Source: Agrobacterium sp. AGB01 (GTDB lineage Bacteria > Pseudomonadota > Alphaproteobacteria > Rhizobiales > Rhizobiaceae). From it: 64,000 nucleotides of DNA. Shown piece after piece: positions 1-64,000 of this stretch (position 1 is the stretch's first letter; the number at the start of each line of letters is the position of its first letter). Under the pieces are notes generated by a model, which saw nothing but the letters and a program-made list of their open reading frames with translations, was not told the DNA's origin and made no database searches. Location of the stretch: assembly GCF_014851585.1 (NCBI RefSeq), contig NZ_JACVAB010000010.1, forward strand, positions 62,001 through 126,000, written 5' to 3'. Position numbers and translations under genes: made by a program.

Positions 1-649
1 CCAGAACCTTCCACTCTTCCTTCGTGTAACCGTCTTCCATGAACACGTCGATGTGCGGGATAACGTTGAAGGCAATACGCTTGGTGAACTTCTTGTTCTC
101 GACTGGGTCAGCCACGAACACTGCGCGGGTCTGCGTGAACAGTTCGTCCATCCCTTCCTTGCCAGCGCCGGAAACGGACTGATAAGTGGACACGACAACA
201 CGCTTGATCTTGGCAAAGTCATGCAGCGGCTTCAGCGCGACAACGAGCTGCGCTGTCGAGCAATTTGGGTTGGCGATGATGTTCTTCTTGCCAAAAGTAT
301 TGATGGCATCCGGGTTTACTTCCGGCACGATCAACGGAACTTCCTGATCATAACGCCATGCGGAAGAGTTATCGATGACGACGCAACCCTGTGCGCCAAT
401 CTTCGGAGACCACTTCTTGGAGATGTCGCCACCAGCCGACATCAGGCAGATATCGGTGTCGGAGAAATCGTAATTTTCGAGATTGGAAACCTTCAGCGTA
501 CGGTCACCGTAGGAAACTTCCGTACCCTGGCTGCGTGCCGAGGCCAGCGCCACAACTTCATCTGCTGGAAACCCGCGTTCTGCGAGGATATTGAGCATCT
601 CGCGACCGACATTACCGGTGGCGCCTGCGATTGCAACTTTGAAACCCAT
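1..649 (-). CDS. asd: Aspartate-semialdehyde dehydrogenase (3' part outside window)
   Basis: This enzyme reduces aspartyl-4-phosphate to aspartate semialdehyde with NADPH, the branch point to lysine, methionine and threonine. The first 216 residues are present. The N-terminal nucleotide-binding motif GATGNVG is at residues 9-15 and the catalytic cysteine lies in NPNCST at about residue 130. The start is the ATG read from 649-647, which gives the usual N-terminus MGFKVAIAGATG. The 3' end runs off the left edge of the window, so the C-terminal part of the catalytic and dimerisation domain is missing here because of the window, not because the gene is broken. lysA, further down the same pathway, lies at the other end of the window. 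Confidence 0.95.
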   Translation of the reverse strand, partial: MGFKVAIAGATGNVGREMLNILAERGFPADEVVALASARSQGTEVSYGDRTLKVSNLENYDFSDTDICLMSAGGDISKKWSPKIGAQGCVVIDNSSAWRYDQEVPLIVPEVNPDAINTFGKKNIIANPNCSTAQLVVALKPLHDFAKIKRVVVSTYQSVSGAGKEGMDELFTQTRAVFVADPVENKKFTKRIAFNVIPHIDVFMEDGYTKEEWKVL

Positions 650-1065
650 AATCAAGCTCTCTTTCTTCTCTCCTCTTTTTGGTGAGGGGGAACCGCATTG
701 CTGCGATTTCCTGTTCCCCAGCCAAACCGGGGAGAGAGCGGTGGCCAGAGACGTCAGACGGTTTTAATCGTCGTTTTGGCCATAATTCGGATAGAATAAG
801 AAAAGCGTGGTAAAGCCCCGGCTTCATCAGCCGGTCTGTTGCATGCAGCAATGTCACAGACATTTAAATGCAAGGTCGCTCTCCCTTTCGAGGCAAGCTA
901 TTAGATGGTTTAGCGGTTCTGTCAAGGCTGTATCGGCTGAAAACTGGTCGCGAAACGCCTGTCGTCAGGCAAAAGCTGCGGCACTTTTGCACAAGCAAAT
1001 TAGACTAAAGTCATAATGCGAAAGCATCGCTCTTCCTCTCGTTAATTTTCTGTCAATCTATTCAC

Positions 1066-1124
1066 TGGTGCATCGTGCCTTTTGAGGCAACCCGGAGGAG
1101 AGTTGGGTTCACGCGATGCGACCA
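1066..1124 (+). promoter_or_regulatory. Structured 5' leader of the MFS gene (possible cis-acting RNA)
   Basis: The leader folds on paper into a compact three-way junction. The closing helix pairs TGGT (1066-1069) with ACCA (1121-1124), and GCATCG (1070-1075) with CGATGC (1114-1119). Inside are hairpin GCCT/AGGC (1077-1080 with 1085-1088) and hairpin AACCC/GGGTT (1089-1093 with 1105-1109), whose purine-rich loop contains GGAGGAG. It lies 25 nt before the start codon of the transporter. I do not recognise it as a known riboswitch class. The pairing is seen in the sequence; a regulatory role is inference. Confidence 0.4.
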
Positions 1125-1148
1125 TTTTACATCTGTGGAGGACAGAAA

Positions 1149-3035
1149 ATGGCAAACGCAGCAGCCGTAAGCGGCTCGTCCCGTCCAATGACGGGAGAGG
1201 AGAAGAAGGTGATTTTCGCCTCTTCCCTCGGAACAGTTTTTGAGTGGTACGACTTCTACCTTTACGGTTCGCTGGCCATCTATATCGGCGCGACCTTCTT
1301 CAGCCAGTATCCGGAAACGACGCGCAATATCTTTGCGCTTCTTGCCTTTGCCGCTGGCTTCCTCGTTCGCCCGTTCGGCGCGCTGGTGTTTGGCCGCCTC
1401 GGCGATCTGGTCGGTCGTAAATATACCTTCCTCGTCACCATCCTCATCATGGGCGTTTCCACGTTCCTCGTCGGTGTTCTGCCGGGCGCGGACACCATCG
1501 GTATCGCCGCTCCAATCATCCTGATCATCCTGCGCATGCTGCAGGGCCTGGCACTGGGCGGTGAATACGGCGGTGCTGCCACCTATGTGGCCGAACACGC
1601 TCCGAACGGACGTCGCGGTTACTTCACCTCATGGATCCAGACAACAGCGACACTTGGTCTGTTCCTGTCGCTGGTCGTCATTCTTGGCGTGCAGTTTGCC
1701 GTTGGCAAGGAAGCCTTTGCTGCCTGGGGCTGGCGCATTCCGTTCCTTCTGTCCGTCGCACTTCTGGGTGTTTCGGTCTGGATTCGTATGAAAATGAACG
1801 AATCCCCCGCCTTTAAAAAAATGAAGGACGAAGGCAAGCAGTCCAAGGCGCCGTTGACGGAAGCTTTTGGTCAGTGGAAGAACGCCAAGATTGCCATTCT
1901 GGCGCTGATCGGTGCAGTTATCGGTCAGGCTGTGGTTTGGTACACAGGCCAGTTCTACGCACTATTCTTCCTGCAGAGCATTTTGAAGGTTGATGGGCAA
2001 TCGGCGAACATCATGGTCGCCTGCGCGCTGATCCTCGGCACCGGATTCTTCGTCCTGTTCGGTTGGCTGTCCGACAAGATCGGCCGCAAGCCGATCATCA
2101 TGGCCGGCCTTCTGCTGGCGATGCTGACTTACTTCCCGCTGTTCAAGACCCTGACATGGGCCGGTAACCCGGCATTGGCACAGGCGCAGCAGGATGTTCG
2201 TGCAACGGTGACTGCCGCACCGGGCGACTGCAAATTCCAGTTCAACCCAACCGGCACTGCCAAATTCACCACCTCATGCGATATCGCAACGGCGTTCCTG
2301 ACACGCAACTCCGTACCTTACGATGTTGTGATGACAGCTCCGGCCGGTACTGCAGCAACGGTTGCCGTCGGTGGCGCCACGATCAACAGCTATGACGCTG
2401 TTGCAGCGGGCGATCAGGCAACGGCACTGAGCAACACCTTCCAGAAGCAGGTCAACATTGCTCTTCACGATGGTGGTTACCCGCTGGTCCGTGGCCCTGC
2501 AAAGGTGGCTGATGCCAAGCTGGATGCCTTCATTGCAGCCAACCCGGAACTCAATCTCAATGCAGAAGCGGTTCGCGCTGGCGAAAAAGCCGTGGTGCCG
2601 GCCGACAAGTTGGTGGCTGACAAGCTGGCAACGACGGCAGAACTGAACGGCGCACCGGAAATGGCGGTTTACACCATTGCCGGTGGTGGTGGCTTCACCA
2701 TGGTTTCCGACCCGGCCGCGGTGAACTGGACAGTCATTATCGCTGTACTGACGGTTCTGGTGATCTATGTGACCATGGTCTACGGCCCGATTGCCGCTTT
2801 GCTGGTCGAGCTGTTCCCGACCCGCATTCGTTATACCGGTATGTCGCTTCCATACCATATCGGTAACGGTTGGTTCGGGGGTCTGCTTCCAGCAACGGCT
2901 TTCGCGATGAGCGCGGCCAAGGGCGATATCTATTATGGCCTCTGGTACCCGATCATCTTTGCAGGGATCACGCTGGTCATCGGCCTGCTGTTCCTACCGG
3001 AAACCAAGGACCGCGATATCCACGCGATGGATTGA
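1149..3035 (+). CDS. MFS transporter, metabolite:H+ symporter (MHS) family, with large periplasmic insert
   Basis: This 628-residue inner-membrane carrier is related to ShiA/ProP/KgtP-type proton symporters. The N-terminus has the family pattern VFEWYDFYLYGSLA, the loop 2-3 motif GRLGDLVGRKYTF, and GLALGGEYGGAATYVAEHAP in the middle of the N domain; the C domain has GWLSDKIGRKP and the end LFLPETKDRDI. Ordinary members have about 430-450 residues. Here an insert of about 190 residues (roughly 335-525) with two cysteines separates two membrane segments and probably faces the periplasm. The ATG at 1149 is preferred over the in-frame ATG at 1116 because GGAGG precedes it by a normal distance. 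The substrate cannot be read from the sequence. A strong terminator follows. Confidence 0.85.
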   Translation: MANAAAVSGSSRPMTGEEKKVIFASSLGTVFEWYDFYLYGSLAIYIGATFFSQYPETTRNIFALLAFAAGFLVRPFGALVFGRLGDLVGRKYTFLVTILIMGVSTFLVGVLPGADTIGIAAPIILIILRMLQGLALGGEYGGAATYVAEHAPNGRRGYFTSWIQTTATLGLFLSLVVILGVQFAVGKEAFAAWGWRIPFLLSVALLGVSVWIRMKMNESPAFKKMKDEGKQSKAPLTEAFGQWKNAKIAILALIGAVIGQAVVWYTGQFYALFFLQSILKVDGQSANIMVACALILGTGFFVLFGWLSDKIGRKPIIMAGLLLAMLTYFPLFKTLTWAGNPALAQAQQDVRATVTAAPGDCKFQFNPTGTAKFTTSCDIATAFLTRNSVPYDVVMTAPAGTAATVAVGGATINSYDAVAAGDQATALSNTFQKQVNIALHDGGYPLVRGPAKVADAKLDAFIAANPELNLNAEAVRAGEKAVVPADKLVADKLATTAELNGAPEMAVYTIAGGGGFTMVSDPAAVNWTVIIAVLTVLVIYVTMVYGPIAALLVELFPTRIRYTGMSLPYHIGNGWFGGLLPATAFAMSAAKGDIYYGLWYPIIFAGITLVIGLLFLPETKDRDIHAMD

Positions 3036-3059
3036 TCACCTTACACGACCAAAAGAAAA

Positions 3060-3083
3060 CCCGGCGCAAGACGCCGGGTTTTT
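3060..3083 (+). terminator. Rho-independent terminator after the MFS gene
   Basis: CCCGGCG (3060-3066) and CGCCGGG (3072-3078) form a 7-bp GC stem with loop CAAGA, followed by TTTTTAT. Confidence 0.9.
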
Positions 3084-3124
3084 ATATCTGCCCTTATGTC
3101 AGGACACAGTCCTTGAGCGACCTT

Positions 3125-4120
3125 TCATTGTATTGGCAGCGATTGGCTTTGCACCTCACCGCTTTGCATCCTGAACATCTGCGCAAAAAACTGTTCATCC
3201 GACAGGCGACGAAGCACCGCCGCAATCATCGCCGTTACCACCACCGCAAACACCACGCGCCCAACAAGAATGCCGTAAACGTCAGCACCAAGCGAAATCA
3301 TGATCAGCGTATCCTCGATCACACTATGCGCGAAACCCATAAAAACGCAGGACAAAAAGATCTGACGCGGAGATACCGTTCCCGACCGGGCCTCACGGAT
3401 CAGCAAGCCGGCACCATAAGAAATTCCAAGGAATAGTCCGACAGCCGTCAGATGGCCTGCCTCGCCTCGGATACCGGCAAGCCGCAACACCGGCTCAAGG
3501 GCTTTCATCATCCATGCCATCACCCCCGTCACTTTCAGCAGTTCAAGTGCCCAGAACAGCGCAAAAAGGATGACGAACATCAAGACCATGGTTTCGCCAA
3601 GGCTCCAGAAATATTCGCTCCATAGCGGCGTGACGCTGAGCGGGATCCAGGCCGGATTGACCGGAGCCGACAGCCAGTCCATGGCCTGCAAAACATGATG
3701 CAGAAGAAACGCGTAGAGCAGACCGCCTGCAACACGTAGCACGGTGGTGGCAACCATGCCAGGACCAGCCTTCTGGATAATCTTCTGCTCGATAGGCAGA
3801 CCGTGCGCAAACAGGATCAACGCTGAGAAGACGGTGATATCCGCGACAGTCAGCGACGAGACCGGAACAAGCGCAAAAATAAGCGGCACCGCGCCCCAGA
3901 TCCCGACCAGCATTGCCGTCAGCCATGCCAGACCAAGTTCATTGGGCAGGCCAACCAGGCTCATCACAGGGGAAAAGGCCGGTGCGACCGCCTCGATCAC
4001 CCCCATGCGCGATAGAAGCTCCGTCAGAATGGCGATGGGAACGGTAATCCGGACAAGCAGCCAATAAATGTCGATGGTATCGCGCGTTTTTAGCATGAAG
4101 GTTGATAGCAGTGGCTGCAT
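3125..4120 (-). CDS. Nucleoside recognition (Gate) domain membrane protein
   Basis: This 331-residue polytopic membrane protein has two similar halves of hydrophobic helices, as in Gate-domain proteins (the nucleoside-recognition fold found in concentrative nucleoside transporters, FeoB and spore maturation proteins). Typical short segments are WGAVPLIFALVP in the first half and GISYGAGLLIREA near residue 230. The actual substrate of stand-alone members is mostly unknown. AGGAG precedes the ATG at 4120. The gene is divergent from an Lrp-type regulator 121 bp away, so it is probably that regulator's target. The neighbouring rut operon for uracil breakdown makes a nucleobase or amino-acid related substrate tempting, but nothing in the sequence proves it. 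Confidence 0.75.
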   Translation of the reverse strand: MQPLLSTFMLKTRDTIDIYWLLVRITVPIAILTELLSRMGVIEAVAPAFSPVMSLVGLPNELGLAWLTAMLVGIWGAVPLIFALVPVSSLTVADITVFSALILFAHGLPIEQKIIQKAGPGMVATTVLRVAGGLLYAFLLHHVLQAMDWLSAPVNPAWIPLSVTPLWSEYFWSLGETMVLMFVILFALFWALELLKVTGVMAWMMKALEPVLRLAGIRGEAGHLTAVGLFLGISYGAGLLIREARSGTVSPRQIFLSCVFMGFAHSVIEDTLIMISLGADVYGILVGRVVFAVVVTAMIAAVLRRLSDEQFFAQMFRMQSGEVQSQSLPIQ

Positions 4121-4184
4121 CAGAGGCTCCTTTGACTGTGCCTTGATCTGCTACCGCAGGACCATTCGAATTTTTGGTCAAAGA

Positions 4185-4211
4185 TTGCAACTTCGTGCAA
4201 TTTTATTGCAA
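4185..4211. promoter_or_regulatory. Helically phased TTGCAA repeats, candidate Lrp/AsnC operator
   Basis: TTGCAA (4185), GTGCAA (4195) and TTGCAA (4206) are direct repeats 10 and 11 bp apart, so they lie on one face of the helix. They sit between the divergent Gate-domain gene and the Lrp-type regulator gene. Lrp-family proteins often bind such phased half-sites and control themselves and a divergent gene. Confidence 0.5.
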
Positions 4212-4241
4212 ATCCATTTTTATGAGCCTTATGCTGCCAGC

Positions 4242-4694
4242 ATGGACAAGATCGATCAGAAACTACTCAACCTCATGCAACGCGATGCATCACGGACCAA
4301 TGTCGAGATGGCCGACGAGGTGGGTCTTTCGCCGTCCAGCTGCCTGCGGCGGGTGCAGCGCCTCCACAAATCGGGGATCATCGATCGCATCGTGGCGATC
4401 CTCAATCCCTCGAAAGCCGGACGTGGCATCAAGGCATGGGTGACGGTTGAGCTAAAACTGCATGGCGAACAGCATATGCGCCGGTTTCTGGATCTTGCAT
4501 CTGCGGAGACCGCCGTGACACAGGCCTATGCCGTTACCGGTGAAGCGGATGTCGTGCTGATGTTGCGACTGCGCGATATGGAAGAGTTCGATGCACTCTG
4601 TGAGCGGCTGTTTCGGGATCAAACCAATGTCGCAAGGTTCTTCACTATGGTCGTCATCCGCACGGCAAAAGAAGAAACCGCCATCCGTCTCTAA
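4242..4694 (+). CDS. Lrp/AsnC family transcriptional regulator
   Basis: A 150-residue protein of the usual Lrp length. The N-terminal winged helix-turn-helix begins MDKIDQKLLNLMQRDASR and has the recognition stretch VGLSPSSCLRRVQRL at about residues 27-41. The C-terminal RAM (ligand-binding and oligomerisation) domain has the pattern AVTGEADVVLMLRLRDMEEF. The start at 4242 is chosen because the family N-terminus begins there; the upstream in-frame ATG would add a non-conserved extension that overlaps the divergent gene. It probably regulates itself and the Gate-domain gene through the phased TTGCAA repeats. The effector is likely an amino acid or related metabolite (family knowledge). Confidence 0.9.
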   Translation: MDKIDQKLLNLMQRDASRTNVEMADEVGLSPSSCLRRVQRLHKSGIIDRIVAILNPSKAGRGIKAWVTVELKLHGEQHMRRFLDLASAETAVTQAYAVTGEADVVLMLRLRDMEEFDALCERLFRDQTNVARFFTMVVIRTAKEETAIRL

Positions 4695-4705
4695 AGGACG
4701 CTGGG

Positions 4706-5230
4706 TTACAGCGTCCGGTAACTGCGGTTGAAATAGAGCAGCGCTTCACCTTGACCGTTATGGCGAATGCATTGCACATCGCAGATCAATATATCGTGGG
4801 TGCCACCATCATGAATGTCACGCACCACGCAATCCAGCGAAACCATGGCACCGTCAAGCACCGGTGATCCAGTTTCAAGCCGTGACCAGACACCGGCTGC
4901 GAAACGTTCCGCCATCGGTGTTTTTCCGCCAAACAACGCACTGAGGGTCTGATGCTCCGACGTCAGCGTGTTGATGCAGACAACGCGGTTTTTGATAACC
5001 GAGGAATGGGCGGACGAGGCCCGGTTGATGCAGACCAACATGGTTGGAGGATTGTCTGAGACGCTGCACACCGCCGTTGCGGCAAAGCCAGCCATGCCCC
5101 CTTCCCCGTCTGTTGTCACGATATTAACCGCTGCGGCCAGATGCGACATGGCATTGCGAAATGCCAAACTGTGCTCAGCCGAAGATGGTGTTGTATCCTG
5201 CGTGGTCACGGTCAGAATTTGTGCCTGCAT
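4706..5230 (-). CDS. rutF: Flavin reductase of the Rut pathway (RutF)
   Basis: A 174-residue protein of the HpaC/RutF flavin reductase family that supplies reduced FMN to the monooxygenase RutA. Family features include the early stretch [11 protein letters not shown], the flavin-site segment [23 protein letters not shown], and the late GGTHDIL. It is the last gene of rutABCDEF, separated from rutE by 116 bp that hold a stem-loop, so it may be transcribed less than the upstream genes. An AGGAT-type ribosome binding site precedes the ATG at 5230. Confidence 0.92.
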
Positions 5231-5300
5231 CGGTTCATCCTGCTTTCACAACAACAGGCCCGAAATCGTATTTCAAAGGACCTGATTTCAATTTTGAAAA

Positions 5301-5336
5301 TCGCTGCGCCAGTACCGTCGGAAACGAGCGCAGCGA
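5301..5336 (-). terminator. Stem-loop between rutE and rutF (attenuator-like)
   Basis: TCGCTGCGC (5301-5309) and GCGCAGCGA (5328-5336) form a perfect 9-bp stem with an 18-nt loop. In the direction of rut transcription the stem is followed by TTTTC. It may partly terminate or stabilise the rutA-E message before rutF. Confidence 0.4.
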
Positions 5337-5346
5337 CGCTGTACGA

Positions 5347-5937
5347 TCACGCCAGCATGCATGCCTCTTCAAAAGACAGGCGCGGCAATCGGCCGAACAA
5401 TTTCGAAGGATCACCGTGGCCGAGATTGATCAAGAAGTTGGATTTCCAGCTTGTCCCGGCAAAAAATGTCTCATCGACCTTTGCCTTGTCGAAACCGGAC
5501 ATCGGCCCCGTATCCAATCCCAGACTACGCGCCGCCAGGATGAGATAACCTGCCTGCAAGGTTCCATTGCGGAAGGCGGTTTCCTCTGCAACGGCAGGGC
5601 TCGAGGTAAACCAGGACTTTGCATCCGCATGCGGGAAGAGTTCCGGCAGTTTCTCAAAGAACTGCTCATCGATTGCGGCGATCACCGTGACCGGTGCTGC
5701 CATGGTCTTTTCCAGATTGCCCGAAGACAAGGCCGGACGCAGCTTTTCCTTAGCCTCAGCCGAGCGCACGAACACAAAGCGCGCTGGCGAGCAATTGGCC
5801 GATGTTGGCCCCATGCGTGTCAGTTCGTAAATTTTTTGCAGTTCCGCATCGGTCACCGGCTGATCGCTCCAGCCATTATGGGTCCGTGCTTCGGTAAACA
5901 GCGCAGCCAGCGCGTTGCTATCAAGTGGCAATGTCAT
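5347..5937 (-). CDS. rutE: Malonic semialdehyde reductase (RutE)
   Basis: A 196-residue nitroreductase-fold flavoprotein, the same length as Escherichia coli RutE. It reduces toxic malonic semialdehyde to 3-hydroxypropionate in the last step of uracil breakdown. Family features are [19 protein letters not shown] near residues 18-36 and [18 protein letters not shown] just after it (FMN and substrate side), then [10 protein letters not shown] and LGHGD in the C-terminal half. The start at 5937 gives this length; the longer frame up to 6084 would run deep into rutD. The reading frame overlaps the 3' end of rutD by 17 bp, which points to translational coupling. Confidence 0.93.
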
Positions 5938-6742
5938 GACGTTCCGTTTCCGTTTTGATTGCTGCTTTATCCTGCAACAGGAAAGCCAGCATATCCTTAT
6001 TGAAGCGTGTCGCTTCGGTGATGTTGACCGCATGGGCACCGAAGTCGGTAAGCAAAAGCTTGGCGTTGGGCAAGCCATCGGCAAGCCTTATAGAGCGCGT
6101 GTAGGGCACAAGCAGATCATCTTTTGTCGCGGTCACCCAGGTCTCAGTGTCGATCGCACCAAGTCGGTCATCGATATCGAATGCCCGCAGTGCCGCAATG
6201 CGCCGCAACACATTGGCCTTGCCCTGAAAATGGGCGATGCCGTGCGCTTCATCTGCAGCCATTCGCTCCGCATGTTCACTCATCCACACGGCTGGATAGA
6301 GAAAGAGCGGCTGCGCTTTCACAAACGCCTCGACACCGGAATTTTCCAGAAGCGAAATACGCGCATCGAAACACCGGCCCGAATGCGGATCCGCTTTGCT
6401 CCACGCATTGATCAGCAGAAGCTTGTCAATCATGCCAGGCTGGCGCAGTGCCAGCTCAAGTCCAATAAGACCGCCCAGCGCATGCCCCATGAAATGAAAC
6501 CGCGTCAGCTTCAATGCATCGGCAATCTGCAGCACATCATCAACCATGGCGGAAATACCGCCCTGTTCGGGCACCTCTCCGCCGGTGCGACCCGTACCAC
6601 GATGATCATAGGTCACAACGCGGAAATGTTCGGCAAGATCATCTATCTGTGGTGCCCAATAGCTGCCTGATCCCCCCAGTCCGGAAGACAGGAGGATCGT
6701 TTCGACATGAGCGCCCTGTTGGCCGTGAACCTCGAAATACAT
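5921..6742 (-). CDS. rutD: RutD alpha/beta hydrolase (aminoacrylate/carbamate step)
   Basis: A 273-residue alpha/beta-hydrolase-fold protein of the Rut pathway. The oxyanion-side motif [12 protein letters not shown] is at residues 19-30 and the nucleophile elbow is G-H-A-L-G at 86-90. The usual Ser of the elbow is Ala (A88), which is also the case in E. coli RutD, so it is a family trait and not a mutation. RutD was first assigned as an aminoacrylate hydrolase; I recall later work that assigns it a carbamate-handling role. The late segment GAHAVNIT carries the conserved His. The start at 6742 lies 5 bp after rutC; the longer frame to 6823 would overlap rutC. Confidence 0.92.
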
Positions 6743-6747
6743 CGGGC

Positions 6748-7137
6748 CTATTTCCCACCAATATGGGCAACGGTTGCAATTTCCACCAGCGCATCTGGTT
6801 TGACCAGGCCGCACTGAATGCAATAGCGGGCCGGTTTGTCACCCGGGAAATATTCGGCATAGACCGTGTTGACGGCCTGATAATTTGCCCAGTCGGTGAT
6901 GAAGATATGGTTCATCGTCACATCGTCCATGGTGCCACCGGCTGTCTCAATCACCGACTTGATGGTTTCCAGCACATGGCGCGTCTGCGCGCCGGCATCG
7001 CCCACATGCACAACATCGTTGTTCTTGTCGAAAGGCAGGGTGCCGGACACATAAACAACGCCATCAGCAAGAGTGCCGGGTGAATAGGGAGCAATCGGCT
7101 TCTGGGTGCCTTCCGGGACAATAATCGATTTCGGCAT
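6748..7137 (-). CDS. rutC: RutC, RidA-family 3-aminoacrylate deaminase
   Basis: A 129-residue protein of the YjgF/RidA family, which forms trimers. In the Rut pathway it speeds conversion of 3-aminoacrylate to malonic semialdehyde plus ammonia. Visible family features are the N-terminal [19 protein letters not shown], the central [16 protein letters not shown], and the C-terminal ALVEIATVA; the conserved Arg-Cys region is [16 protein letters not shown] precedes the ATG at 7137. It sits 35 bp behind rutB and 5 bp ahead of rutD. Confidence 0.94.
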
Positions 7138-7172
7138 TTCAATTCTCCTCTTGGAACAGGTGATGACGAAGT

Positions 7173-7913
7173 TTAGGCGTTTTCCGGTGCAGCCTGCGAA
7201 ATGACGGCGCAGAAATCATTGACCGTCGCGACCCAGCCGAAAAACTTTTCGATGTTGTAGACCGTGGCCTGCTGAATGAAGTCAGGGCCGAGATGATGGG
7301 TGGCGTCTTCCAGCATCACCCCGAAATATTCGAGGTGGAACGCATCTCGGAGCGACGATTCAACACAAACATTGGTGGCAATGCCGACGAAAACCAGGTT
7401 GCGAATGCCCCTTGACCGCAGCACGCTGTCCATATTGGTGTTGAAGAATCCGCTGTAACGGGTCTTTGGCACAAGGATGTCGCCCGGCTGGGGTTGCAGC
7501 TCGTCGACAATGGCGTAGTCCCAGGTGCCTTTGGCCAGTAACTTGCCCTGCAGATCCGGCCGCGCCCGCATGGTTTTCAGGGCATTGGACTTGTGCCAGT
7601 TGGGAGAACCCGGGCCACCCGCCTCGACATAGTCCTTGTCCCAACCATTCTGGAAATAGATCACCTGCACCCCGGCAGCCCGCGCCGCATCCAGCGTTTT
7701 GCCAATATTGGCAATGGTGGATTTGGCACCGGAAATATCAAAACCGGCCAGATCGACATAACCGCCTTCGGTTGAATAGGCATTTTGCATGTCCACCACC
7801 ACGACAGCGGTTTCCGATGGCTTGAGTGTGATCGGCTCTGGTCGCGCCGGCAGCGTTACACTTTGTGTGCGGCTTTTTGGGGCGACATATCCTGCAACGA
7901 CGGGCTCACTCAT
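7173..7913 (-). CDS. rutB: RutB, ureidoacrylate amidohydrolase
   Basis: A 246-residue isochorismatase-fold cysteine hydrolase that cleaves (Z)-ureidoacrylate peracid or ureidoacrylate to carbamate and aminoacrylate. The catalytic triad can be read: Asp41 in VVVVDMQNA, Lys150 in VPKTRYSGF and Cys183 in [10 protein letters not shown]. The start codon at 7913 overlaps the rutA stop in an ATGA arrangement, so the two are translationally coupled. The 13-residue upstream extension in the same frame lies inside rutA and is rejected. Confidence 0.94.
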
Positions 7914-9001
7914 TCTGCAGCCTCCAGTGCAGGCTTGATGTGCTGGCGGCATTTCATTAGCGGCTGGATTTTGGTGCCAAAATCCTCAACGCCCTTCACA
8001 AAGTCATCGAAGGTCAGCAACACTCCGCCGGTCCCCGGCACGGTTGGAACCTCATCCAGCATCCTGGCCACCGTCTCATAGGACCCGACCAGCGTGCCCA
8101 TGTTGATATTCACGGCAGAGACCGGGTCGGCCATCTGCCGAATATTGGTATCGGAGCCGGATTTGGTATCGGCAGCCCCCTGCAAACCGAGCCAGGAAAT
8201 GGCCTCCTGATCAGCACCGGCCTTGTAATGTTCCCACTTGGCGCGAGCGGCCTCATCAGTTTCATCGGCAATCACCATGAACAGCACAAAGGATGACACA
8301 TCACGGCCAGTCTTGGCGGTCGCTTCTATCAAACGTTCAGCGGCAGGTGCAAAAGCGGTGGGAGTGTTAACGCCAACACCAAAGCAGAAATTGTAATCGG
8401 CATATTTGGCGGAAAATTCCATGCCGGCATTGGATGAACCAGCACAGATGACCTTCATGTCAGCCTGTGGACGCGGGCTGAGACGGCAATCCTCCATCTT
8501 GAAGTAGTCACCCTTGAAGTCACTCTGGCCATTTTCCCACAACTCCCGCAGCACGGTGGCGTATTCGCCGAGATAGTCATACCGTTTGGAGAAATATTCA
8601 TCGCCCGGCCACATGCCCATCTGGGAATATTCCGGCCTCTGCCAACCCGTAACCAGATTGAGACCAAAACGGCCATTGGAAATGCTGTCGATGGTCGAGG
8701 CCATGCGTGCGACGATCGCCGGTGGCATGACCAGCGTTGCTGCCGTCGCAAACAGTTTGATCTTCGTTGTGACCGCAGCGAGACCGGACATCAGCGTGAA
8801 GGATTCCAGATTGTGATCCCAGAATTCCGTCTTGCCGCCAAACCCGCGCAGCTTGATCATCGACAGCACGAAATCGAGGCCGTATTTTTCGGCCTTGAGC
8901 GTAATTTCCTTGTTCAGCTCAAAAGTCGGTTTGTACTGCGGCGCATTTTCAGACAGCAGCCAGCCATTGTTACCGATAGGAATGAAAACGCCGATTTCCA
9001 T
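7910..9001 (-). CDS. rutA: RutA, pyrimidine oxygenase
   Basis: A 363-residue flavin-dependent monooxygenase of the luciferase-like superfamily, the same length as E. coli RutA. It opens the uracil or thymine ring with reduced FMN and O2. The N-terminus [14 protein letters not shown], the segment [16 protein letters not shown] (about 136-151) and the block [16 protein letters not shown] are typical. The ATG at 9001 is preferred to the frame start at 9049, which adds a non-conserved 16 residues. It is the first gene of the operon and lies about 120 bp from two tandem inverted repeats that could be its operator. Confidence 0.95.
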
Positions 9002-9122
9002 GTCAACACTCTCCTGTGCCAATGCCTCAAGGGCGAGAATTCTTGACAAAAGAGAAGCAGGTTCCGTGCCAGATTATAAAATCAATATATTTCAATAATT
9101 TGGACAATTGGTATTTCAGATT

Positions 9123-9159
9123 TTTTATCAGAAGATAAAATTTTTATCATTTGATAAAA
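9123..9159. promoter_or_regulatory. Tandem inverted repeats TTTTATC-N4-GATAAAA upstream of rutA
   Basis: Two copies of the same 18-bp palindrome lie side by side: TTTTATC AGAA GATAAAA (9123-9140) and TTTTATC ATTT GATAAAA (9142-9159), centres 19 bp apart. They lie in an AT-rich stretch between rutA (minus) and a GNAT gene (plus). The arrangement is typical of an operator bound by two dimers. It is not the RutR consensus known from E. coli. Confidence 0.55.
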
Positions 9160-9346
9160 TATTTCCGCCCAATAAATCGCCCGAGGCCATTATTTAGGCA
9201 TCCATCAGAAACCAGTCCGCCGCTACTCAATAAGCGTAGAAATCCGGCGCTTAAAAGCTGGTGATGCAAGCCTCAACAACGCGCCTGCAGGACGTGCACT
9301 TGTTTGCTTCATTCGCAGCACCCAGATAGCGTCTGACATTTATTGC

Positions 9347-9943
9347 ATGCGAGTATCAATGAACGCCACACCCCATCCGCCCATCCGTACCGAACGCCTG
9401 ACATTGCGACAATTCGCCAGAGATGATCTGGCCGCCTACAGCGCCTATCACACACGCGCTGATGTCTATCGCTTCCTCTACACCGCACCACCTGCGGCAG
9501 AAGCGCTGAAAGCCCAGTTTGAAGCAGTGCTGTCAGCACCTTTTGCAAATGATGGTGACACGCTGCGTCTGGCCGTGACGCGGTCCCAGGACGGTGCTCT
9601 GATCGGTGAAGTTCTTTTGAAAATTGCCAACAAAGCTGCCTTGCAGGCGGAAGTCGGCTACATCTTCAACCCCGCCTTTGCCGGTAAGGGATATGCAACG
9701 GAGGCTGTGCGCGCGATCATTGATCTGGGATTCGACCAGCTCGGCTATCACCGCATTTTTGCCCGTCTAGACACACTCAATCATGGATCGATTGGCGTCG
9801 TTGAGCGGCTGAAGATGCGCAAGGAAGCGCACCTCATCCAGAATGACCGGTTCAACGACACCTGGGGTGATGAGTTCATCTACGCCATGCTGAAATCCGA
9901 ATGGCAGACCTCAAACGCCCAAGATGCGAGGAGTAATCGATGA
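9347..9943 (+). CDS. GNAT family N-acetyltransferase (RimJ/RimL-like)
   Basis: A 198-residue GNAT-fold acetyltransferase. It opens with the RimJ/RimL-type RTERLTLRQFARDDL. The acetyl-CoA loop region is EVGYIFNPAFAGKGYATEAVRAI, with the motif-A residues GKGYATE, followed by GYHRIFARLDTLNHGSIGVVERL typical of Acetyltransf_3 members. The substrate is not evident. The start may be the ATG at 9347 or the one at 9359 (MNATPH), both with weak ribosome binding sites. The stop overlaps the start of the HIT gene (ATGA), so the two form an operon. Confidence 0.85.
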   Translation: MRVSMNATPHPPIRTERLTLRQFARDDLAAYSAYHTRADVYRFLYTAPPAAEALKAQFEAVLSAPFANDGDTLRLAVTRSQDGALIGEVLLKIANKAALQAEVGYIFNPAFAGKGYATEAVRAIIDLGFDQLGYHRIFARLDTLNHGSIGVVERLKMRKEAHLIQNDRFNDTWGDEFIYAMLKSEWQTSNAQDARSNR

Positions 9944-10389
9944 ACCTCATCGAAGAACGGGTGACCATGGCGCGCGCCGGTACAAACCCGTTTGTTATTT
10001 CCCGCCTGACCTCCGGATGGCTGGTGATTGGCGATGTGCAGCCACTTCCCGGATATTGTCTACTGCTGGCCGACCCAGTTGTTCCCAGCCTCAACGTACT
10101 CGACGCCAGACAGCGAATGGAATTCCTTCATGACATGGCTATGGTCGGCGACGCATTACTCGCGGTGACTGGCAGCGACCGCGTCAATTACGAAATATGG
10201 GGCAATACCGAACCCGCCCTGCACGCACACATTATGCCACGCTATGCGACAGAGGCCGATGGCAAACGTCAGCGGCCGGCCTGCATGGGATACTCCTGGA
10301 GCGATTCCCCCTCATCATCCGGTGATGAATATAAAGACCTCAAGGACAAGCTTCGGGCCTATCTGGAGCAGAAATATCAGACGGTCTGA
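9940..10389 (+). CDS. HIT family protein
   Basis: A 149-residue HIT-superfamily protein (nucleotide-binding hydrolases or transferases that act on alpha-phosphates). The motif region is LHAHIMPRY with His95 and His97. The third His of the canonical HxHxH is Met here, so catalytic activity may differ from classical HIT hydrolases. Upstream, the stretch PGYCLLLADP replaces the usual PxHxLVIP. It overlaps the preceding GNAT gene by 4 bp and is followed by a bidirectional terminator. Confidence 0.8.
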   Translation: MNLIEERVTMARAGTNPFVISRLTSGWLVIGDVQPLPGYCLLLADPVVPSLNVLDARQRMEFLHDMAMVGDALLAVTGSDRVNYEIWGNTEPALHAHIMPRYATEADGKRQRPACMGYSWSDSPSSSGDEYKDLKDKLRAYLEQKYQTV

Positions 10390-10402
10390 GACCCAGATAG
10401 CA

Positions 10403-10426
10403 AAAGGGCGGGAAATCCCGCCCTTT
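10403..10426. terminator. Bidirectional terminator between HIT and heme oxygenase genes
   Basis: AAAGGGCGGGA (10403-10413) and TCCCGCCCTTT (10416-10426) form a perfect inverted repeat with A tracts on the left and T tracts on the right. It can end transcription from both convergent genes. Confidence 0.9.
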
Positions 10427-10452
10427 CAAACATCAGAATTCTTCAGTCCAAA

Positions 10453-11067
10453 TCAGCCGAGCTTTTCAACAGCATAAGCATGCACAGCGCGGAATGCATC
10501 CGACGCTGCAGCAACTGCGCGCTCTTCTTCTTCCTCGGTCAGCGCGATCTCATCGAGCGCTGCGGTAAATGTACGCCAATGCAGTCCACGCCCCTCTGGC
10601 GCACCAGCCAGGTGACGTGCGCCGAATTCCTCGTTCAAGCCAAGTTTGGCAGCATCCTTCAAAAGGAAGGCGGCGCCGAGATTGGAACCCTCGACCACAT
10701 ACAGCCAACCCATGGCTTCCGGCAGATCAAATGCACCACCCTTGGCGAAACGTGGCTCAGCAGATGGCACAGGAACTTCAAGCCCAAGATCGGCTAGATC
10801 CTGCCTGATAAAGTCAAGACGGCGGCGACCCAATAGGTCCGGCAACATGCCATCCAGCTTTTCATTGTAGAAAAATGCATCCAGATCGCGGTGGAAAAGA
10901 TACTGCGTCTGCACAAACTTGCCGAAATTTTCGCGGCTGGCAAAAGGTGCTGCACCGGTAATGAACTTGTCGAGGACCTCATGCGCTTCACGGGTCGCAG
11001 CCTTCATGCGCTTGGTGCGGCTTGCTTCTTTTTCCTGCCCAGCGGCAGCTGCCTGCGTGATGTCCAT
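10453..11067 (-). CDS. Biliverdin-producing heme oxygenase
   Basis: A 204-residue bacterial heme oxygenase that opens heme to biliverdin, CO and Fe2+, used for iron recovery from heme or for biliverdin supply to phytochromes. The proximal heme ligand is His29 in KAATREAHEVLD. The distal-helix region GWLYVVEGSNLGAAFL is well kept, with the flexible GSNLG glycine pair. No bacteriophytochrome or heme uptake gene is nearby, so its use cannot be decided. Upstream, a single TTTAGAA at 11129-11135 looks like half of an iron-control element, but no second half was found. Confidence 0.88.
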   Translation of the reverse strand: MDITQAAAAGQEKEASRTKRMKAATREAHEVLDKFITGAAPFASRENFGKFVQTQYLFHRDLDAFFYNEKLDGMLPDLLGRRRLDFIRQDLADLGLEVPVPSAEPRFAKGGAFDLPEAMGWLYVVEGSNLGAAFLLKDAAKLGLNEEFGARHLAGAPEGRGLHWRTFTAALDEIALTEEEEERAVAAASDAFRAVHAYAVEKLG

Positions 11068-11339
11068 AAGGTGTCCCTCTCAAATAAGCGTGTTCCGCAA
11101 CGCAATAAATCATGAGCCTATTACTCCATTTAGAATAAAAGGCAAACCCGCATGCGGTTGCAGAGACGTTTCTCACCCGTTTTTGGCGTTCATCCTGCAT
11201 TCACATTGCAAATCGCACATTCCCGCCCGGTCACACCGCCTATGTGGCCTTGCGAGACCCGGTCGGGGGACCAAAGCTAGATTGGGTCTCGCAGAAGACA
11301 GCATGCCGTCACACCAATAAAATATAAGGGAGGACGCTT

Positions 11340-11468
11340 GTGACGTACGAATGGGACACGCGGAAAGCCCGCAAAAATCTTGCATTTCGAATCTGCACAA
11401 AAATGCTGGCTGCCATCGTCATCACAGCCATGCCGGTTGGCATCATGCTGTACACGATCGCGCATTGA
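11340..11468 (+). CDS. Small membrane protein, 42 residues, GTG start
   Basis: A short frame begins with GTG at 11340, 5 nt behind a strong GGGAGG (11329-11334). It encodes 42 residues: a charged N-terminus VTYEWDTRKARKN followed by one hydrophobic helix of about 20 residues (MLAAIVITAMPVGIMLYTIA). I do not recognise a family. The ribosome binding site and the single membrane span are the evidence. It lies just before the truncated tRNA-Ala copy. Confidence 0.45.
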   Translation: MTYEWDTRKARKNLAFRICTKMLAAIVITAMPVGIMLYTIAH

Positions 11469-11500
11469 TTTTCTTTATATCGAGAAGTTTTGAAGTTCGC

Positions 11501-11559
11501 CTGGGAAGATTTGGTTGAGCTAAGCGAAATCGAACCGCTGACCTCTTGCATGCCATGCA
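11501..11559 (-). repeat. Truncated copy of the tRNA-Ala(GGC) 3' half (att-like repeat)
   Basis: These 59 bp match 12549-12607 at 56 positions. They hold the tRNA-Ala sequence from the anticodon loop through the T-arm, acceptor 3' strand and CCA, plus 11 bp of downstream flank. The 5' half of the tRNA is absent, so this is not a functional tRNA. Duplication of a tRNA 3' end is the usual mark left by an integrated element. Confidence 0.85.
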
Positions 11560-11631
11560 GGAGGTCATGCTTACCTCCAGTTTCCCTACCTATCCTCCAT
11601 CACCCAAAAACGCTTTCATTTCAACGAATCC

Positions 11632-11659
11632 GGGTAAACATCATTCGAGATGTTTACCC
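11632..11659. repeat. Perfect inverted repeat in the islet
   Basis: GGGTAAACATC (11632-11642) and GATGTTTACCC (11649-11659) are perfect 11-bp arms with loop ATTCGA, 72 bp inside the tRNA remnant. It could be an operator, a terminator of an upstream transcript or a recombination arm site. Confidence 0.6.
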
Positions 11660-11747
11660 TAGTTGTCGGAATTTATCGAACCGACTCGACAGTTATCTCA
11701 GCCCATGAGCAAATAAGGCACCCTGACACAATCGCGCTGGTGGTCTC

Positions 11748-12335
11748 ATGAGAACTGTTCTCTCCGCTGTAATGATCGTCTGTATGGCGGCTTTGCCCGC
11801 TCGATCCGAAACCATCCTTTGGAAAGACGTCGGGAATTGGACGATCCGCATGGACCCCTCCATGGGTAATGCCTGTTACGTCTCTACCAGTTACGAAGAC
11901 GGTACAATTCTCCGACTGGGGTTTAACTTTTTAGGCAATACGGGCAGGCTCTATTTTTCACTTGGCAACGCGAAATGGAAATCTCTGGAGGTTGGAAAGG
12001 ATTACCCGATCCGAATTCAATTCGACAAGGAATCCCCATGGGAAGCGACCGCCTCGGTGATAGAGATCGACACGATTCGCCATTTGCACATCAACACTCA
12101 GAACACAAATTTTGCCCAGGAGTTTAGCAGGAAGCTCGGGGTTAGCGCCTATTACGCAGGCAAGGAGATTACCTCATTGAGGTTGCGGGGCTCTTCTAAG
12201 GCAATAAATGAGATGCTTGCCTGTCAGGACGTAACCAGTCAACTCATCACCAAAAAGAACCAAAAACAAAAAGAAGAAGACCCCTTCGCTGGTGACCCGC
12301 AAGTCAAAGCCTCGGATGACCCTTTCGAACTCTAG
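11748..12335 (+). CDS. Uncharacterised secreted protein carried by the tRNA-Ala islet
   Basis: A 195-residue protein with a signal peptide: MRTVLSAVMIVCMAALPARS, with cleavage likely near residue 20. The mature part is rich in beta-type segments (GTILRLGFNFLGNTGRLYFSL) and has cysteines at about 43 and 158. The tail is charged and low-complexity and contains DPF twice. I do not recognise the family. It is the only gene between the two tRNA-Ala 3' copies, so it is likely the cargo of a decayed mobile element; no integrase is present. Confidence 0.7.
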   Translation: MRTVLSAVMIVCMAALPARSETILWKDVGNWTIRMDPSMGNACYVSTSYEDGTILRLGFNFLGNTGRLYFSLGNAKWKSLEVGKDYPIRIQFDKESPWEATASVIEIDTIRHLHINTQNTNFAQEFSRKLGVSAYYAGKEITSLRLRGSSKAINEMLACQDVTSQLITKKNQKQKEEDPFAGDPQVKASDDPFEL

Positions 12336-12548
12336 TTCGACTAAGCGCTGGCGGTTTCAGCCCCCTCACGGAATTTGTAGATGACTGGCACGTGTCAATG
12401 CGCTGCCTGGGCGGTGATGATATACCAGACTGCACCGCACCCCGGTCGTTATGACTAGGGGCATAAACCCGAAATTGCTACGCCGCGCTTCCCGATTCAT
12501 AGTTCGAGAGTCCACAAAATCAGTTAAGTTTGTAATGCCTGCATTTCA

Positions 12549-12635
<87 letters not shown>

Positions 12636-12741
12636 ATCAAGGGTTCCGGTTTTTCATCCGGTTCCGGGAAACCGAAGCGGTTTGTTTCCGTTCGGTGGCG
12701 GCTTATTACTTCCGCTGTTGGAAGATGGCAAGCCAAAAAAT

Positions 12742-12773
12742 TCACCCGATGACATTTTTCTGTCATCGGGTGA
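12742..12773 (-). terminator. Terminator of the TIGR02300 gene
   Basis: TCACCCGATGACA (12742-12754) and TGTCATCGGGTGA (12761-12773) form a perfect 13-bp stem. On the minus strand it is followed by ATTTTTTGG. Confidence 0.88.
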
Positions 12774-12786
12774 TTTATCAACAGGA

Positions 12787-13170
12787 TCAGACTTCTTCGT
12801 CGTCGCCAGTCACACCGATGATGCCGGACATATCGTCATCGTCATCATCTTCGTCGGCTTCGAGGAATGTGTCGTCGTCGTCGTCCAACTCGACGTCATC
12901 GTCACCGATATCTGGAATGTCATCGCCGCTGTTGTCGCCATCAGCATCTTCCAGCGACACAAGTTCGACTTCCGTGTTTTCGGTATCGACTTCTGCCACA
13001 TCCTCTTCTTCTGCCTGCTCCAGCTTGGCTGCTGCTGTGCTTTCCTCGAAGAAGGACAGCGGCCAGGACTTGCCGGTGTAAGGAGAAACGATCGGGTCAC
13101 GGTTGAGGTCGTAGAACTTCTTGCCGGTATCCGGGTCTACGCGCTTGGTTCCAAGTTCCGCTTTTGCCAC
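12787..13170 (-). CDS. TIGR02300 family protein
   Basis: A 127-residue small acidic protein conserved in Alphaproteobacteria. The N-terminal half has the family signature AELGTKRVDPDTGKKFYDLN followed by RDPIVSPYTGKSWPLSFFEE. The C-terminal half is a highly acidic, low-complexity tail with runs of Asp. The function is unknown. A GTG start at 13170 is chosen because it yields the family N-terminus (M)AKAELGTK and has GAGG 8 nt upstream; the longer frame to 13293 adds non-conserved sequence. Confidence 0.88.
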   Translation of the reverse strand: MAKAELGTKRVDPDTGKKFYDLNRDPIVSPYTGKSWPLSFFEESTAAAKLEQAEEEDVAEVDTENTEVELVSLEDADGDNSGDDIPDIGDDDVELDDDDDTFLEADEDDDDDDMSGIIGVTGDDEEV

Positions 13171-13396
13171 TGTCAAAGCCTCAATTTTTTTGAATGAGTT
13201 CGGTCTGTACGCCGTGGTTCCGGCAGTAGACGATAAAATTTCTAGCCGGTCCCCATAATCGTTGCAGTGTTTCCTGTCAAAGATAAACTTCAATTACCGC
13301 ATCATCGACAAGTTTTCGGCACGAACGGGATGAATGCAAGCCTTCTTTATGATATCGCCCCCTCAACAGACAAAATGCCATCAGGATAACTGCAGC

Positions 13397-14032
13397 ATGA
13401 CCTTTACCATTGCCATCGACGGACCGGCCGCAGCAGGCAAGGGCACTCTTTCGCGCCGCATTGCAGAAACATACGGGTTCCATCATCTCGATACTGGCCT
13501 CACCTACCGTGCCACAGCAAAGGCCCTGCTCGATGCCAACCTGCCGCTGGATGATGAGGCGGTTGCCGAGAGGGTTGCCTTGAACCTGGATCTCAGCGGG
13601 CTCGACCGCTCCGTATTGTCGCGCCATGAAATTGGCGAGGCTGCATCCAAGGTTGCCGTTATGCCAGCTGTGCGCCGTGCACTGGTTGAGGCACAGCGCA
13701 AGTTTGCGACAAAGCAGCCGGGAACCGTGCTGGATGGTCGCGACATCGGCACTGTTGTCTGCCCCGCCGCACCAGTGAAGATTTATGTGACAGCCTCGGC
13801 AGAGGTCCGGGCAAAACGCCGTTACGACGAAATTTTGGCCAATGGCGCGGCAGCAGATTACGACGCCATTTTTGACGATGTGAAAAAGCGCGACGAACGC
13901 GACATGGGCCGCGCCGACAGCCCTTTGAAACCTGCTGAAGACGCGCACTTGCTTGATACGACAGAAATGAGTATAGAAGCCGCGTTTAAGGCCGCGAAAA
14001 CCATTATAGACGCAGCCTTGCAAAAGAATTGA
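13397..14032 (+). CDS. cmk: Cytidylate kinase
   Basis: A 211-residue kinase that phosphorylates CMP and dCMP with ATP. The P-loop is [15 protein letters not shown] at about residues 7-21. [10 protein letters not shown] and the [14 protein letters not shown] block are the nucleotide-monophosphate site, and RYDEI with [15 protein letters not shown] is the lid region. The ATG at 13397 gives the family N-terminus. It precedes rpsA, as in most rhizobia. aroA, which usually stands just upstream of cmk in this order, is absent here. Confidence 0.96.
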
Positions 14033-14196
14033 CGTGACGGCGGAACCGGATCATCCGGTTTCTCATTTCACGGTAATGACCCGAAACGCGTCCCCGCGCC
14101 GAATAGCCTTCTTTGAAGGCGGATGTGATTTTCGGGTGTGATCAACACCAACACCGGCGCTCATGTGTCCTTAACGGGGCACATTCAGGAGATTTC

Positions 14197-15897
14197 ATGT
14201 CAGTAGCAAACCCCACGCGGGAGGATTTCGCAGCCCTCCTCGAAGAATCCTTCGCTTCCAACGATCTCGCCGAAGGCTATGTTGCCAAGGGTATCGTAAC
14301 GGCCATCGAAAAGGACGTTGCAATCGTTGACGTCGGCCTCAAGGTTGAAGGCCGCGTACCGCTGAAGGAATTCGGCGCCAAGTCCAAGGACGGCTCGCTC
14401 AAGGTCGGCGACGAAGTCGAAGTTTACGTTGAGCGCATCGAAAACGCTCTGGGCGAAGCAGTTCTGTCGCGCGAGAAGGCTCGCCGCGAAGAGAGCTGGG
14501 TCAAGCTCGAAGCCAAGTTCGAAGCTGGCGAACGCGTCGAAGGCGTTATCTTCAACCAGGTCAAGGGTGGTTTCACCGTCGATCTGGACGGCGCTGTTGC
14601 CTTCCTTCCACGTTCGCAGGTCGACATTCGTCCGATCCGCGACGTTACTCCACTGATGCACAACCCACAGCCGTTCGAAATCCTCAAGATGGACAAGCGC
14701 CGTGGCAACATCGTTGTATCGCGTCGTACGGTTCTCGAAGAGTCCCGCGCCGAGCAGCGTTCTGAAATCGTTCAGAACCTCGAAGAAGGCCAGGTTGTTG
14801 ACGGTGTCGTCAAGAACATCACCGATTACGGTGCGTTCGTTGACCTCGGCGGCATCGACGGCCTGCTGCACGTCACCGACATGGCATGGCGCCGCGTCAA
14901 CCATCCTTCGGAAATCCTCAACATTGGCCAGCAGGTCAAGGTTCAGATCATCCGTATCAACCAGGAAACCCACCGTATCTCGCTCGGCATGAAGCAGCTC
15001 GAGTCGGATCCATGGGATGGCATCTCCGCCAAGTACCCAGTTGGTAAGAAGATCTCCGGTACCGTCACCAACATCACCGACTACGGTGCATTTGTTGAGC
15101 TGGAGCCGGGCATCGAAGGCCTGATCCACATTTCCGAAATGTCCTGGACCAAGAAGAACGTACACCCCGGCAAGATCCTGTCCACAAGCCAGGAAGTTGA
15201 CGTTGTCGTTCTCGAAGTTGATCCGTCCAAGCGCCGTATCTCGCTCGGTCTCAAGCAGACCCTCGAGAACCCATGGCAGGCATTTGCCTACAACCACCCA
15301 GCCGGCACTGAAGTCGAAGGCGAAGTCAAGAACAAGACCGAATTCGGCCTGTTCATCGGCCTCGAAGGCGACGTTGATGGCATGGTGCACCTGTCTGACC
15401 TCGACTGGAACCGTCCAGGCGAACAGGTTATCGAAGAATACAACAAGGGCGATGTCGTAAAGGCTGTCGTTCTGGATGTAGACGTCGAGAAGGAGCGTAT
15501 TTCGCTCGGCATCAAGCAGCTCGGCAAGGACGCTGTTGGCGAAGCTGCTTCGTCCGGCGACCTGCGCAAGAACGCTGTCGTTTCGGCTGAAATCACTGCC
15601 GTTAACGAAGGTGGCATCGAAGTGAAGCTGGTCAACCACGAAGACCTGACTTCCTTCATCCGCCGTGCTGACCTTGCTCGCGACCGTGACGATCAGCGCC
15701 CTGAGCGTTTCTCGGTTGGCCAGACTGTCGACGCTCGCGTCGTCAACTTCTCGAAGAAGGACCGCAAGGTCATGCTTTCGATCAAGGCTCTGGAAATCGC
15801 AGAAGAGAAGGAAGCTGTTGCACAGTTCGGTTCGTCCGACAGCGGCGCTTCGCTCGGCGACATCCTCGGCGCAGCTCTGAAGAACCGCAGCGAGTAA
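14197..15897 (+). CDS. rpsA: 30S ribosomal protein S1
   Basis: A 566-residue protein with six S1 (OB-fold) RNA-binding repeats beginning at about residues 28, 115, 200, 285, 372 and 460. Repeats 3 and 4 are the best kept (NITDYGAFVDLGGIDGLLH and NITDYGAFVELEPGIEGLIH). It brings mRNA to the 30S subunit. AGGAG lies 7 nt upstream of the ATG at 14197. Codon use is strongly biased toward GC-ending and common codons, as expected for a highly expressed gene, which also creates long antisense frames. A 164-nt leader separates it from cmk; S1 is known to repress its own message in other bacteria. Confidence 0.98.
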   Translation: MSVANPTREDFAALLEESFASNDLAEGYVAKGIVTAIEKDVAIVDVGLKVEGRVPLKEFGAKSKDGSLKVGDEVEVYVERIENALGEAVLSREKARREESWVKLEAKFEAGERVEGVIFNQVKGGFTVDLDGAVAFLPRSQVDIRPIRDVTPLMHNPQPFEILKMDKRRGNIVVSRRTVLEESRAEQRSEIVQNLEEGQVVDGVVKNITDYGAFVDLGGIDGLLHVTDMAWRRVNHPSEILNIGQQVKVQIIRINQETHRISLGMKQLESDPWDGISAKYPVGKKISGTVTNITDYGAFVELEPGIEGLIHISEMSWTKKNVHPGKILSTSQEVDVVVLEVDPSKRRISLGLKQTLENPWQAFAYNHPAGTEVEGEVKNKTEFGLFIGLEGDVDGMVHLSDLDWNRPGEQVIEEYNKGDVVKAVVLDVDVEKERISLGIKQLGKDAVGEAASSGDLRKNAVVSAEITAVNEGGIEVKLVNHEDLTSFIRRADLARDRDDQRPERFSVGQTVDARVVNFSKKDRKVMLSIKALEIAEEKEAVAQFGSSDSGASLGDILGAALKNRSE

Positions 15898-15934
15898 TCG
15901 TTACGGCTTTCGTCAGAAAGCGTTAGAAACAAAG

Positions 15935-15964
15935 AACCCGCCGAACCATTCGGCGGGTTTTTTA
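15935..15964 (+). terminator. rpsA terminator
   Basis: AACCCGCCGAA (15935-15945) and TTCGGCGGGTT (15949-15959) form an 11-bp stem, followed by a run of T. Confidence 0.92.
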
Positions 15965-16007
15965 TTGGCTATCGCATAACAGTATCATGTCGAAGGTGGC
16001 CGATGCT

Positions 16008-17615
16008 TCAGGCCAATCCGCCCATACGTAAATAATAGGCTTCAGCACTCTCGCTATCGCTGGCTACAGTGCCATGATCATCAACTGTCTCATCGGTATT
16101 CTGCTCAGCCTCGGTTTGTTCATCCGGGGATTGCCCCTCATCGCCTTGCGCGTGAGCATCTTGCTGCCCTTCCTCACCGTCATCACTGGAAGACGGCCAC
16201 CGACCGCGATGCGGAGACGAAGAATCCGGCTCATCCTTGGCCTGCGGATTGGCCACAAAGGGCATACCCAGACCTTCCTTGCTCAGACTAGCAAGAGCTG
16301 ATTGCAGAAATGGTTGTTCAAGTGCGGCTTTGGCATCTGCCAAGCCCAGACCCTGCGGCACGCCGTCAGCACCATGACGTGCGGCAGGCAGTGGCGTTTC
16401 AGGATCCGATGAGGAAGCGGCAAATGCCGCCGCATTGGCCGCAACACCCGGTTTGCCGGTGTCCTGCTGTGTGCTTTCCAGCATCTGCGAAATAGCGGCG
16501 AGATAGGTAGAAGACCCTTCCGCCCGCTGCGGCAACTTCTGCCCCGCAAGCGATGTCAGCAACAGGTTTTCCAAATCCGTTTTGGTCAGTGTGCCCTTCG
16601 GATCCACGCGCCCGCCCGCTTCAGCATTTTTGGCGGTTTCAGCCGCGCGGCCATCAACATGCGCTCGCGGCAGAGCGCGTTCGTCACGGGAAACCAATGG
16701 CTCGGACGACGATTTCTCTCTCTTTGTTGCCGCAGCTTCATTGATGTTGCGGGTTGCCACCTTTGCAGGATTATCGTCCGCGACATCTTCTTGCTGCGAG
16801 GCCGGTCCAGCTGCATTGATCACGGCCGGTTTGGCACCAGTTGATGACGCTGCAGTATCCTGTTTCGTTGGTGCAGCAGAAGTACTCGCAGACGCAGCTG
16901 CGGCAACACCGTGGCGTCCTCCCGTCTTTGCGTCATCAACGGTATCATCAAGTGGAACAACTACGGCCGACAACGACGCTTTTTGCGCCTGCTCTGCCGC
17001 CTTTGCGCCGGCAGCCTCAGCCTGTGTCGGCGGCCCTTGCATGGTGGCAGGACGAGGCTGTTGTGATTGACCTGCAGCCTGATCTTTGACCGGCAATGCT
17101 GCAATAAGATCATTGCCGGTATTCTGGCGATAAGACGATACGACGGCCTTGGCCGCCATATCACCCTTATATCGGGTCATTTCCAAGAGAACAGCAAGCC
17201 GCGCAGCATCCGGACCTGCCGGATTTTTTAAAACCTCGGCAATGATCTTCAAGGTCAGTCCCTGCAAGACCTTGGCAAGTTGCTGGTTCAGCACTTCACG
17301 CTCGCTGGAAGACAGACCGCGAATGGCCTGGACAAGGCGATTGGCGTAATCATCAACACTCTCGGCGTCCTTGCGCGGAATATTGAGCATACGTCCCAGC
17401 GCCTCAGCCAGCACTGTCACACTTTGCGATAACTGCAACTGACCGGACAGCGCCAAAACGCTGGCGCGGCCAAGATTGGTATTTTCCTGTGGGGCAACAT
17501 TGCTGGAAGCCCCGCTATTGGGCGTCATTGTGCTGGCCGCACCGCCCTGCTGCTGGCTGGTGTAGCTGTTAAACGAGATATCCGTATTCGCAACTGCACG
17601 GACAGGCGTAAGCAT
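16008..17615 (-). CDS. Uncharacterised Ala/Gln-rich protein, third gene of an unknown cluster
   Basis: A 535-residue protein that I do not recognise. Residues about 45-175 are predicted helical (RLVQAIRGLSSSEREVLNQQ and similar). From about 185 to 330 it is low-complexity, rich in Ala, Gln, Thr and Ser, and probably disordered. A second ordered part (TKTDLENLLLTSLAGQKLPQ) follows, then a very acidic Gln/Asp/Glu-rich tail ending AYYLRMGGLA. There is no signal peptide or membrane helix. The start at 17615 (MLTPVRAV) is preferred because GGAG lies 8 nt upstream; the ATG at 17627 lacks this. Composition resembles flagellar hook-length or scaffold-type proteins, but no homology is claimed. Confidence 0.65.
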   Translation of the reverse strand: MLTPVRAVANTDISFNSYTSQQQGGAASTMTPNSGASSNVAPQENTNLGRASVLALSGQLQLSQSVTVLAEALGRMLNIPRKDAESVDDYANRLVQAIRGLSSSEREVLNQQLAKVLQGLTLKIIAEVLKNPAGPDAARLAVLLEMTRYKGDMAAKAVVSSYRQNTGNDLIAALPVKDQAAGQSQQPRPATMQGPPTQAEAAGAKAAEQAQKASLSAVVVPLDDTVDDAKTGGRHGVAAAASASTSAAPTKQDTAASSTGAKPAVINAAGPASQQEDVADDNPAKVATRNINEAAATKREKSSSEPLVSRDERALPRAHVDGRAAETAKNAEAGGRVDPKGTLTKTDLENLLLTSLAGQKLPQRAEGSSTYLAAISQMLESTQQDTGKPGVAANAAAFAASSSDPETPLPAARHGADGVPQGLGLADAKAALEQPFLQSALASLSKEGLGMPFVANPQAKDEPDSSSPHRGRWPSSSDDGEEGQQDAHAQGDEGQSPDEQTEAEQNTDETVDDHGTVASDSESAEAYYLRMGGLA

Positions 17616-17934
17616 GACGCGCTCCATTCAGGTTGAGAGACTACCCGCAACAAATGACCTTGCGTCTGTGCTTGCTGAATGAGCGTATCGATGGTTACGT
17701 TCCATCGAAACAAAGCCGCACGGACGGTAAAATTCATGACCGCTCATGCGGGTGTCCCGGCCAGCGTCGCCCTTTTCAGATGAAAAAATCGAACCGTTTC
17801 CAACCATGGGACACGCCTGCGAATTCACAGCAGGCGCTTTGTGAATATAAAGAATCACTGATGTAAGGATGCGTTGAAAAACTTAATAATTCGCTAACCA
17901 TAAACCGCTGGCTGTAGCTTTAGAGCTGCCACTC

Positions 17935-18258
17935 TTAAGGCGAGACGCCGACAAACATTCGGTAAAGGCCGTTATCGTCGGAATTGACAGACGAAATGCT
18001 GGCCTTTGGCGGCTCCACGCTGTCAGCCATAGTCGGCTGCTGCGGCAACAGCGCATCGAGCCAACTGGCCTTGGGGTAAAGGCGAACCCGCGCCTTGGGG
18101 CGCATGTCTTCCATTTCATCAAGCGGGGTGATCGAATATTCGTCAACCGAAAACGGGGCAGCGGCCATTGACGGTGCCACGACATCCATCATGTTGCCGG
18201 TGGTCGGGCTGTTATCAGCTTGAAGCATATCCAGAATGTCAGGCATTACAGAACTCAC
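17935..18258 (-). CDS. Uncharacterised small protein, second gene of an unknown cluster
   Basis: A 107-residue soluble protein of unknown function. Its C-terminus is SVNSDDNGLYRMFVGVSP. The block DDNGLY followed by hydrophobic residues recurs at the C-terminus of the upstream gene product (SVDDNGLYELLKRNAA). It starts 36 bp after the upstream gene. The 319 bp between its stop and the next gene hold no credible frame; they contain a CGCCTGC/GCAGGCG hairpin at 17814-17836 and presumably the promoter of the third gene. Confidence 0.6.
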   Translation of the reverse strand: MSSVMPDILDMLQADNSPTTGNMMDVVAPSMAAAPFSVDEYSITPLDEMEDMRPKARVRLYPKASWLDALLPQQPTMADSVEPPKASISSVNSDDNGLYRMFVGVSP

Positions 18259-18294
18259 ATCATGTTTCGTTCATGGCATCTGCGAATGGCCCAA

Positions 18295-19563
18295 TCACGC
18301 TGCATTGCGCTTGAGCAATTCGTATAATCCGTTGTCATCCACGCTGACCCAGAAAGGCGCGTCGCTTTTTCCATCCTGCACGGCATCGAGAGCGTCAGCA
18401 TAATCAGCCGCCTGCTCATCCAGACCCGTCTTTTCAGCATCATTATTGTCAGACGAGCCCGATGACTCCTCTTCCGCAGAGTCCGCCTCATTGTCATTAT
18501 CAGCAGTGGTTGTTTTCTCGACCGACAGTCCGGCCGACAAAAGCTGGATCATCTGGGCGGCAGCGGCAGCCTCAGTATTGCCTGTGTCGTCGCCGTCCTT
18601 ACCGTTCTTCGCCTGTTCCAGGCCCTCACGAACGGCCTCATGCATGTCGATAACATCATCCAGCTTTTGCGCGTGCTGGCGCTGCTCGATATCGGCTTCA
18701 CGCTCAAGCTGCACTTCGGTGTCATTCACCTCGGTCGGTTCGCGTTTGGTCTTTTCCTGTTGCAACTCTTCAAGCGACTTGGGATCGGCAACATCTTCCA
18801 GACGCTGGATCACCTTGCGCATTTCAAGCGTCATACCCTGGTCGAGCTTGCTCTGCTTGTCCAGTATGCCCTTTATCTTCTGCGCGGCCTCGCCATAGGG
18901 ACTGGCAACAGCGGAAATCAATTCGTTGATGGAAACACCCATGGCTTTCAGGCCGGTTGTTTCCTCAAACTGTCTGGTGTTTTCGGGCAGGCCTGCCCGC
19001 ATTGCCGTCAGATAACCTGTCAGCTGCTCATTAAATGCGTCGGGATCATCAGTGGAAAGATTGCCCTGTATTGCCAGTCGCGCAATCAACTGCGTCGCCG
19101 CATCCGGCTTCAGCCCTTTTTCCTGGGCGGTACCATCCATCACGGAAATGATCGTCGAGACATCAACGTTCAGCGAAGAGGCGCTGACCACGGTTGCCTC
19201 ACCGGAAGAATTTGACTTTGGTACCATCTCCATGAAGGAGACGGCTTCCTGCAACCGTCGTGCAAAGTAAAAACCGCTTTCGTCCACGCCCTGCGTAATG
19301 CCAAGCGCAGACGAAACCCGGCCAATCAACGCGGCCATCTGGTTGCCTTCCTGCTTCAGATTACCGAAGAAATAGGCATTGATCTTTTGATTGGCAGCAG
19401 CAGTGACCGGATCATGCGTGATCTTCTGTTCAGCCGCATCATCCTTCTTCAGGCCCTTGAGCTCGTTTTCACGCTCCTGACGCCGCTCTTCTGCTTCCTC
19501 AAGCATTGAACGCATCAAATCGGATGCAATGATCCCGGAACCTGTCTGTAATGCTGGCAGCAT
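18295..19563 (-). CDS. Uncharacterised coiled-coil protein, first gene of an unknown cluster
   Basis: A 422-residue acidic protein. The N-terminal segment SMLEEAEERRQERENELKGL has a coiled-coil pattern. Residues 60-230 are a helical domain with segments such as INAYFFGNLKQEGNQMAALI and GVDESGFYFARRLQEAVSFM. Another charged helix (about 260-320) and a low-complexity Asp/Ser/Glu stretch follow, and it ends with the DDNGLY motif shared with the next gene. There is no signal peptide and no recognised domain. The start is the first ATG of the frame, with only a weak ribosome binding site; MRSML at 19515 is an alternative. Confidence 0.65.
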   Translation of the reverse strand: MLPALQTGSGIIASDLMRSMLEEAEERRQERENELKGLKKDDAAEQKITHDPVTAAANQKINAYFFGNLKQEGNQMAALIGRVSSALGITQGVDESGFYFARRLQEAVSFMEMVPKSNSSGEATVVSASSLNVDVSTIISVMDGTAQEKGLKPDAATQLIARLAIQGNLSTDDPDAFNEQLTGYLTAMRAGLPENTRQFEETTGLKAMGVSINELISAVASPYGEAAQKIKGILDKQSKLDQGMTLEMRKVIQRLEDVADPKSLEELQQEKTKREPTEVNDTEVQLEREADIEQRQHAQKLDDVIDMHEAVREGLEQAKNGKDGDDTGNTEAAAAAQMIQLLSAGLSVEKTTTADNDNEADSAEEESSGSSDNNDAEKTGLDEQAADYADALDAVQDGKSDAPFWVSVDDNGLYELLKRNAA

Positions 19564-19723
19564 GCGAATATCCCGACTGCATCCCTGTAGAGAACACAGC
19601 CGAAGATAGGCACCAATCGTAAAGCAAGATTTAAAAGCCGGGCCCCAAAACTACCCCGCTTAAAGCAACGTAGAGCTTATCAGATGCGTTAGTACGCAGT
19701 GACTTCACGCTCCGGTACAGCCC

Positions 19724-20350
19724 TTAGCTATGGGCAAAAATATCAGTCTCTTCCCAGCCAAGAAGGTCAAGCTTCGCCCGAGTTGGCAGGAACGCGAAAC
19801 AGGCGGTTGCATGGTCCTCCCGCCCGTCACGCACCAGTCGCTCGTTCAACTTGTCACGCAAGGCATGCAGGTAAAGAACGTCGGAAGCTGCGTATTCAAG
19901 CTGTGCCTGCGACAGCTTGGCTGCCGCCCAGTCGGAAGACTGCTGCGCCTTGGAAATATCAACCTCCAGCATTTCCTTTAGATTGTCTTTCAGGCCATGC
20001 CGATCGGTGTAGGTGCGGGTCAGGCGTGACGCAATCTTGGTGCAGAATACTGGGGCAGAGGTGACCCCGAAGGTGTGGAACAGCACGGCAATATCAAAAC
20101 GGCCATAATGAAAGATCTTCTGACGCGCCGGATCGGCCAGCATCGCCACAAGGTTCGGCGCTTCGGTCTGCCCTGCCGCAATGCGAATAACATCCGCCGA
20201 ACCGTCACCGGGTGAAAGTTGTACCACACATAGTCGGTCACGGCGCGGAACCAGACCGAGCGTTTCCGTATCGATGGCGATTGCCCCGGTATAACGCGCC
20301 GCATCCTCTGCACTGATATCACCCTCGTGACAGCGGATTGTCGTCGCCAT
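19724..20350 (-). CDS. RNase D-like 3'-5' exonuclease
   Basis: A 208-residue protein that consists of the DEDDy exonuclease domain only and lacks the HRDC domains of full-length RNase D. The catalytic residues are visible as AIDTET (Asp27, Glu29), HYGRFDIAVL (Asp near residue 85) and LEYAASDVLYL (Tyr and Asp). Such short RNase D proteins are common in Alphaproteobacteria and trim the 3' ends of structured RNA. The ATG at 20350 gives the family N-terminus MATTIRCHEGDI. Confidence 0.9.
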   Translation of the reverse strand: MATTIRCHEGDISAEDAARYTGAIAIDTETLGLVPRRDRLCVVQLSPGDGSADVIRIAAGQTEAPNLVAMLADPARQKIFHYGRFDIAVLFHTFGVTSAPVFCTKIASRLTRTYTDRHGLKDNLKEMLEVDISKAQQSSDWAAAKLSQAQLEYAASDVLYLHALRDKLNERLVRDGREDHATACFAFLPTRAKLDLLGWEETDIFAHS

Positions 20351-20526
20351 TTTCTGCTCCAGACCTGATCTTTTCATCGTTCCGGCTATAGCGGAAACAG
20401 CGATGCGACGATACCGCTTTTATATATTTTCACCATTGCCAACACTCATCACCTAGCCTGGGCTTGCCTTCGTGCTTCATCGCACGATAGGTTGGCTCTC
20501 TTCCCTCAATTGCGACGAAAAACTCC

Positions 20527-21096
20527 ATGACAAAAAAGCTTTATCTTGCCGGACCGGAGGTATTTCTCTCCAATGCGCGCGAAATGCTGGACAGAAAAGC
20601 GGCACTGGCCCGTGAGGCCGGTTTCATACCGCTCTCACCGGGTGATCTCGCCATTCCGCCTGCAGCAACCAAGACTGAGCATGGCTGCAACATCAACGCC
20701 ATCGACGAGCAGATGATGCTTGAAGCCGACGGTGTGATTGCCAACCTCACTCCGTTTCGCGGTATCGCAGCCGATACCGGCACGACCTACGAACTGGGTT
20801 TCATGTGCGCACTGGGCAAGCATGTTTTCGCTTACACCAATGTCGCGGACAATCATTTCACCCGCATCATGAACCATTATCACGGCATCGCCGCACAGGA
20901 CGACGAAGGCCGTTATCGCGGCGCGGACGGACTGTCGATCGAGAACTTTGACATGGCTGACAACCTGATGCTGCACGGTGGCATTTTGCGCCGTGGCGGA
21001 TCACTGATTGTCGGTGATGCAAAACCGGACGAAATCTACACCGACCTCACCGCATTCAAACAATGCCTGAAGGTCGCCGCTGAAAAACTTCTGTAA
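20527..21096 (+). CDS. Nucleoside 2-deoxyribosyltransferase
   Basis: A 189-residue enzyme that swaps the base of 2'-deoxyribonucleosides. The N-terminal KLYLAGPEVF holds the base site. The nucleophile and deoxyribose-binding part is DEQMMLEADGVIANLTPFRG with ADTGTTYELGFMCALGK, in which the conserved Glu of TYELG acts as nucleophile in the family. It stands upstream of an SDR gene on the same strand, with a stem-loop in the 64-bp gap. Confidence 0.88.
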   Translation: MTKKLYLAGPEVFLSNAREMLDRKAALAREAGFIPLSPGDLAIPPAATKTEHGCNINAIDEQMMLEADGVIANLTPFRGIAADTGTTYELGFMCALGKHVFAYTNVADNHFTRIMNHYHGIAAQDDEGRYRGADGLSIENFDMADNLMLHGGILRRGGSLIVGDAKPDEIYTDLTAFKQCLKVAAEKLL

Positions 21097-21114
21097 TAAC
21101 AGAACCGGATAACG

Positions 21115-21142
21115 GGACTTTTGTTGGAAACGGCAAAAGTCC
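21115..21142 (+). other. Intercistronic stem-loop
   Basis: GGACTTTTG (21115-21123) and CAAAAGTCC (21134-21142) pair perfectly around a 10-nt loop. There is no T run behind it, so it is at most a weak terminator or an mRNA-stabilising structure. Confidence 0.45.
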
Positions 21143-21160
21143 GGCAATGGAGACAACGGC

Positions 21161-21913
21161 ATGAACGGAACAATCCTCATTACCGGCGCAACGGCTGGTT
21201 TCGGCCGCGCAACGGCAAAGCTTTTCATCGCCAATGGCTGGAAAGTCATCGGCACCGGCCGTCGCGCAGAACGCCTTGAGGCCCTGAAACAGGAACTGGG
21301 CGACAATTTTTACGGATCGGTTTTCGACATTACCGACGAAGCCGCCATGCGTACCGCACTTGAGGCGCTTCCCGAAGCTTTCCGCGACATTGATATCCTG
21401 GTCAACAATGCTGGCCTGGCACTTGGCACGGGAACCGCGCCGCAGGTTCCGCTAAAAGACTGGCACACCATGATCGACACCAACGTTACCGGTCTGGTGA
21501 ACATCACGCATAGCATTCTGCCAACCTTGATTGAGCGCCGCGGCATTATCATCAATCTGGCATCGGTTGCGGCAAACTGGCCTTACACAGGCGGTAATGT
21601 CTACGGCGCAACGAAAGCCTTCTTGCGACAGTTTTCGCTTGGCCTGCGGTCCGACATGCATGGCAAAGGTGTGCGCGTTACGTCGATTGAACCGGGCATG
21701 TGCGAAACAGAGTTCACGCTGGTCCGGACCGGTGGCAACCAGGATGCGTCTGACAACCTCTATAAGGGCGTCAATCCGCTGACGGCCGATGATATTGCCA
21801 ACACCATTCACTGGATTGCCACCCAGCCAAAGCACATCAACATCAACAGCATCGAGATCATGCCGGTCAACCAGTCCTTTGCAGGATTCCAGATTTATCG
21901 GGAAACCCAGTAA
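21161..21913 (+). CDS. SDR family NADP-dependent oxidoreductase, YdfG-like
   Basis: A 250-residue classical short-chain dehydrogenase. The cofactor motif is GATAGFG (9-15). NNAG is at about 82-85, and the catalytic Ser135, Tyr148 and Lys152 are in INLASVAANW and VYGATKAF. The C-terminus NINSIEIMPVNQSFAGFQIY is typical of the YdfG group, which acts on 3-hydroxy acids such as 3-hydroxypropionate, serine and allo-threonine. Because E. coli YdfG can also reduce malonic semialdehyde, it may overlap in function with RutE in this window (inference). Confidence 0.88.
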   Translation: MNGTILITGATAGFGRATAKLFIANGWKVIGTGRRAERLEALKQELGDNFYGSVFDITDEAAMRTALEALPEAFRDIDILVNNAGLALGTGTAPQVPLKDWHTMIDTNVTGLVNITHSILPTLIERRGIIINLASVAANWPYTGGNVYGATKAFLRQFSLGLRSDMHGKGVRVTSIEPGMCETEFTLVRTGGNQDASDNLYKGVNPLTADDIANTIHWIATQPKHININSIEIMPVNQSFAGFQIYRETQ

Positions 21914-22030
21914 GACAAGGCTTTTTCGCCTGCAGTGATCAAAAACGATGCAGCAAATATCGACCTATGCAAAAATGCATTGCTGCGTTGCGAGACTTGC
22001 GCTGTTCATCGGCGGAGATTGGTTTATATA

Positions 22031-22155
22031 TCTAGACATCGAAGCGACGCACTCCTCCTCCCAGCGTCGCTAGATGTGGATCGGCGATACTCCTCCTCCC
22101 AATTGCCGATCAAGTTTAAAGCCTGCCGCACCTCCTCCCGCGGCAGGCTTTTTCC
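22031..22155 (+). ncRNA. Multi-loop sRNA with three CCTCCTCCC (anti-Shine-Dalgarno) loops, cuckoo-type
   Basis: Three hairpins follow one another, each with CCTCCTCCC in its loop. Hairpin 1 has stem AGCGACGC/GCGTCGCT (22043-22050 with 22064-22071). Hairpin 2 has stem GATCGGCGAT/ATTGCCGATC (22079-22088 with 22102-22111). Hairpin 3 has stem AAGCCTGCCGC/GCGGCAGGCTT (22119-22129 with 22140-22150), which is followed by a T run and acts as a rho-independent terminator. The loops complement the Shine-Dalgarno sequence. This matches the cuckoo and CcsR-like sRNAs of Alphaproteobacteria, known as stress-related RNAs. The 5' end is not certain; an AT-rich TATATA lies at 22025. The gene stands alone in a 458-bp gap. 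Confidence 0.85.
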
Positions 22156-22371
22156 GTTTCAGAGTCCTGAAAACAAAAATTCCACGCGCCATACCTTACG
22201 CCGACAACGGGACGATCAAGTCTGGTCGTAAGGGAAAATATTGATTGAATGAATGCGGCAAATACCATGGCATTCCCGCCTGCCCATTTTGGTTTGGGCG
22301 TACCCTAACAGCTTGAGACGGGCACACCTTGGCGGCGGCCCGAACAGCAGCGCCTAAAAGGCAACGCGAAG

Positions 22372-22671
22372 CTATTGAGCGACGTCGAGCGAATAACGAT
22401 CGATACGGCCTTGAAGCGCAGTCACGACAGCAGACAGGAACTCACGGCGGCGGGGTTCTTCGGCTGTCTCCAGAGTCACGTTCAACCGGTCACAGATTTT
22501 GCTCATAAACCCCACATGGTCGAAACGGTCAGCTTTGATGTTGACCTCAACCTCGTCCATGTAATGGGCCAGATGCGGCTCGAACTCCAGGTTCACATCC
22601 ATCTGGTAGTGGGTGGCCATCTGTTCGGCAAGCGTCCCCATCTGTACGTAGGGTCCAAATTCGTGTCTCAT
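22372..22671 (-). CDS. Uncharacterised 99-residue protein
   Basis: A small soluble protein I do not recognise. It starts MRHEFGPYVQMGTLAEQM, and its middle has FEPHLAHYMDEVEVNIKADRFDHVGFM, with several Asp, His and Glu residues. The ATG at 22671 has AGGAG 7 nt upstream and is preferred to the TTG three bases before it. Good codon use and a strong ribosome binding site support it as real. Confidence 0.75.
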   Translation of the reverse strand: MRHEFGPYVQMGTLAEQMATHYQMDVNLEFEPHLAHYMDEVEVNIKADRFDHVGFMSKICDRLNVTLETAEEPRRREFLSAVVTALQGRIDRYSLDVAQ

Positions 22672-22864
22672 CAAGTCTCCTCTTGTCTGTCTGGCGACTT
22701 AGATAGGTGTTGCTTGTAACAGGTGCGAGATCAACTGCTCGATGAACATGAGACAGGAGCCGTAATCACAGCTTTGTGATCACGTGCCCTGTGGTGGCAA
22801 GGAAGCCGGATTTCTCCGCCAACCCGCAAACCAATTTAGTGTTTTGAAAATGGTTTTATTTCGT

Positions 22865-23167
22865 TGGTGTCCACGAGAGGATTCGAACCTCCGACCCCAG
22901 GATTCATACCACTTCGGCTTTAGCCGCCGTCCTCAGACGTTCGTGGTCTGGACTGTCCCTTCACCATGGACCTTTACGGCCTTTAGGTGCTGCCCATCCA
23001 GTCTCTACACCTTCACCGGATTTCTCCGGAGCTTGGCTCGGGATTGGCATGCTGGAAGCCCAGCGAAGCGTTCCCCGAATTTGAGCAGATCGATTGTGCG
23101 GTTTCCCGGCACAACCCCCAATTTTAACTTAGGAATCCTGTGCTCTATCCTGCTGAGCTACGTGGAC
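22865..23167 (-). tRNA. tRNA-Arg (anticodon CCT) interrupted by a group I intron
   Basis: Exon 1 is 23167-23131 (37 nt, acceptor strand GTCCACG through anticodon CCT) and exon 2 is 22904-22865 (40 nt, from AATCCTG to the encoded CCA). Joined, they form a 77-nt tRNA with acceptor pairing GTCCACG/CGTGGAC, anticodon stem CAGGA/TCCTG around loop TTCCTAA, and T-arm GGAGG TTCGAAT CCTCT. The intron separates position 36 from 37. The same tRNA carries a group I intron in Agrobacterium. Confidence 0.93.
22905..23130 (-). ncRNA. Group I intron in tRNA-Arg(CCT), 226 nt
   Basis: The intron follows the U of the anticodon and ends in G, as group I introns do. The R element AGAGACTGGATGGGCAGC lies within 22989-23010 and the S element GGGACAGTCCAGACC within 22945-22959; GACT of R and AGTC of S can pair as P7. 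A GGGGG stretch shortly after the 5' splice site can act as internal guide to the TTCCT end of exon 1 with a G-U pair at the splice site. No homing endonuclease frame is present, so it is a minimal, probably vertically kept ribozyme. Confidence 0.9.
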
Positions 23168-23266
23168 ACTCAACGCCAGCTTCTTAACCCGCCAAAATGA
23201 TTGGATCAACCGCCTTGTTGGCGTGCGCCGCTGAAAATCAGGGAATGCGTGCCAAGGTCCATGGGA

Positions 23267-24430
23267 TCAATCTGCCAGCCTCTGCTCAACCAGCCGTACC
23301 CAGTACGAAACGCCGTAAGGAATAACTTCGTCGTTGAAGTCATAGGCAGGGTTATGAAGGCCTGCAGTTTCACCATTACCAATGAAGATAAAGGCGCCGG
23401 GACGTTCCTTCAACATGTAGGAAAAGTCCTCCCCTGCCATCGAAGGATCGACCTCGGCATTCACATTGGTATCGCCAACGATCTGGCGTGCAACCGCTGC
23501 GGCATGATCCGTCTCAGCTGCATGGTTGAAAGTGACCGGGCAGGCACGCTCATACTCTAAATCCGCCGTTGCACCATGCGCAGCGACAAGGCCTTCCACC
23601 ACCTGATGGATACGTTTTTCCGCCAGATCCCGAACCGTCTCATCCAATGTGCGCACCGTACCAGCCAGCACCGCCTCGTTGGGAATGATATTGAAGCTGG
23701 ATCCGGACTGAAACTTGGTGACCGACACGACAATGGAGCGCACAGGGTCAGTATTGCGCGACGCGATCAGCTGCAGGCTGCCAACCAGCTGGGCGGCGAT
23801 GGCAATCGGATCGATGGTGCTGTGCGGTTGGGCGGCATGTCCGCCCCTGCCCTTTACGGTAATGAAAAACTTGTCGGGTGCTGCCATGATGCCGCCTTTA
23901 CGAATGGCAAATTCGCCAAGTGCAATGCCCGGCATGTTGTGCATGCCGTAAACTTCATCAATACCAAACCGGTCGATGAACCCGTCCTGAACCATAGCCA
24001 GCGCACCTGCGCCACCTTCTTCGGCCGGCTGGAAAATCACGGCAACGGAACCGTTGAAATTACGTGTTTCGGCCAGATATTTTGCAGCCCCCAGCAACAT
24101 CGCCATATGCCCGTCATGTCCGCAGGCATGCATTTTGCCGGATGTCTTCGAGGCCCAAGCCTTGCCGGTTTCTTCCACCACAGGCAGCGCATCCATGTCT
24201 GCCCGCAGCCCGATAACACGGTCGCTGTCAACCTTGCCACGGATGATGCCAACCACGCCGGTGCGGCCAATACCGGTCACGATCTCGTCAACACCGAAAG
24301 ATTTCAGTTTTTCCTCGACGAAGGCTGCCGTGTTGAATACGTCGTAGAGAATTTCAGGGTTCTCATGCAGATGATGCCGCCATCCGGTAATTTCTGCTTG
24401 CATTTCAGCGGCTCTGTTCAAAATGGGCAT
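23267..24430 (-). CDS. M20 family amidohydrolase (aminoacylase / hippurate hydrolase type)
   Basis: A 387-residue zinc amidohydrolase. The first metal-site residues are in MHACGHDGHMAML (His101, Cys103, His105), the catalytic Glu pair is in FQPAEEGGAGA, and further ligands are in YGMHNMPG and near the C-terminus in SMAGEDFSYML. The Cys-for-His replacement in HACGH is typical of the M20D group (indole-3-acetyl-amino acid and hippurate hydrolases). The natural substrate cannot be told. It stands alone, with the intron-containing tRNA downstream. Confidence 0.9.
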   Translation of the reverse strand: MPILNRAAEMQAEITGWRHHLHENPEILYDVFNTAAFVEEKLKSFGVDEIVTGIGRTGVVGIIRGKVDSDRVIGLRADMDALPVVEETGKAWASKTSGKMHACGHDGHMAMLLGAAKYLAETRNFNGSVAVIFQPAEEGGAGALAMVQDGFIDRFGIDEVYGMHNMPGIALGEFAIRKGGIMAAPDKFFITVKGRGGHAAQPHSTIDPIAIAAQLVGSLQLIASRNTDPVRSIVVSVTKFQSGSSFNIIPNEAVLAGTVRTLDETVRDLAEKRIHQVVEGLVAAHGATADLEYERACPVTFNHAAETDHAAAVARQIVGDTNVNAEVDPSMAGEDFSYMLKERPGAFIFIGNGETAGLHNPAYDFNDEVIPYGVSYWVRLVEQRLAD

Positions 24431-24592
24431 GATGAAAATTCCCGGGCCTTCAATATAAAAGTGTGAATCGTTCAGTTCGGTTGCGGATAGTGCGCCGCAG
24501 TATTGACGTAATCAATGTACTTTGCCATCCCTTGGTCATATATGGTGAATATTGCCAATCCCGAATTGAATACGGGAATTTGAGGACACGTC

Positions 24593-25696
24593 TTGCCACA
24601 CGCACACAGATCACCTGCAGCACGCCGTCTAATGACGGCTCTGGTCGCCGCTTCTACCGGCCTGATGGCAATTGCCACAACAGCACAGGCAAACCCCAAA
24701 ATGGTGGTGGACGTCAAAAGTGGCAAGGTCATCGCTCATGAAGAAGCGTTCCGCAAATGGTACCCGGCATCACTGACCAAGCTGATGACCGCCTACATAG
24801 CGTTCAGCGCCATGAAGTCCGGCAAGATCAGCCCTGAAACGGAAGTGATCGTCAGCAAACGCGCGGCCGATCAGCCCGCCAGCAAGATGTATTTCAAGCC
24901 CGGCCAGAAACTGACCATGGACAGCGCGCTCAAGCTGCTGCTGATCAAATCCGCCAACGATGTCGCCGTAGCCATTGCCGAAAGACTGGGTGGCACCAAC
25001 GAAAACTTCGTGGCGCAGATGAACGCGCAGGCTGCACGGCTTGGCATGTCTTCGACCCATTTCATCAATCCGAATGGTCTGCCCGGCAAAGGCCAGTACA
25101 CCACGGCCCGCGACCTTGCCGTGCTGGCGCTGATCCTCAAGCGTGAATTCCCTGAATATGCCGGTTATTTCTCGCTGGAAGGCGTGACCACCGGCAAGAA
25201 AAACTATGCCAACTACAACATGCTGGTCGGCCGCTTCGATGGCGCTGATGGCATGAAGACCGGCTTTATCTGTGCCTCTGGTTTCAATCAGGTATCGTCT
25301 GCAACACGTAACGGCCGCTCGGTGATCTCGGTGGTGCTTGGCGCAGACAGTCTCGGCGGCCGCACTGATGCATCGGCAGACCTGCTGCAGTTGGGCCTGA
25401 CCTCATCCTCTGGCGCGGGAACCTCCATTGCGTCGCTCGCTGCCTATGGCCAGGGACAGGATGTCGTCACCGACATCAGCGCGGAAATCTGTAATCCCAA
25501 AGCCCAGAAGGTGCGCAGCGAAGGCCGCGACGATGCCGGGCGCATGATTACCCACTCGCCTTACATTCAGGAAATGACACGCCCACCGCAATATTCCTTT
25601 GCTGGACTCATTCCAGGCAGCGAAACCGTTGCTGCCAACGACACCAAGAGCAGTGCAGTCAATGTTCCCATCCCGATCCCGCGTCCGTCATTCTGA
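24593..25696 (+). CDS. D-alanyl-D-alanine carboxypeptidase (DacA / PBP5 family)
   Basis: A 367-residue penicillin-binding protein that trims the terminal D-Ala from peptidoglycan stem peptides in the periplasm. The three active-site motifs are present: SLTK (Ser60 and Lys63 in YPASLTKLMT), SAN (KSANDVAV, near 119) and KTG (DGMKTGFI, near 220). The N-terminus is a signal peptide ending near ATTAQA. The start is a TTG at 24593 with GAGG 8-10 nt upstream; an ATG at 24632 would still leave a signal peptide. The C-terminal part is shorter than in E. coli PBP5. The gene for a CobW protein follows by 26 bp. Confidence 0.92.
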   Translation: MPHAHRSPAARRLMTALVAASTGLMAIATTAQANPKMVVDVKSGKVIAHEEAFRKWYPASLTKLMTAYIAFSAMKSGKISPETEVIVSKRAADQPASKMYFKPGQKLTMDSALKLLLIKSANDVAVAIAERLGGTNENFVAQMNAQAARLGMSSTHFINPNGLPGKGQYTTARDLAVLALILKREFPEYAGYFSLEGVTTGKKNYANYNMLVGRFDGADGMKTGFICASGFNQVSSATRNGRSVISVVLGADSLGGRTDASADLLQLGLTSSSGAGTSIASLAAYGQGQDVVTDISAEICNPKAQKVRSEGRDDAGRMITHSPYIQEMTRPPQYSFAGLIPGSETVAANDTKSSAVNVPIPIPRPSF

Positions 25697-25722
25697 CTGA
25701 GCGCACAAGACAACATCGTATC

Positions 25723-26919
25723 ATGGCACAGACACGCATTCCCGTTTCGATCATCACCGGTTTCCTCGGAGCCGGTAAATCAACGCTGCTCAACCACCTG
25801 CTGAAAGATCCTGTGATGCAGGATGCCGCCATCATCATCAATGAATTTGGTGATGTCAGCATCGATCACATGCTGGTTGAATCCTCCAGCGATGCGATTG
25901 TCGAACTGGCCGATGGCTGCCTGTGCTGCACCGTGCGCGGTGAACTGGTGGATACGCTTGCCGAACTGATGGACGGTATCCAGACCGGCAAGATCAAACC
26001 GATCAAGCGCGTGGTCATTGAAACAACTGGGCTGGCCGATCCGGCCCCGGTAATGCAGTCCGTCATGGGCAATCCAGTCATTGCCCAGAACTTTGTCCTC
26101 AACGGCATGATCACTGTTGTCGACGCTGCCAATGGTGCACAAACCCTCGACAATCATATTGAAGCGGTAAAACAGGCGGCTGTCGCCGACCGTCTGATCA
26201 TCTCAAAAAAAACACTCGCCGACCCTGAAAAGCTCAAGCTGCTGATGGAGCGCCTGAAGACGATCAATCCGCGTGCCCCTGTTCTGAATGCGGATGACAA
26301 GGCCAACCTGACATCTGCCATTCTCGAGAATGGCCTTTATGACACGACCAGCAAACATGCAGATGTAAGCCGCTGGCTGGGTGAAGAAGACCACGCCCAT
26401 CACCACCATGAACACAGCCACAGTCATGGTCACCGGCATGAGCATGAGCATGAGCATGAGCATGAGCATGAGCATGAGCATGAGCATGAGCATGAGCATG
26501 AGCATCATGGCCACCACCATCATCACGATGTAAACCGCCATGATGATAGCATCCGCTCTTTTTCGATCATTCACGACCGCCCGATAGAGCCTGCGGCTAT
26601 CGAGATGTTCATCGACCTCTTGCGCTCCGCCCATTCCGAGCGATTGCTGCGCATGAAAGCCATTATCCAGCTGTCGGATAATCCCGATCGGCCTTTGGTC
26701 CTGCATGGTGTGCAGAACATATTCCATGCACCGGAGCGGCTTGCTGCATGGCCAGACCGGAACGACCGCCGCACCCGTATGGTGATGATCACCAAGGATC
26801 TGCCGGAAGCATTTGTGCAGGATCTTTTTGGCGCCTTCGTCGGCAAACCACGCATCGACAAGCCGGATGCGCAGGCTTTGAGCGACAACCCGCTTGCCAT
26901 TCCTGGCATGCGGATGTGA
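25723..26919 (+). CDS. CobW/COG0523 family GTP-dependent metallochaperone with long His-Glu tract
   Basis: A 398-residue G3E GTPase. The Walker A motif is GFLGAGKST (13-21), the metal-binding CxCC is CLCC (66-69), and the second guanine-nucleotide region is IETTGLADPAPV. The CobW C-terminal domain follows (LVLHGVQNIFHAPERL). Between the domains, from about residue 222 to 268, lies a metal-binding stretch of His, Glu, Gly and Asp with eleven HE units in a row. COG0523 members handle Zn or other metals. No Zur site or metal transporter was seen close by, so the metal is not certain. Confidence 0.9.
   Translation: MAQTRIPVSIITGFLGAGKSTLLNHLLKDPVMQDAAIIINEFGDVSIDHMLVESSSDAIVELADGCLCCTVRGELVDTLAELMDGIQTGKIKPIKRVVIETTGLADPAPVMQSVMGNPVIAQNFVLNGMITVVDAANGAQTLDNHIEAVKQAAVADRLIISKKTLADPEKLKLLMERLKTINPRAPVLNADDKANLTSAILENGLYDTTSKHADVSRWLGEEDHAHHHHEHSHSHGHRHEHEHEHEHEHEHEHEHEHEHEHHGHHHHHDVNRHDDSIRSFSIIHDRPIEPAAIEMFIDLLRSAHSERLLRMKAIIQLSDNPDRPLVLHGVQNIFHAPERLAAWPDRNDRRTRMVMITKDLPEAFVQDLFGAFVGKPRIDKPDAQALSDNPLAIPGMRM
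26437..26502 (+). repeat. Hexanucleotide tandem repeat (CATGAG)11 inside the CobW gene
   Basis: Eleven exact, uninterrupted copies of CATGAG (66 bp) encode (His-Glu)11. Because the unit is six bases, slippage changes the length of the tract without breaking the reading frame. Confidence 0.98.
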
Positions 26920-26957
26920 CGCACCGACTGTCTCATTCAGGGTCGTAATTGCAGCTA

Positions 26958-26989
26958 TGCTCACCCAATAGGGTGAGTATTTTTTTACT
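26958..26989 (+). terminator. Terminator after the CobW gene
   Basis: CTCACCC (26960-26966) and GGGTGAG (26971-26977) with loop AATA, followed by TATTTTTTTA. Confidence 0.88.
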
Positions 26990-27078
26990 TTCCGACCCTA
27001 TGCTCAACATTCGAATAATCACCTATTCGAAGATAATGCGATGAACGCATACGATGCACTCGATCGGTAATCGCGCAT

Positions 27079-28227
27079 ATGACGACAACGGGCTTGAAGA
27101 CCGTCACATCACAGTCGACAGTCACCGCAGCTGATGCGGCAGCGGGTATCCGCGCCATGTGCAAAAGCGATATCGATGCAGCAGAAACATTGTTCAGCGC
27201 CGCCTTTCGCAAAAAAACACCCCCAGCCGGCTCGGAACTGCGCGCTTACATTGCCAGCCTGTTTTTTGACAGCCCACCCTATACGACCGACAATGGCAGC
27301 ATCGTTCACGACGATGGCAAGGGTAACATCGACAGCGCAATCTTTGCCCTGCCCATGACATTTCACACCGTCGACCGCACGACGGTGGCACGTCTGTTAT
27401 GCGCCTTTGTCTCTAGCGGTGCCAAAGGGGCACTGGGTGCTGCGCGTCTGGCCCGCAACGTGCGCGCCACCCAGCAGGACATGTGTTTTTCCGACACCTC
27501 ATCGGCCACCAGTGCGGACCACTGCATTGCCGCCGGCGGCATTATCCTGCCAATACAAAGCCTTGACTGGCACCGGGTATTCCAGCCTGTCTCCGCGCTG
27601 GCTCTACGGCTGCAAAAGCGGATAAACCTGCCCGGTATCGATCTGATGTTACCGCTCTGCCGTGTGTTCGATAGGGCACTGGCCAAATGGAAGCCCGGTT
27701 TCAGACCGGTCGGTGAATTCGGTTTTCAATGCAAACTTGAGGAGCCATCGGCCTTTTTTGAACATATCGCCCCGATGACTCGCCGTTTTGCCATTCGCCC
27801 TGAATGGACGAAAACCGAATTTGACTGGCTGATTGAAAAGGCAAAATTGAACCGTAAACTCGGCAAGCTGCAATGCGGCATCGTTGAGCACCGCCAAGGC
27901 ACTGTTATCGGCGCCTTCCTGTTTTTCGGCAATAAAAAGCGGGTCGCCACGGTTTTGAACATTCTGTGCCAACCGGGCATGGAACTGGACATGACGCGGG
28001 AAATGTTCGCGTTTCTCAATCTCGCCGGTTACGCAACCTCACAGGGCATGGCGCAACCCTTCCTGATGAACGCGCTTGGTCGACAGCGTTTGATGAGTTT
28101 CCGGCACCGCGGATATTTCTGCATCAGCACACGTCATGACGACCTGAAACAGGCAGCGCTGCTAGGCGACATTTATATTGGCGGTCTGGCATCCGAACAA
28201 TGGAGCCGGATGCTGACTGATTTCTAG
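27079..28227 (+). CDS. Uncharacterised protein, GNAT-like acyltransferase fold
   Basis: A 382-residue protein. The opening IRAMCKSDIDAAETLFSAAF resembles the start of GNAT acetyltransferase domains (several helix-strand units, no clear QxxGxG/A loop seen). The second half has FDWLIEKAKLNRKLGKLQC, then strands such as GTVIGAFLFFGNKK, as in two-domain GNAT-like proteins found near polysaccharide genes. No catalytic residue can be assigned. The gene is monocistronic, between a terminator and the convergent ABC operon 47 bp away. Confidence 0.6.
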   Translation: MTTTGLKTVTSQSTVTAADAAAGIRAMCKSDIDAAETLFSAAFRKKTPPAGSELRAYIASLFFDSPPYTTDNGSIVHDDGKGNIDSAIFALPMTFHTVDRTTVARLLCAFVSSGAKGALGAARLARNVRATQQDMCFSDTSSATSADHCIAAGGIILPIQSLDWHRVFQPVSALALRLQKRINLPGIDLMLPLCRVFDRALAKWKPGFRPVGEFGFQCKLEEPSAFFEHIAPMTRRFAIRPEWTKTEFDWLIEKAKLNRKLGKLQCGIVEHRQGTVIGAFLFFGNKKRVATVLNILCQPGMELDMTREMFAFLNLAGYATSQGMAQPFLMNALGRQRLMSFRHRGYFCISTRHDDLKQAALLGDIYIGGLASEQWSRMLTDF

Positions 28228-28274
28228 CCGCCACCAACGCGTCAGAACTCCCGCAGGAAACATGAGGGGGGGTC

Positions 28275-29891
28275 TCATGCATGCTGCAAACGTTTTTCCC
28301 GACGCTGCGCCTGAATATGCGGATCAGGATCAAGCCCGGCATCCAGAAGACGACGTGTATAGTCCTCACGCGGGTTCTCGAAAATCTGCCGCACGGTTCC
28401 GCTTTCCACCAGTTCGCCTGATTTCATCACCATCACATGGTCGGCAAAGTCCCGCACTACGGGCAGATCATGCGCGATGAAAATAAACGCGATGCCCAAT
28501 TCACGGCGCAGCTTGTCCAGCAGGGCGATAACTTGCGCCTGTATCGACACGTCAAGCGCCGACACGGCTTCATCACATACGATGAGTTCCGGTTCCAAGG
28601 CGAGTGCGCGGGCAATGGCAATACGCTGGCGTTGGCCGCCAGAAAATTGGTGCGGATAACGATCGGCATGGGATGCAGAAAGACCAACCTGCAGCAGCAA
28701 TTCTTCAACGCGTGCCCGCCATTTGTTTTTCGGCAGGATTTCCGGATGGATGACCCAGGCCTCCGAGATGAGCTGATAGACGGACATGCGCGGGTTCAGC
28801 GACTGCGTCGGATCCTGAAACACCATCTGCAACTGCCGGCGCAGACTATAAAGCTCCTTCTTCGGCATGGTCAGCAGGTCACGCCCTTTCCATAGTGCCT
28901 TGCCGGAATCCGCATCTTCCAACCGCAGCAAAGCCCGCGCCAGCGTCGACTTGCCAGAGCCGCTTTCGCCAACCACAGCCATGGTTTCACCTGGCATGAG
29001 GTTGAAGGAAACACCTTTCAGCGCATGAAAGGCACCATAGGTCTTGTAGAGGTTTTCGACCTTTAACAACGGTTCGCCGGTGGCAACAGGTTCATGCATT
29101 TCACCCTGACCGGGAGCGGCTGAAATCAGCTTCTTGGTGTAGGGATGGCGTGGGTTGTGATAGACCTCATCAGGTGTTCCCGTTTCCACGATCTCACCGG
29201 AATTCATGACAACCACACGGTCTGCAATTTCCGCCACGACGCCAAGGTCGTGGGTGATCAGCAGCAGGCCCATGCCGGTTTCTTTCTGCAACTCACCCAG
29301 CAGCGCCAGAACCTCGGCCTGAACAGTTACGTCAAGCGCCGTTGTCGGTTCATCGGCAATGACGATATCCGGCTTCATCGCCAAAGCCATGGCAATCATC
29401 AGGCGTTGCCGCTGGCCGCCGGAAAACTGGTGCGGATATTTACCCATGGCGGTTTCAGGAGATGGCAGGCCAACGCGCTTCAACAATTCCAGTGCCCGTG
29501 CCCGGGCCGCATCCGCGTCCACACCATGAATGCGCATGACTTCGACGATCTGCCAGCCAACCGTGTAAACCGGATTGAGATGGCTGAGCGGATCCTGAAA
29601 CACCATGGCGATCCGTTTGCCATTGATGCGCTTGCGCGCATCGTCAGTCATTTTCAGCAGGTCCTGTCCGGCAAACAGGATTTCACCACTGGTAATTTCC
29701 GCCGGTGGCATGTCCAGCAGGTTCATGATTGTCGACGCGGAAACCGATTTGCCGGATCCGCTTTCGCCGAGAATGGCAAGCGTTTCACCACGGTCCAGAT
29801 GCCAGCTGATATTGCGTACCGCCTGCACGGTGCCAGTCGCCGTATGAAACTGGACAGACAGATTGCGAACCTCGAGAAGATGTTCAGCCAT
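28275..29891 (-). CDS. Peptide-type ABC transporter, fused double ATPase (DppD-DppF type)
   Basis: A 538-residue protein with two complete ABC ATPase domains in one chain, like GsiA. Each half has Walker A GESGSGKS (about 42-49 and about 330), signature FSGGQRQR, Walker B ([13 protein letters not shown] and [13 protein letters not shown]) and an oligopeptide-type C-terminal extension with Arg and Pro ([20 protein letters not shown]). It powers uptake by the two permeases encoded upstream. Its start at 29891 overlaps the preceding permease gene by 8 bp; the longer frame to 30026 would sit inside that gene. It is the last gene of the import operon. Confidence 0.95.
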
Positions 29892-30819
29892 TTTTCTTGC
29901 CTCCGATTTCAAGTCTCCAGCGCTGCACAGGATCAAGCACGATGCGCATCCAGTTGGAAAGGAGATTGAGCGACAGGGTGGTGAGGATGATTGCCAGGCC
30001 TGGCCAGAAGGCCAGCCACCAGGCATTGGTCAAATATTGTTTGCCCTGCGCGACCATCAGGCCCCAGGTCACTTCAGGTGGTTGGATGCCAATGCCCAGG
30101 AACGACAGAGACGATTCTGCCAACATCACAAAGGCAAAATCCAGGGTGGCAATGGTCACAAGTGTCGGAATAACCATCGGCAGGATGTGACGGAACACGA
30201 TGCGCATCGACGATGCACCCATAACCTGCGCCGCCTGCACGAACATGCGCTGGCGAATTTCCAGCACTTCAGCACGGGTGGTACGCAGATAGATAGGAAT
30301 ACGGGTGATCGCGAGAACAATAACGATATTACCGACCGAAGGCGCCAGCATGTAGAGAACTATCACGGCCAGCAGCAGTGACGGGAACGACATGATGACA
30401 TCCGCCAGACGCATGATGACATTCGACACGCGTGGCGAGGAATAACCGGCAACCAGCCCCAGAAGTGCGCCAATCACGCTCGAGCAGATTACGGCAGCAG
30501 CCGCGATCATCAGCGTGTTCTGTGCCGCAACAACAATGCGTGCCAGAAGCGAGCGGCCAAGCGCGTCTGCGCCCAAAAACAGCAGCCAGCCATTTTCCAG
30601 CGAAAACGGTGGCAGGTTACGTGCCCGCAGGTTCTGCGCAACGGCCGCATCTCTCAGCAGCATTGGACCGAAGATCGCGCAGAATGTCGCGAGGATCAGG
30701 AACAGGGCAGCAAAGAACGCGAACTTGTCACGCCACAACATGCCAAGCAGCACCGAAGCCTTGTTGCGAGGTTTGGCTGAAACAGCCTGCACATTTGGAA
30801 GAGTATTGGTCATGGACAT
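29884..30819 (-). CDS. ABC transporter permease (DppC/OppC type)
   Basis: A 311-residue inner-membrane protein with a cytoplasmic N-terminus, an OppC_N segment (LWRDKFAFFAALFLILATFC) and about six membrane helices. The EAA loop that contacts the ATPase is AAQVMGASSMRIVFRHILP, and the late SLSFLGIGIQPPEVTWG is typical of DppC. It lies 5 bp after the DppB-type gene and overlaps the ATPase gene. Confidence 0.93.
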   Translation of the reverse strand: MSMTNTLPNVQAVSAKPRNKASVLLGMLWRDKFAFFAALFLILATFCAIFGPMLLRDAAVAQNLRARNLPPFSLENGWLLFLGADALGRSLLARIVVAAQNTLMIAAAAVICSSVIGALLGLVAGYSSPRVSNVIMRLADVIMSFPSLLLAVIVLYMLAPSVGNIVIVLAITRIPIYLRTTRAEVLEIRQRMFVQAAQVMGASSMRIVFRHILPMVIPTLVTIATLDFAFVMLAESSLSFLGIGIQPPEVTWGLMVAQGKQYLTNAWWLAFWPGLAIILTTLSLNLLSNWMRIVLDPVQRWRLEIGGKKNG

Positions 30820-30824
30820 GGCCT

Positions 30825-31739
30825 TCAGGTCCGCAAACGAGGATCGAGCAAGCTGTAGATGATGTCGATCAGCAGGTTCATGATGAAGATGGCGAGTGCC
30901 GTGACCATGATCGCGGCAAGGATGACATTGAAGTCGCGCTGCAGGATGGAATCGATCATCAGCTTGCCGACACCGGGGAAACCAAAAATCGTTTCAACAA
31001 TCACCGCACCGTTCAACATCGCTGCGGCCTGATCGCCGATAACGGTGATGACCGGCAGCATGGCGTTGCGCAGTGTATGAACGAAAATGATGGAGCGGTT
31101 ACCGACACCCTTGGCGCGGGCAGTCTTGACGTAAGCCGAACCGAAGGCCGTCAGCATCGAGCCACGCACCACCTGAAGAATGAGGCCGAACGGGCGAATG
31201 AACAGCACGGCAATCGGCAGGATCCAGTGCCAGATCGTACCGGTTCCAGAGGTTGGCACCCAACCGAGCGTCACCGAAAATACCACGATGCCAACGATGG
31301 CAATCCAGAAATCAGGCGCAGAAGCACCGATCAACGACAGCAGTGAGACAAGCCGGTCAAATACACCGCCGGGACGGAAAGCCGCCAGTGAACCAATGAC
31401 AATTGCCGCAACAGTCACAAGTATGATGGTGATGAGTGCAAGCTGCAACGTCCAGGTAAAGGCTTCCAGCACCACATCGATGGCGGGACGTGCCTTGCGG
31501 ATGGATTCACCAAAATCAAGCTGCATCACATCGCGCACATAACGCGCAAACTGCTCGATCAGAGGATCGTTCAAACCATGCAATTCACGGAACTTGTCGA
31601 GCATTTCCTGACTGGCATCGATCGGCAGGAACAAGGCCGCTGGATCACCTGTCAGTCGTGACAGGAAGAACACGATAACGATAAGCGTGATCAACGAAAA
31701 AAAGCTCGCCACGATGCGCGTGAATATCTTTTTTCCCAT
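30825..31739 (-). CDS. ABC transporter permease (DppB/OppB type)
   Basis: A 304-residue inner-membrane permease. The N-terminal helix (FTRIVASFFSLITLIVIVFF) and SRLTGDPAALFLP are typical of DppB. The EAA loop is KTARAKGVGNRSIIFVHTLR, and the C-terminus GAVIVETIFGFPGVGKLMID with QRDFNVILAAIMVTAL is the family pattern. A stem-loop separates it from the gene of the binding protein. Confidence 0.93.
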   Translation of the reverse strand: MGKKIFTRIVASFFSLITLIVIVFFLSRLTGDPAALFLPIDASQEMLDKFRELHGLNDPLIEQFARYVRDVMQLDFGESIRKARPAIDVVLEAFTWTLQLALITIILVTVAAIVIGSLAAFRPGGVFDRLVSLLSLIGASAPDFWIAIVGIVVFSVTLGWVPTSGTGTIWHWILPIAVLFIRPFGLILQVVRGSMLTAFGSAYVKTARAKGVGNRSIIFVHTLRNAMLPVITVIGDQAAAMLNGAVIVETIFGFPGVGKLMIDSILQRDFNVILAAIMVTALAIFIMNLLIDIIYSLLDPRLRT

Positions 31740-31761
31740 CGCGTCTACTCCCGAAAGAAAC

Positions 31762-31791
31762 GGAAAGGCGAAGACAATTCTCCGCCTTTCC
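31762..31791 (-). other. Stem-loop between binding-protein and permease genes
   Basis: GGAAAGGCG (31762-31770) and CGCCTTTCC (31783-31791) pair perfectly around a 12-nt loop. Such hairpins behind binding-protein genes usually protect that part of the message and give a surplus of the binding protein over the permeases (established for other ABC operons; inferred here). Confidence 0.55.
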
Positions 31792-31807
31792 TGGAGGGTG
31801 GAAAGGC

Positions 31808-33313
31808 TTATTTGAAGCCGATTTCAGACAGTTGAAGCTGCGAGTTGGTCGCGATGGTTGGGGTGAAATCGATACGCGGATTGACGCGAGCGAAACCAAC
31901 CATGTGGAACATCATCACATCTGCAACGACATCGTTGTAGAGATAGGCAATTACCTTCTTCCAGTCTTCCGTGCGCTTGTCGCCAGTTGCAGCGGTGGCA
32001 TCAGCAATCATCTGGTCGACCTTCGGGTCGGAGATACCGGACTGACGGCCCTTGCTGTCATACTTGAAGTACATGGAGAACACCGGGTCACCGCGCGAAT
32101 TGTCGTGCTGGGCAGCAACGAGCTGTGGCCCACGGTTTTCCGGATAAGGCTTGGAATACTGCTTTTCGAATTCGGCCACTTCATACATTTGCAGCTTGGT
32201 TTTGAAACCGACAGCTTCAAACATCTGCTGGGCAGCTTCCAGAACTTCAACGACGTTCGGGAAGTTGTTGGTGCGGCCAACAATGGTGATTGGCGTATCA
32301 ACGGCAACACCGTCAGCCTTGGCTTCTTCCAGCAGCTTCTTTGCACCTTCCGGGTCAAACGGCAGTGGCTTTACATCCGAGTTCCAGCCAAGTGTGCTTG
32401 GAGGCACCATGGCAACGGCCTTGACGGCACCCTTTGGCAGCAGCGTGCCGATGAAGGCGTCGCGGTCCAGTGCCATGTTCAGAGCCTTGCGAACACGAAC
32501 GTCATCCAGCGGCTTGATGGATGTATCGACGCGCATGTAGAAAGTTTCAGAGTTCAGGTAGCTGAAGTCCATCTTCGGATCGGTGGCATCGAGCTCCGAA
32601 ATATTAGTTGCCAGATCGGCTTCACCGGCGGCCACCATGGCTGCGCGAACCGCTGGGTCAGCGCGGAAGACATAGGTTGCCTTGGTCACAGCAGGCGCTG
32701 TGCCCCAATAGTCGTCACGGCGCTCAAGCGTAATGCTCTGGCCAGCCTTCCATTCGGTCAGCTTGTATGGACCGGTGCCGATTGGCTGACGGGTAAACTC
32801 GATTGGCGTTTCCGAAGGAACGATGGTTACCAGCGTCATCAGCAGTGGCAGAATTGGCTGTGCGGGCGTCGCGGTAATGTCGATTGTGTTGTCGTCGACA
32901 ACCTTGGCTTCGATTTTGGTATCACCGAAATAACGTGGTGTTTCGCACGAGATCTTGTCGCTCATCGCGCGTTCGATGGAGTGTTTGACGTCGGCAGCAT
33001 CAAATGCCGAACCGTCTGAGAACTTGGCGTCCTTGCGCAGATGAAAACGCCATGTGCCAGGCTGGCTTTCTTCCCACTTTTCCGCCAGTCGTGGCATCAG
33101 GCCCTTGTCGCTGCGCACATCCAGTTCGGTCAGCGTTTCGGATACGTTCTGCAGAATGATACGGCCAATGTTCGAGCGCGTTGCCATGCACGGCTCAACC
33201 AGATCGACCTCTTCATCCAGAACGACAGTCACATCCTTGGAAGCCTGCGCATAACCGGTCGTGACAACCGAAGTGGCCATCAACATTCCGAGTAAAATCC
33301 GTTTGCCTTTCAT
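31808..33313 (-). CDS. ABC transporter substrate-binding protein, family 5 (peptide/nickel type)
   Basis: A 501-residue periplasmic binding protein with a signal peptide (MKGKRILLGMLMATSVV, cleavage after YAQA). The SBP_bac_5 pattern is clear: LAEKWEESQPGTWRFHLRKD, FDAADVKHSIERA, and later VRKALNMALDRDAFI. Family 5 proteins bind peptides, but many rhizobial members bind opines, sugar acids or oligosaccharides, so the ligand is open. The ATG at 33313 with AGGAG upstream is chosen over the frame start at 33424. It probably starts a message with the EamA gene, 79 bp upstream. Confidence 0.93.
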   Translation of the reverse strand: MKGKRILLGMLMATSVVTTGYAQASKDVTVVLDEEVDLVEPCMATRSNIGRIILQNVSETLTELDVRSDKGLMPRLAEKWEESQPGTWRFHLRKDAKFSDGSAFDAADVKHSIERAMSDKISCETPRYFGDTKIEAKVVDDNTIDITATPAQPILPLLMTLVTIVPSETPIEFTRQPIGTGPYKLTEWKAGQSITLERRDDYWGTAPAVTKATYVFRADPAVRAAMVAAGEADLATNISELDATDPKMDFSYLNSETFYMRVDTSIKPLDDVRVRKALNMALDRDAFIGTLLPKGAVKAVAMVPPSTLGWNSDVKPLPFDPEGAKKLLEEAKADGVAVDTPITIVGRTNNFPNVVEVLEAAQQMFEAVGFKTKLQMYEVAEFEKQYSKPYPENRGPQLVAAQHDNSRGDPVFSMYFKYDSKGRQSGISDPKVDQMIADATAATGDKRTEDWKKVIAYLYNDVVADVMMFHMVGFARVNPRIDFTPTIATNSQLQLSEIGFK

Positions 33314-33392
33314 CTGTTCCTCCCTTTTTGATGCAGCACCTTGCGATTTTCCGCCCACGGCTGCGCTGCAAATGCCGTTACGAATTTTCAAG

Positions 33393-34301
33393 CTAGATAT
33401 CGCGCTCGGCCGCAGCCTGCGCACGCCGTTTGAGGCGCCCTCCTCCCGCCACGGCCAGCGTGGACAGGAAAATCACTCCGGCGCCGATCCAGGTTGAAAA
33501 ACCTGCGACCTCGCCAAACAGAACCCAAGCCATGACCGCAACAAATGGCAGACGCAGGAAATCCATAGGCGCAATATGCGACGCCTCTGCCATGCTGAAG
33601 GCCTTGGTCATCAGTGTCATGTTGATCGCACCCATCACACCTTGCAGCGCAAGCAACAAAAACTGCCGAAGATCGGGCGTCGCCCAGAAGAACAGTGCCG
33701 GAATGGCCGCCAGCGGCACGGTGACGATGAGGTTCCAGGCCACCAGCGTTTCCGTATTGTCCTTGTCCGACATGCGCTTGAGCATCAGTTGCACCAGCGC
33801 CTGAAGCGCCGAGCCACCCAGCGCAAACAGCAGGGCTGGCGCAACGGCACCGGCGGCACCGGGCTGAATAATGACAAGTGCGCCGAGAAACCCGGTGACC
33901 ACGGCAAACAGCTTTGTCAGCGTGAAGGCCTCACCCAGCCACAGCCATGCACCAATCATCAGAAAGATTGGCGTCATGAACATGATCGCCATCGCATCAG
34001 CGAGTGGCGCTGCGGCAAACGCCACGAAATAACAAACGAGTGCCGCCAGCTTCAAAGCGGCGCGGCTGACGTGCTGGAACCTGTAACCCGATTTCAGAAT
34101 GTGCGGTCGCGTCGCGATCAGCGGCAGAATAACTGCCAATCCGAAGACACTTCTGAAAAAGCCAATAACGAAGGGATGCACTTCGCCGGCAAGAAGACGG
34201 ATCACCGCAGCGTCCGCAGCGGCCAGCGCTGCAGCCAGTGCAACGTAGCATGACGCCACCATAATGGTGCGATCATTTCGCTGGACATCCGCCGTAACCA
34301 T
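33393..34301 (-). CDS. EamA/DMT family transporter
   Basis: A 302-residue membrane protein with ten predicted helices in two EamA repeats: the first includes DAMAIMFMTPIFLMIGAWLW and the second EASHIAPMDFLRLPFVAVMA, with the usual GAxxI and FxxP-like patterns. Members move metabolites, often outward. GGGAG lies 9 nt before the ATG at 34301; the longer frame to 34328 lacks this. It is the first gene of the minus-strand arm of the catabolic locus and is divergent from the sialidase-like gene. Confidence 0.85.
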   Translation of the reverse strand: MVTADVQRNDRTIMVASCYVALAAALAAADAAVIRLLAGEVHPFVIGFFRSVFGLAVILPLIATRPHILKSGYRFQHVSRAALKLAALVCYFVAFAAAPLADAMAIMFMTPIFLMIGAWLWLGEAFTLTKLFAVVTGFLGALVIIQPGAAGAVAPALLFALGGSALQALVQLMLKRMSDKDNTETLVAWNLIVTVPLAAIPALFFWATPDLRQFLLLALQGVMGAINMTLMTKAFSMAEASHIAPMDFLRLPFVAVMAWVLFGEVAGFSTWIGAGVIFLSTLAVAGGGRLKRRAQAAAERDI

Positions 34302-34483
34302 GATTTCTCCCTGTGCATGCTCCCACATTCACCGACACAAACTTGCTACAACATAGACAATTTGTCAATTCGTTCGATATTAATGTTCGAATAAGAATTT
34401 TTTCAAAAAAATAAATATATGATATTAAAAAATAAAATTTACTCAAAACCTCGAAATCGACAAAAAACAAAAACAGACATAAC

Positions 34484-34511
34484 TTGACAACATATCAAAT
34501 TCAGCAATGAT
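34484..34511 (+). promoter_or_regulatory. Probable promoter of the sialidase-like operon
   Basis: TTGACA (34484-34489) is followed after 16 bp by AATGAT (34506-34511), about 35 bp upstream of the GTG start. It lies in a 245-bp AT-rich divergent region that also has the odd palindrome GACAATTTGTC at 34356-34366, a possible GntR-type operator. Confidence 0.5.
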
Positions 34512-34546
34512 GAACGTGAAAAAAGCATCATAGGGAGGATGCGTAA

Positions 34547-35716
34547 GTGACACCGGAAGAAATAGCCGCCAGCATGGATGGGCGCATCGCCGCATCCGAA
34601 GGCGGACTGACGCAGGCATTTCTGCCCTCACCGAAAATTCAGAACCACGCAGCCTTTTTGCGGTTCCTACCTGACGGCACACTTGCCTGCGCATGGTTTG
34701 GCGGCACGCTGGAAGGAAAGTCCGACATTTCCATCCACGTCTCGACGCTGGCACCACAGAGCAATCAATGGTCTGAAGCCAGCCAGCTGAGCGACGATCC
34801 GAACCGCTCCGAACAGAACCCGATGCTGTTTGTCGAGCCGGACGGTGCCATCAGCCTTTTTCATACGGCGCAGCCTTCCGGAAATCAGGATGAAAGCCGC
34901 GTTATCGCAAGGCCGATCTCATTCGAGGGCACGCTGACGGCTGGCAACCCACGCGACATTGGTCTTGCAAATGGCACCTTCATCCGCGCGACCATCGTGG
35001 TGCGCGATGATGGCGCTTGGATGTTGCCTCTGTTCCTGTGCAATCCACGCCCCGGCGCACGCTGGACCGGCACTCACGACACCGCAGCCGTCGCCGTCAG
35101 CACCGACAACGGCAAGACCTGGAGTGTGACGGATGTGCCCGATAGCTTCGGCTGCGTGCATATGACGATCGTGCCACTGGACAATGGCAGGATGGTCGCC
35201 TTCTTCCGTCGCAGGCAGGCCGATTTTGTTTATCGCACGCAAAGCCTTGATGGCGGCAGAAGCTGGTCAGCACCAACTGCCACTGACGTGCCCAACAACA
35301 ATTCATCGATTGCCGCCATTCGACTGCGGGACGGACGTGTGGCGCTGTTGTGCAACCCGGTATCATCAGCCGAATTTTCGCAGCGTCGTGCATCGCTCTA
35401 CGACGAGTTGGAAGAACAGGACGATCGGCCGAATGCCGAAGGTGGGATCGTGCCGATCTGGGGTGTGCCACGTGCGCCCGTCACGCTTTGTGTTTCAACG
35501 GATGATGGCCACACCTTCCCGACGCGTCGTATCGTTGAAGACGGCACCGGCAACTGCCTTTCCAACAATTCTGTTGACGGACACAACAAGGAAATGTCCT
35601 ACCCGGCCATGGTCGAAGACGGACAGGGCAACCTGCATCTGGCCTACACCTATTATCGCCGCGCCATCAAATATGTCCGGCTGAACAAGGGCTGGATAGA
35701 CGGAGAAACTGCATGA
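34547..35716 (+). CDS. Sialidase-fold (BNR_2) protein without signal peptide
   Basis: A 389-residue six-bladed beta-propeller of the BNR_2/sialidase type. Three Asp boxes are visible: STDNGKTW (about 183-190), SLDGGRSW (about 233-240) and STDDGHTF (about 318-325). Family segments include [17 protein letters not shown] at the start and [23 protein letters not shown] at the end. There is no signal peptide, so it acts in the cytoplasm, which is unusual for a sialidase and suggests another lyase, hydratase or hydrolase role. The GTG start at 34547 has GGGAGG 8 nt upstream. Its stop overlaps pdxA2 (ATGA), so it belongs to the catabolic operon. Confidence 0.85.
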
Positions 35717-36675
35717 GCACACTCGTTGGAATAACCATGGGCGATCCCGCAGGCGTTGGCCCGGAAATCACCATCAAGGCACTGTCCGAAATGAGCCCTG
35801 AGGATCGCGCCAATACGCGGGTCTATGGCAACCTCAAACAGCTGGAAGCAGCCAAGGCAGTGCTCGGCATCAATCTGGACCTGACCGGACTTGTCGTTGA
35901 CGTGGAAGTGGAAGGGGCACCCGTTGCCTGGGGTAAACTTAGCGCCATCTCCGGCGATGCCTCATTCCGCTTCATCGATACTGCCGTGAAAGATTCAATG
36001 GCCGGCAAGATTGGCTGCATCGTCACCGCGCCAATCAACAAGGAAGCACTGAATTCGGCCGGCCACCACTATGATGGCCATACCGGCATGCTGACGTCAC
36101 TGACCGGCTCGAAGTCCGCCTTCATGTTACTGGCGTCCGACCGGTTAAAGGTGATCCATGTTTCGACCCATGTGTCGTTGAAGGACGCCATCAACCGCGC
36201 CAAACCAGAGCGTATTCTGGCGACCATCAAGGCCGGAAATGATCACCTGAAACGTATCGGTTATGCCAAGCCGAAGATTGCCGTGGCAGGAATTAACCCG
36301 CATTGCGGTGAAAACGGTCTGTTCGGCACCGAAGACGATGAATTCATCGCGCCGGCCGTTGCCCAGGCACGCGCCGAAGGCATTGATGTTTACGGCCCTA
36401 TTTCGGCGGATACCGTGTTCCACCGCGCCTATCAGGGCGGGTTTGATCTGGTGATTGCCCAGTATCACGATCAGGGTCACATCCCGATAAAGCTGGTGGC
36501 CTTCGATACGGCCGTCAACGTCTCCGTCGGCCTGCCGATTGACCGCACCTCTGTCGATCACGGCACCGCCTTCGACATTGCCGGGACCGGCAAGGCCAAT
36601 CACGTCAACATGAACGCAGCCATCGCCTATGCGCGCAAGCTGATAGCCGGGAAAAATGCACATGGCAAAGTTTGA
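35713..36675 (+). CDS. pdxA2: 4-phospho-D-threonate / D-erythronate type dehydrogenase (PdxA2)
   Basis: A 320-residue metal- and NAD-dependent dehydrogenase of the PdxA family. Typical segments are [12 protein letters not shown] (8-19), [20 protein letters not shown] with metal-binding His, [11 protein letters not shown] and [20 protein letters not shown]. PdxA2 members oxidise and decarboxylate 4-phosphothreonate or 4-phosphoerythronate, made by DUF1537 kinases, to dihydroxyacetone phosphate. The DUF1537 kinase gene lies 2.8 kb downstream, which fits this role better than vitamin B6 synthesis. Confidence 0.9.
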
Positions 36676-37573
36676 ATTCAGCGGCGTTTATTGCGCAGCA
36701 ACCACCCCGGTTACTGCGGATGGCAACCCGGACTTCCAGCTGTTTACCGCCCATTGCAAAGCGCTGCTGGACGAAGGCTGCGATGGCGTGGCTCTGCTTG
36801 GCACCACAGGCGAGGCAAATTCCTTCGGCCTGAAACAGCGTATGGATATTCTGGAGAAGGCGATTGCCGGTGGCGTAGCACCTGAAAAACTGCTGCCCGG
36901 CACCGCCCAGACGGCCATTGCCGACACCATTGAAATGACACGCCATGCCGTTCAGGCCGGTGTGCACGGCGTGGTGTTGCTGCCGCCATTCTACTACAAG
37001 GGTGTCAGCACCGAAGGCATCTACCGTGCCTATGCCCGTATTATCGAAGGCGTGAAGGACAACCGTCTGAAAGTGGTTCTCTATCACATTCCACAGGTGT
37101 CGGGTGTCGCTATTCCGCATGAGGTTATTGCCCGCCTGCGCAAGGATTATCCCGGCGTCGTTGTTGGCATCAAGGACAGTTCAGGCGATCTGGAAAACAT
37201 GAAGGCGATGATTGCCGCATTCCCGGATTTCGGCGTGCTGGCAGGTGCCGATCCGCTGCTTCTGCCGCTGATTCAAGCCGGTGGTGCAGGCTGCATTACC
37301 GCCAGCTCCAATCTTGTCGCCGCTGAACTTCGTTTCGTGTTCGACAATTGGAATGTGCCGGGCAAGGAAGCCGCAGTCAAAGCAGCACAAGACAAGATCG
37401 TCGCCTGGCGCGAACTGACCAACGCCTATGTACAACTGCCGACCGTGAAAACCATGGTTGCTAAACGTCGCGGCGACAACGGCTGGCTGCGCGTCACACC
37501 ACCGCTGATCGAACTGTCAGACGCAGAACGTGCAGATGTCTGGTCGCGCATGGACGCGCTTGAAAGAGCTTGA
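36662..37573 (+). CDS. Dihydrodipicolinate synthase (DapA/NAL) family aldolase or dehydratase
   Basis: A 303-residue TIM-barrel class I aldolase. The Schiff-base Lys is in [14 protein letters not shown], the pyruvate-carboxylate loop is [12 protein letters not shown], and the catalytic Tyr is in [11 protein letters not shown]. Members cleave or form bonds next to pyruvate, or dehydrate sugar acids. The lysine-pathway enzyme dapA itself is unlikely, as the gene sits in a catabolic operon. The ATG at 36662 is preferred to 36656 because the GGGA behind it has better spacing. It overlaps the end of pdxA2 by 14 bp. Confidence 0.9.
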
Positions 37574-37585
37574 GGGAGAACCGCC

Positions 37586-38710
37586 ATGGATGGAATGGCT
37601 AGACCGATCACCCTGCATCAACCCAAGCGCCTTGAAATAGGCGCTGGCGCCTCTGCCAAGCTGGGCGAATGGGCCAATGGCGCATCACGCGTTCTGGTGA
37701 TTGCCACCGAACACACACTTGGTTTTGTCGACAGACTGAAGCTGACTGGCGCGATCACCGTCTTTGCCGACATTCCGCCGGAACCGGATGACAAAGCGCT
37801 CAATGCAGCCATTGAAATGGCACGTACCGTTCAGCCGGATCTGGTGGTGGGCCTCGGCGGCGGCTCGGTTCTCGATGTCGCGAAACTCGTTGCCGCTCTC
37901 TGGGACGGTCCGCAGGCGCTAGATGACGTTGTTGGCCCCAATAAAGTGGCCGGTCGCAAAACAGCGCTGGCTCAGGTGGCAACAACAGCTGGCACCGGGT
38001 CTGAAGCAGGTATTCGCGCGCTGATTACCGACAGTGTCAGCCATTCCAAAAAAGCGGTCGAAAGCCCCTACCTGCTCGCCGACATCGCCATTCTCGACCC
38101 GGAACTGACCTGGTCGGTACCACCGGCAGTAACCGCCGCCACCGGCATTGATGCTATGGCTCACTGTGTGGAAGCCTTCACCAATATTCGTGCCCATGAC
38201 CTGATTGATGGTTATGCGCGCATGGGCATCCAGCTGGTCGGCAAATATCTGGCCCGTGCCGTGGAAGACGGCAAGGATACCGAAGCCCGTGCCGGCATGA
38301 TGCTGGCCTCCTATTATGGCGGCATCTGCCTAGGCCCGGTCAATACTGCAGCAGGACACGCACTTGCCTATCCGCTCGGTACCCGGCTCGGCCTGCCGCA
38401 TGGGCTGGCCAACGCCATCATCTTCCCGCATGTACTGGCCTATAATGTGCCGGTGCGGTCAGAAAAAACTGCCGAAGTTCTTGATGCGCTTGGCCTTGCT
38501 ATCTCCAAGGATCCGGCCGCCGTGCTCACCGCGGCCTATGGTTTCTGCCAGGCACTTGGCGTGGAAATGAAGCTTTCGGTACATGGTGCGCAGCAGGAGC
38601 ACTTGCAGAACTGGGCAGATGAAGCCCATGCCATCCGTAGACTGATGGATAACAATCCACGGGACATGTCAGCAAAGGATGTGCTGGCAATCTATAACGC
38701 CGCATTCTGA
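37586..38710 (+). CDS. Iron-containing alcohol dehydrogenase family protein
   Basis: A 374-residue group III dehydrogenase. The NAD-binding stretch is VVGLGGGSVLDVAKLVAA, the fingerprint is TTAGTGSEAGIRALITD, and the metal ligands are expected in TGIDAMAHCVEAF (Asp and His) and HGLANAIIFPHVLAYN (His residues). It likely converts an aldehyde or 2-hydroxyacid made by the aldolase of the operon, or the first alcohol of the substrate. It is the last gene of the four-gene operon and is followed by a terminator. Confidence 0.9.
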   Translation: MDGMARPITLHQPKRLEIGAGASAKLGEWANGASRVLVIATEHTLGFVDRLKLTGAITVFADIPPEPDDKALNAAIEMARTVQPDLVVGLGGGSVLDVAKLVAALWDGPQALDDVVGPNKVAGRKTALAQVATTAGTGSEAGIRALITDSVSHSKKAVESPYLLADIAILDPELTWSVPPAVTAATGIDAMAHCVEAFTNIRAHDLIDGYARMGIQLVGKYLARAVEDGKDTEARAGMMLASYYGGICLGPVNTAAGHALAYPLGTRLGLPHGLANAIIFPHVLAYNVPVRSEKTAEVLDALGLAISKDPAAVLTAAYGFCQALGVEMKLSVHGAQQEHLQNWADEAHAIRRLMDNNPRDMSAKDVLAIYNAAF

Positions 38711-38750
38711 AAGCCGCCTGTCAGTCACTTCAAACTCAAAACAGCAAACA

Positions 38751-38778
38751 AACCCCGGTCAAAAGCCGGGGTTTTTAT
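38751..38778 (+). terminator. Terminator of the sialidase-like/pdxA2 operon
   Basis: AACCCCGG (38751-38758) and CCGGGGTT (38766-38773) with a 7-nt loop and a following T run. Confidence 0.9.
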
Positions 38779-38797
38779 ATGCGCATAACAGAAAGCC

Positions 38798-39523
38798 TTA
38801 TGCCCCCTGGGCAAGTTCAGGCCTGCGCCCCTCAAACAATCGGTCACGCGAACCACGAAGGTGCTGGCGCATCAGGTTACGGGCCAGATCGGAGTCGCGC
38901 GTGCGGATTGCCTCGTAAATCGCGGCGTGTTCGTCAAAAACATGTCGCAGTCCACTGGCTGAATTCTTCAGCGACAGGCCATGGAACTGCATTCCAATGG
39001 CAATATGATCTTTCAAGGCCTCCATGGCCGTTGAAAAATATGTATTACCCGAAGCCTGCGCAATCGACAGGTGGAACATGAAGTCGGCATCTTCGCGGTG
39101 CCTTTGCCGGCTCGTTGCATCCTGCAATGCTTCAAGCGCCAGACGAATGACCCGGATCTGCGTATCGCTGTGCCGTTCGGCAGCGCAGGCCGCCGCTTCC
39201 GGTTCGACGGTAATGCGGAATTCATAACAGTTTTGCAGATCGGCAATATTTTCCAGTGGCCCGAACCCAAGGGGTTGCTTGACCCCTTGTATGCGCACGA
39301 AACTGCCAGCCCCCTGACGCGAATAAACAAGCCCGAGATCGCGTAACTTCTTCAGGGCATCACGCACTACCGGGCGCGAAACCTCAAATTCCGCCGCCAA
39401 TTCATGTTCGGTAGGCAATCGTTCATCGCTCTGATAGGCGCCGGATTTGATGGCATGTTTCAGCCGTTCAAACACCACCTCGCTCAGGCTTTTACGATGT
39501 GAAATCTGCTCCACTGTCCGCAT
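38798..39523 (-). CDS. FadR-subfamily GntR transcriptional regulator
   Basis: A 241-residue regulator. The N-terminal winged helix has the GntR pattern YQSDERLPTEHELAAEFEVSRPVVRDAL. The C-terminal FCD domain has the metal/ligand-site residues in RITVEPEAAACAAERH, DFMFHLSIAQASGNTYF and FDEHAAIYEAIRTRD. FCD regulators sense small organic acids. It overlaps the DUF1537 kinase stop by one base (TAATG), so both are made together, and it is likely the repressor of the whole catabolic locus. Confidence 0.92.
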   Translation of the reverse strand: MRTVEQISHRKSLSEVVFERLKHAIKSGAYQSDERLPTEHELAAEFEVSRPVVRDALKKLRDLGLVYSRQGAGSFVRIQGVKQPLGFGPLENIADLQNCYEFRITVEPEAAACAAERHSDTQIRVIRLALEALQDATSRQRHREDADFMFHLSIAQASGNTYFSTAMEALKDHIAIGMQFHGLSLKNSASGLRHVFDEHAAIYEAIRTRDSDLARNLMRQHLRGSRDRLFEGRRPELAQGA

Positions 39524-40578
39524 TATTTCACGCCTTCATGTCCCAGAATTTTCTCCGCCACCTGCACCAGTGTTTCCGCATCGCCGAAACCGCCCGACTT
39601 GGTGATGAAATGACGATCGCCATATTTGGCAACGGGCAAGCCTGGCATAATCTCACCCAGCAAGGTCAAAATGCGAATACCCTGCTTGTCGAAATAGGCT
39701 TCCGCCGACGCACCGCCCGACAGGAGCAAAGTGTCATAACCCGCATCAAGCGCCGCAACCGATGTTGCAAGATTGTCCGCGACTTCAACGGACGACAGTT
39801 CCGTTGCACCATCAACCGCCTGAACGAGGGTGAGCGCCGATGAAAGTGGCGCGGCAGCAACGGCTGTTTTCCCAACAGCACCACCTGGCGCAGCAATGTA
39901 ATTCAGATGAGAAGCCACATCGCGCAAGGTACCAACTTGCGAAACGGTAATCGGATCGCGCGACCCGATGGCAATCAGCAGCTTGTTGCCTTTCACGCCG
40001 ACACTGTCCTGTCGCGGGCGACCCGATTGTGCCGCCAACGCATTTGCCAGTGACAATGCGCCAACCAAAAGATCATTTTCCTGCAAAAGACCCAATGCCG
40101 CCTGCATCGCCTCAACGGTGCTGGTGTCTGGGATGATCGATCTTTCAGCAACGGCCCCCAGCCGACCAGCAATGGCGATAGGTGTTTCAACACCGAAACC
40201 GCTGATCATGCCATTGGTCACAACACGACCAAACTCGGGAATGGCAGGCAAAACAACTGCACGCTCGAACTCAAGCGCTGAAATCTCGGCCTCGACATTG
40301 CCTTTCAGCCGTGAGTCGACCTTTTTCAAAAGCGCCATGCGGCTGACCAGCTGTTTTTGTGCGAGGGCCACACGGTTGGCGGCTTCATCCGGTGCAATTT
40401 CCCGGCTGCGGGTGGTCACGGCAACCACATCTGCGCCGCCAGCAACTGCTTCACCAAGCGCGGCCTGATCGGTAACGACCGCAACGGAATAACCATGAGC
40501 CGCGAAAGGAGCGGCGGAATCCAGCGCACCCGTCAAATCATCCGCAACGATCATTAATCTGTCGACTTCAAACTTCAT
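39523..40578 (-). CDS. DUF1537 four-carbon acid sugar kinase
   Basis: A 351-residue kinase of the four-carbon acid sugar kinase family. The N-terminal substrate domain starts LMIVADDLTGALDSAAPFA, with the DDLTGA motif, and carries KKVDSRLKGN. The C-terminal nucleotide-binding domain has YDTLLLSGGASAEAYFDKQG and KSGGFGDAETL. Known members phosphorylate D-threonate, L-threonate, D-erythronate or related acids at O4, the step before PdxA2. The chain is shorter than the usual 420 residues, mainly in the linker and N-terminal part. Confidence 0.9.
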   Translation of the reverse strand: MKFEVDRLMIVADDLTGALDSAAPFAAHGYSVAVVTDQAALGEAVAGGADVVAVTTRSREIAPDEAANRVALAQKQLVSRMALLKKVDSRLKGNVEAEISALEFERAVVLPAIPEFGRVVTNGMISGFGVETPIAIAGRLGAVAERSIIPDTSTVEAMQAALGLLQENDLLVGALSLANALAAQSGRPRQDSVGVKGNKLLIAIGSRDPITVSQVGTLRDVASHLNYIAAPGGAVGKTAVAAAPLSSALTLVQAVDGATELSSVEVADNLATSVAALDAGYDTLLLSGGASAEAYFDKQGIRILTLLGEIMPGLPVAKYGDRHFITKSGGFGDAETLVQVAEKILGHEGVK

Positions 40579-41328
40579 GCTGCTTTACCGATTTTACAAA
40601 TTTTCTATAAATTGGACTCTCAAAGAGCCGCAATTTCTTTGGTAAATCATCGCATAACGGGAAATGAAAACAACAAAAATTTACAAGTCAAAAACAAATT
40701 ATCGCAACTTGTGTGGCGGAATGTGACCTAAATGCACATCCTCTAAACCACCAAAATATTGAGGCAGAAAACACTGTATAGCAGCACCGGGCAACGCACA
40801 GACCAAGCGCCAGCAATTCCCCACCAAATAGCCAGAGCGTAGAACTAAAAAGGCCCCGAATTTATGGCGTCGGACAGCGCCGGAGAAAAAAGAGGCATTC
40901 TATTTAAACTTAAAGAAAACTTCGCAAGCGCGACTTCGGAGCAAATTTCACGAAGTAAAGGAATTGCACGCGACAGCCGAAAAATAAAAATCAGGCAAAG
41001 AAAACCATTCTCAAGCGCTCATATTAGCGCAAAAAACTCATTCCCCATATAAAATACAACCCGTAATTTTATATATCAAAAATACCAACCTTGAATTTCC
41101 AAATCACCTGGTGACTCGCCACAGAATGAAAAATCTTGAAATATCGGCACGTTAATCACGTTTACAAAATTTTAATCACCTAATCCTTTCGGGTCATTTC
41201 TTTAATTAGGTTTTCATATTAGCATAATTAACAAGTGATTAATAACAATGGACATGCATCATTTCGGAGATTCGAAATAATAAACATAATAATAAAGTAA
41301 AAAATGCGTATCGCTCAGGGAGGCGTAA
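40579..41328. other. Gene-free AT-rich region (750 bp)
   Basis: The region between the divergent DUF1537 and LuxR-type genes holds no credible frame. The longest one (40864-41052) lacks a ribosome binding site. It is clearly richer in A and T than its surroundings, with several A and T runs, and must hold both promoters. No hairpin with a T run, tRNA or known RNA was recognised. Confidence 0.6.
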
Positions 41329-42099
41329 ATGTTCATGGTATCTTCTAGAATAACTCATGCAGAACGCATAAACAACACATCAGTAACAAACCAGACATTA
41401 CTTTTAATCGCGGATGCGGATCTGTTTTCCGAATGCCTGGTTGAGGCACTCGGCAAAAAGTTCCCCATGTGTAATGTCATCAGCATTAACCAACCACAAG
41501 CAATCGAAGACGGGTATACATCCGATGTGAAACTGGTCCTGCTGTACAGAATTGCTGGCCAGCAGTTGCAAGATGCCCTGAACAACATCCGGGAAAAACA
41601 TCCGTCAGCATCGATCGGCTTGGTTATTGATGCCGTCGGCATGCTGGAATCCTATCTCAAACAACTGGTTGAAACACGGATCATTGATGGCGTATTGCCA
41701 CTCAGCCTGAGGCTTGATGTATTCATGGCCGCAGTCGATCTGTTGATCAAGGGCGGAGAACATTTCCCGTCCGCGCTGCTTGGACGTCTTGTTGAGACCA
41801 AGTCACCAACCAATTCCATGCCGCATGCCGGCACGCCCATTGGCTTGGCGTCGGCTGCAAAGCAGCATCACCATGACTTCAACGGCCTCACGACACGGGA
41901 AGTCCAGATTTTGGATCTTCTGTGCAAGGGAACCCAGAACAAGATCATCGCGGACAAGCTGCATCTGTCGGAAAATACCGTCAAAGTACATGTGCGAAAC
42001 ATCTATAAGAAGATGCATGTGCGTAACCGCACGGAAGCCGCATCACGCTTCTTCGCATTCGACCATGCCGAAATGGCCCATCACGAATGGAAAAACTGA
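41329..42099 (+). CDS. LuxR-type regulator with degenerate receiver-like N-terminus
   Basis: A 256-residue regulator. The C-terminal LuxR helix-turn-helix (about 185-245) has LTTREVQILDLLCKGTQNKIIADKLHLSENTVKVHVRNI in segments typical of the family. The N-terminal part has the alternating pattern of a response-regulator receiver (TLLLIADADLFSECLVEAL), but where the phosphate-accepting Asp is expected there is KLVLLYRI, so it is probably not phosphorylated. GGGAGG lies 9 nt upstream of the ATG. It stands upstream of the polysaccharide operon, which it may control. Confidence 0.85.
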   Translation: MFMVSSRITHAERINNTSVTNQTLLLIADADLFSECLVEALGKKFPMCNVISINQPQAIEDGYTSDVKLVLLYRIAGQQLQDALNNIREKHPSASIGLVIDAVGMLESYLKQLVETRIIDGVLPLSLRLDVFMAAVDLLIKGGEHFPSALLGRLVETKSPTNSMPHAGTPIGLASAAKQHHHDFNGLTTREVQILDLLCKGTQNKIIADKLHLSENTVKVHVRNIYKKMHVRNRTEAASRFFAFDHAEMAHHEWKN

Positions 42100-42108
42100 G
42101 CGTACTCG

Positions 42109-42133
42109 TACAAAAGCTGCAGTAGCTTTTGTA
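42109..42133 (+). terminator. Stem-loop after the LuxR-type gene
   Basis: TACAAAAGCT (42109-42118) and AGCTTTTGTA (42124-42133) form a perfect 10-bp stem with loop GCAGT. No T run follows, so termination is only probable. Confidence 0.5.
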
Positions 42134-42223
42134 GAAACTCCCCTGAGATCGTCACGGCTCAATGAGCTTTTTGTGAAGCAACATTGATCCGCGACACCCC
42201 GTTATGCCTGACAGCGGCAAGTA

Positions 42224-42568
42224 TTAGCGCAGGTAGCAGCGAGCCTTCTGGCCAAAACCGCTCGGCGAGCAGGTATAAGGCGATGAGCCGAGATCATTGA
42301 CCTTGGTAACGGCAACAGCAGGCTCGCTCTCCGCTTCAACGCTTGAGACCAGCGTGACAGACGCCTTGTCATAGGCATAGGACTTCTTCGGTGCGGATAC
42401 GCGATGACTGACTTCGTTCTGAATTTTCGGTGCGCTGTTATCGGACAGAAGCGGGGTCTCAACGGCGGAACAGGACACAATGGAAAAAGCAACAACGGCA
42501 ATAGAGCACGCCATTTTGGCAAGGCGCGCAGGGTTCAATGCCCCGGCGCGGTGATGAATAATAGACAT
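42224..42568 (-). CDS. Small lipoprotein
   Basis: A 114-residue protein. The N-terminus has a basic start and a hydrophobic stretch ending in the lipobox IVSC (cysteine near residue 33), so it is likely lipid-anchored. The C-terminus SSPYTCSPSGFGQKARCYLR carries two Cys that probably form a disulfide; this ending recurs in small secreted proteins of rhizobia as far as I know. The ATG at 42568 gives a proper signal peptide; the frame start at 42637 does not. Function unknown. Confidence 0.65.
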   Translation of the reverse strand: MSIIHHRAGALNPARLAKMACSIAVVAFSIVSCSAVETPLLSDNSAPKIQNEVSHRVSAPKKSYAYDKASVTLVSSVEAESEPAVAVTKVNDLGSSPYTCSPSGFGQKARCYLR

Positions 42569-42843
42569 ATTTGTCCCCAATGCCGCAAAGTGCGGCCAGC
42601 TGCGATGCGTTTGCGGCAAACAGCCCGTCAAACACACTCGTGTTGATATTTAACTCATGCACCTCTGACCAAGGCAAGCATGTCACACCACACACAATCG
42701 CTCCCGGTGGCCAGCACACCGAACGCCGTTTCAGGCTCGGCACGCACGCTACCCTAACCTCAATCGATTGAGTGAGGCTTGCGCTCTTGCTTGATAAGAA
42801 AGGCATTATGTAGGCATGGTTAAAAATACGTACACAATGGGAT

Positions 42844-42871
42844 TAATCAATGTATTTCCCCGGTAATCAAT
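42844..42871. repeat. Direct repeats TAATCAAT upstream of the polysaccharide operon
   Basis: TAATCAAT occurs at 42844-42851 and 42864-42871, exactly 20 bp apart (two helical turns). It lies in a 506-bp gap between the lipoprotein and uxs genes, about 205 bp before uxs. The first copy is part of the palindrome GATTAATC. A candidate activator site. Confidence 0.4.
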
Positions 42872-43074
42872 TGTAATATTTCAGAATTTTCGCATTGACG
42901 AAAACAAATAACAAAATATGATCTTCTTAAAAGAATAAAAAAATGGCATGAATCAAGTAAAGTCGGCCCACAACAACAAGTAATAAAGCCGCCGGAATTT
43001 CAAAAAAATCAAAACGAGCGACACAACTACACGGAAACGGTGCTGCTGTTTCCTGGTAGGAAGGAGTGTGTGTA

Positions 43075-44097
43075 ATGCGTAAGTTCGTTCCCGATAACAA
43101 TGACTCCAACGTAAACATCTATTCGAACTGGAAACCGGGCCTCCGGGCACTTGTCAATGGCGGCGCAGGTTTTCTCGGTTCACACCTGTGCGAAAGGCTG
43201 TTGCAATGCGGCCATGAGGTTATCTGCCTCGACGACTTCTCCACCGGCAGACGCACCAATATTGAACATCTGACGTCCAATAGAGGTTTCACTGTGGTGG
43301 AGCACGACGTGCGCAACCCCTATGATCTCGATGTATCTGTCATCTTCAATTTTGCGTCACCCGCATCCCCACCTGATTACCAGAAGGATCCGGTAGGCAC
43401 GCTTTTGACCAATGTGATCGGTGCCCTGAACGTGCTGGAACTGGCACGTCGCACCGGTGCAACAGTTGTCCAGTCCTCCACATCGGAAGTCTATGGCGAC
43501 CCTCTTATCAACCCGCAGCCGGAAACCTACTTCGGCAACGTCAATCCCATTGGCCCGCGTGCCTGCTACGATGAGGGAAAACGCAGCGCTGAAACGCTGT
43601 TCTTCGATTATCACCGCAATTTTGGCGTCGATATCAAGGTTGGTCGCATCTTCAACACCTATGGCCCGCGCATGCGCCAGGACGATGGTCGTGTTGTTTC
43701 CAACTTCATCGTGCAGGCCCTGCAGAACAAGGACATCACCATCTATGGCGACGGCAAACAAACCCGTTCCTTCTGCTATGTTGATGACCTGATTGAAGGT
43801 TTCCTGCGCTTCTCGGTCAAAAGCCCAGAATGCTGTGGCCCGATCAACATTGGTAATCCTGCAGAAATTCCGGTGCGGCAACTGGCAGACATCGTCATTG
43901 CCATGACCAACTCCAGTTCACGCATCATACACCTGCCAGCCGCAGTGGATGACCCGCAACAACGCCGGCCGGATATTACCCGCGCCAAAGAAGAGCTGAG
44001 ATGGCAACCGCGCGTCAATCTTGAGCGGGGCCTCGCAAAGACCATCCACTATTTCGATGCGCTGCTCAGCGGTAAAAAAATGGCGGAGGCTGTATGA
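43075..44097 (+). CDS. uxs: UDP-glucuronate decarboxylase (UDP-xylose synthase)
   Basis: A 340-residue extended SDR enzyme that converts UDP-glucuronate to UDP-xylose. The NAD-binding motif is [14 protein letters not shown], the decarboxylase-group segments are [20 protein letters not shown] and [10 protein letters not shown], and the catalytic Tyr and Lys lie in [22 protein letters not shown] with [14 protein letters not shown] completes the family pattern. AGGAG lies 8 nt upstream of the ATG at 43075. It heads a five-gene operon and is nearly contiguous with the epimerase. The same pair makes UDP-arabinose in Sinorhizobium. Confidence 0.93.
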
Positions 44098-44098
44098 G

Positions 44099-45082
44099 AT
44101 GCCCCGCTACATCCTTGTCACAGGCGGAGCCGGCTTCATAGGAAGCCATATCTGCAAGGCGTTATCGCTGTCCGGCATGGTGCCGGTGGCTTATGACAAC
44201 CTGTCCACCGGCCACAGCGATGCTGTGCGCTGGGGACCGTTGATCACGGCTGACATTGCCGATCACAGCATGTTGCGGGCAACGCTTTCCGAGTTTGCCC
44301 CTTCCCACGTCATCCATTGCGCTGCCAATGCCTATGTTGGTGAATCGGTAACCGACCCGCGCAAATATTACCGCAACAACGTGGCCGGCAGCCTGACACT
44401 GCTGGAAGCCTGCATGGACCACCATGTCGAAGGACTGGTCTTTTCCAGCAGTTGCGCCACCTACGGCATTCCGGAAATCCTGCCGATCCGTGAGGAAACG
44501 CCACAAATACCGGTTAATCCCTACGGCCGTACCAAGCTTATTTTTGAAATGGCACTGGAAGACTATGCCGCAGCCTATGGGCTGCGGTTTGTCGCCCTGC
44601 GCTATTTCAATGCCGCAGGGGCTGACCCGGGCGGAGAGCTTTCCGAACGGCATGAGCCTGAAACCCACCTTGTGCCACGGGCGCTTCTGGCCGCCGCACA
44701 CAAGGTTCCGCAACTGGATGTGTTCGGCAATGATTACGACACGCAAGACGGAACCTGCGTGCGTGACTACATTCATGTCAGCGATCTGGCTGACGCTCAT
44801 CTCGCAGCGATCCGTTATCTTGTCGGTGGTGGCGAGACTCTGCGTGTCAATCTGGGCTCTGGCCGTGGCGCATCGGTTGCCGAAATCGTCGGTGCCATTC
44901 ACCGTGTGACCGGCCAGCAGGTACCTGTCCAGTACGGCCCGCGTCGCGCCGGTGATCCACCCTCACTGTTTGCAGATATTGGTCGCGCCAAAGCCGTGCT
45001 TGGCTTCACACCATCACGCTCGGACATCGAAACGATCATCCGCACTGCTGCACCGACGTTCGGACTGGAGACCAGCCGATGA
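44099..45082 (+). CDS. uxe: UDP-xylose / UDP-glucose 4-epimerase (GalE type)
   Basis: A 327-residue GalE-type epimerase. The NAD motif is TGGAGFIGSHICKAL, the catalytic Ser-Tyr-Lys set is in SSSCATYGIP and NPYGRTKLIFE, and ALRYFNAAGADPGGELSERHEPETHL is the substrate region of the family. By sequence it could be a UDP-glucose epimerase; next to uxs, the likely reaction is UDP-xylose to UDP-L-arabinose, as for Sinorhizobium Uxe. It starts 1 bp after the uxs stop and overlaps the glycosyltransferase gene by 4 bp. Confidence 0.85.
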   Translation: MPRYILVTGGAGFIGSHICKALSLSGMVPVAYDNLSTGHSDAVRWGPLITADIADHSMLRATLSEFAPSHVIHCAANAYVGESVTDPRKYYRNNVAGSLTLLEACMDHHVEGLVFSSSCATYGIPEILPIREETPQIPVNPYGRTKLIFEMALEDYAAAYGLRFVALRYFNAAGADPGGELSERHEPETHLVPRALLAAAHKVPQLDVFGNDYDTQDGTCVRDYIHVSDLADAHLAAIRYLVGGGETLRVNLGSGRGASVAEIVGAIHRVTGQQVPVQYGPRRAGDPPSLFADIGRAKAVLGFTPSRSDIETIIRTAAPTFGLETSR

Positions 45083-47049
45083 GCACGACACAGTTCATCA
45101 CAACCGTTAACACCCAAAAGGCCAAACATAAGGTCCATGCCACGGTGTCTGACGCACTGTTCGACCCGGTCTTCACCGGGTGGAACCGTATTGCCTATCT
45201 GCTGGGTATCGCAGGCTGGCTGGTAACCTTGGTTTATTTCTGGGGCTGGTGGCTGGATCCTGACCACATGCTGTCGATGCCCTATTTCATCGCCGTCAGC
45301 GTCTCGGTGTTCTACGTCACCATCCTGCCTGCCTATTTCGTGCTGATTTTCCTCAACGCGAAAGTCGTCAAACCGGAGGCACCCTTGCCCGAGGGGCGTG
45401 TTGCCATGGTGGTGACCAAGGCTCCATCAGAGCCCTTCTCGGTGGTCAGAAAAACAATGCTGGCCATGCTCGAACAGAAAATACCGATAGAATACGATGT
45501 CTGGCTGGCAGACGAAGATCCGACACCGGAAACCAGACGCTGGTGCGGCGAACATGGCGTGTTGATTTCCACCCGCAAGGGTGTGGAAGCCTATCACCGT
45601 GCACAATGGCCGCGCCGCACACGCTGCAAGGAAGGCAATCTTGCCTATTTCTACGATCATTATGGATATGACCGTTATGACTTCGTGGCACAGTTCGATG
45701 CCGACCATGTACCGGAAACCGACTATCTCCATGAAATTCTGAAGCCTTTCGCTGATCCCGCCGTCGGTTACGTGTCGGCACCCAGCATTTGTGACGCCAA
45801 TGCCGACGAAAGCTGGGCGGCACGCGGCAGGCTATACGTCGAGGCCGGTCTGCATGGCGCATTCCAGACCGGTTATAATAACGGCTGGGCACCTCTATGT
45901 ATCGGCTCACATTATGCCGTGCGCACCAAAGCCTTACGCCAGATCGGCGGTCTCGGGCCTGAATTGGCAGAAGACCATTCCACCACCTTGCTGATGAATG
46001 CGGGTGGCTGGCGTGGAGTGCATGCCTTGAACGCTATTGCCCATGGTGACGGACCTTCAACCTTCACAGATCTTGCCGTGCAGGAATTCCAGTGGTCGCG
46101 TAGTCTGGTTACAATTCTTCTGCAGTATTCCAAGGACTATGTGCCAGCACTGCCAGCCAAACTGCAATTCCAGTTTCTGTTTTCGCAGATGTGGTATCCG
46201 CTGTTTTCCGTTGTCATGGCAGTCATGTTCGTCATGCCGGTTATCGCCCTTCTCGCAGGCCGTCCACTGGTCAATGTCAGCTACCCGGAATTCATGCTGC
46301 ATTTCCTGCCTTCAATCTTGATGCTGACGGTGTTCACCTTCTTCTGGCGGGCAACCGGAACCTTCAGGCCGCATGATGCACGGCCGTTCTGCTGGGAAAC
46401 ATTTGCCTTCCTGTTCCTGCGTTGGCCTTGGTCGCTGGCAGGTTGCCTGGTCGCCATACGTGACAGGCTCAATGGTTCCTTTGTGGATTTTCGCATCACA
46501 CCCAAGGGTGGCGAAAAGGCCGGATGCCTGCCGCTGCGCATCGTCGCCCCCTACATTGTGCTGGCCGGCTTCACAGCGCTTGCCATGATGCTGGCGCCGG
46601 ACAGCCGCAGCACCCAGGGCTTTTACATTTTCGCAGCCATGAACGTGACGGTTTACGCCTTCCTCGTTCTGCTTTTGATGTTCCGACACGCTTCGGAAAA
46701 CAGCCTTTCGGTATTGCCACGCACATGGGGCAATGCACTCGCAACAGTGTCTTCCTTCATCATCATTGCCAGTGGAGTGGTGCAACTCAACACCCATGGC
46801 CTTGGTGGCCTGGAAGCGCTGTCGCACGGCCAACCCTATGTCAGCTTTACCGAAACACGCTTCAACGCTTCCGGTGCAGGCGTTGGTGGTACCAAGACCA
46901 TAAAGATGAAATTCCGGGTGAAATGGCACGGCATCCAGCCTGAACAGGAAGTGCAGGTAAAGCCGCAGCCCACTCCACCACAATACGGAATCATCATGCT
47001 GGCCAAGGCCAGACAGGATGGGTCCCTCGAGAAAGGAAGACTGTCATGA
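45079..47049 (+). CDS. Processive family 2 glycosyltransferase (cellulose-synthase-like)
   Basis: A 656-residue inner-membrane polysaccharide synthase. Two membrane helices come first, then the GT2 domain with WLADEDPTP, the metal-binding FDADHVP, LAEDHST (the TED-type base) and QEFQWSRS (QxxRW variant), then at least five more helices. A C-terminal soluble part of about 90 residues (VKPQPTPPQYG) may be regulatory; I see no PilZ signature. It probably polymerises the sugars made by Uxs and Uxe. It overlaps uxe and the DUF995 gene by 4 bp each. Confidence 0.9.
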   Translation: MSTTQFITTVNTQKAKHKVHATVSDALFDPVFTGWNRIAYLLGIAGWLVTLVYFWGWWLDPDHMLSMPYFIAVSVSVFYVTILPAYFVLIFLNAKVVKPEAPLPEGRVAMVVTKAPSEPFSVVRKTMLAMLEQKIPIEYDVWLADEDPTPETRRWCGEHGVLISTRKGVEAYHRAQWPRRTRCKEGNLAYFYDHYGYDRYDFVAQFDADHVPETDYLHEILKPFADPAVGYVSAPSICDANADESWAARGRLYVEAGLHGAFQTGYNNGWAPLCIGSHYAVRTKALRQIGGLGPELAEDHSTTLLMNAGGWRGVHALNAIAHGDGPSTFTDLAVQEFQWSRSLVTILLQYSKDYVPALPAKLQFQFLFSQMWYPLFSVVMAVMFVMPVIALLAGRPLVNVSYPEFMLHFLPSILMLTVFTFFWRATGTFRPHDARPFCWETFAFLFLRWPWSLAGCLVAIRDRLNGSFVDFRITPKGGEKAGCLPLRIVAPYIVLAGFTALAMMLAPDSRSTQGFYIFAAMNVTVYAFLVLLLMFRHASENSLSVLPRTWGNALATVSSFIIIASGVVQLNTHGLGGLEALSHGQPYVSFTETRFNASGAGVGGTKTIKMKFRVKWHGIQPEQEVQVKPQPTPPQYGIIMLAKARQDGSLEKGRLS

Positions 47050-47555
47050 AAACTATAATCAAAAACCTCAGGCTTCCAGTCCTTCTGCTCAGCATGAGCA
47101 TGCTGACACCAAGTCTGGCGCTTGCCGCAAAAGAGGTCAAAAAATCCCCACAGCTTCTGACAGCATCGGAAGTGGTGAATATGTACAAGGACAAAACCTG
47201 GCGCTGGCCAAGTGGCGGCGGACGGTTTGATTCGCAAGGTCGGCGCTTTACCGCAATGACCGAAGAAAACGGCAAGAAGTCCATCGGCGAAGGCACATGG
47301 TCAGTCGATAACCTCGGCAAGATGTGCATGAACGCCACTTGGACGACGGACGGCGAGGCCGCCAAGGCAAGGACATGTTTTTCCCATGGCAGGCTTGGCA
47401 ACGTGATCTACCAGAAGCGTTTGCCAATGGGAGATTGGTACGTGTTTCGCAGTGCCAAACCCAGAGCAAGCGATGAATTTTCGAAACTTGTGAACACCGA
47501 CAGCGTAACCGTTCAGGCGTTGGCGGCCAAACAGGTCATGTCAGTCAAAAAATAG
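47046..47555 (+). CDS. DUF995 family periplasmic protein
   Basis: A 169-residue exported protein. The signal peptide (LRLPVLLLSMSMLTPSLALAA) is clear. The mature part has the DUF995 pattern LTASEVVNMYKDKTW, then GTWSVDNLGKMCM and KARTCFSHGRLGNVIYQKR, with two Cys that may form a disulfide. DUF995 genes recur in rhizobial polysaccharide loci, but the molecular role is unknown. Translation is coupled to the glycosyltransferase by an ATGA overlap. Confidence 0.85.
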   Translation: MKTIIKNLRLPVLLLSMSMLTPSLALAAKEVKKSPQLLTASEVVNMYKDKTWRWPSGGGRFDSQGRRFTAMTEENGKKSIGEGTWSVDNLGKMCMNATWTTDGEAAKARTCFSHGRLGNVIYQKRLPMGDWYVFRSAKPRASDEFSKLVNTDSVTVQALAAKQVMSVKK

Positions 47556-47572
47556 TTGGAGAGGAGAAAGCC

Positions 47573-48538
47573 ATGAAGAAGCTGAACAAAAAAATCCTGT
47601 CCGCAGCGGCTATAGCAATCCTGTTTTCCGCCGCGGCCTACCCGGTGGTCCAGTCACAGGCACAAAATGCCGCAGGCATGACAGCCGCCACCTTGCGTTC
47701 CATCACGGACAAACGCCCGACACTGCATGCCGATGGCATAAAGTTCGGTGCCTATGATCCACATGGCGACTTCGGTCAGCAACAGGGTGTAGCGACCGAA
47801 CACCTCTTCCTGCCCTGGGAAGACGTGGATCTGGATAGTTTGAAAACGGCCGATGCCTATGCGTTGGAACGCAAACGCAATGTGCTGATTACCGTTGAAC
47901 CCTGGTCGTGGGACGTCAGCTGGCGCCTGACCTCCGATGAGTTGCGGCGGAAAATCCTGCAAGGCGGGTATGACGAAAACATGCACGCCATTGCCCGCAT
48001 GGTCTCGCAAATGAAAAGCCCTGTCATCATTCGCTGGGGCCAGGAAATGGAAGATAAATCCGGCCGCTTCTCGTGGTCCGGTTGGGCACCGAATGACTAC
48101 ATCACTGCCTACCGTCACATGATGGATATCGTGCGCAAGGAAGCACCCAATGCCAAACTGATGTGGTCTCCAAAGGGTGAAGACGGCCTGCAGGCCTATT
48201 ATCCCGGCGACAACTATGTCGACTTTGTGGGGCTGTCGGTGTTCGGTCTCGAGGCCTTCGACAAGATCGAACATGGCGGCCCATGGACCTTCGGACAATC
48301 CCTCAAAAAGGGATACAGTCTGGTGGAAAAATACAACAAACCGATATGGGTCGCCGAACTGGGTTATGAAGGCAATGATGCCTACATCAAACCCTGGATG
48401 AACGACGTGACGTTGAAAACCACCGAGTTCCCCAAGCTGGAGGAAGTCGTCTATTTCAACGACAAGGACGTCCATCCATGGCCGCATAACCTTGGAAAAC
48501 CCGACTGGCGCGTGGTGCGCAACGACCAGACCAACTGA
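47573..48538 (+). CDS. Glycoside hydrolase family 26-like (beta-1,4-glycanase) exported protein
   Basis: A 321-residue exported hydrolase with a signal peptide cleaved near QSQAQNA. The TIM-barrel features of GH26 are present: VLITVEPWSWD, the acid/base Glu in VIIRWGQEMED and the nucleophile Glu in PIWVAELGYEG. It is the last gene of the operon. Hydrolases of this kind in synthase operons release or trim the growing glycan; here it is a hint that the polymer has beta-1,4-linked or mixed links. A bidirectional terminator follows. Confidence 0.87.
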   Translation: MKKLNKKILSAAAIAILFSAAAYPVVQSQAQNAAGMTAATLRSITDKRPTLHADGIKFGAYDPHGDFGQQQGVATEHLFLPWEDVDLDSLKTADAYALERKRNVLITVEPWSWDVSWRLTSDELRRKILQGGYDENMHAIARMVSQMKSPVIIRWGQEMEDKSGRFSWSGWAPNDYITAYRHMMDIVRKEAPNAKLMWSPKGEDGLQAYYPGDNYVDFVGLSVFGLEAFDKIEHGGPWTFGQSLKKGYSLVEKYNKPIWVAELGYEGNDAYIKPWMNDVTLKTTEFPKLEEVVYFNDKDVHPWPHNLGKPDWRVVRNDQTN

Positions 48539-48566
48539 CGCGTTGCCATGCCAAACCACCCATAAA

Positions 48567-48597
48567 AAAGCCCCGCACGACAGGCGCGCGGGGCTTT
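48567..48597. terminator. Bidirectional terminator between GH26 and MFS genes
   Basis: AAAGCCCCGC (48567-48576) and GCGGGGCTTT (48588-48597) with an 11-nt loop. A runs precede and T follows. Confidence 0.88.
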
Positions 48598-48621
48598 CTG
48601 TCTAGGGCGATACAGCCGCAA

Positions 48622-49941
48622 TCAATCCTCTTGGATATGGCTCGTATGCTTGGTGTCGCGCATGCGGATGTAAACGATCAGCGATAGGCCAATCATGATG
48701 GTGACGTACCAGAAAAACCACTCTTCATGGCCGAGCTGCTTGAACTTCAGGGCCACGAATTCTGCCGTACCACCAAACACCGTGTTGGCCAGCGCGTAAG
48801 GAAGTGCAACGCCAAGTGCACGGATGTGCGCCGGGAACAGCTCCGCCTTAACGACGGCGTTGATCGAGGTGTAACCAGTCACGATCAACAGACCCGCAAG
48901 AACCAAAGCGAATGCTGCAAAGGCATTTGTCGTTACAGCCAAAGTCGAGAAAATCGGATAGGTGCACAACAGACCGAGCACACCAAACCCGACCATCAGC
49001 GGCTTGCGACCGATCTTGTCGGAAAGCGCACCGGCAACAGGCTGGAACAACATGAACACGAACAAAGCAGCTGTGGTAATTTCCGTCGCACTTTCCTTGC
49101 TGAAGCCCGATGTGTTGACGAGGAACTTCTGCAGGTAGGTGGTGTAGGCATAAAAGGCCAATGTACCGCCGGAAGTAAGAGCCATTACCATCAACGCTTC
49201 ACGCGGATAATGGCGGAACAGGGCCCAGCCACTGGACTTCGGCTTTTCAGCCGTATCAGCCTTGGCATTTTCAAACGACTGCGTCTCAACCAGACCACGA
49301 CGGATGTAAAACACCGCAATGGCAAGGAAGCCGCCAATCAGGAACGGAATGCGCCAGCCCCACGAGCTGAGCTGTTCCGGCGTCAGCACACGCTGAAGAA
49401 CCAAGAGAACCGCCAGCGCCAGCAACTGACCGGAAATCAGCGTGACATATTGGAAGCTTGAGAAAAAGCCGCGACGGTTCTTGCCCGCCATCTCGCTGAG
49501 GTAGGTGGCACTTGCGCCATATTCACCACCAACACTGATGCCCTGCAACAGACGTGCAAACACCAAAATGGCTGGCGCCGCAATGCCAATGGTCTCGTGG
49601 CCCGGCGTAATAGCAATCAACAACGAACCGAGACACATCAGCGTCACCGACAGTGTAAGGCCAGCCTTGCGGCCCTTGCGGTCTGCGTAGGTTCCCATGA
49701 ACCAGGCACCGATCGGGCGCATCAGGAAGCCGACCGCAAAAACGGCCGCTGCGCTTAACAATTCGGCGGTCTGGTTGCCGGACGGAAAGAAGATCGGCGC
49801 AAAATACAGCGTAAAGGCCGAATAAACATACCAGTCATACCACTCGACGAGATTGCCTGCGGAACCGCCAATAATGGATTTCAAACGGGTTTTCTGATCC
49901 AGGACTGGAGTACCAGCCGGACTTGATGACATCTTATTCAC
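48622..49941 (-). CDS. MFS transporter, MHS family (alpha-ketoglutarate permease-like)
   Basis: A 439-residue proton symporter with 12 helices. The family stretches are NLVEWYDWYVYSAFTLYFAP, GTYADRKGRKAGL and LLQGISVGGEYGASATYLSE in the N domain, and GALSDKIGRKP with ALPYALANTVFGGTAEFVA in the C domain; the whole resembles KgtP. The substrate is probably a dicarboxylate or 2-oxoacid. The start is the GTG at 49941 with GGAG at close spacing; the ATG at 49932 is an alternative. It is monocistronic. Confidence 0.88.
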   Translation of the reverse strand: MNKMSSSPAGTPVLDQKTRLKSIIGGSAGNLVEWYDWYVYSAFTLYFAPIFFPSGNQTAELLSAAAVFAVGFLMRPIGAWFMGTYADRKGRKAGLTLSVTLMCLGSLLIAITPGHETIGIAAPAILVFARLLQGISVGGEYGASATYLSEMAGKNRRGFFSSFQYVTLISGQLLALAVLLVLQRVLTPEQLSSWGWRIPFLIGGFLAIAVFYIRRGLVETQSFENAKADTAEKPKSSGWALFRHYPREALMVMALTSGGTLAFYAYTTYLQKFLVNTSGFSKESATEITTAALFVFMLFQPVAGALSDKIGRKPLMVGFGVLGLLCTYPIFSTLAVTTNAFAAFALVLAGLLIVTGYTSINAVVKAELFPAHIRALGVALPYALANTVFGGTAEFVALKFKQLGHEEWFFWYVTIMIGLSLIVYIRMRDTKHTSHIQED

Positions 49942-50172
49942 AGTAACTCCAATTCGTAATTATCTGGAGATGAGGCGCGCGGAAGGTATGAGATGCGATA
50001 TTTTGCCGCGCCATAAGACGGCTATACACCCGGATTGCTGCGATGCGCAAGTTTATGCTGCGACGCAGCAATATCACATTAGACCAAAGAACTAGGCGCG
50101 AAAAACAAGTATAGTGCCGAACAGGAATTCGTTCCTGCGGCAATCTTTATCAAATTATCGATGTGAAGATTT

Positions 50173-50257
50173 TGGTGCCCCTTGCCGGAATCGAACCAGC
50201 ACTCCTCTCGGAACCTGATTTTGAGTCAGGCGCGTCTACCAATTCCGCCAAAGGGGC
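50173..50257 (-). tRNA. tRNA-Leu (anticodon CAA)
   Basis: An 85-nt class II tRNA with encoded CCA. The acceptor stem GCCCCTT/AAGGGGC, anticodon loop CTCAAAA in stem CCTGA/TCAGG, long variable arm, and T-loop TTCGATT are all present. Confidence 0.95.
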
Positions 50258-50522
50258 AACAGGAGCGAAGTCCTGTGGTATGGCGCCGGACTATACGAAT
50301 GAACCGGTTCCGGTCAACCGGTTTTTACAAAAAACAGCAATTCACGAAACTTTGCTTGATCACCGTGTCGGGCGGAACCTTCACCACATTTACATTCCCG
50401 CATGTACTGGATTACAGGTTACAGCCATGATGCCGGGCAGGACGGCACCCATATACCCCTCCTTTCCTGTCTCATGCGTGGGCAACTTTCATCACGCAGA
50501 TACCAAAGCAAGAGTGAAATCC

Positions 50523-51038
50523 ATGGCACAGACACAATCCGCGCAATCCGGCCTTACAGTTTCTTCAGTTCTGGTCACCGCAGGTATGATCTTCACTGTC
50601 GGCTCGGCGCTCGGCTTTCAGCACATTGGCGGCTATACGCCCTGCGCACTTTGCCTCTTGCAGCGTGATCCCTATTATTACGCCATTCCACTCGGCATTC
50701 TCGCCATCCTCGCAAGCCTTCTGAAGCTGCCCTCATGGACCGTCAAAACACTTCTCTTACTGATTGGTATTGCCATGCTGATCGGCGCTGGCATGGGCGT
50801 TTACCACTCCGGCGTTGAATGGGGTTTCTGGGAAGGCCCGACGACCTGCGCCACCGGCGCACCGTCCATCACAACCAATGCCGGCAGCCTGTTGAGCGAT
50901 CTCAACGCCATCAAGGCACCATCCTGCAACACCGCAGCATTGCGCGTGCTTGGTCTTTCCTTCGCGGGCTGGAACGTGATTGCAAGCGTAGCGCTGGCCG
51001 CAATCGCCTTCTACGGCGCAACCCGCAAAAAGATCTGA
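50523..51038 (+). CDS. dsbB: Disulfide bond formation protein B
   Basis: A 171-residue inner-membrane protein with four helices that reoxidises DsbA and passes electrons to quinone. The first redox pair is Cys41/Cys44 in TPCALCLLQRDP, followed by the conserved Arg. The second pair is probably Cys109 and Cys135 in the second periplasmic loop. The ATG at 50523 is chosen; the longer frame would run through the tRNA-Leu gene. No dsbA is next to it. Confidence 0.9.
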   Translation: MAQTQSAQSGLTVSSVLVTAGMIFTVGSALGFQHIGGYTPCALCLLQRDPYYYAIPLGILAILASLLKLPSWTVKTLLLLIGIAMLIGAGMGVYHSGVEWGFWEGPTTCATGAPSITTNAGSLLSDLNAIKAPSCNTAALRVLGLSFAGWNVIASVALAAIAFYGATRKKI

Positions 51039-51054
51039 CCGGGAACCGGCTTCA

Positions 51055-51612
51055 TCAAGGCTGAAGCTCGGTATCCCAGTAAAGATAGTCCATCCAGCTT
51101 TCATGCAGGTAATTGGGCGGGAACAACCGCCCATTATTATGCAGGTCCTGCACGGTTGGCTGGTAGGGTCTCTGGTGCGGAAGCATGCCAGCCTGTTTCG
51201 GCAATTTACTGCCTTTGCGCAGGTTACATGGTGAACACGCCGCAACGACGTTCAGCCATGTGGTTTCACCACCATGCGCACGCGGAATAACATGATCGAA
51301 TGTCAGGTCGTCATGAGAGCCGCAATACTGGCATTGGAACTTGTCGCGCAAGAAGACATTAAAGCGGGTAAAGGCAGGATTTCTGGCCGGTTGCACATAG
51401 GTTTTGAGGCTTATGACACTCGGTAATCGTATCGAGAAACTCGGCGATGAAACCGAGTGATCATACTCTGCTATGATATTCACACGATCTAGAAAAACCG
51501 CCTTGATCGCGTCCTGCCATGACCAGAGCGACAAGGGATAATAACTCAGTGGCCTGTAGTCAGCGTTCAGAACGAGCGCTGGCAAAGCCTGTGGGGAGAC
51601 TGCAATCGTCAA
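51055..51612 (-). CDS. HNH endonuclease domain protein
   Basis: A 185-residue protein. The zinc-type HNH domain (about 90-140) has CQYCGSHDDLTFDHVIPR followed by WLNVVAACSPCNLRKG, so two CxxC pairs and the catalytic His are present. The N-terminal LVLNADYRPLSYYPLSLWSW is typical of a widespread chromosomal HNH group in Proteobacteria whose role is not settled. No phage or restriction genes are near. Confidence 0.9.
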   Translation of the reverse strand: MTIAVSPQALPALVLNADYRPLSYYPLSLWSWQDAIKAVFLDRVNIIAEYDHSVSSPSFSIRLPSVISLKTYVQPARNPAFTRFNVFLRDKFQCQYCGSHDDLTFDHVIPRAHGGETTWLNVVAACSPCNLRKGSKLPKQAGMLPHQRPYQPTVQDLHNNGRLFPPNYLHESWMDYLYWDTELQP

Positions 51613-51712
51613 GGGCTTCTCCTGATCGATTCGGCATCTGCATTGTGTATATTAGGTCTGTTGTTACAGTATTGTGAAGCCTATAAATGAAGCGCTCAAA
51701 GAAAGGCATATT

Positions 51713-52357
51713 TCAGGCGATTGGCAGCGCCTCACGCCGGGTTATTGCAGCGTAATAGGACCAGAAAAGCCGGGCCGCCACCGAGCGCCAGGGCGACCAT
51801 TTTTCTGACAAAACAGCCAGTTGACGAACGGTCGGACGCGCCTCCATGTCAAGCGCATGGGCAACCGCAGCCTGCAAAGCAACATCCCCGGCCGGAAAAA
51901 TATCCGCATGGCCACCACAGAACATCAGATAGACCTGCGCCGTCCATGGCCCTACTCCTTTGACGGCGGTCAATTCGGCCATCGCAGTCGCGGCATCAAT
52001 CTGGCTCAAAGCTTCGAGATCCAGACCACCTTCGGCAACCGCCGTGGCAATACGTTGCAAGGTCTGCGCTTTGGCACGGGAAAGGCCAAAACCGGCGGCA
52101 ATATCCGGGTGAACAGCCAGATATCGGTCCGCCGTCATCACCTGCGTCCCCGCGACAATCCGACCCCAGATCGCATCAGCACTGGCACGTGATACCATCT
52201 GAGACACGACAATACTGGCAAGACCGGCAAAGCCGGGTTCGCTGAGACGTAACGGCACCGGTCCACATCGGCTGGCAATAAGGCTTAAGGATGGATCAAG
52301 CGCAAACAGGGCCGTAAGCCCGTTGGTAATATCGTCATCCCCATGAATAACCGTCAT
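51713..52357 (-). CDS. DNA-3-methyladenine glycosylase II (AlkA-like)
   Basis: A 214-residue HhH-GPD glycosylase that removes alkylated bases. The helix-hairpin-helix is LTAVKGVGPWTAQVYLMF, followed by the catalytic Asp in FPAGDVAL (about residue 156). VSQMVSRASADAIWGRI is the N-terminal family segment. It is shorter than E. coli AlkA and lacks its N-terminal beta domain, as in many alphaproteobacterial homologues. Confidence 0.9.
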   Translation of the reverse strand: MTVIHGDDDITNGLTALFALDPSLSLIASRCGPVPLRLSEPGFAGLASIVVSQMVSRASADAIWGRIVAGTQVMTADRYLAVHPDIAAGFGLSRAKAQTLQRIATAVAEGGLDLEALSQIDAATAMAELTAVKGVGPWTAQVYLMFCGGHADIFPAGDVALQAAVAHALDMEARPTVRQLAVLSEKWSPWRSVAARLFWSYYAAITRREALPIA

Positions 52358-52453
52358 CGAATTTCCCAGTCAAACCACAGCCTATAGAGGGGCCTAGGGT
52401 CAACACGTCCACCGACCCTTGGCAAACAGAAAAAAATAATGCCTGTAGAGATC

Positions 52454-53335
52454 ATGTCTGATCTGCCACGTCAAAATTGCGTTACCCGTTTTGCTCCAAG
52501 CCCCAATGGGCGATTGCATCTGGGTCATGCTTTTTCTGCCTTCATGAATGCCGACATGGCCAGAAAAGAACTGGGTCGTTTTCTGCTGCGCATAGAGGAT
52601 ATCGATCAGACCCGCTGCACTCCACAGTTTGAACAGGACATTTACGACGATCTATCCTGGCTTGGCCTGTCATGGGAACAACCTGTCCGGCGACAGTCTC
52701 AACATTTCGACGACTACCGACTAGCACTGGAAAAACTTGTCGCCATGGATCTTGCCTATCCGGCATTTCTGACGCGCGGCGAAGTGAAGACAATCGTCAA
52801 GGCATCAGAGGCAGGTGGCACGCCATGGCCACGCGATCCGGACGGCGCGGCGCATTATCCTGACATCGACAAACAACGCACAGCGGCCGAACGGCAGACC
52901 CAACTTGCTGCGAATACCCCTTTTGCATGGCGGTTGAACATGCAAAAGGCCATTGCCCAGCTTGATGAACCATTGTTCTGGGACGAGTTCGGTAGCGGCC
53001 GGCATCAAACAATCAAGGCCGATCCGGCCCAGTGGGGAGATGTTGTGCTATCGCGTTCTGATGCGCCATCAAGTTATCACCTTTCCGTGGTGTTGGATGA
53101 TGCGTTGCAGGGCATTACCGACGTGGTCCGCGGCATGGATCTCTATTACGCCACAGCCATTCATCGGCTGTTGCAGCAGTTGCTGAACCTTCCAGCACCA
53201 AGCTACCATCACCACAGGCTTATTCTGGGTGACGACGGACGCAAGCTTTCCAAAAGCGAGGGCAGCACCGGACTGGCAACCTTGCGCGCAGCCGGCAAAA
53301 CACCATTAGATGTCCGCAGCCTGATCGGGCTCTGA
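52454..53335 (+). CDS. gluQ: Glutamyl-Q tRNA(Asp) synthetase
   Basis: A 293-residue paralogue of the GluRS catalytic core without the anticodon-binding domain. It loads glutamate onto queuosine 34 of tRNA(Asp). The nucleotide motif is RFAPSPNGRLHLGHAF and the KMSKS-type loop is KLSKSEG. The zinc site of E. coli YadB is not obvious here. The ATG at 52454 (MSDLPRQN) is preferred; the ATG at 52439 has no ribosome binding site. Its 3' end overlaps the convergent YihY-type gene by 30 bp. Confidence 0.9.
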   Translation: MSDLPRQNCVTRFAPSPNGRLHLGHAFSAFMNADMARKELGRFLLRIEDIDQTRCTPQFEQDIYDDLSWLGLSWEQPVRRQSQHFDDYRLALEKLVAMDLAYPAFLTRGEVKTIVKASEAGGTPWPRDPDGAAHYPDIDKQRTAAERQTQLAANTPFAWRLNMQKAIAQLDEPLFWDEFGSGRHQTIKADPAQWGDVVLSRSDAPSSYHLSVVLDDALQGITDVVRGMDLYYATAIHRLLQQLLNLPAPSYHHHRLILGDDGRKLSKSEGSTGLATLRAAGKTPLDVRSLIGL

Positions 53336-54214
53336 ACTTTCCTTGATTGTTTTGCCATTGATTGTGCGCTTGATGATGCGGCGGACCTGATACTTCATCA
53401 GGGCGGCATTGACCTCCGCACCCAGCATGAAGATCACTCCAATCATGTAGAGAAACACCAGCACGATCATCACCGACGCCAGACCGGCATAGGTGGCGGT
53501 GTAATTTGCAAATGTGGCAAGATAGGAAGCAAAAAGCAGCGCGCCAGCCACCCAGAACAGCAATGTCAGCACAATGCCCGGCAGCACATCCAGCAAACGC
53601 CGCCTGCCCGCTGGCAGCCACAGATGTGCAATCACCAGGCCGGTAAATAGGACGATGATAGTTCCGTAAACACCAAGGCTGGAGATGGTACTGAGAAAAT
53701 CGGTCATCCACGGAAAGCGCACTTCCGCAAACGCAAGAGCCACCGGCACCGCCACCAGCACCGTGCTGATTGCAGCAAAAATGATGACCGCCATCAGCAC
53801 ATAAAAAAGGCTCCAGAGACGGGTTACGTACCACCAGCGCGTTTCGGAAACGCGATAGGCACGGTTGAGCGATATGCGCAACGCCTCTACCCCGTTAGAC
53901 GCAAAGTAGGCGGCAGCCAGCACCGAAACTGTCAGCAGTCCCCCGCGCGGAATGGTCAGGACCTGCTGCACCTGGGCCGCAATGGGTGCGGCAATCGCCT
54001 CCGGCCAGGTATCAAAAATCAGATGAACGGCTGTTTCCGAAAAACTGTCCGCGCCAAGGAAACCGGCCAATGCCGTCCCAAAAATCAGGAACGGAAAAAG
54101 CGCCAGCAAAATGGACAATGCCACGTGACTTGCCATTGCCCAGCCGTCATCCTCCGCAAAATGGAAGTAGGCGTCAAAGGCAACTTTGTAGGCCAGTCGC
54201 AGAGTGGCGAACAT
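53306..54214 (-). CDS. YihY/virulence factor BrkB family membrane protein
   Basis: A 302-residue polytopic membrane protein of the YihY family. It has about six helices and the family segments DDGWAMASHVALSILLALFPF, YFASNGVEALRISLNRAY and FLYMIGVIFMLGAEVNA. The function is not established; the older RNase BN label does not apply. AGGAGG lies 5 nt before the ATG at 54214, which decides the start. Confidence 0.88.
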   Translation of the reverse strand: MFATLRLAYKVAFDAYFHFAEDDGWAMASHVALSILLALFPFLIFGTALAGFLGADSFSETAVHLIFDTWPEAIAAPIAAQVQQVLTIPRGGLLTVSVLAAAYFASNGVEALRISLNRAYRVSETRWWYVTRLWSLFYVLMAVIIFAAISTVLVAVPVALAFAEVRFPWMTDFLSTISSLGVYGTIIVLFTGLVIAHLWLPAGRRRLLDVLPGIVLTLLFWVAGALLFASYLATFANYTATYAGLASVMIVLVFLYMIGVIFMLGAEVNAALMKYQVRRIIKRTINGKTIKESSEPDQAADI

Positions 54215-54295
54215 GTCACCTCCTGATTTACGCATGCTGATTGTAACTTAGTGGGGAATATGGGAAATCAGCATCGCTTTGTACAGGGAAGAGGC

Positions 54296-55129
54296 ATGAC
54301 AGACAAACCGGTTATCATCATTACAGGTTGCTCCTCCGGCATTGGCGCCCATTGCGCGACAGCGCTGCAAGACGATGGTTGGCGGGTTTTTGCCACTGTC
54401 CGGAGAACTGAGGATATGGCGGCGCTAGAAAACCAGGGCATTGAAACCCTCCTGATGGACTATACCGAACCCACCTCGATTGCGGCGCTGGTCGACACGG
54501 TTGCGGCCCGCACTAACGGACGCATTGATGCGCTGTTCAACAACGGCGCCTATGGCCAGCCCGGCGCAGTGGAAGACCTCTCGGTTGATACGCTACGCCG
54601 CCAGTTTGAAACCAATGTTTTTGGCTGGCATGACCTGACCTGCCGCGTCATTCCCTTCATGCGCAAGCAGGGCAAGGGCCGCATCGTGCATTGCTCATCC
54701 ATTCTCGGCCTTGTGCCATATCGCTATCGTGGCGCCTACACCGCCTCCAAATTCGCACTCGAGGGACTGGGTGTCACCTTACGCATGGAACTGGAAGGCA
54801 GCGGCATCCATGTCAGCATGATCGAACCGGGACCAATCGCATCAAAATTTACCGCCACCGCCCTTTCGCATATCGAGGCCAATATCGATCTCAAGAACTC
54901 GGCGCATGCGGCGCAGTACGAAAGACAACTGGCGCGCCTGGACGGAACAGGTCCGGTTAACAAGCATAAGCTTGGCCCTGAAGCAGTCTATAAAGTGCTC
55001 AACCATGCCTTGACCGCTACAAGACCGAGGCCGCATTATCTTGTTACCGTTCCAGCCAAACAGGGTGCGTTTTTGAAGAGGATATTACCCGCCGACATGT
55101 TCTATCGGCTGCTGCGCAAGTTCGACTAG
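54296..55129 (+). CDS. SDR family NAD(P)-dependent oxidoreductase
   Basis: A 277-residue classical short-chain dehydrogenase. The cofactor motif is TGCSSGIGAHC (10-20), NNGAYGQPGAVEDL replaces the usual NNAG, and the catalytic Ser, Tyr and Lys are in VHCSSILGLVP and GAYTASKFALEG. The C-terminus has FYRLLRKFD and KQGAFLKRILP, typical of the DltE/retinol-dehydrogenase-like group. The substrate is unknown. AGGGAAGAGG precedes the ATG at 54296. Confidence 0.87.
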   Translation: MTDKPVIIITGCSSGIGAHCATALQDDGWRVFATVRRTEDMAALENQGIETLLMDYTEPTSIAALVDTVAARTNGRIDALFNNGAYGQPGAVEDLSVDTLRRQFETNVFGWHDLTCRVIPFMRKQGKGRIVHCSSILGLVPYRYRGAYTASKFALEGLGVTLRMELEGSGIHVSMIEPGPIASKFTATALSHIEANIDLKNSAHAAQYERQLARLDGTGPVNKHKLGPEAVYKVLNHALTATRPRPHYLVTVPAKQGAFLKRILPADMFYRLLRKFD

Positions 55130-55234
55130 CCAGAAACGGAAATTCAAAGCAAAGTTTCGCAATGTGCATTGCGAAAACTTGAAATGATGATGCGTATCAA
55201 ACGCACGGCACCTCAGGGAAACAAGGATAAAATC

Positions 55235-55432
55235 ATGTCGGGGTTCACAACAGTTCTTGCCCTCATCGTCATGGGACTTGTCGTTCTTGTGCTGATCCGT
55301 GGCCTGTTCAACATGCTCAAGGGAACGGATGGCAACAAATCCAACAAGCTGATGCAGCTGCGTCTGGTGCTTCAGGCACTGGCCATCGCGCTAATCATGC
55401 TGACATTGTGGATTACCGGTGGCGGACGTTAA
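55235..55432 (+). CDS. HIG1-like twin transmembrane protein
   Basis: A 65-residue protein with two hydrophobic helices (about 4-24 and 42-62) joined by a polar, basic loop LKGTDGNKSNKLMQLR. The pattern KLMQLRLVLQALAIALI fits bacterial HIG1-domain proteins, some of which are linked to terminal oxidases. The ATG at 55235 has AAGGA at normal spacing; the longer frame is rejected. It precedes the adenosyltransferase gene by 12 bp, an arrangement common in rhizobia. Confidence 0.8.
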   Translation: MSGFTTVLALIVMGLVVLVLIRGLFNMLKGTDGNKSNKLMQLRLVLQALAIALIMLTLWITGGGR

Positions 55433-55444
55433 GACAGGAAAAAC

Positions 55445-56023
55445 ATGGTCAAGCTGAACAAAATTTACACCCGCACCGGCGACAAAGGCACCACAGCTTT
55501 GGTGTCTGGACCACGTCGCCGCAAGGACGATCTGCGCGTTGAGACCTACGGCACGGTGGACGAAACCAATTCGGCCATCGGCATGGCACGCCTGCACACC
55601 AAGGCATTTCCCGAACTGGATGCCATGCTGATGCGTATCCAGAACGATCTTTTCGATCTGGGGGCCGACCTTGCCGCCCCGGATACGGGAGAGCCGCTGG
55701 GTTATGAACCGCTGCGGATCATTGCCGCGCAGGTAACCCGGGTGGAAACCGAAATCGATGCGTTGAATGCAAACCTTTCGGCGCTCACCTCATTCGTGTT
55801 GCCCGGCGGTTCACCGGCATCGGCCTATCTGCATCTGGCGCGCACCATTTCCCGCCGCGCTGAACGGCAAATCGTGGAGCTGTCTTTTACCGATGGCGAA
55901 ACGGTAAGCCCGGCGGCACTGCAATACATCAATCGTCTGTCCGATTTTCTGTTCGTGGCAGCGCGTTTCACCAATGACGGAGGCGCTGCCGATATTCTTT
56001 GGGTGCCGGGCAAGAACCGCTGA
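55445..56023 (+). CDS. Cob(I)yrinic acid a,c-diamide adenosyltransferase, PduO type
   Basis: A 192-residue ATP:cob(I)alamin adenosyltransferase that makes the active cofactor B12. The ATP-binding N-terminus is YTRTGDKGTTALVSGPRRRKDD. The conserved part VETYGTVDETNSAIGMAR and the C-terminal segment RTISRRAERQIVEL with NRLSDFLFVAAR are family marks. Confidence 0.94.
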   Translation: MVKLNKIYTRTGDKGTTALVSGPRRRKDDLRVETYGTVDETNSAIGMARLHTKAFPELDAMLMRIQNDLFDLGADLAAPDTGEPLGYEPLRIIAAQVTRVETEIDALNANLSALTSFVLPGGSPASAYLHLARTISRRAERQIVELSFTDGETVSPAALQYINRLSDFLFVAARFTNDGGAADILWVPGKNR

Positions 56024-56050
56024 AAATGATCATGCATCAGAGGAAAATCG

Positions 56051-56836
56051 ATGTTCATACCGTTGCATGATTCGAACTCCCTCAAGCACATAAAAACCCA
56101 ATACGTCACGATTTCGCTGATCGTCATCAATACGATTGTCTGGCTTGTGACCGGTGCGTTGGTTTCAGACGAAACCTTCGGTCGCGCGGCCATGGGGCTT
56201 GGCTTTATTCCAGCAGTGGTGTTCGACTATGCGCATCTGGAACCGGCATTGCAGATGATACCCGATGACGCCACCTTGATCACCTACGCGTTCCTGCACG
56301 CCGACTTCTGGCACCTCGCTGGTAACATGGTGTTTTTATGGGTTTTCGGCGACAATGTTGAAGATGCGCTCGGCCATGTCAGGTTTCTACTGTTTTATCT
56401 GCTTTGCGCGGCAGCAGGCGCCCTGTTCCATGGTCTGGTCGCGCCAATGTCGGAAGGTCCGCTGATCGGCGCATCTGCAGCCGTGTCAGGGATTGTTGCC
56501 GCTTATTTTCTACTGCACCCGAAAGTCCGTGTCTGGGTGCTGGTGTTGTTTCGTATCCCGCTTCCGCTACCGGCGTTTATTCCACTCGCACTGTGGATCG
56601 GCCAACAGTTTCTGATGCTGGCGGCAGGCATGGACGACAATGTCTCCTGGGCTGGGCATGTCGGTGGCATTCTGGCCGGCAGCCTCCTGGTTTTGGTCAT
56701 GCGACGCAAAGGCGTGCCGCTGTTTGATCGGACTATTGTCACGCCAAAAGCAGTCAGACACATGACCGATGATGTAAAAACAATACCGGTGTCGCAAAAT
56801 CAGCGGTCCAATGGCGGCATCCGATGGGGTCGCTGA
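56051..56836 (+). CDS. Rhomboid family intramembrane serine protease
   Basis: A 261-residue membrane protease. The catalytic dyad is Ser142 in IGASAAVSG and His203 in SWAGHVGG. HADFWHLAGNMVFLWVFGDNVED is the conserved second-helix region. It has six helices and a cytoplasmic tail of about 45 residues. The same gene order, adenosyltransferase then rhomboid then etfBA, is common in rhizobia. Confidence 0.92.
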   Translation: MFIPLHDSNSLKHIKTQYVTISLIVINTIVWLVTGALVSDETFGRAAMGLGFIPAVVFDYAHLEPALQMIPDDATLITYAFLHADFWHLAGNMVFLWVFGDNVEDALGHVRFLLFYLLCAAAGALFHGLVAPMSEGPLIGASAAVSGIVAAYFLLHPKVRVWVLVLFRIPLPLPAFIPLALWIGQQFLMLAAGMDDNVSWAGHVGGILAGSLLVLVMRRKGVPLFDRTIVTPKAVRHMTDDVKTIPVSQNQRSNGGIRWGR

Positions 56837-57006
56837 AAACAAACCGCTTTATTTTATCTTCACGTAAACGTCAGATATCAATCCAACGCATGGCGTCATG
56901 AGCAATGGTCCGTTGAATTTATGGAAAAAATGCGTATCCATGTGCCCACTCGAAAATATGGTGGTCGTATGCTCTGTCCACATGATTGAAGTTGAAGGAA
57001 AGCTCC

Positions 57007-57753
57007 ATGAAGATCCTTGTGCCCGTTAAACGAGTTGTCGACTACAACGTGAAAATTCGCGTGAAAGCAGATGGCACGGGCGTTGAACTTGCCAACGTCA
57101 AAATGTCGATGAACCCGTTTGACGAAATCTCCGTCGAAGAGGCTCTTCGTCTGAAGGAAGCTGGCAAGGCCGAAGAAGTGGTCGTTGTGTCGATCGGTCC
57201 GGCAAAGGCCGAGGAAACCCTGCGCACGGCGCTGGCCATGGGTGCCGACCGGGCCATCCTGATTGAAACCGATGAAACGGTTGAGCCACTGGCAGTCGCC
57301 AAGCTGTTGAAGGGCGTGGTCGATGCGGAAACGCCGGATCTGGTTATCCTCGGCAAGCAGGCAATCGATGACGACAGCAACCAGACCGGCCAGATGCTGG
57401 CGGCATTGCTCGGCTGGGGTCAGGGCACCTTCGCATCGAAAGTCGAGATTGCTGACGGCTCGGTTGCTGTGACCCGCGAAGTCGACGGCGGCCTGCAGAC
57501 CGTTTCGCTGAAATTGCCTGCCATCGTGACCACCGATCTTCGCCTCAACGAACCACGTTACGCGTCGCTGCCGAACATCATGAAGGCCAAGAAGAAGCCG
57601 CTGGACAAGAAGACCCCTACCGATCTGGGTGTTGATATTGCGCCGCGCCTCAAAGTTTTGAAGACGGAAGAACCGGCTGGCCGCAAGGCGGGCGTCAAGG
57701 TTGGTTCAGTCGCAGAACTGGTATCGAAACTCAAGGCCGACGGCGTATTGTAA
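57007..57753 (+). CDS. etfB: Electron transfer flavoprotein, beta subunit
   Basis: A 248-residue AMP-binding subunit of ETF, which takes electrons from acyl-CoA and other dehydrogenases and gives them to ETF:quinone oxidoreductase. The N-terminus [19 protein letters not shown], the AMP-site stretch [21 protein letters not shown] and the recognition loop region [22 protein letters not shown] are typical. AAGGA precedes the ATG at 57007. etfA follows by 24 bp. Confidence 0.96.
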
Positions 57754-57777
57754 GAGACGGATAAGGGAGATTTTATC

Positions 57778-58707
57778 ATGGCCATTCTTCTTCTGGCAGA
57801 ACACGACAACGCAACCCTTTCCGACCAGACAGCCAAGACGCTGACGGCAGCCACCAAGATTGGCGGCGACGTGCATGTGCTGGTAGCTGGCTCCGGCGCT
57901 AAGGCTGCCGCCGATGAAGCATCAAAGCTGTCCGGCGTTGCCAAGGTGCTTCTTGCTGACGACGCGTCCTACGCAAACCAGTTGGCAGAACCGCTTGCTG
58001 CACTGATCGTTTCGTTGAGCGGTTCCTACGACGTCATCATCGCACCTGCGACCGCATCGGCCAAGAACGTTACGCCACGCGTTGCAGCTCTGCTCGACGT
58101 CGCACAGGTATCCGAAATCACCGAAGTGGTTTCCGCTGACACCTTCAAGCGCCCAATCTATGCCGGTAACGCCATCCAGACCGTACAGGCAACTGACGCC
58201 AAAAAGGTCATCACCGTTCGCACGGCATCTTTCGCTGCGGCTCCAGCCGGTGGTTCCGCTGCTGTTGAAGCGATCGCTGCTGCGACCAACCCAGGCGTTT
58301 CGTCCTTCGTGTCGGACGCACTGGCATCGTCTGATCGTCCTGAACTGACATCTGCCAAGATCATCATCTCCGGTGGCCGTGCACTCGGCTCGTCTGAGAA
58401 GTTCAAGGAAGTCATTCTGCCGGTTGCCGACAAGCTGGGTGCGGCCGTTGGCGCATCGCGTGCGGCTGTTGACGCCGGTTATGCACCAAACGACTGGCAG
58501 GTTGGCCAGACCGGCAAGGTGGTTGCTCCGCAGCTTTACATTGCTGCTGGTATTTCCGGTGCCATCCAGCACCTGGCTGGCATGAAGGACTCGAAGGTCA
58601 TCGTGGCCATCAACAAGGACGAAGAAGCACCGATTTTCCAAGTTGCTGACTACGGCCTGGTGGCAGACCTGTTCGACGCTCTGCCTGAACTCGAAAAAGC
58701 ACTGTAA
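57778..58707 (+). CDS. etfA: Electron transfer flavoprotein, alpha subunit
   Basis: A 309-residue FAD-binding subunit. The C-terminal FAD domain has [14 protein letters not shown]-like [49 protein letters not shown] and [16 protein letters not shown], all in family order. It pairs with EtfB. Confidence 0.96.
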
Positions 58708-58728
58708 GAAAACAGGCATCATGCCTTG

Positions 58729-58756
58729 ATTGCCGGGCAGGAAACTGCCCGGCAAT
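58729..58756 (+). terminator. Stem-loop after etfA
   Basis: ATTGCCGGGCAG (58729-58740) and CTGCCCGGCAAT (58745-58756) form a perfect 12-bp stem with a GAAA tetraloop, followed by ATTTATTAA. It probably reduces read-through from etfBA into hbd. Confidence 0.75.
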
Positions 58757-58827
58757 ATTTATTAATCCCTGCACCCATATATAATGCCCGCATAACTGCA
58801 CCCGCTTTGCCCGGAGGAAACAGCACC

Positions 58828-59709
58828 ATGACCGTTACATTGAAAAATATCGGCATTATCGGAGCGGGCCAGATGGGTTGTGGCATCGCCCATGTTTCGG
58901 CATTGGCCGGATACAAGGTACATATTTACGACCTGAGCCAAAGCGGCATTGAAGCTGGCCTTGCCACCATCAACGGAAACCTGGCCCGTCAGGTCAGTCA
59001 CGGCAAGCTGGAAGACGAAAGCCGCAAGAACGCGCTGTCCAAGATCAGCGGTTCGACCGATATCAATGATCTCGCATCAATGGATTTGGTGATCGAGGCG
59101 GCAACTGAAAACGAAGACATCAAGCGCAAGATTTACGCGCAGGTTTGCCCGGTTCTGAAACCTGAGGCACTGTTGGCGACCAACACATCGTCGCTGTCGA
59201 TTACCCGCCTTGCATCCGCCACCGATCGCCCGGAACAGTTCATGGGCATCCACTTCATGAACCCGGTTCCGGTGATGAAGCTGGTGGAACTGGTGCGTGG
59301 GATCGCAACCGGCGAAAAAACATTCGACACCGCCAAGGGATATGTTCGCTCGCTCGACAAGGCGATCACTGTCGCCGAAGATTTCCCGGCCTTCATCGTC
59401 AACCGCATTCTGCTCCCAATGATCAATGAAGCGATCTACACGCTTTACGAAGGTGTTGGCACAGTTGAAGCCATCGATACCGCCATGAAACTCGGCGCCA
59501 ACCACCCGATGGGTCCGTTGCAGCTGGCAGACTTCATCGGTCTCGACACCTGCCTCTCCATCATGCAGGTGCTGCATGATGGTCTTGCAGACAGCAAATA
59601 TCGCCCCTGCCCGCTGTTGGTCAAATATGTCGAGGCTGGATGGCTGGGTCGCAAATCAGGCCGTGGCTTTTATGACTACCGTGGCGAAACACCGGTTCCC
59701 ACCCGCTAA
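58828..59709 (+). CDS. 3-hydroxybutyryl-CoA dehydrogenase
   Basis: A 293-residue NAD(P)-dependent enzyme that interconverts acetoacetyl-CoA and 3-hydroxybutyryl-CoA. The nucleotide motif is IGIIGAGQMGCGIAHVSA, the catalytic region is GIHFMNPVPVMKLVELVRG (His near 149), and FPAFIVNRILLPMINEAI with GANHPMGPLQLADFIGLDT forms the C-terminal domain. GGAGG stands upstream of the ATG at 58828. Placed behind etfBA, it fits short-chain fatty acid or polyhydroxybutyrate metabolism. Confidence 0.94.
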   Translation: MTVTLKNIGIIGAGQMGCGIAHVSALAGYKVHIYDLSQSGIEAGLATINGNLARQVSHGKLEDESRKNALSKISGSTDINDLASMDLVIEAATENEDIKRKIYAQVCPVLKPEALLATNTSSLSITRLASATDRPEQFMGIHFMNPVPVMKLVELVRGIATGEKTFDTAKGYVRSLDKAITVAEDFPAFIVNRILLPMINEAIYTLYEGVGTVEAIDTAMKLGANHPMGPLQLADFIGLDTCLSIMQVLHDGLADSKYRPCPLLVKYVEAGWLGRKSGRGFYDYRGETPVPTR

Positions 59710-59765
59710 CAATTCGCCATTATGCGGGGGAGAAAAGGTAAATTCACCCCCGCCAGATCATTGGA

Positions 59766-60434
59766 TCACGGCCCCTTAGCCGCCGTGATCAAGGCTTTGG
59801 CATCAGGGCTATCCCATGCAGCCGGCCCATTCATCGATGCCAGCAGACATCCCTTGCCATCAAATAGCAGGGTCGCAGGCAGGCCAAAGGCCAGACCTTC
59901 CTTTTTCAGCACATTAAAAACACCCATCGAACTGTCGCGGTAGTAACCGAGCGCACCGATCTTGTATTCATCAAGGAAGGTTTTCGGCTTTTCATCGCCG
60001 CCCGTATCAATATTGACGGCAACCACTTCAAAGTCCTGCCCACCGATCTCCTGCTCGAGAGCGTTGAGTGCCGGCATTTCCTCACGACATGGCACACACC
60101 ATGTGGCCCAGAGGTTCAAAAGCACCGTCTTTCCGGCAAAATCCGCCATCGTCAGGCTCTGACCTTCCGGCCCCTTGAAGGTAAGGTTGAGTGGACGCGG
60201 CTCGGAAGCCGGTGCCATCGCAGCCACCTGCCCCTTAGAAAACGGCGTCAACGCCGCAATACGGTCGCCTGCACCTTCACATAAACCGGCGACATTGGCC
60301 TGAGCCTCTTGAACCGAGCTGCCAGACCCAATATGCCTCATGTAAACCGCGCCTGCACCGGCGATGATACCGGCAATGGCAGCAATTCCAACAAGCTTGG
60401 CAGAGGGAAGGCGAAATGGTCTTTTTTCTGTCAC
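59766..60434 (-). CDS. tlpA: TlpA-type membrane-anchored thiol:disulfide oxidoreductase
   Basis: A 222-residue protein with an N-terminal membrane anchor ([19 protein letters not shown]) and a periplasmic thioredoxin fold. The redox motif is Cys113-Val-Pro-Cys116 in [16 protein letters not shown]. TlpA proteins reduce thiols for cytochrome oxidase maturation. A GTG start at 60434 is chosen: GGAG lies 6 nt upstream, and the next in-frame codons give a short basic N-terminus. It is divergent from argH with only 24 bp between the start codons. Confidence 0.92.
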
Positions 60435-60458
60435 TACATACTCCGGGACTGGCAAACC

Positions 60459-61859
60459 ATGGCTGACGGCAACGACACGAAATCCTCTAACCAGATGTGG
60501 GGCGGGCGATTCGCATCCGGTCCGGCCGCAATCATGGAAGAGATAAATGCCTCCATCGGCTTCGACAAGAAACTTTATGCCCAAGACATCCGCGGCTCTA
60601 TGGCGCATGCTGCCATGCTGGCTGAAAAAGGCATTATTTCGCACGAAGATAAAGACAAGATCACTGAAGGCCTGAACACAATCCTGTCAGAGATCCAAAA
60701 CGGCACATTCGAATTCTCGCGCAAGCTTGAAGATATTCATATGAACATCGAAGCCCGCCTTGCCAACCTGATTGGCCCTGCTGCCGGACGCCTGCACACC
60801 GCCCGTTCGCGTAACGATCAGGTCGCACTCGATTTTCGTCTGTGGGTGAAGGAAGAACTTCAGAAAACCGAAGCCATGCTGACGGATTTGATTGCTGCGT
60901 TCCTCGACCGTGCCGAACAACATGCAGACACCGTCATGCCGGGCTTCACGCATCTGCAAACCGCCCAGCCAGTTACCTTCGGTCACCACTGCATGGCCTA
61001 TGTCGAAATGTTCGGCCGTGACCGCGCCCGTGTTCGCCACGCCATCGAACATCTCGACGAAAGCCCGATCGGTGCTGCCGCACTTGCCGGAACCGGTTAT
61101 CCGATCGACCGTCACATGACGGCAAAGGCACTCGGCTTCCGCGAACCGACCCGCAACTCCATCGACACGGTTTCTGACCGCGACTTCGCGCTGGAATTCC
61201 TGTCGATCGCCTCGATCTGCGCCACGCATCTGTCGCGTCTGGCAGAAGAAATCGTCATCTGGTCGACACCGCAATTCGGCTTCATCCGTCTGTCGGATGC
61301 GTTTTCTACCGGGTCTTCTATAATGCCGCAGAAAAAGAACCCGGATGCTGCTGAACTGGTGCGCGCCAAGACCGGTCGTATCAACGGTTCCCTGGTTGCC
61401 CTGCTAACCGTGATGAAGGGTCTGCCGCTGGCCTATTCAAAGGACATGCAGGAAGACAAGGAACAGGTCTTCGATGCCGCAGAAAGCCTCGAATTGGCAA
61501 TTGCCGCGATGACCGGCATGATCCGCGACCTCGAAGTCCGCACCGACAAAATGCGGGCAGCTGCCGGTTCCGGTTACTCCACGGCAACCGATCTGGCCGA
61601 CTGGCTCGTACGTGAAGCCGGCCTTCCTTTCCGTGATGCCCATCATGCCACCGGCCATGCTGTGGCACTGGCCGAAAAGAAGGGCTGCGACCTCGCCGAC
61701 CTGTCGCTTGAGGAATTGCAAGCCATTAACCCGGCTATCACCAACGGCATTTTCGATGTTCTTTCGGTCGAAGCCTCGGTTGCCAGCCGCACCAGCTTTG
61801 GTGGTACGGCACCGTCTGAAGTCCGCAAACAGATCGCATGGTGGCGCGCGCGCAACTGA
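60459..61859 (+). CDS. argH: Argininosuccinate lyase
   Basis: A 466-residue enzyme that splits argininosuccinate into arginine and fumarate. The fumarase-family signature [13 protein letters not shown] is near residue 287, and [17 protein letters not shown] and [16 protein letters not shown] are the other active-site parts. The ATG at 60459 gives the usual N-terminus before [10 protein letters not shown]. Confidence 0.97.
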
Positions 61860-61889
61860 TCAATTTAGCGTTACACCAGCATCACAAGA

Positions 61890-61917
61890 AACAGGGTGCA
61901 CAAGCGCCCTGTTTTTC
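61890..61917 (+). terminator. Terminator between argH and lptM
   Basis: AACAGGGTGC (61890-61899) and GCGCCCTGTT (61904-61913) with loop ACAA and a following T run; one G-T wobble. Confidence 0.85.
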
Positions 61918-61954
61918 TGTATCAGAAGAGCAACTTTTTCCTTTGGACAGACCA

Positions 61955-62158
61955 ATGCTTTCAAAAACGGTTCGTAGCTTCCTTCTTCCCCTTGGCATGA
62001 CGCTTGCCGTCAGCCTCGTCGTTACCGGTTGCGGCCGTAAAGGCGCGATTGATCCGCCGAGCACGCCGGTAGAGCTGCGCAACAAACGCCCGGCAGATGG
62101 CCAGGAAGTCAAACAGGTTACGCCTGAACGTCATTTCGTTCTCGACCCGCTGCTTTAA
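61955..62158 (+). CDS. lptM: LptM-like small lipoprotein
   Basis: A 67-residue lipoprotein with the lipobox VVTGC (Cys near residue 26), followed by GRKGAIDPP, the signature of the LptM/YifL family (CGxKGxLxxP). E. coli LptM helps LptD form its disulfides in LPS export. The ATG at 61955 gives a proper signal peptide. It stands between argH and lysA, as in most Hyphomicrobiales. Confidence 0.88.
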   Translation: MLSKTVRSFLLPLGMTLAVSLVVTGCGRKGAIDPPSTPVELRNKRPADGQEVKQVTPERHFVLDPLL

Positions 62159-62171
62159 CGGAACTTAGACC

Positions 62172-63440
62172 GTGAATCATTTTCAATATATTGACGGCGT
62201 CCTGCACGCCGAAAACGTGCCTGTGCCAGAAATTGCCAAGGCCGTTGGCACCCCGTTTTATGTCTATTCCACAGCCACACTGGAACGCCACTACAAGGTG
62301 TTTTCGGCAGCCTTTGCCGATGTCGATTCCATGGTGTGCTACGCCATGAAGGCTAATTCCAACCAGGCTGTGCTGAAGACATTGGCCCGTCTGGGCGCCG
62401 GTATCGACGTCGTGTCCGGCGGTGAGCTACGCCGCGCGCTTGCAGCCGGTGTTCCCGCCAGTCGCATCATGTTCTCGGGCGTTGGCAAGACTGTTGTCGA
62501 AATGGACCTTGCGCTGGAAGCAGGCATTTACTGCTTTAACGTTGAGTCCGAGCCGGAACTGGAAGTGCTGAACCTGCGCGCCATCAAGGCTGGCAAGAAG
62601 GCACATGTTTCCTTCCGCATCAATCCGGATGTCGACGCGCGTACCCATGCCAAGATCTCGACGGGCAAAAAAGAAAACAAGTTCGGCATTTCCTACCAGC
62701 GTGCCCGCGCCGTTTACGCCCATGCAGCAACGCTTGAAGGTATTCAGGTTACCGGCATCGACATGCATATCGGCAGCCAGATTACCGAATTGCAGCCGTT
62801 CGAGGACGCATTCCGCCTGCTGCGCGAACTGGTTGAAGAGCTGCGCACCGAAGGTCATGTGATTGATCACGTCGATATCGGCGGCGGTCTTGGTATTCCC
62901 TACAAGGACGACAATAACCCGCCGCCACTGCCAGATGCCTATGCCGAGATCGTCAAGGCACAGCTTCGTAGCTTGAATTGCAAGATCGTTACCGAACCTG
63001 GCAGACTGATCGTTGGCAACGCCGGTATTCTGGTAACCGAAGTGCTGTTCGTGAAGGACGGCGGTGAAAAGACCTTCGTGATCGTTGATGGCGCCATGAA
63101 CGACCTCATTCGCCCGACCCTTTATGAGGCCTATCACGAAATCCGTCCGGTCAGGATTTCTGCCGCCAATGCACCGCGCATCAAGGCCGATATCGTCGGC
63201 CCAGTCTGCGAAACCGGTGACTATCTGGCGCTTGATCGTGAAATGGCGATGCCGAAGCCCGGTGATCTGATTGCGGTCGGTTCGGCTGGCGCGTATGGCG
63301 CTGTTCAGGCGGGCACATATAATTCACGCCTGCTCGTTCCCGAAGTGCTGGTCAAGGGCGATGAATTCCACGTCATCCGTCCGCGTGGCACCTATGAAGA
63401 GCTGATCGGACTTGATTCCGTGCCAAAGTGGCTGGATTGA
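62172..63440 (+). CDS. lysA: Diaminopimelate decarboxylase
   Basis: A 422-residue PLP enzyme that makes lysine from meso-diaminopimelate. The PLP-binding Lys60 is in VCYAMKANSNQAVL. HIGSQITELQPF and IDHVDIGGGLGIPY are barrel motifs, EPGRLIVGNAG holds the phosphate, and the catalytic Cys is in GPVCETGDYLA. The start codon (GTG or ATG within 62172) lies 13 bp after lptM. Confidence 0.96.
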   Translation: MNHFQYIDGVLHAENVPVPEIAKAVGTPFYVYSTATLERHYKVFSAAFADVDSMVCYAMKANSNQAVLKTLARLGAGIDVVSGGELRRALAAGVPASRIMFSGVGKTVVEMDLALEAGIYCFNVESEPELEVLNLRAIKAGKKAHVSFRINPDVDARTHAKISTGKKENKFGISYQRARAVYAHAATLEGIQVTGIDMHIGSQITELQPFEDAFRLLRELVEELRTEGHVIDHVDIGGGLGIPYKDDNNPPPLPDAYAEIVKAQLRSLNCKIVTEPGRLIVGNAGILVTEVLFVKDGGEKTFVIVDGAMNDLIRPTLYEAYHEIRPVRISAANAPRIKADIVGPVCETGDYLALDREMAMPKPGDLIAVGSAGAYGAVQAGTYNSRLLVPEVLVKGDEFHVIRPRGTYEELIGLDSVPKWLD

Positions 63441-63711
63441 GATCGGCATTCCTGATCACTTTTGAGAGAAATCATCGGAAAAATGAGGGTGAGCAGCCGC
63501 TTGCCCTCGTCTTCGCCATAAACAGTGTTATCTTGTAGACATTGCACCAGAACGTCAGGCGTCCGTTTGGACAGCTGATCTGGTTGTGGAGATTTCGATG
63601 TGCGTGTCGTGCTTTGCGAAAAGCGATTAGGGTTTTCGCACCGATACGCTAGAATATTTTGCGATTCCGGTTCTTGCGGGATCAGGTGGCCAGAACCGGG
63701 AGAACGGATTG

Positions 63712-64000
63712 ATGACCACATCCAGACAAGGCAGAAAAGGCGCCTTCGAAGGACAACCTGCGCTGGCCCGGAAGGTCGCAGCGAAACGGTTTGTGGCCAG
63801 ATTGGTGCTGCTGGCTGAGCGCGCCGCCCCTCTTTCCATTTTACCGCTGTCGATTATCGCCATTTTCCTGTCGCTGGCTTGGTTCGGTATTTACCGTCAA
63901 TTGTCGGACTGGCTTCGTCTCGGCGTCGTTTTCATTCTGGTCTTCGGCCTGCTGTCGTCGCTGTTGCCGTTCCTGCGTTTGCGCTGGCCATCAGCCGATG
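63712..64000 (+). CDS. TIGR02302 family (DUF4175) protein, 5' end only
   Basis: The first 96 codons of a gene cut by the right edge of the window. A polar N-terminus MTTSRQGRKGAFEG is followed by RFVARLVLLAERAAPLSI, then two hydrophobic helices (ILPLSIIAIFLSLAWFGIY and GVVFILVFGLLSSLLPFL). This layout matches the N-terminus of the large TIGR02302 membrane proteins that follow lysA in Hyphomicrobiales. GGGAGA lies 8 nt before the ATG at 63712. The 271 bp upstream hold no gene; a hairpin there (63498-63521) has no T run on this strand. Confidence 0.8.
   Translation, partial: MTTSRQGRKGAFEGQPALARKVAAKRFVARLVLLAERAAPLSILPLSIIAIFLSLAWFGIYRQLSDWLRLGVVFILVFGLLSSLLPFLRLRWPSAD

Follow-up and report, generated by a model that had tools for sequence, protein, structure and literature searches.

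The group I intron of the tRNA-Arg(CCU) gene in Agrobacterium sp. AGB01 and a probable island route for related introns

The window analysed here, a 64,000-nt stretch of contig NZ_JACVAB010000010.1 of Agrobacterium sp. AGB01, contained an interrupted tRNA-Arg(CCU) gene on the minus strand at 22865..23167. With its intron search switched on, ARAGORN divided this gene into a 37-nt exon 1 (23131..23167, minus strand) with the 3′ end ...GGAUUCCU, the last base being U36, a 226-nt group I intron with G as its last base (22905..23130, minus strand), which was also recognized by Rfam and by helix counts, and a 40-nt exon 2 (22865..22904, minus strand; AAUCCUG...CCA) in which the CCA was encoded. Once joined, the exons gave a 77-nt cloverleaf read by ARAGORN as tRNA-Arg(CCT). 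An earlier note on this DNA had placed a group I intron in the anticodon loop of tRNA-Arg(CCU) at exactly these coordinates, with the tRNA halves joining after removal of 226 nt and the insert starting after U36 and ending in G; the analysis bore this out and supplied the strand, which had been unstated. The note's remark that a tRNA finder without intron support would miss the gene also held, since the default ARAGORN scan of the window did not report it, and the unspliced gene was detected only with the intron search on. A 'Pyl' call obtained under another intron option was placed two bases off and was dismissed as a register slip. Elsewhere in the window, Rfam recognized the alphaproteobacterial sRNA ar14 (22034-22155, plus strand; 114.6 bits), with repeated CUCCUCCUCCC loops, and a frame at 25723-26919 (plus strand), marked by a long repeat of His and Glu (HEHEHE...), had, by eye, the look of a CobW-type metal GTPase.

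The Rfam model Intron_gpI (RF00028) matched 22932-23136 of the minus strand with 37.9 bits and an E value of 4.8e-8; nowhere else in the 5.62-Mb genome did this model match with E ≤ 0.001. The curated gathering score being 50 bits, the intron was not listed when the window was scanned at that threshold. Introns of two relatives, Bartonella choladocola (34.6 bits) and A. tumefaciens B6 (32.7 bits), also scored below 50 bits, and we therefore read the sub-threshold score as a probable poor fit of the model to this intron subfamily. The longest stop-free stretch in any frame of the intron was 74 codons and no endonuclease was found, in agreement with the earlier note.

For covariation, 106 distinct Arg introns were reduced to 85 with less than 93% identity; helices were named by hand, and the paired cells were then counted over the 85 introns. 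In window coordinates (minus strand throughout), the internal guide GGG (23117..23119) pairs with the CCU of exon 1 as P1, including U36.G (255/255 cells paired), and the AUU just before the guide (23120-23122) pairs with the AAU of exon 2 as P10 (238/255). The splice-site pair of P1 was U.G in 84 of the 85 introns, and the single row with C.G we take to be an alignment shift. Cells changed on both sides were counted in P2 (23109..23116 with 23092-23099; 636/680 paired, 176 changed), P3 (23083..23088 with 22990-22995; 510/510 paired, 19 changed) and P8 (22986..22989 with 22962-22965; 340/340 paired, 20 changed); P9 (22943..22946 with 22909-22912) was paired in 337/340 cells, P5 in 170/170 and P6 in 253/255. 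P4 (23073..23078 with 23038-23043) comprised six invariant pairs, and an outermost pair first put in this helix was removed, being G.G in 63/85 introns. The R element (22999..23003) and the S element (22951-22955), proposed earlier as able to form P7, do pair as GACUG/CAGUC in 85/85 introns (425/425 cells, invariant). The conserved group I fold was present, with the P3/P7 pseudoknot, P4-P6, P8 and P9, of which P7, P4 and also P5 were nearly invariant and hence gave no covariation; RNAalifold cannot draw pseudoknots, and the letters of P3/P7 were paired otherwise there. A final G and the same insertion site were found in all 19 complete Arg loci of the family with boundaries set by ARAGORN, the twentieth (L049) being cut by a contig end; the test of the final G rests on these 19 loci, the larger Arg intron set having been selected for that base. 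In two loci with an intron in tRNA-Leu(CAA) (L137 and L177), exon 1 ended in C, so that the pair at the 5′ splice site would be C-G where U.G is usual. On account of the strong covariation and of a full-length interrupted gene in 39/39 genomes of the genus searched, the window feature was confirmed as a real interrupted tRNA gene and not a product of chance.

The genome gave 43 tRNA matches, and among their anticodons (30 + 13 read) there was no CCU; the other tRNA-Arg anticodons were TCT, CCG and ACG, and tRNA-Leu(UAA) and tRNA-Leu(CAA) were read without an intron. A pattern search of the genome for a second copy, with 3 mismatches allowed, gave 7 places and no exact match, and a pattern for the 3′ half of an intronless CCU gene, which matched only one of three presumed intronless controls, had no match. 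The interrupted gene was the only tRNA-Arg(CCU) gene found in this genome and is apparently single-copy. AGG might also be read by tRNA-Arg(UCU), and splicing of the CCU gene would then perhaps not be strictly needed.

By analogy with its relatives, the intron RNA can probably cut itself out of the pre-tRNA. In the folded precursor, the CCU of exon 1 would pair with the guide as P1, an exogenous guanosine bound in P7 would attack after U36, the released exon 1 would attack after the last G of the intron, and the ligated exons would yield a mature tRNA-Arg reading AGG. An intron intact in structure but inactive, with AGG being read by tRNA-Arg(UCU), is conceivable in a genome that encodes the latter, but we consider it very improbable, as the family consensus is kept in the core pairs and retention of the full-length gene in all the genus genomes searched would be unlikely for a dead gene. 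Even less credit can be given to a tRNA insert without catalytic activity, archaeal-type or other, merely resembling an intron, which the position in the anticodon loop would suit but which is at odds with the group I helices and their covariation, with P7 and with the Rfam group I match. We are nearly certain that the feature represents the group I intron known from tRNA-Arg(CCU) of Agrobacterium, its splicing being deduced from relatives and general knowledge, and its mostly vertical inheritance in the genus, with gain and loss recurring across the family, from its distribution.

The tRNA-Arg(CCU) intron of Agrobacterium is already known, and the family was first described in this genus. The group I intron of A. 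tumefaciens (Reinhold-Hurek and Shub 1992; Paquin, Heinfling and Shub 1999; as cited in excerpts of PMC7717549) has the genus, the tRNA, the site after U36 and the lack of an endonuclease in common with that of the window, whereas the introns of loci named A. tumefaciens (L106, L140 and L170) were 236-238 nt long as against 226 nt. The nearest named relative, 92% identical, was labelled Rhizobium halophytocola. BbgpI of Bartonella bacilliformis, which according to the same excerpts self-splices in vitro and is spliced in vivo, agrees with the window intron in tRNA and site but differs in host and sequence. Alphaproteobacterial group I introns in tRNA-Leu(UAA) have a related core (71-77% identity over aligned stretches, in eight genomes of the family), but they lie at U34|A35 of another host tRNA, form their own group in the intron tree and, in their commonest forms, carry the guide GAG instead of the GGG of the Arg introns.

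Of 29 loci from the genus, nine had 100% matches among named Agrobacterium records, which placed the window in this genus. Among 121 genomes drawn evenly from the GTDB family, 20 had an interrupted tRNA-Arg(CCU), eight further genomes had a related intron in tRNA-Leu(UAA), and one additional match was partial (L067). When named genomes were scanned for a core pattern, at least 118 stretches matched, which, with 30 loci from the family draw, 4 from plasmids and 29 from the genus, made up the 181 loci listed. Among these the host was tRNA-Arg(CCU) in 123, tRNA-Leu(UAA) in 52 and tRNA-Leu(CAA) in 2, and the four left unassigned were one intronless locus, one degenerate and two cut by the locus end; apparent new hosts (Phe, His, Ser, Gln and 'Stop') proved to be ARAGORN register slips, reading of the exons giving only the three tRNAs named. 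Some loci were near copies, with 108 distinct genes among the 123 Arg loci and 46 among the 52 Leu loci. The 75 Arg rows formed by the named loci listed and the window belonged to Hyphomicrobiales (39), Acetobacterales (18), Rhodobacterales (9) and Rhodospirillales (8), one being unranked.

The intron tree, in which the bootstrap had not settled and a long-branch warning was raised, sorted the introns according to tRNA (Arg, 106 rows with support 100/99; Leu(UAA), 46 rows with 95/79; Leu(CAA), 2 rows with 100/96), with the window intron, whose insertion after U36 is the family site, among the other tRNA-Arg(CCU) introns. Within the Arg introns, 31 Hyphomicrobiales rows formed one group (98/97). 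The Arg introns were clustered by host order, but not cleanly: host orders required 11 changes on the 75 Arg rows, the minimum being 3 and the shuffled mean 31.6. Approximately unbiased (AU) tests rejected a single clade of Acetobacterales (p 8e-6), whereas single clades of Hyphomicrobiales (p 0.345) and Phyllobacteriaceae (p 0.198) were not rejected. For 19 genomes of the family, the intron alignment rejected the rpoB topology (delta lnL 59.1, p-AU 0.0002), the rpoB frames being picked by what we take to be an RpoB motif and G089 being left out as it had no rpoB hit. Presence of the intron on the rpoB tree, with 10 genomes chosen as intronless added, needed 8 changes, no fewer than the shuffled mean of 8.5, on a tree in which 9 forks were open and long branches drew a warning. 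Given the short intron alignment, single placements are weak.

BLAST for extra tRNA pieces near the intron-bearing genes gave 12 of 177 loci; at L135 a short piece (22 nt, 91%) lay on the downstream side and on the other strand, which speaks against the fragment pattern. With strict patterns, written after fragments had been seen, a same-strand 5′ tRNA fragment was found within 800 bp upstream of the gene at 9/120 Arg and 7/51 Leu loci, and none was found on the opposite strand upstream (0/120 Arg, 0/51 Leu) or on either strand downstream (0/116 Arg, 0/51 Leu). At the Leu loci, a 5′ half of tRNA-Leu(UAA) ending in the anticodon loop was followed, after about 160 bp, by a complete intron-bearing tRNA-Leu(UAA). 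Both island ends were located in four of the seven fragment-bearing Leu genomes (the other three being those of L105, L114 and L216), and in these four the host tRNA-Leu(UAA) was split by the island: 1) Devosia equisanguinis (a single contig, with the 5′ half at 265889-265926, the intron gene at 265430-265731 and the 3′ half at 195954-196008; 70 kb in all), 2) Enterovirga aerilata (5′ half 546084-546122, intron gene 545625-545926, 3′ half 487689-487742; 58 kb), 3) G118 (5′ half 110741-110779, intron gene 110259-110576, 3′ half 67108-67161; 44 kb), and 4) Phyllobacterium phragmitis, with the halves on two contigs. In all four, the rejoined halves gave a tRNA-Leu(UAA) cloverleaf, and an integrase frame lay 104-141 nt from the 3′ half; these frames had mutual identities of 64.5-98.5% and each scored above the Pfam integrase cut-off, that of Devosia having arm and SAM-like domains too. 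The 302-nt intron-bearing tRNA-Leu gene was identical in Devosia and Enterovirga, and the left ends of their islands were 90% identical over 10 kb. In the seven genomes with a fragment, a pattern for intronless tRNA-Leu(UAA) with one mismatch allowed matched broken halves and CAA genes but no intact copy.

According to the part of PMC4383910 consulted, the tRNA-targeting islands catalogued by Islander arise when a tyrosine integrase splits a tRNA gene, the fragments mark the island ends, and crossover in the anticodon loop is a common class. In those islands the tRNA is restored by a tRNA fragment in attP, whereas in the present cases its place is taken by a second tRNA gene that is complete and bears an intron. 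The main text of PMC4383910 does not use the word 'intron', and among the titles and abstracts of the matches listed from the openly licensed literature none concerned intron-bearing replacement tRNAs carried by islands.

At the Arg loci, a broken 5′ piece of tRNA-Arg lay upstream of the gene in the genus genomes G017, G120 and G156, a sign of replacement; at these loci (L040, L042 and G156:C2:1385423-1385450) and at L206 of A. vitis the fragment preceded the intact gene by 161-303 bp. In G017 the gene was followed by riboflavin-biosynthesis-like genes (by eye) and by nothing matching the window; the island reading of G017 and G120 is based on their 5′ fragments together with the absence of window matches downstream, where the contig of G120 has only about 0.8 kb. 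At L102, the intact intron-bearing gene was preceded by one 5′ tRNA-Arg fragment 690 bp upstream and another about 500 bp upstream, as though the tRNA had been replaced twice. The intronless-CCU 3′-half pattern was run on 15 genomes (the 10 with a 5′ fragment, that of L118, that of the window and the three controls) and gave orphan 3′ halves in 3 of the 10, namely Bosea, P. trifolii and Microvirga, but none in the other 7 (G017, G120, G156, G102 and those of L202, L204 and L206); a narrower pattern gave 1/5 genomes. The orphan halves of Bosea caraganae (GTCCCGG/CCGGGAC) and Phyllobacterium trifolii (GGTCCCG/CGGGATC) fit the acceptor stems of the respective 5′ fragments and rejoin with them to tRNA-Arg(CCU), and the intact genes of both species bear introns and have acceptor stems different from those of the split tRNAs. 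In both, an intronless tRNA-Arg(CCU) appears to have been split, with an intron-bearing one standing in, the 3′ half and the intron gene being on different contigs and the element not closed. The Microvirga orphan (L291) was left out of the count, since it failed to match the acceptor on its 5′ fragment. The gene adjoining the 3′ half in P. trifolii encodes a KAP NTPase and not an integrase. An integrase frame in Bosea lies on the host side of the 3′ half and may belong to another element, for which reason no integrase was credited to the Arg elements; at the 14 other loci tried, no homologue of this frame was found.

It is probable, in our judgement, that the endonuclease-free Arg(CCU) and Leu(UAA) introns of alphaproteobacteria have spread between species as island cargo, the island breaking the host tRNA and bringing a complete intron-bearing replacement. 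The shared core of the Leu islands was CTTAAAA in the anticodon loop, with the intron of the replacement at CTT|AAAA. A more speculative and rather doubtful idea is that the intron, by splitting this 7-nt core, shields the replacement tRNA from the integrase of the island; it is weakened by the shared core of the Arg elements (approximately AGAGC, in the D arm), which the intron does not split.

Related introns were also met on mobile elements. Of 72,556 plasmid records, 1272 had a relative at 60-80% identity, and in the four that were read, three from enterobacteria and one from Acinetobacter, an intact intron-bearing tRNA-Leu(UAA) of alphaproteobacterial type lay 0.6-2.2 kb from aac(3)-IId, which hints at an alphaproteobacterial source for that segment. 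In pCTX-M3 (L068) this gene was at 2967-3265, and about 165 bp upstream of it were common to Phyllobacterium phragmitis and Paramesorhizobium. The gene table of PLSDB has no entries for RNA genes. The tRNA-Arg intron was found in five IMG/VR contigs, and the four with a complete gene had other sequence after the CCA, as would fit prophages using the 3′ end of the tRNA. Gordonia phage Daredevil (L279) and Agrobacterium phage Atu_ph07 (L280) had related introns in tRNA-like genes, called tRNA-Lys and tRNA-Leu by ARAGORN alone, and no tRNA was annotated in the stretches shown. The phage introns known by 2014 were in protein genes, according to the part of a review consulted (PMC3984707).

The suggestion in the earlier note that the intron reflects long vertical descent was only partly supported. 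Within the genus, the distribution, together with the same upstream neighbour gene in 24/32 genus loci, argues for mostly vertical inheritance; across the family, the sporadic occurrence points to repeated gain and loss. A search of the window found no tRNA-Arg fragment beyond the interrupted gene itself, that is, no orphan of the kind expected beside an island-borne replacement, and the window intron is therefore probably old at its own locus; an island may have been the source from which its lineage acquired it. Descent that was strictly vertical, with many losses since an early alphaproteobacterial ancestor, would accommodate the gene in every genus genome searched, the single group of Arg introns as against Leu introns, the one group of Hyphomicrobiales rows and the Hyphomicrobiales and Phyllobacteriaceae clades that were not rejected, but above the genus level it is disfavoured and we regard it as unlikely: the introns reject both the rpoB topology and an Acetobacterales clade, split host tRNAs have intron-bearing copies in their stead, and Devosia and Enterovirga share an identical intron-bearing tRNA-Leu.

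For annotation, it is relevant that a default tRNA scan overlooks an apparently single-copy tRNA gene in Agrobacterium. Introns without an endonuclease need some way into new hosts, and split host tRNAs with intact intron-bearing copies at island ends offer a concrete and testable route. If true, introns would be gained without homing or reverse splicing, which would help to explain their sporadic distribution in the family.
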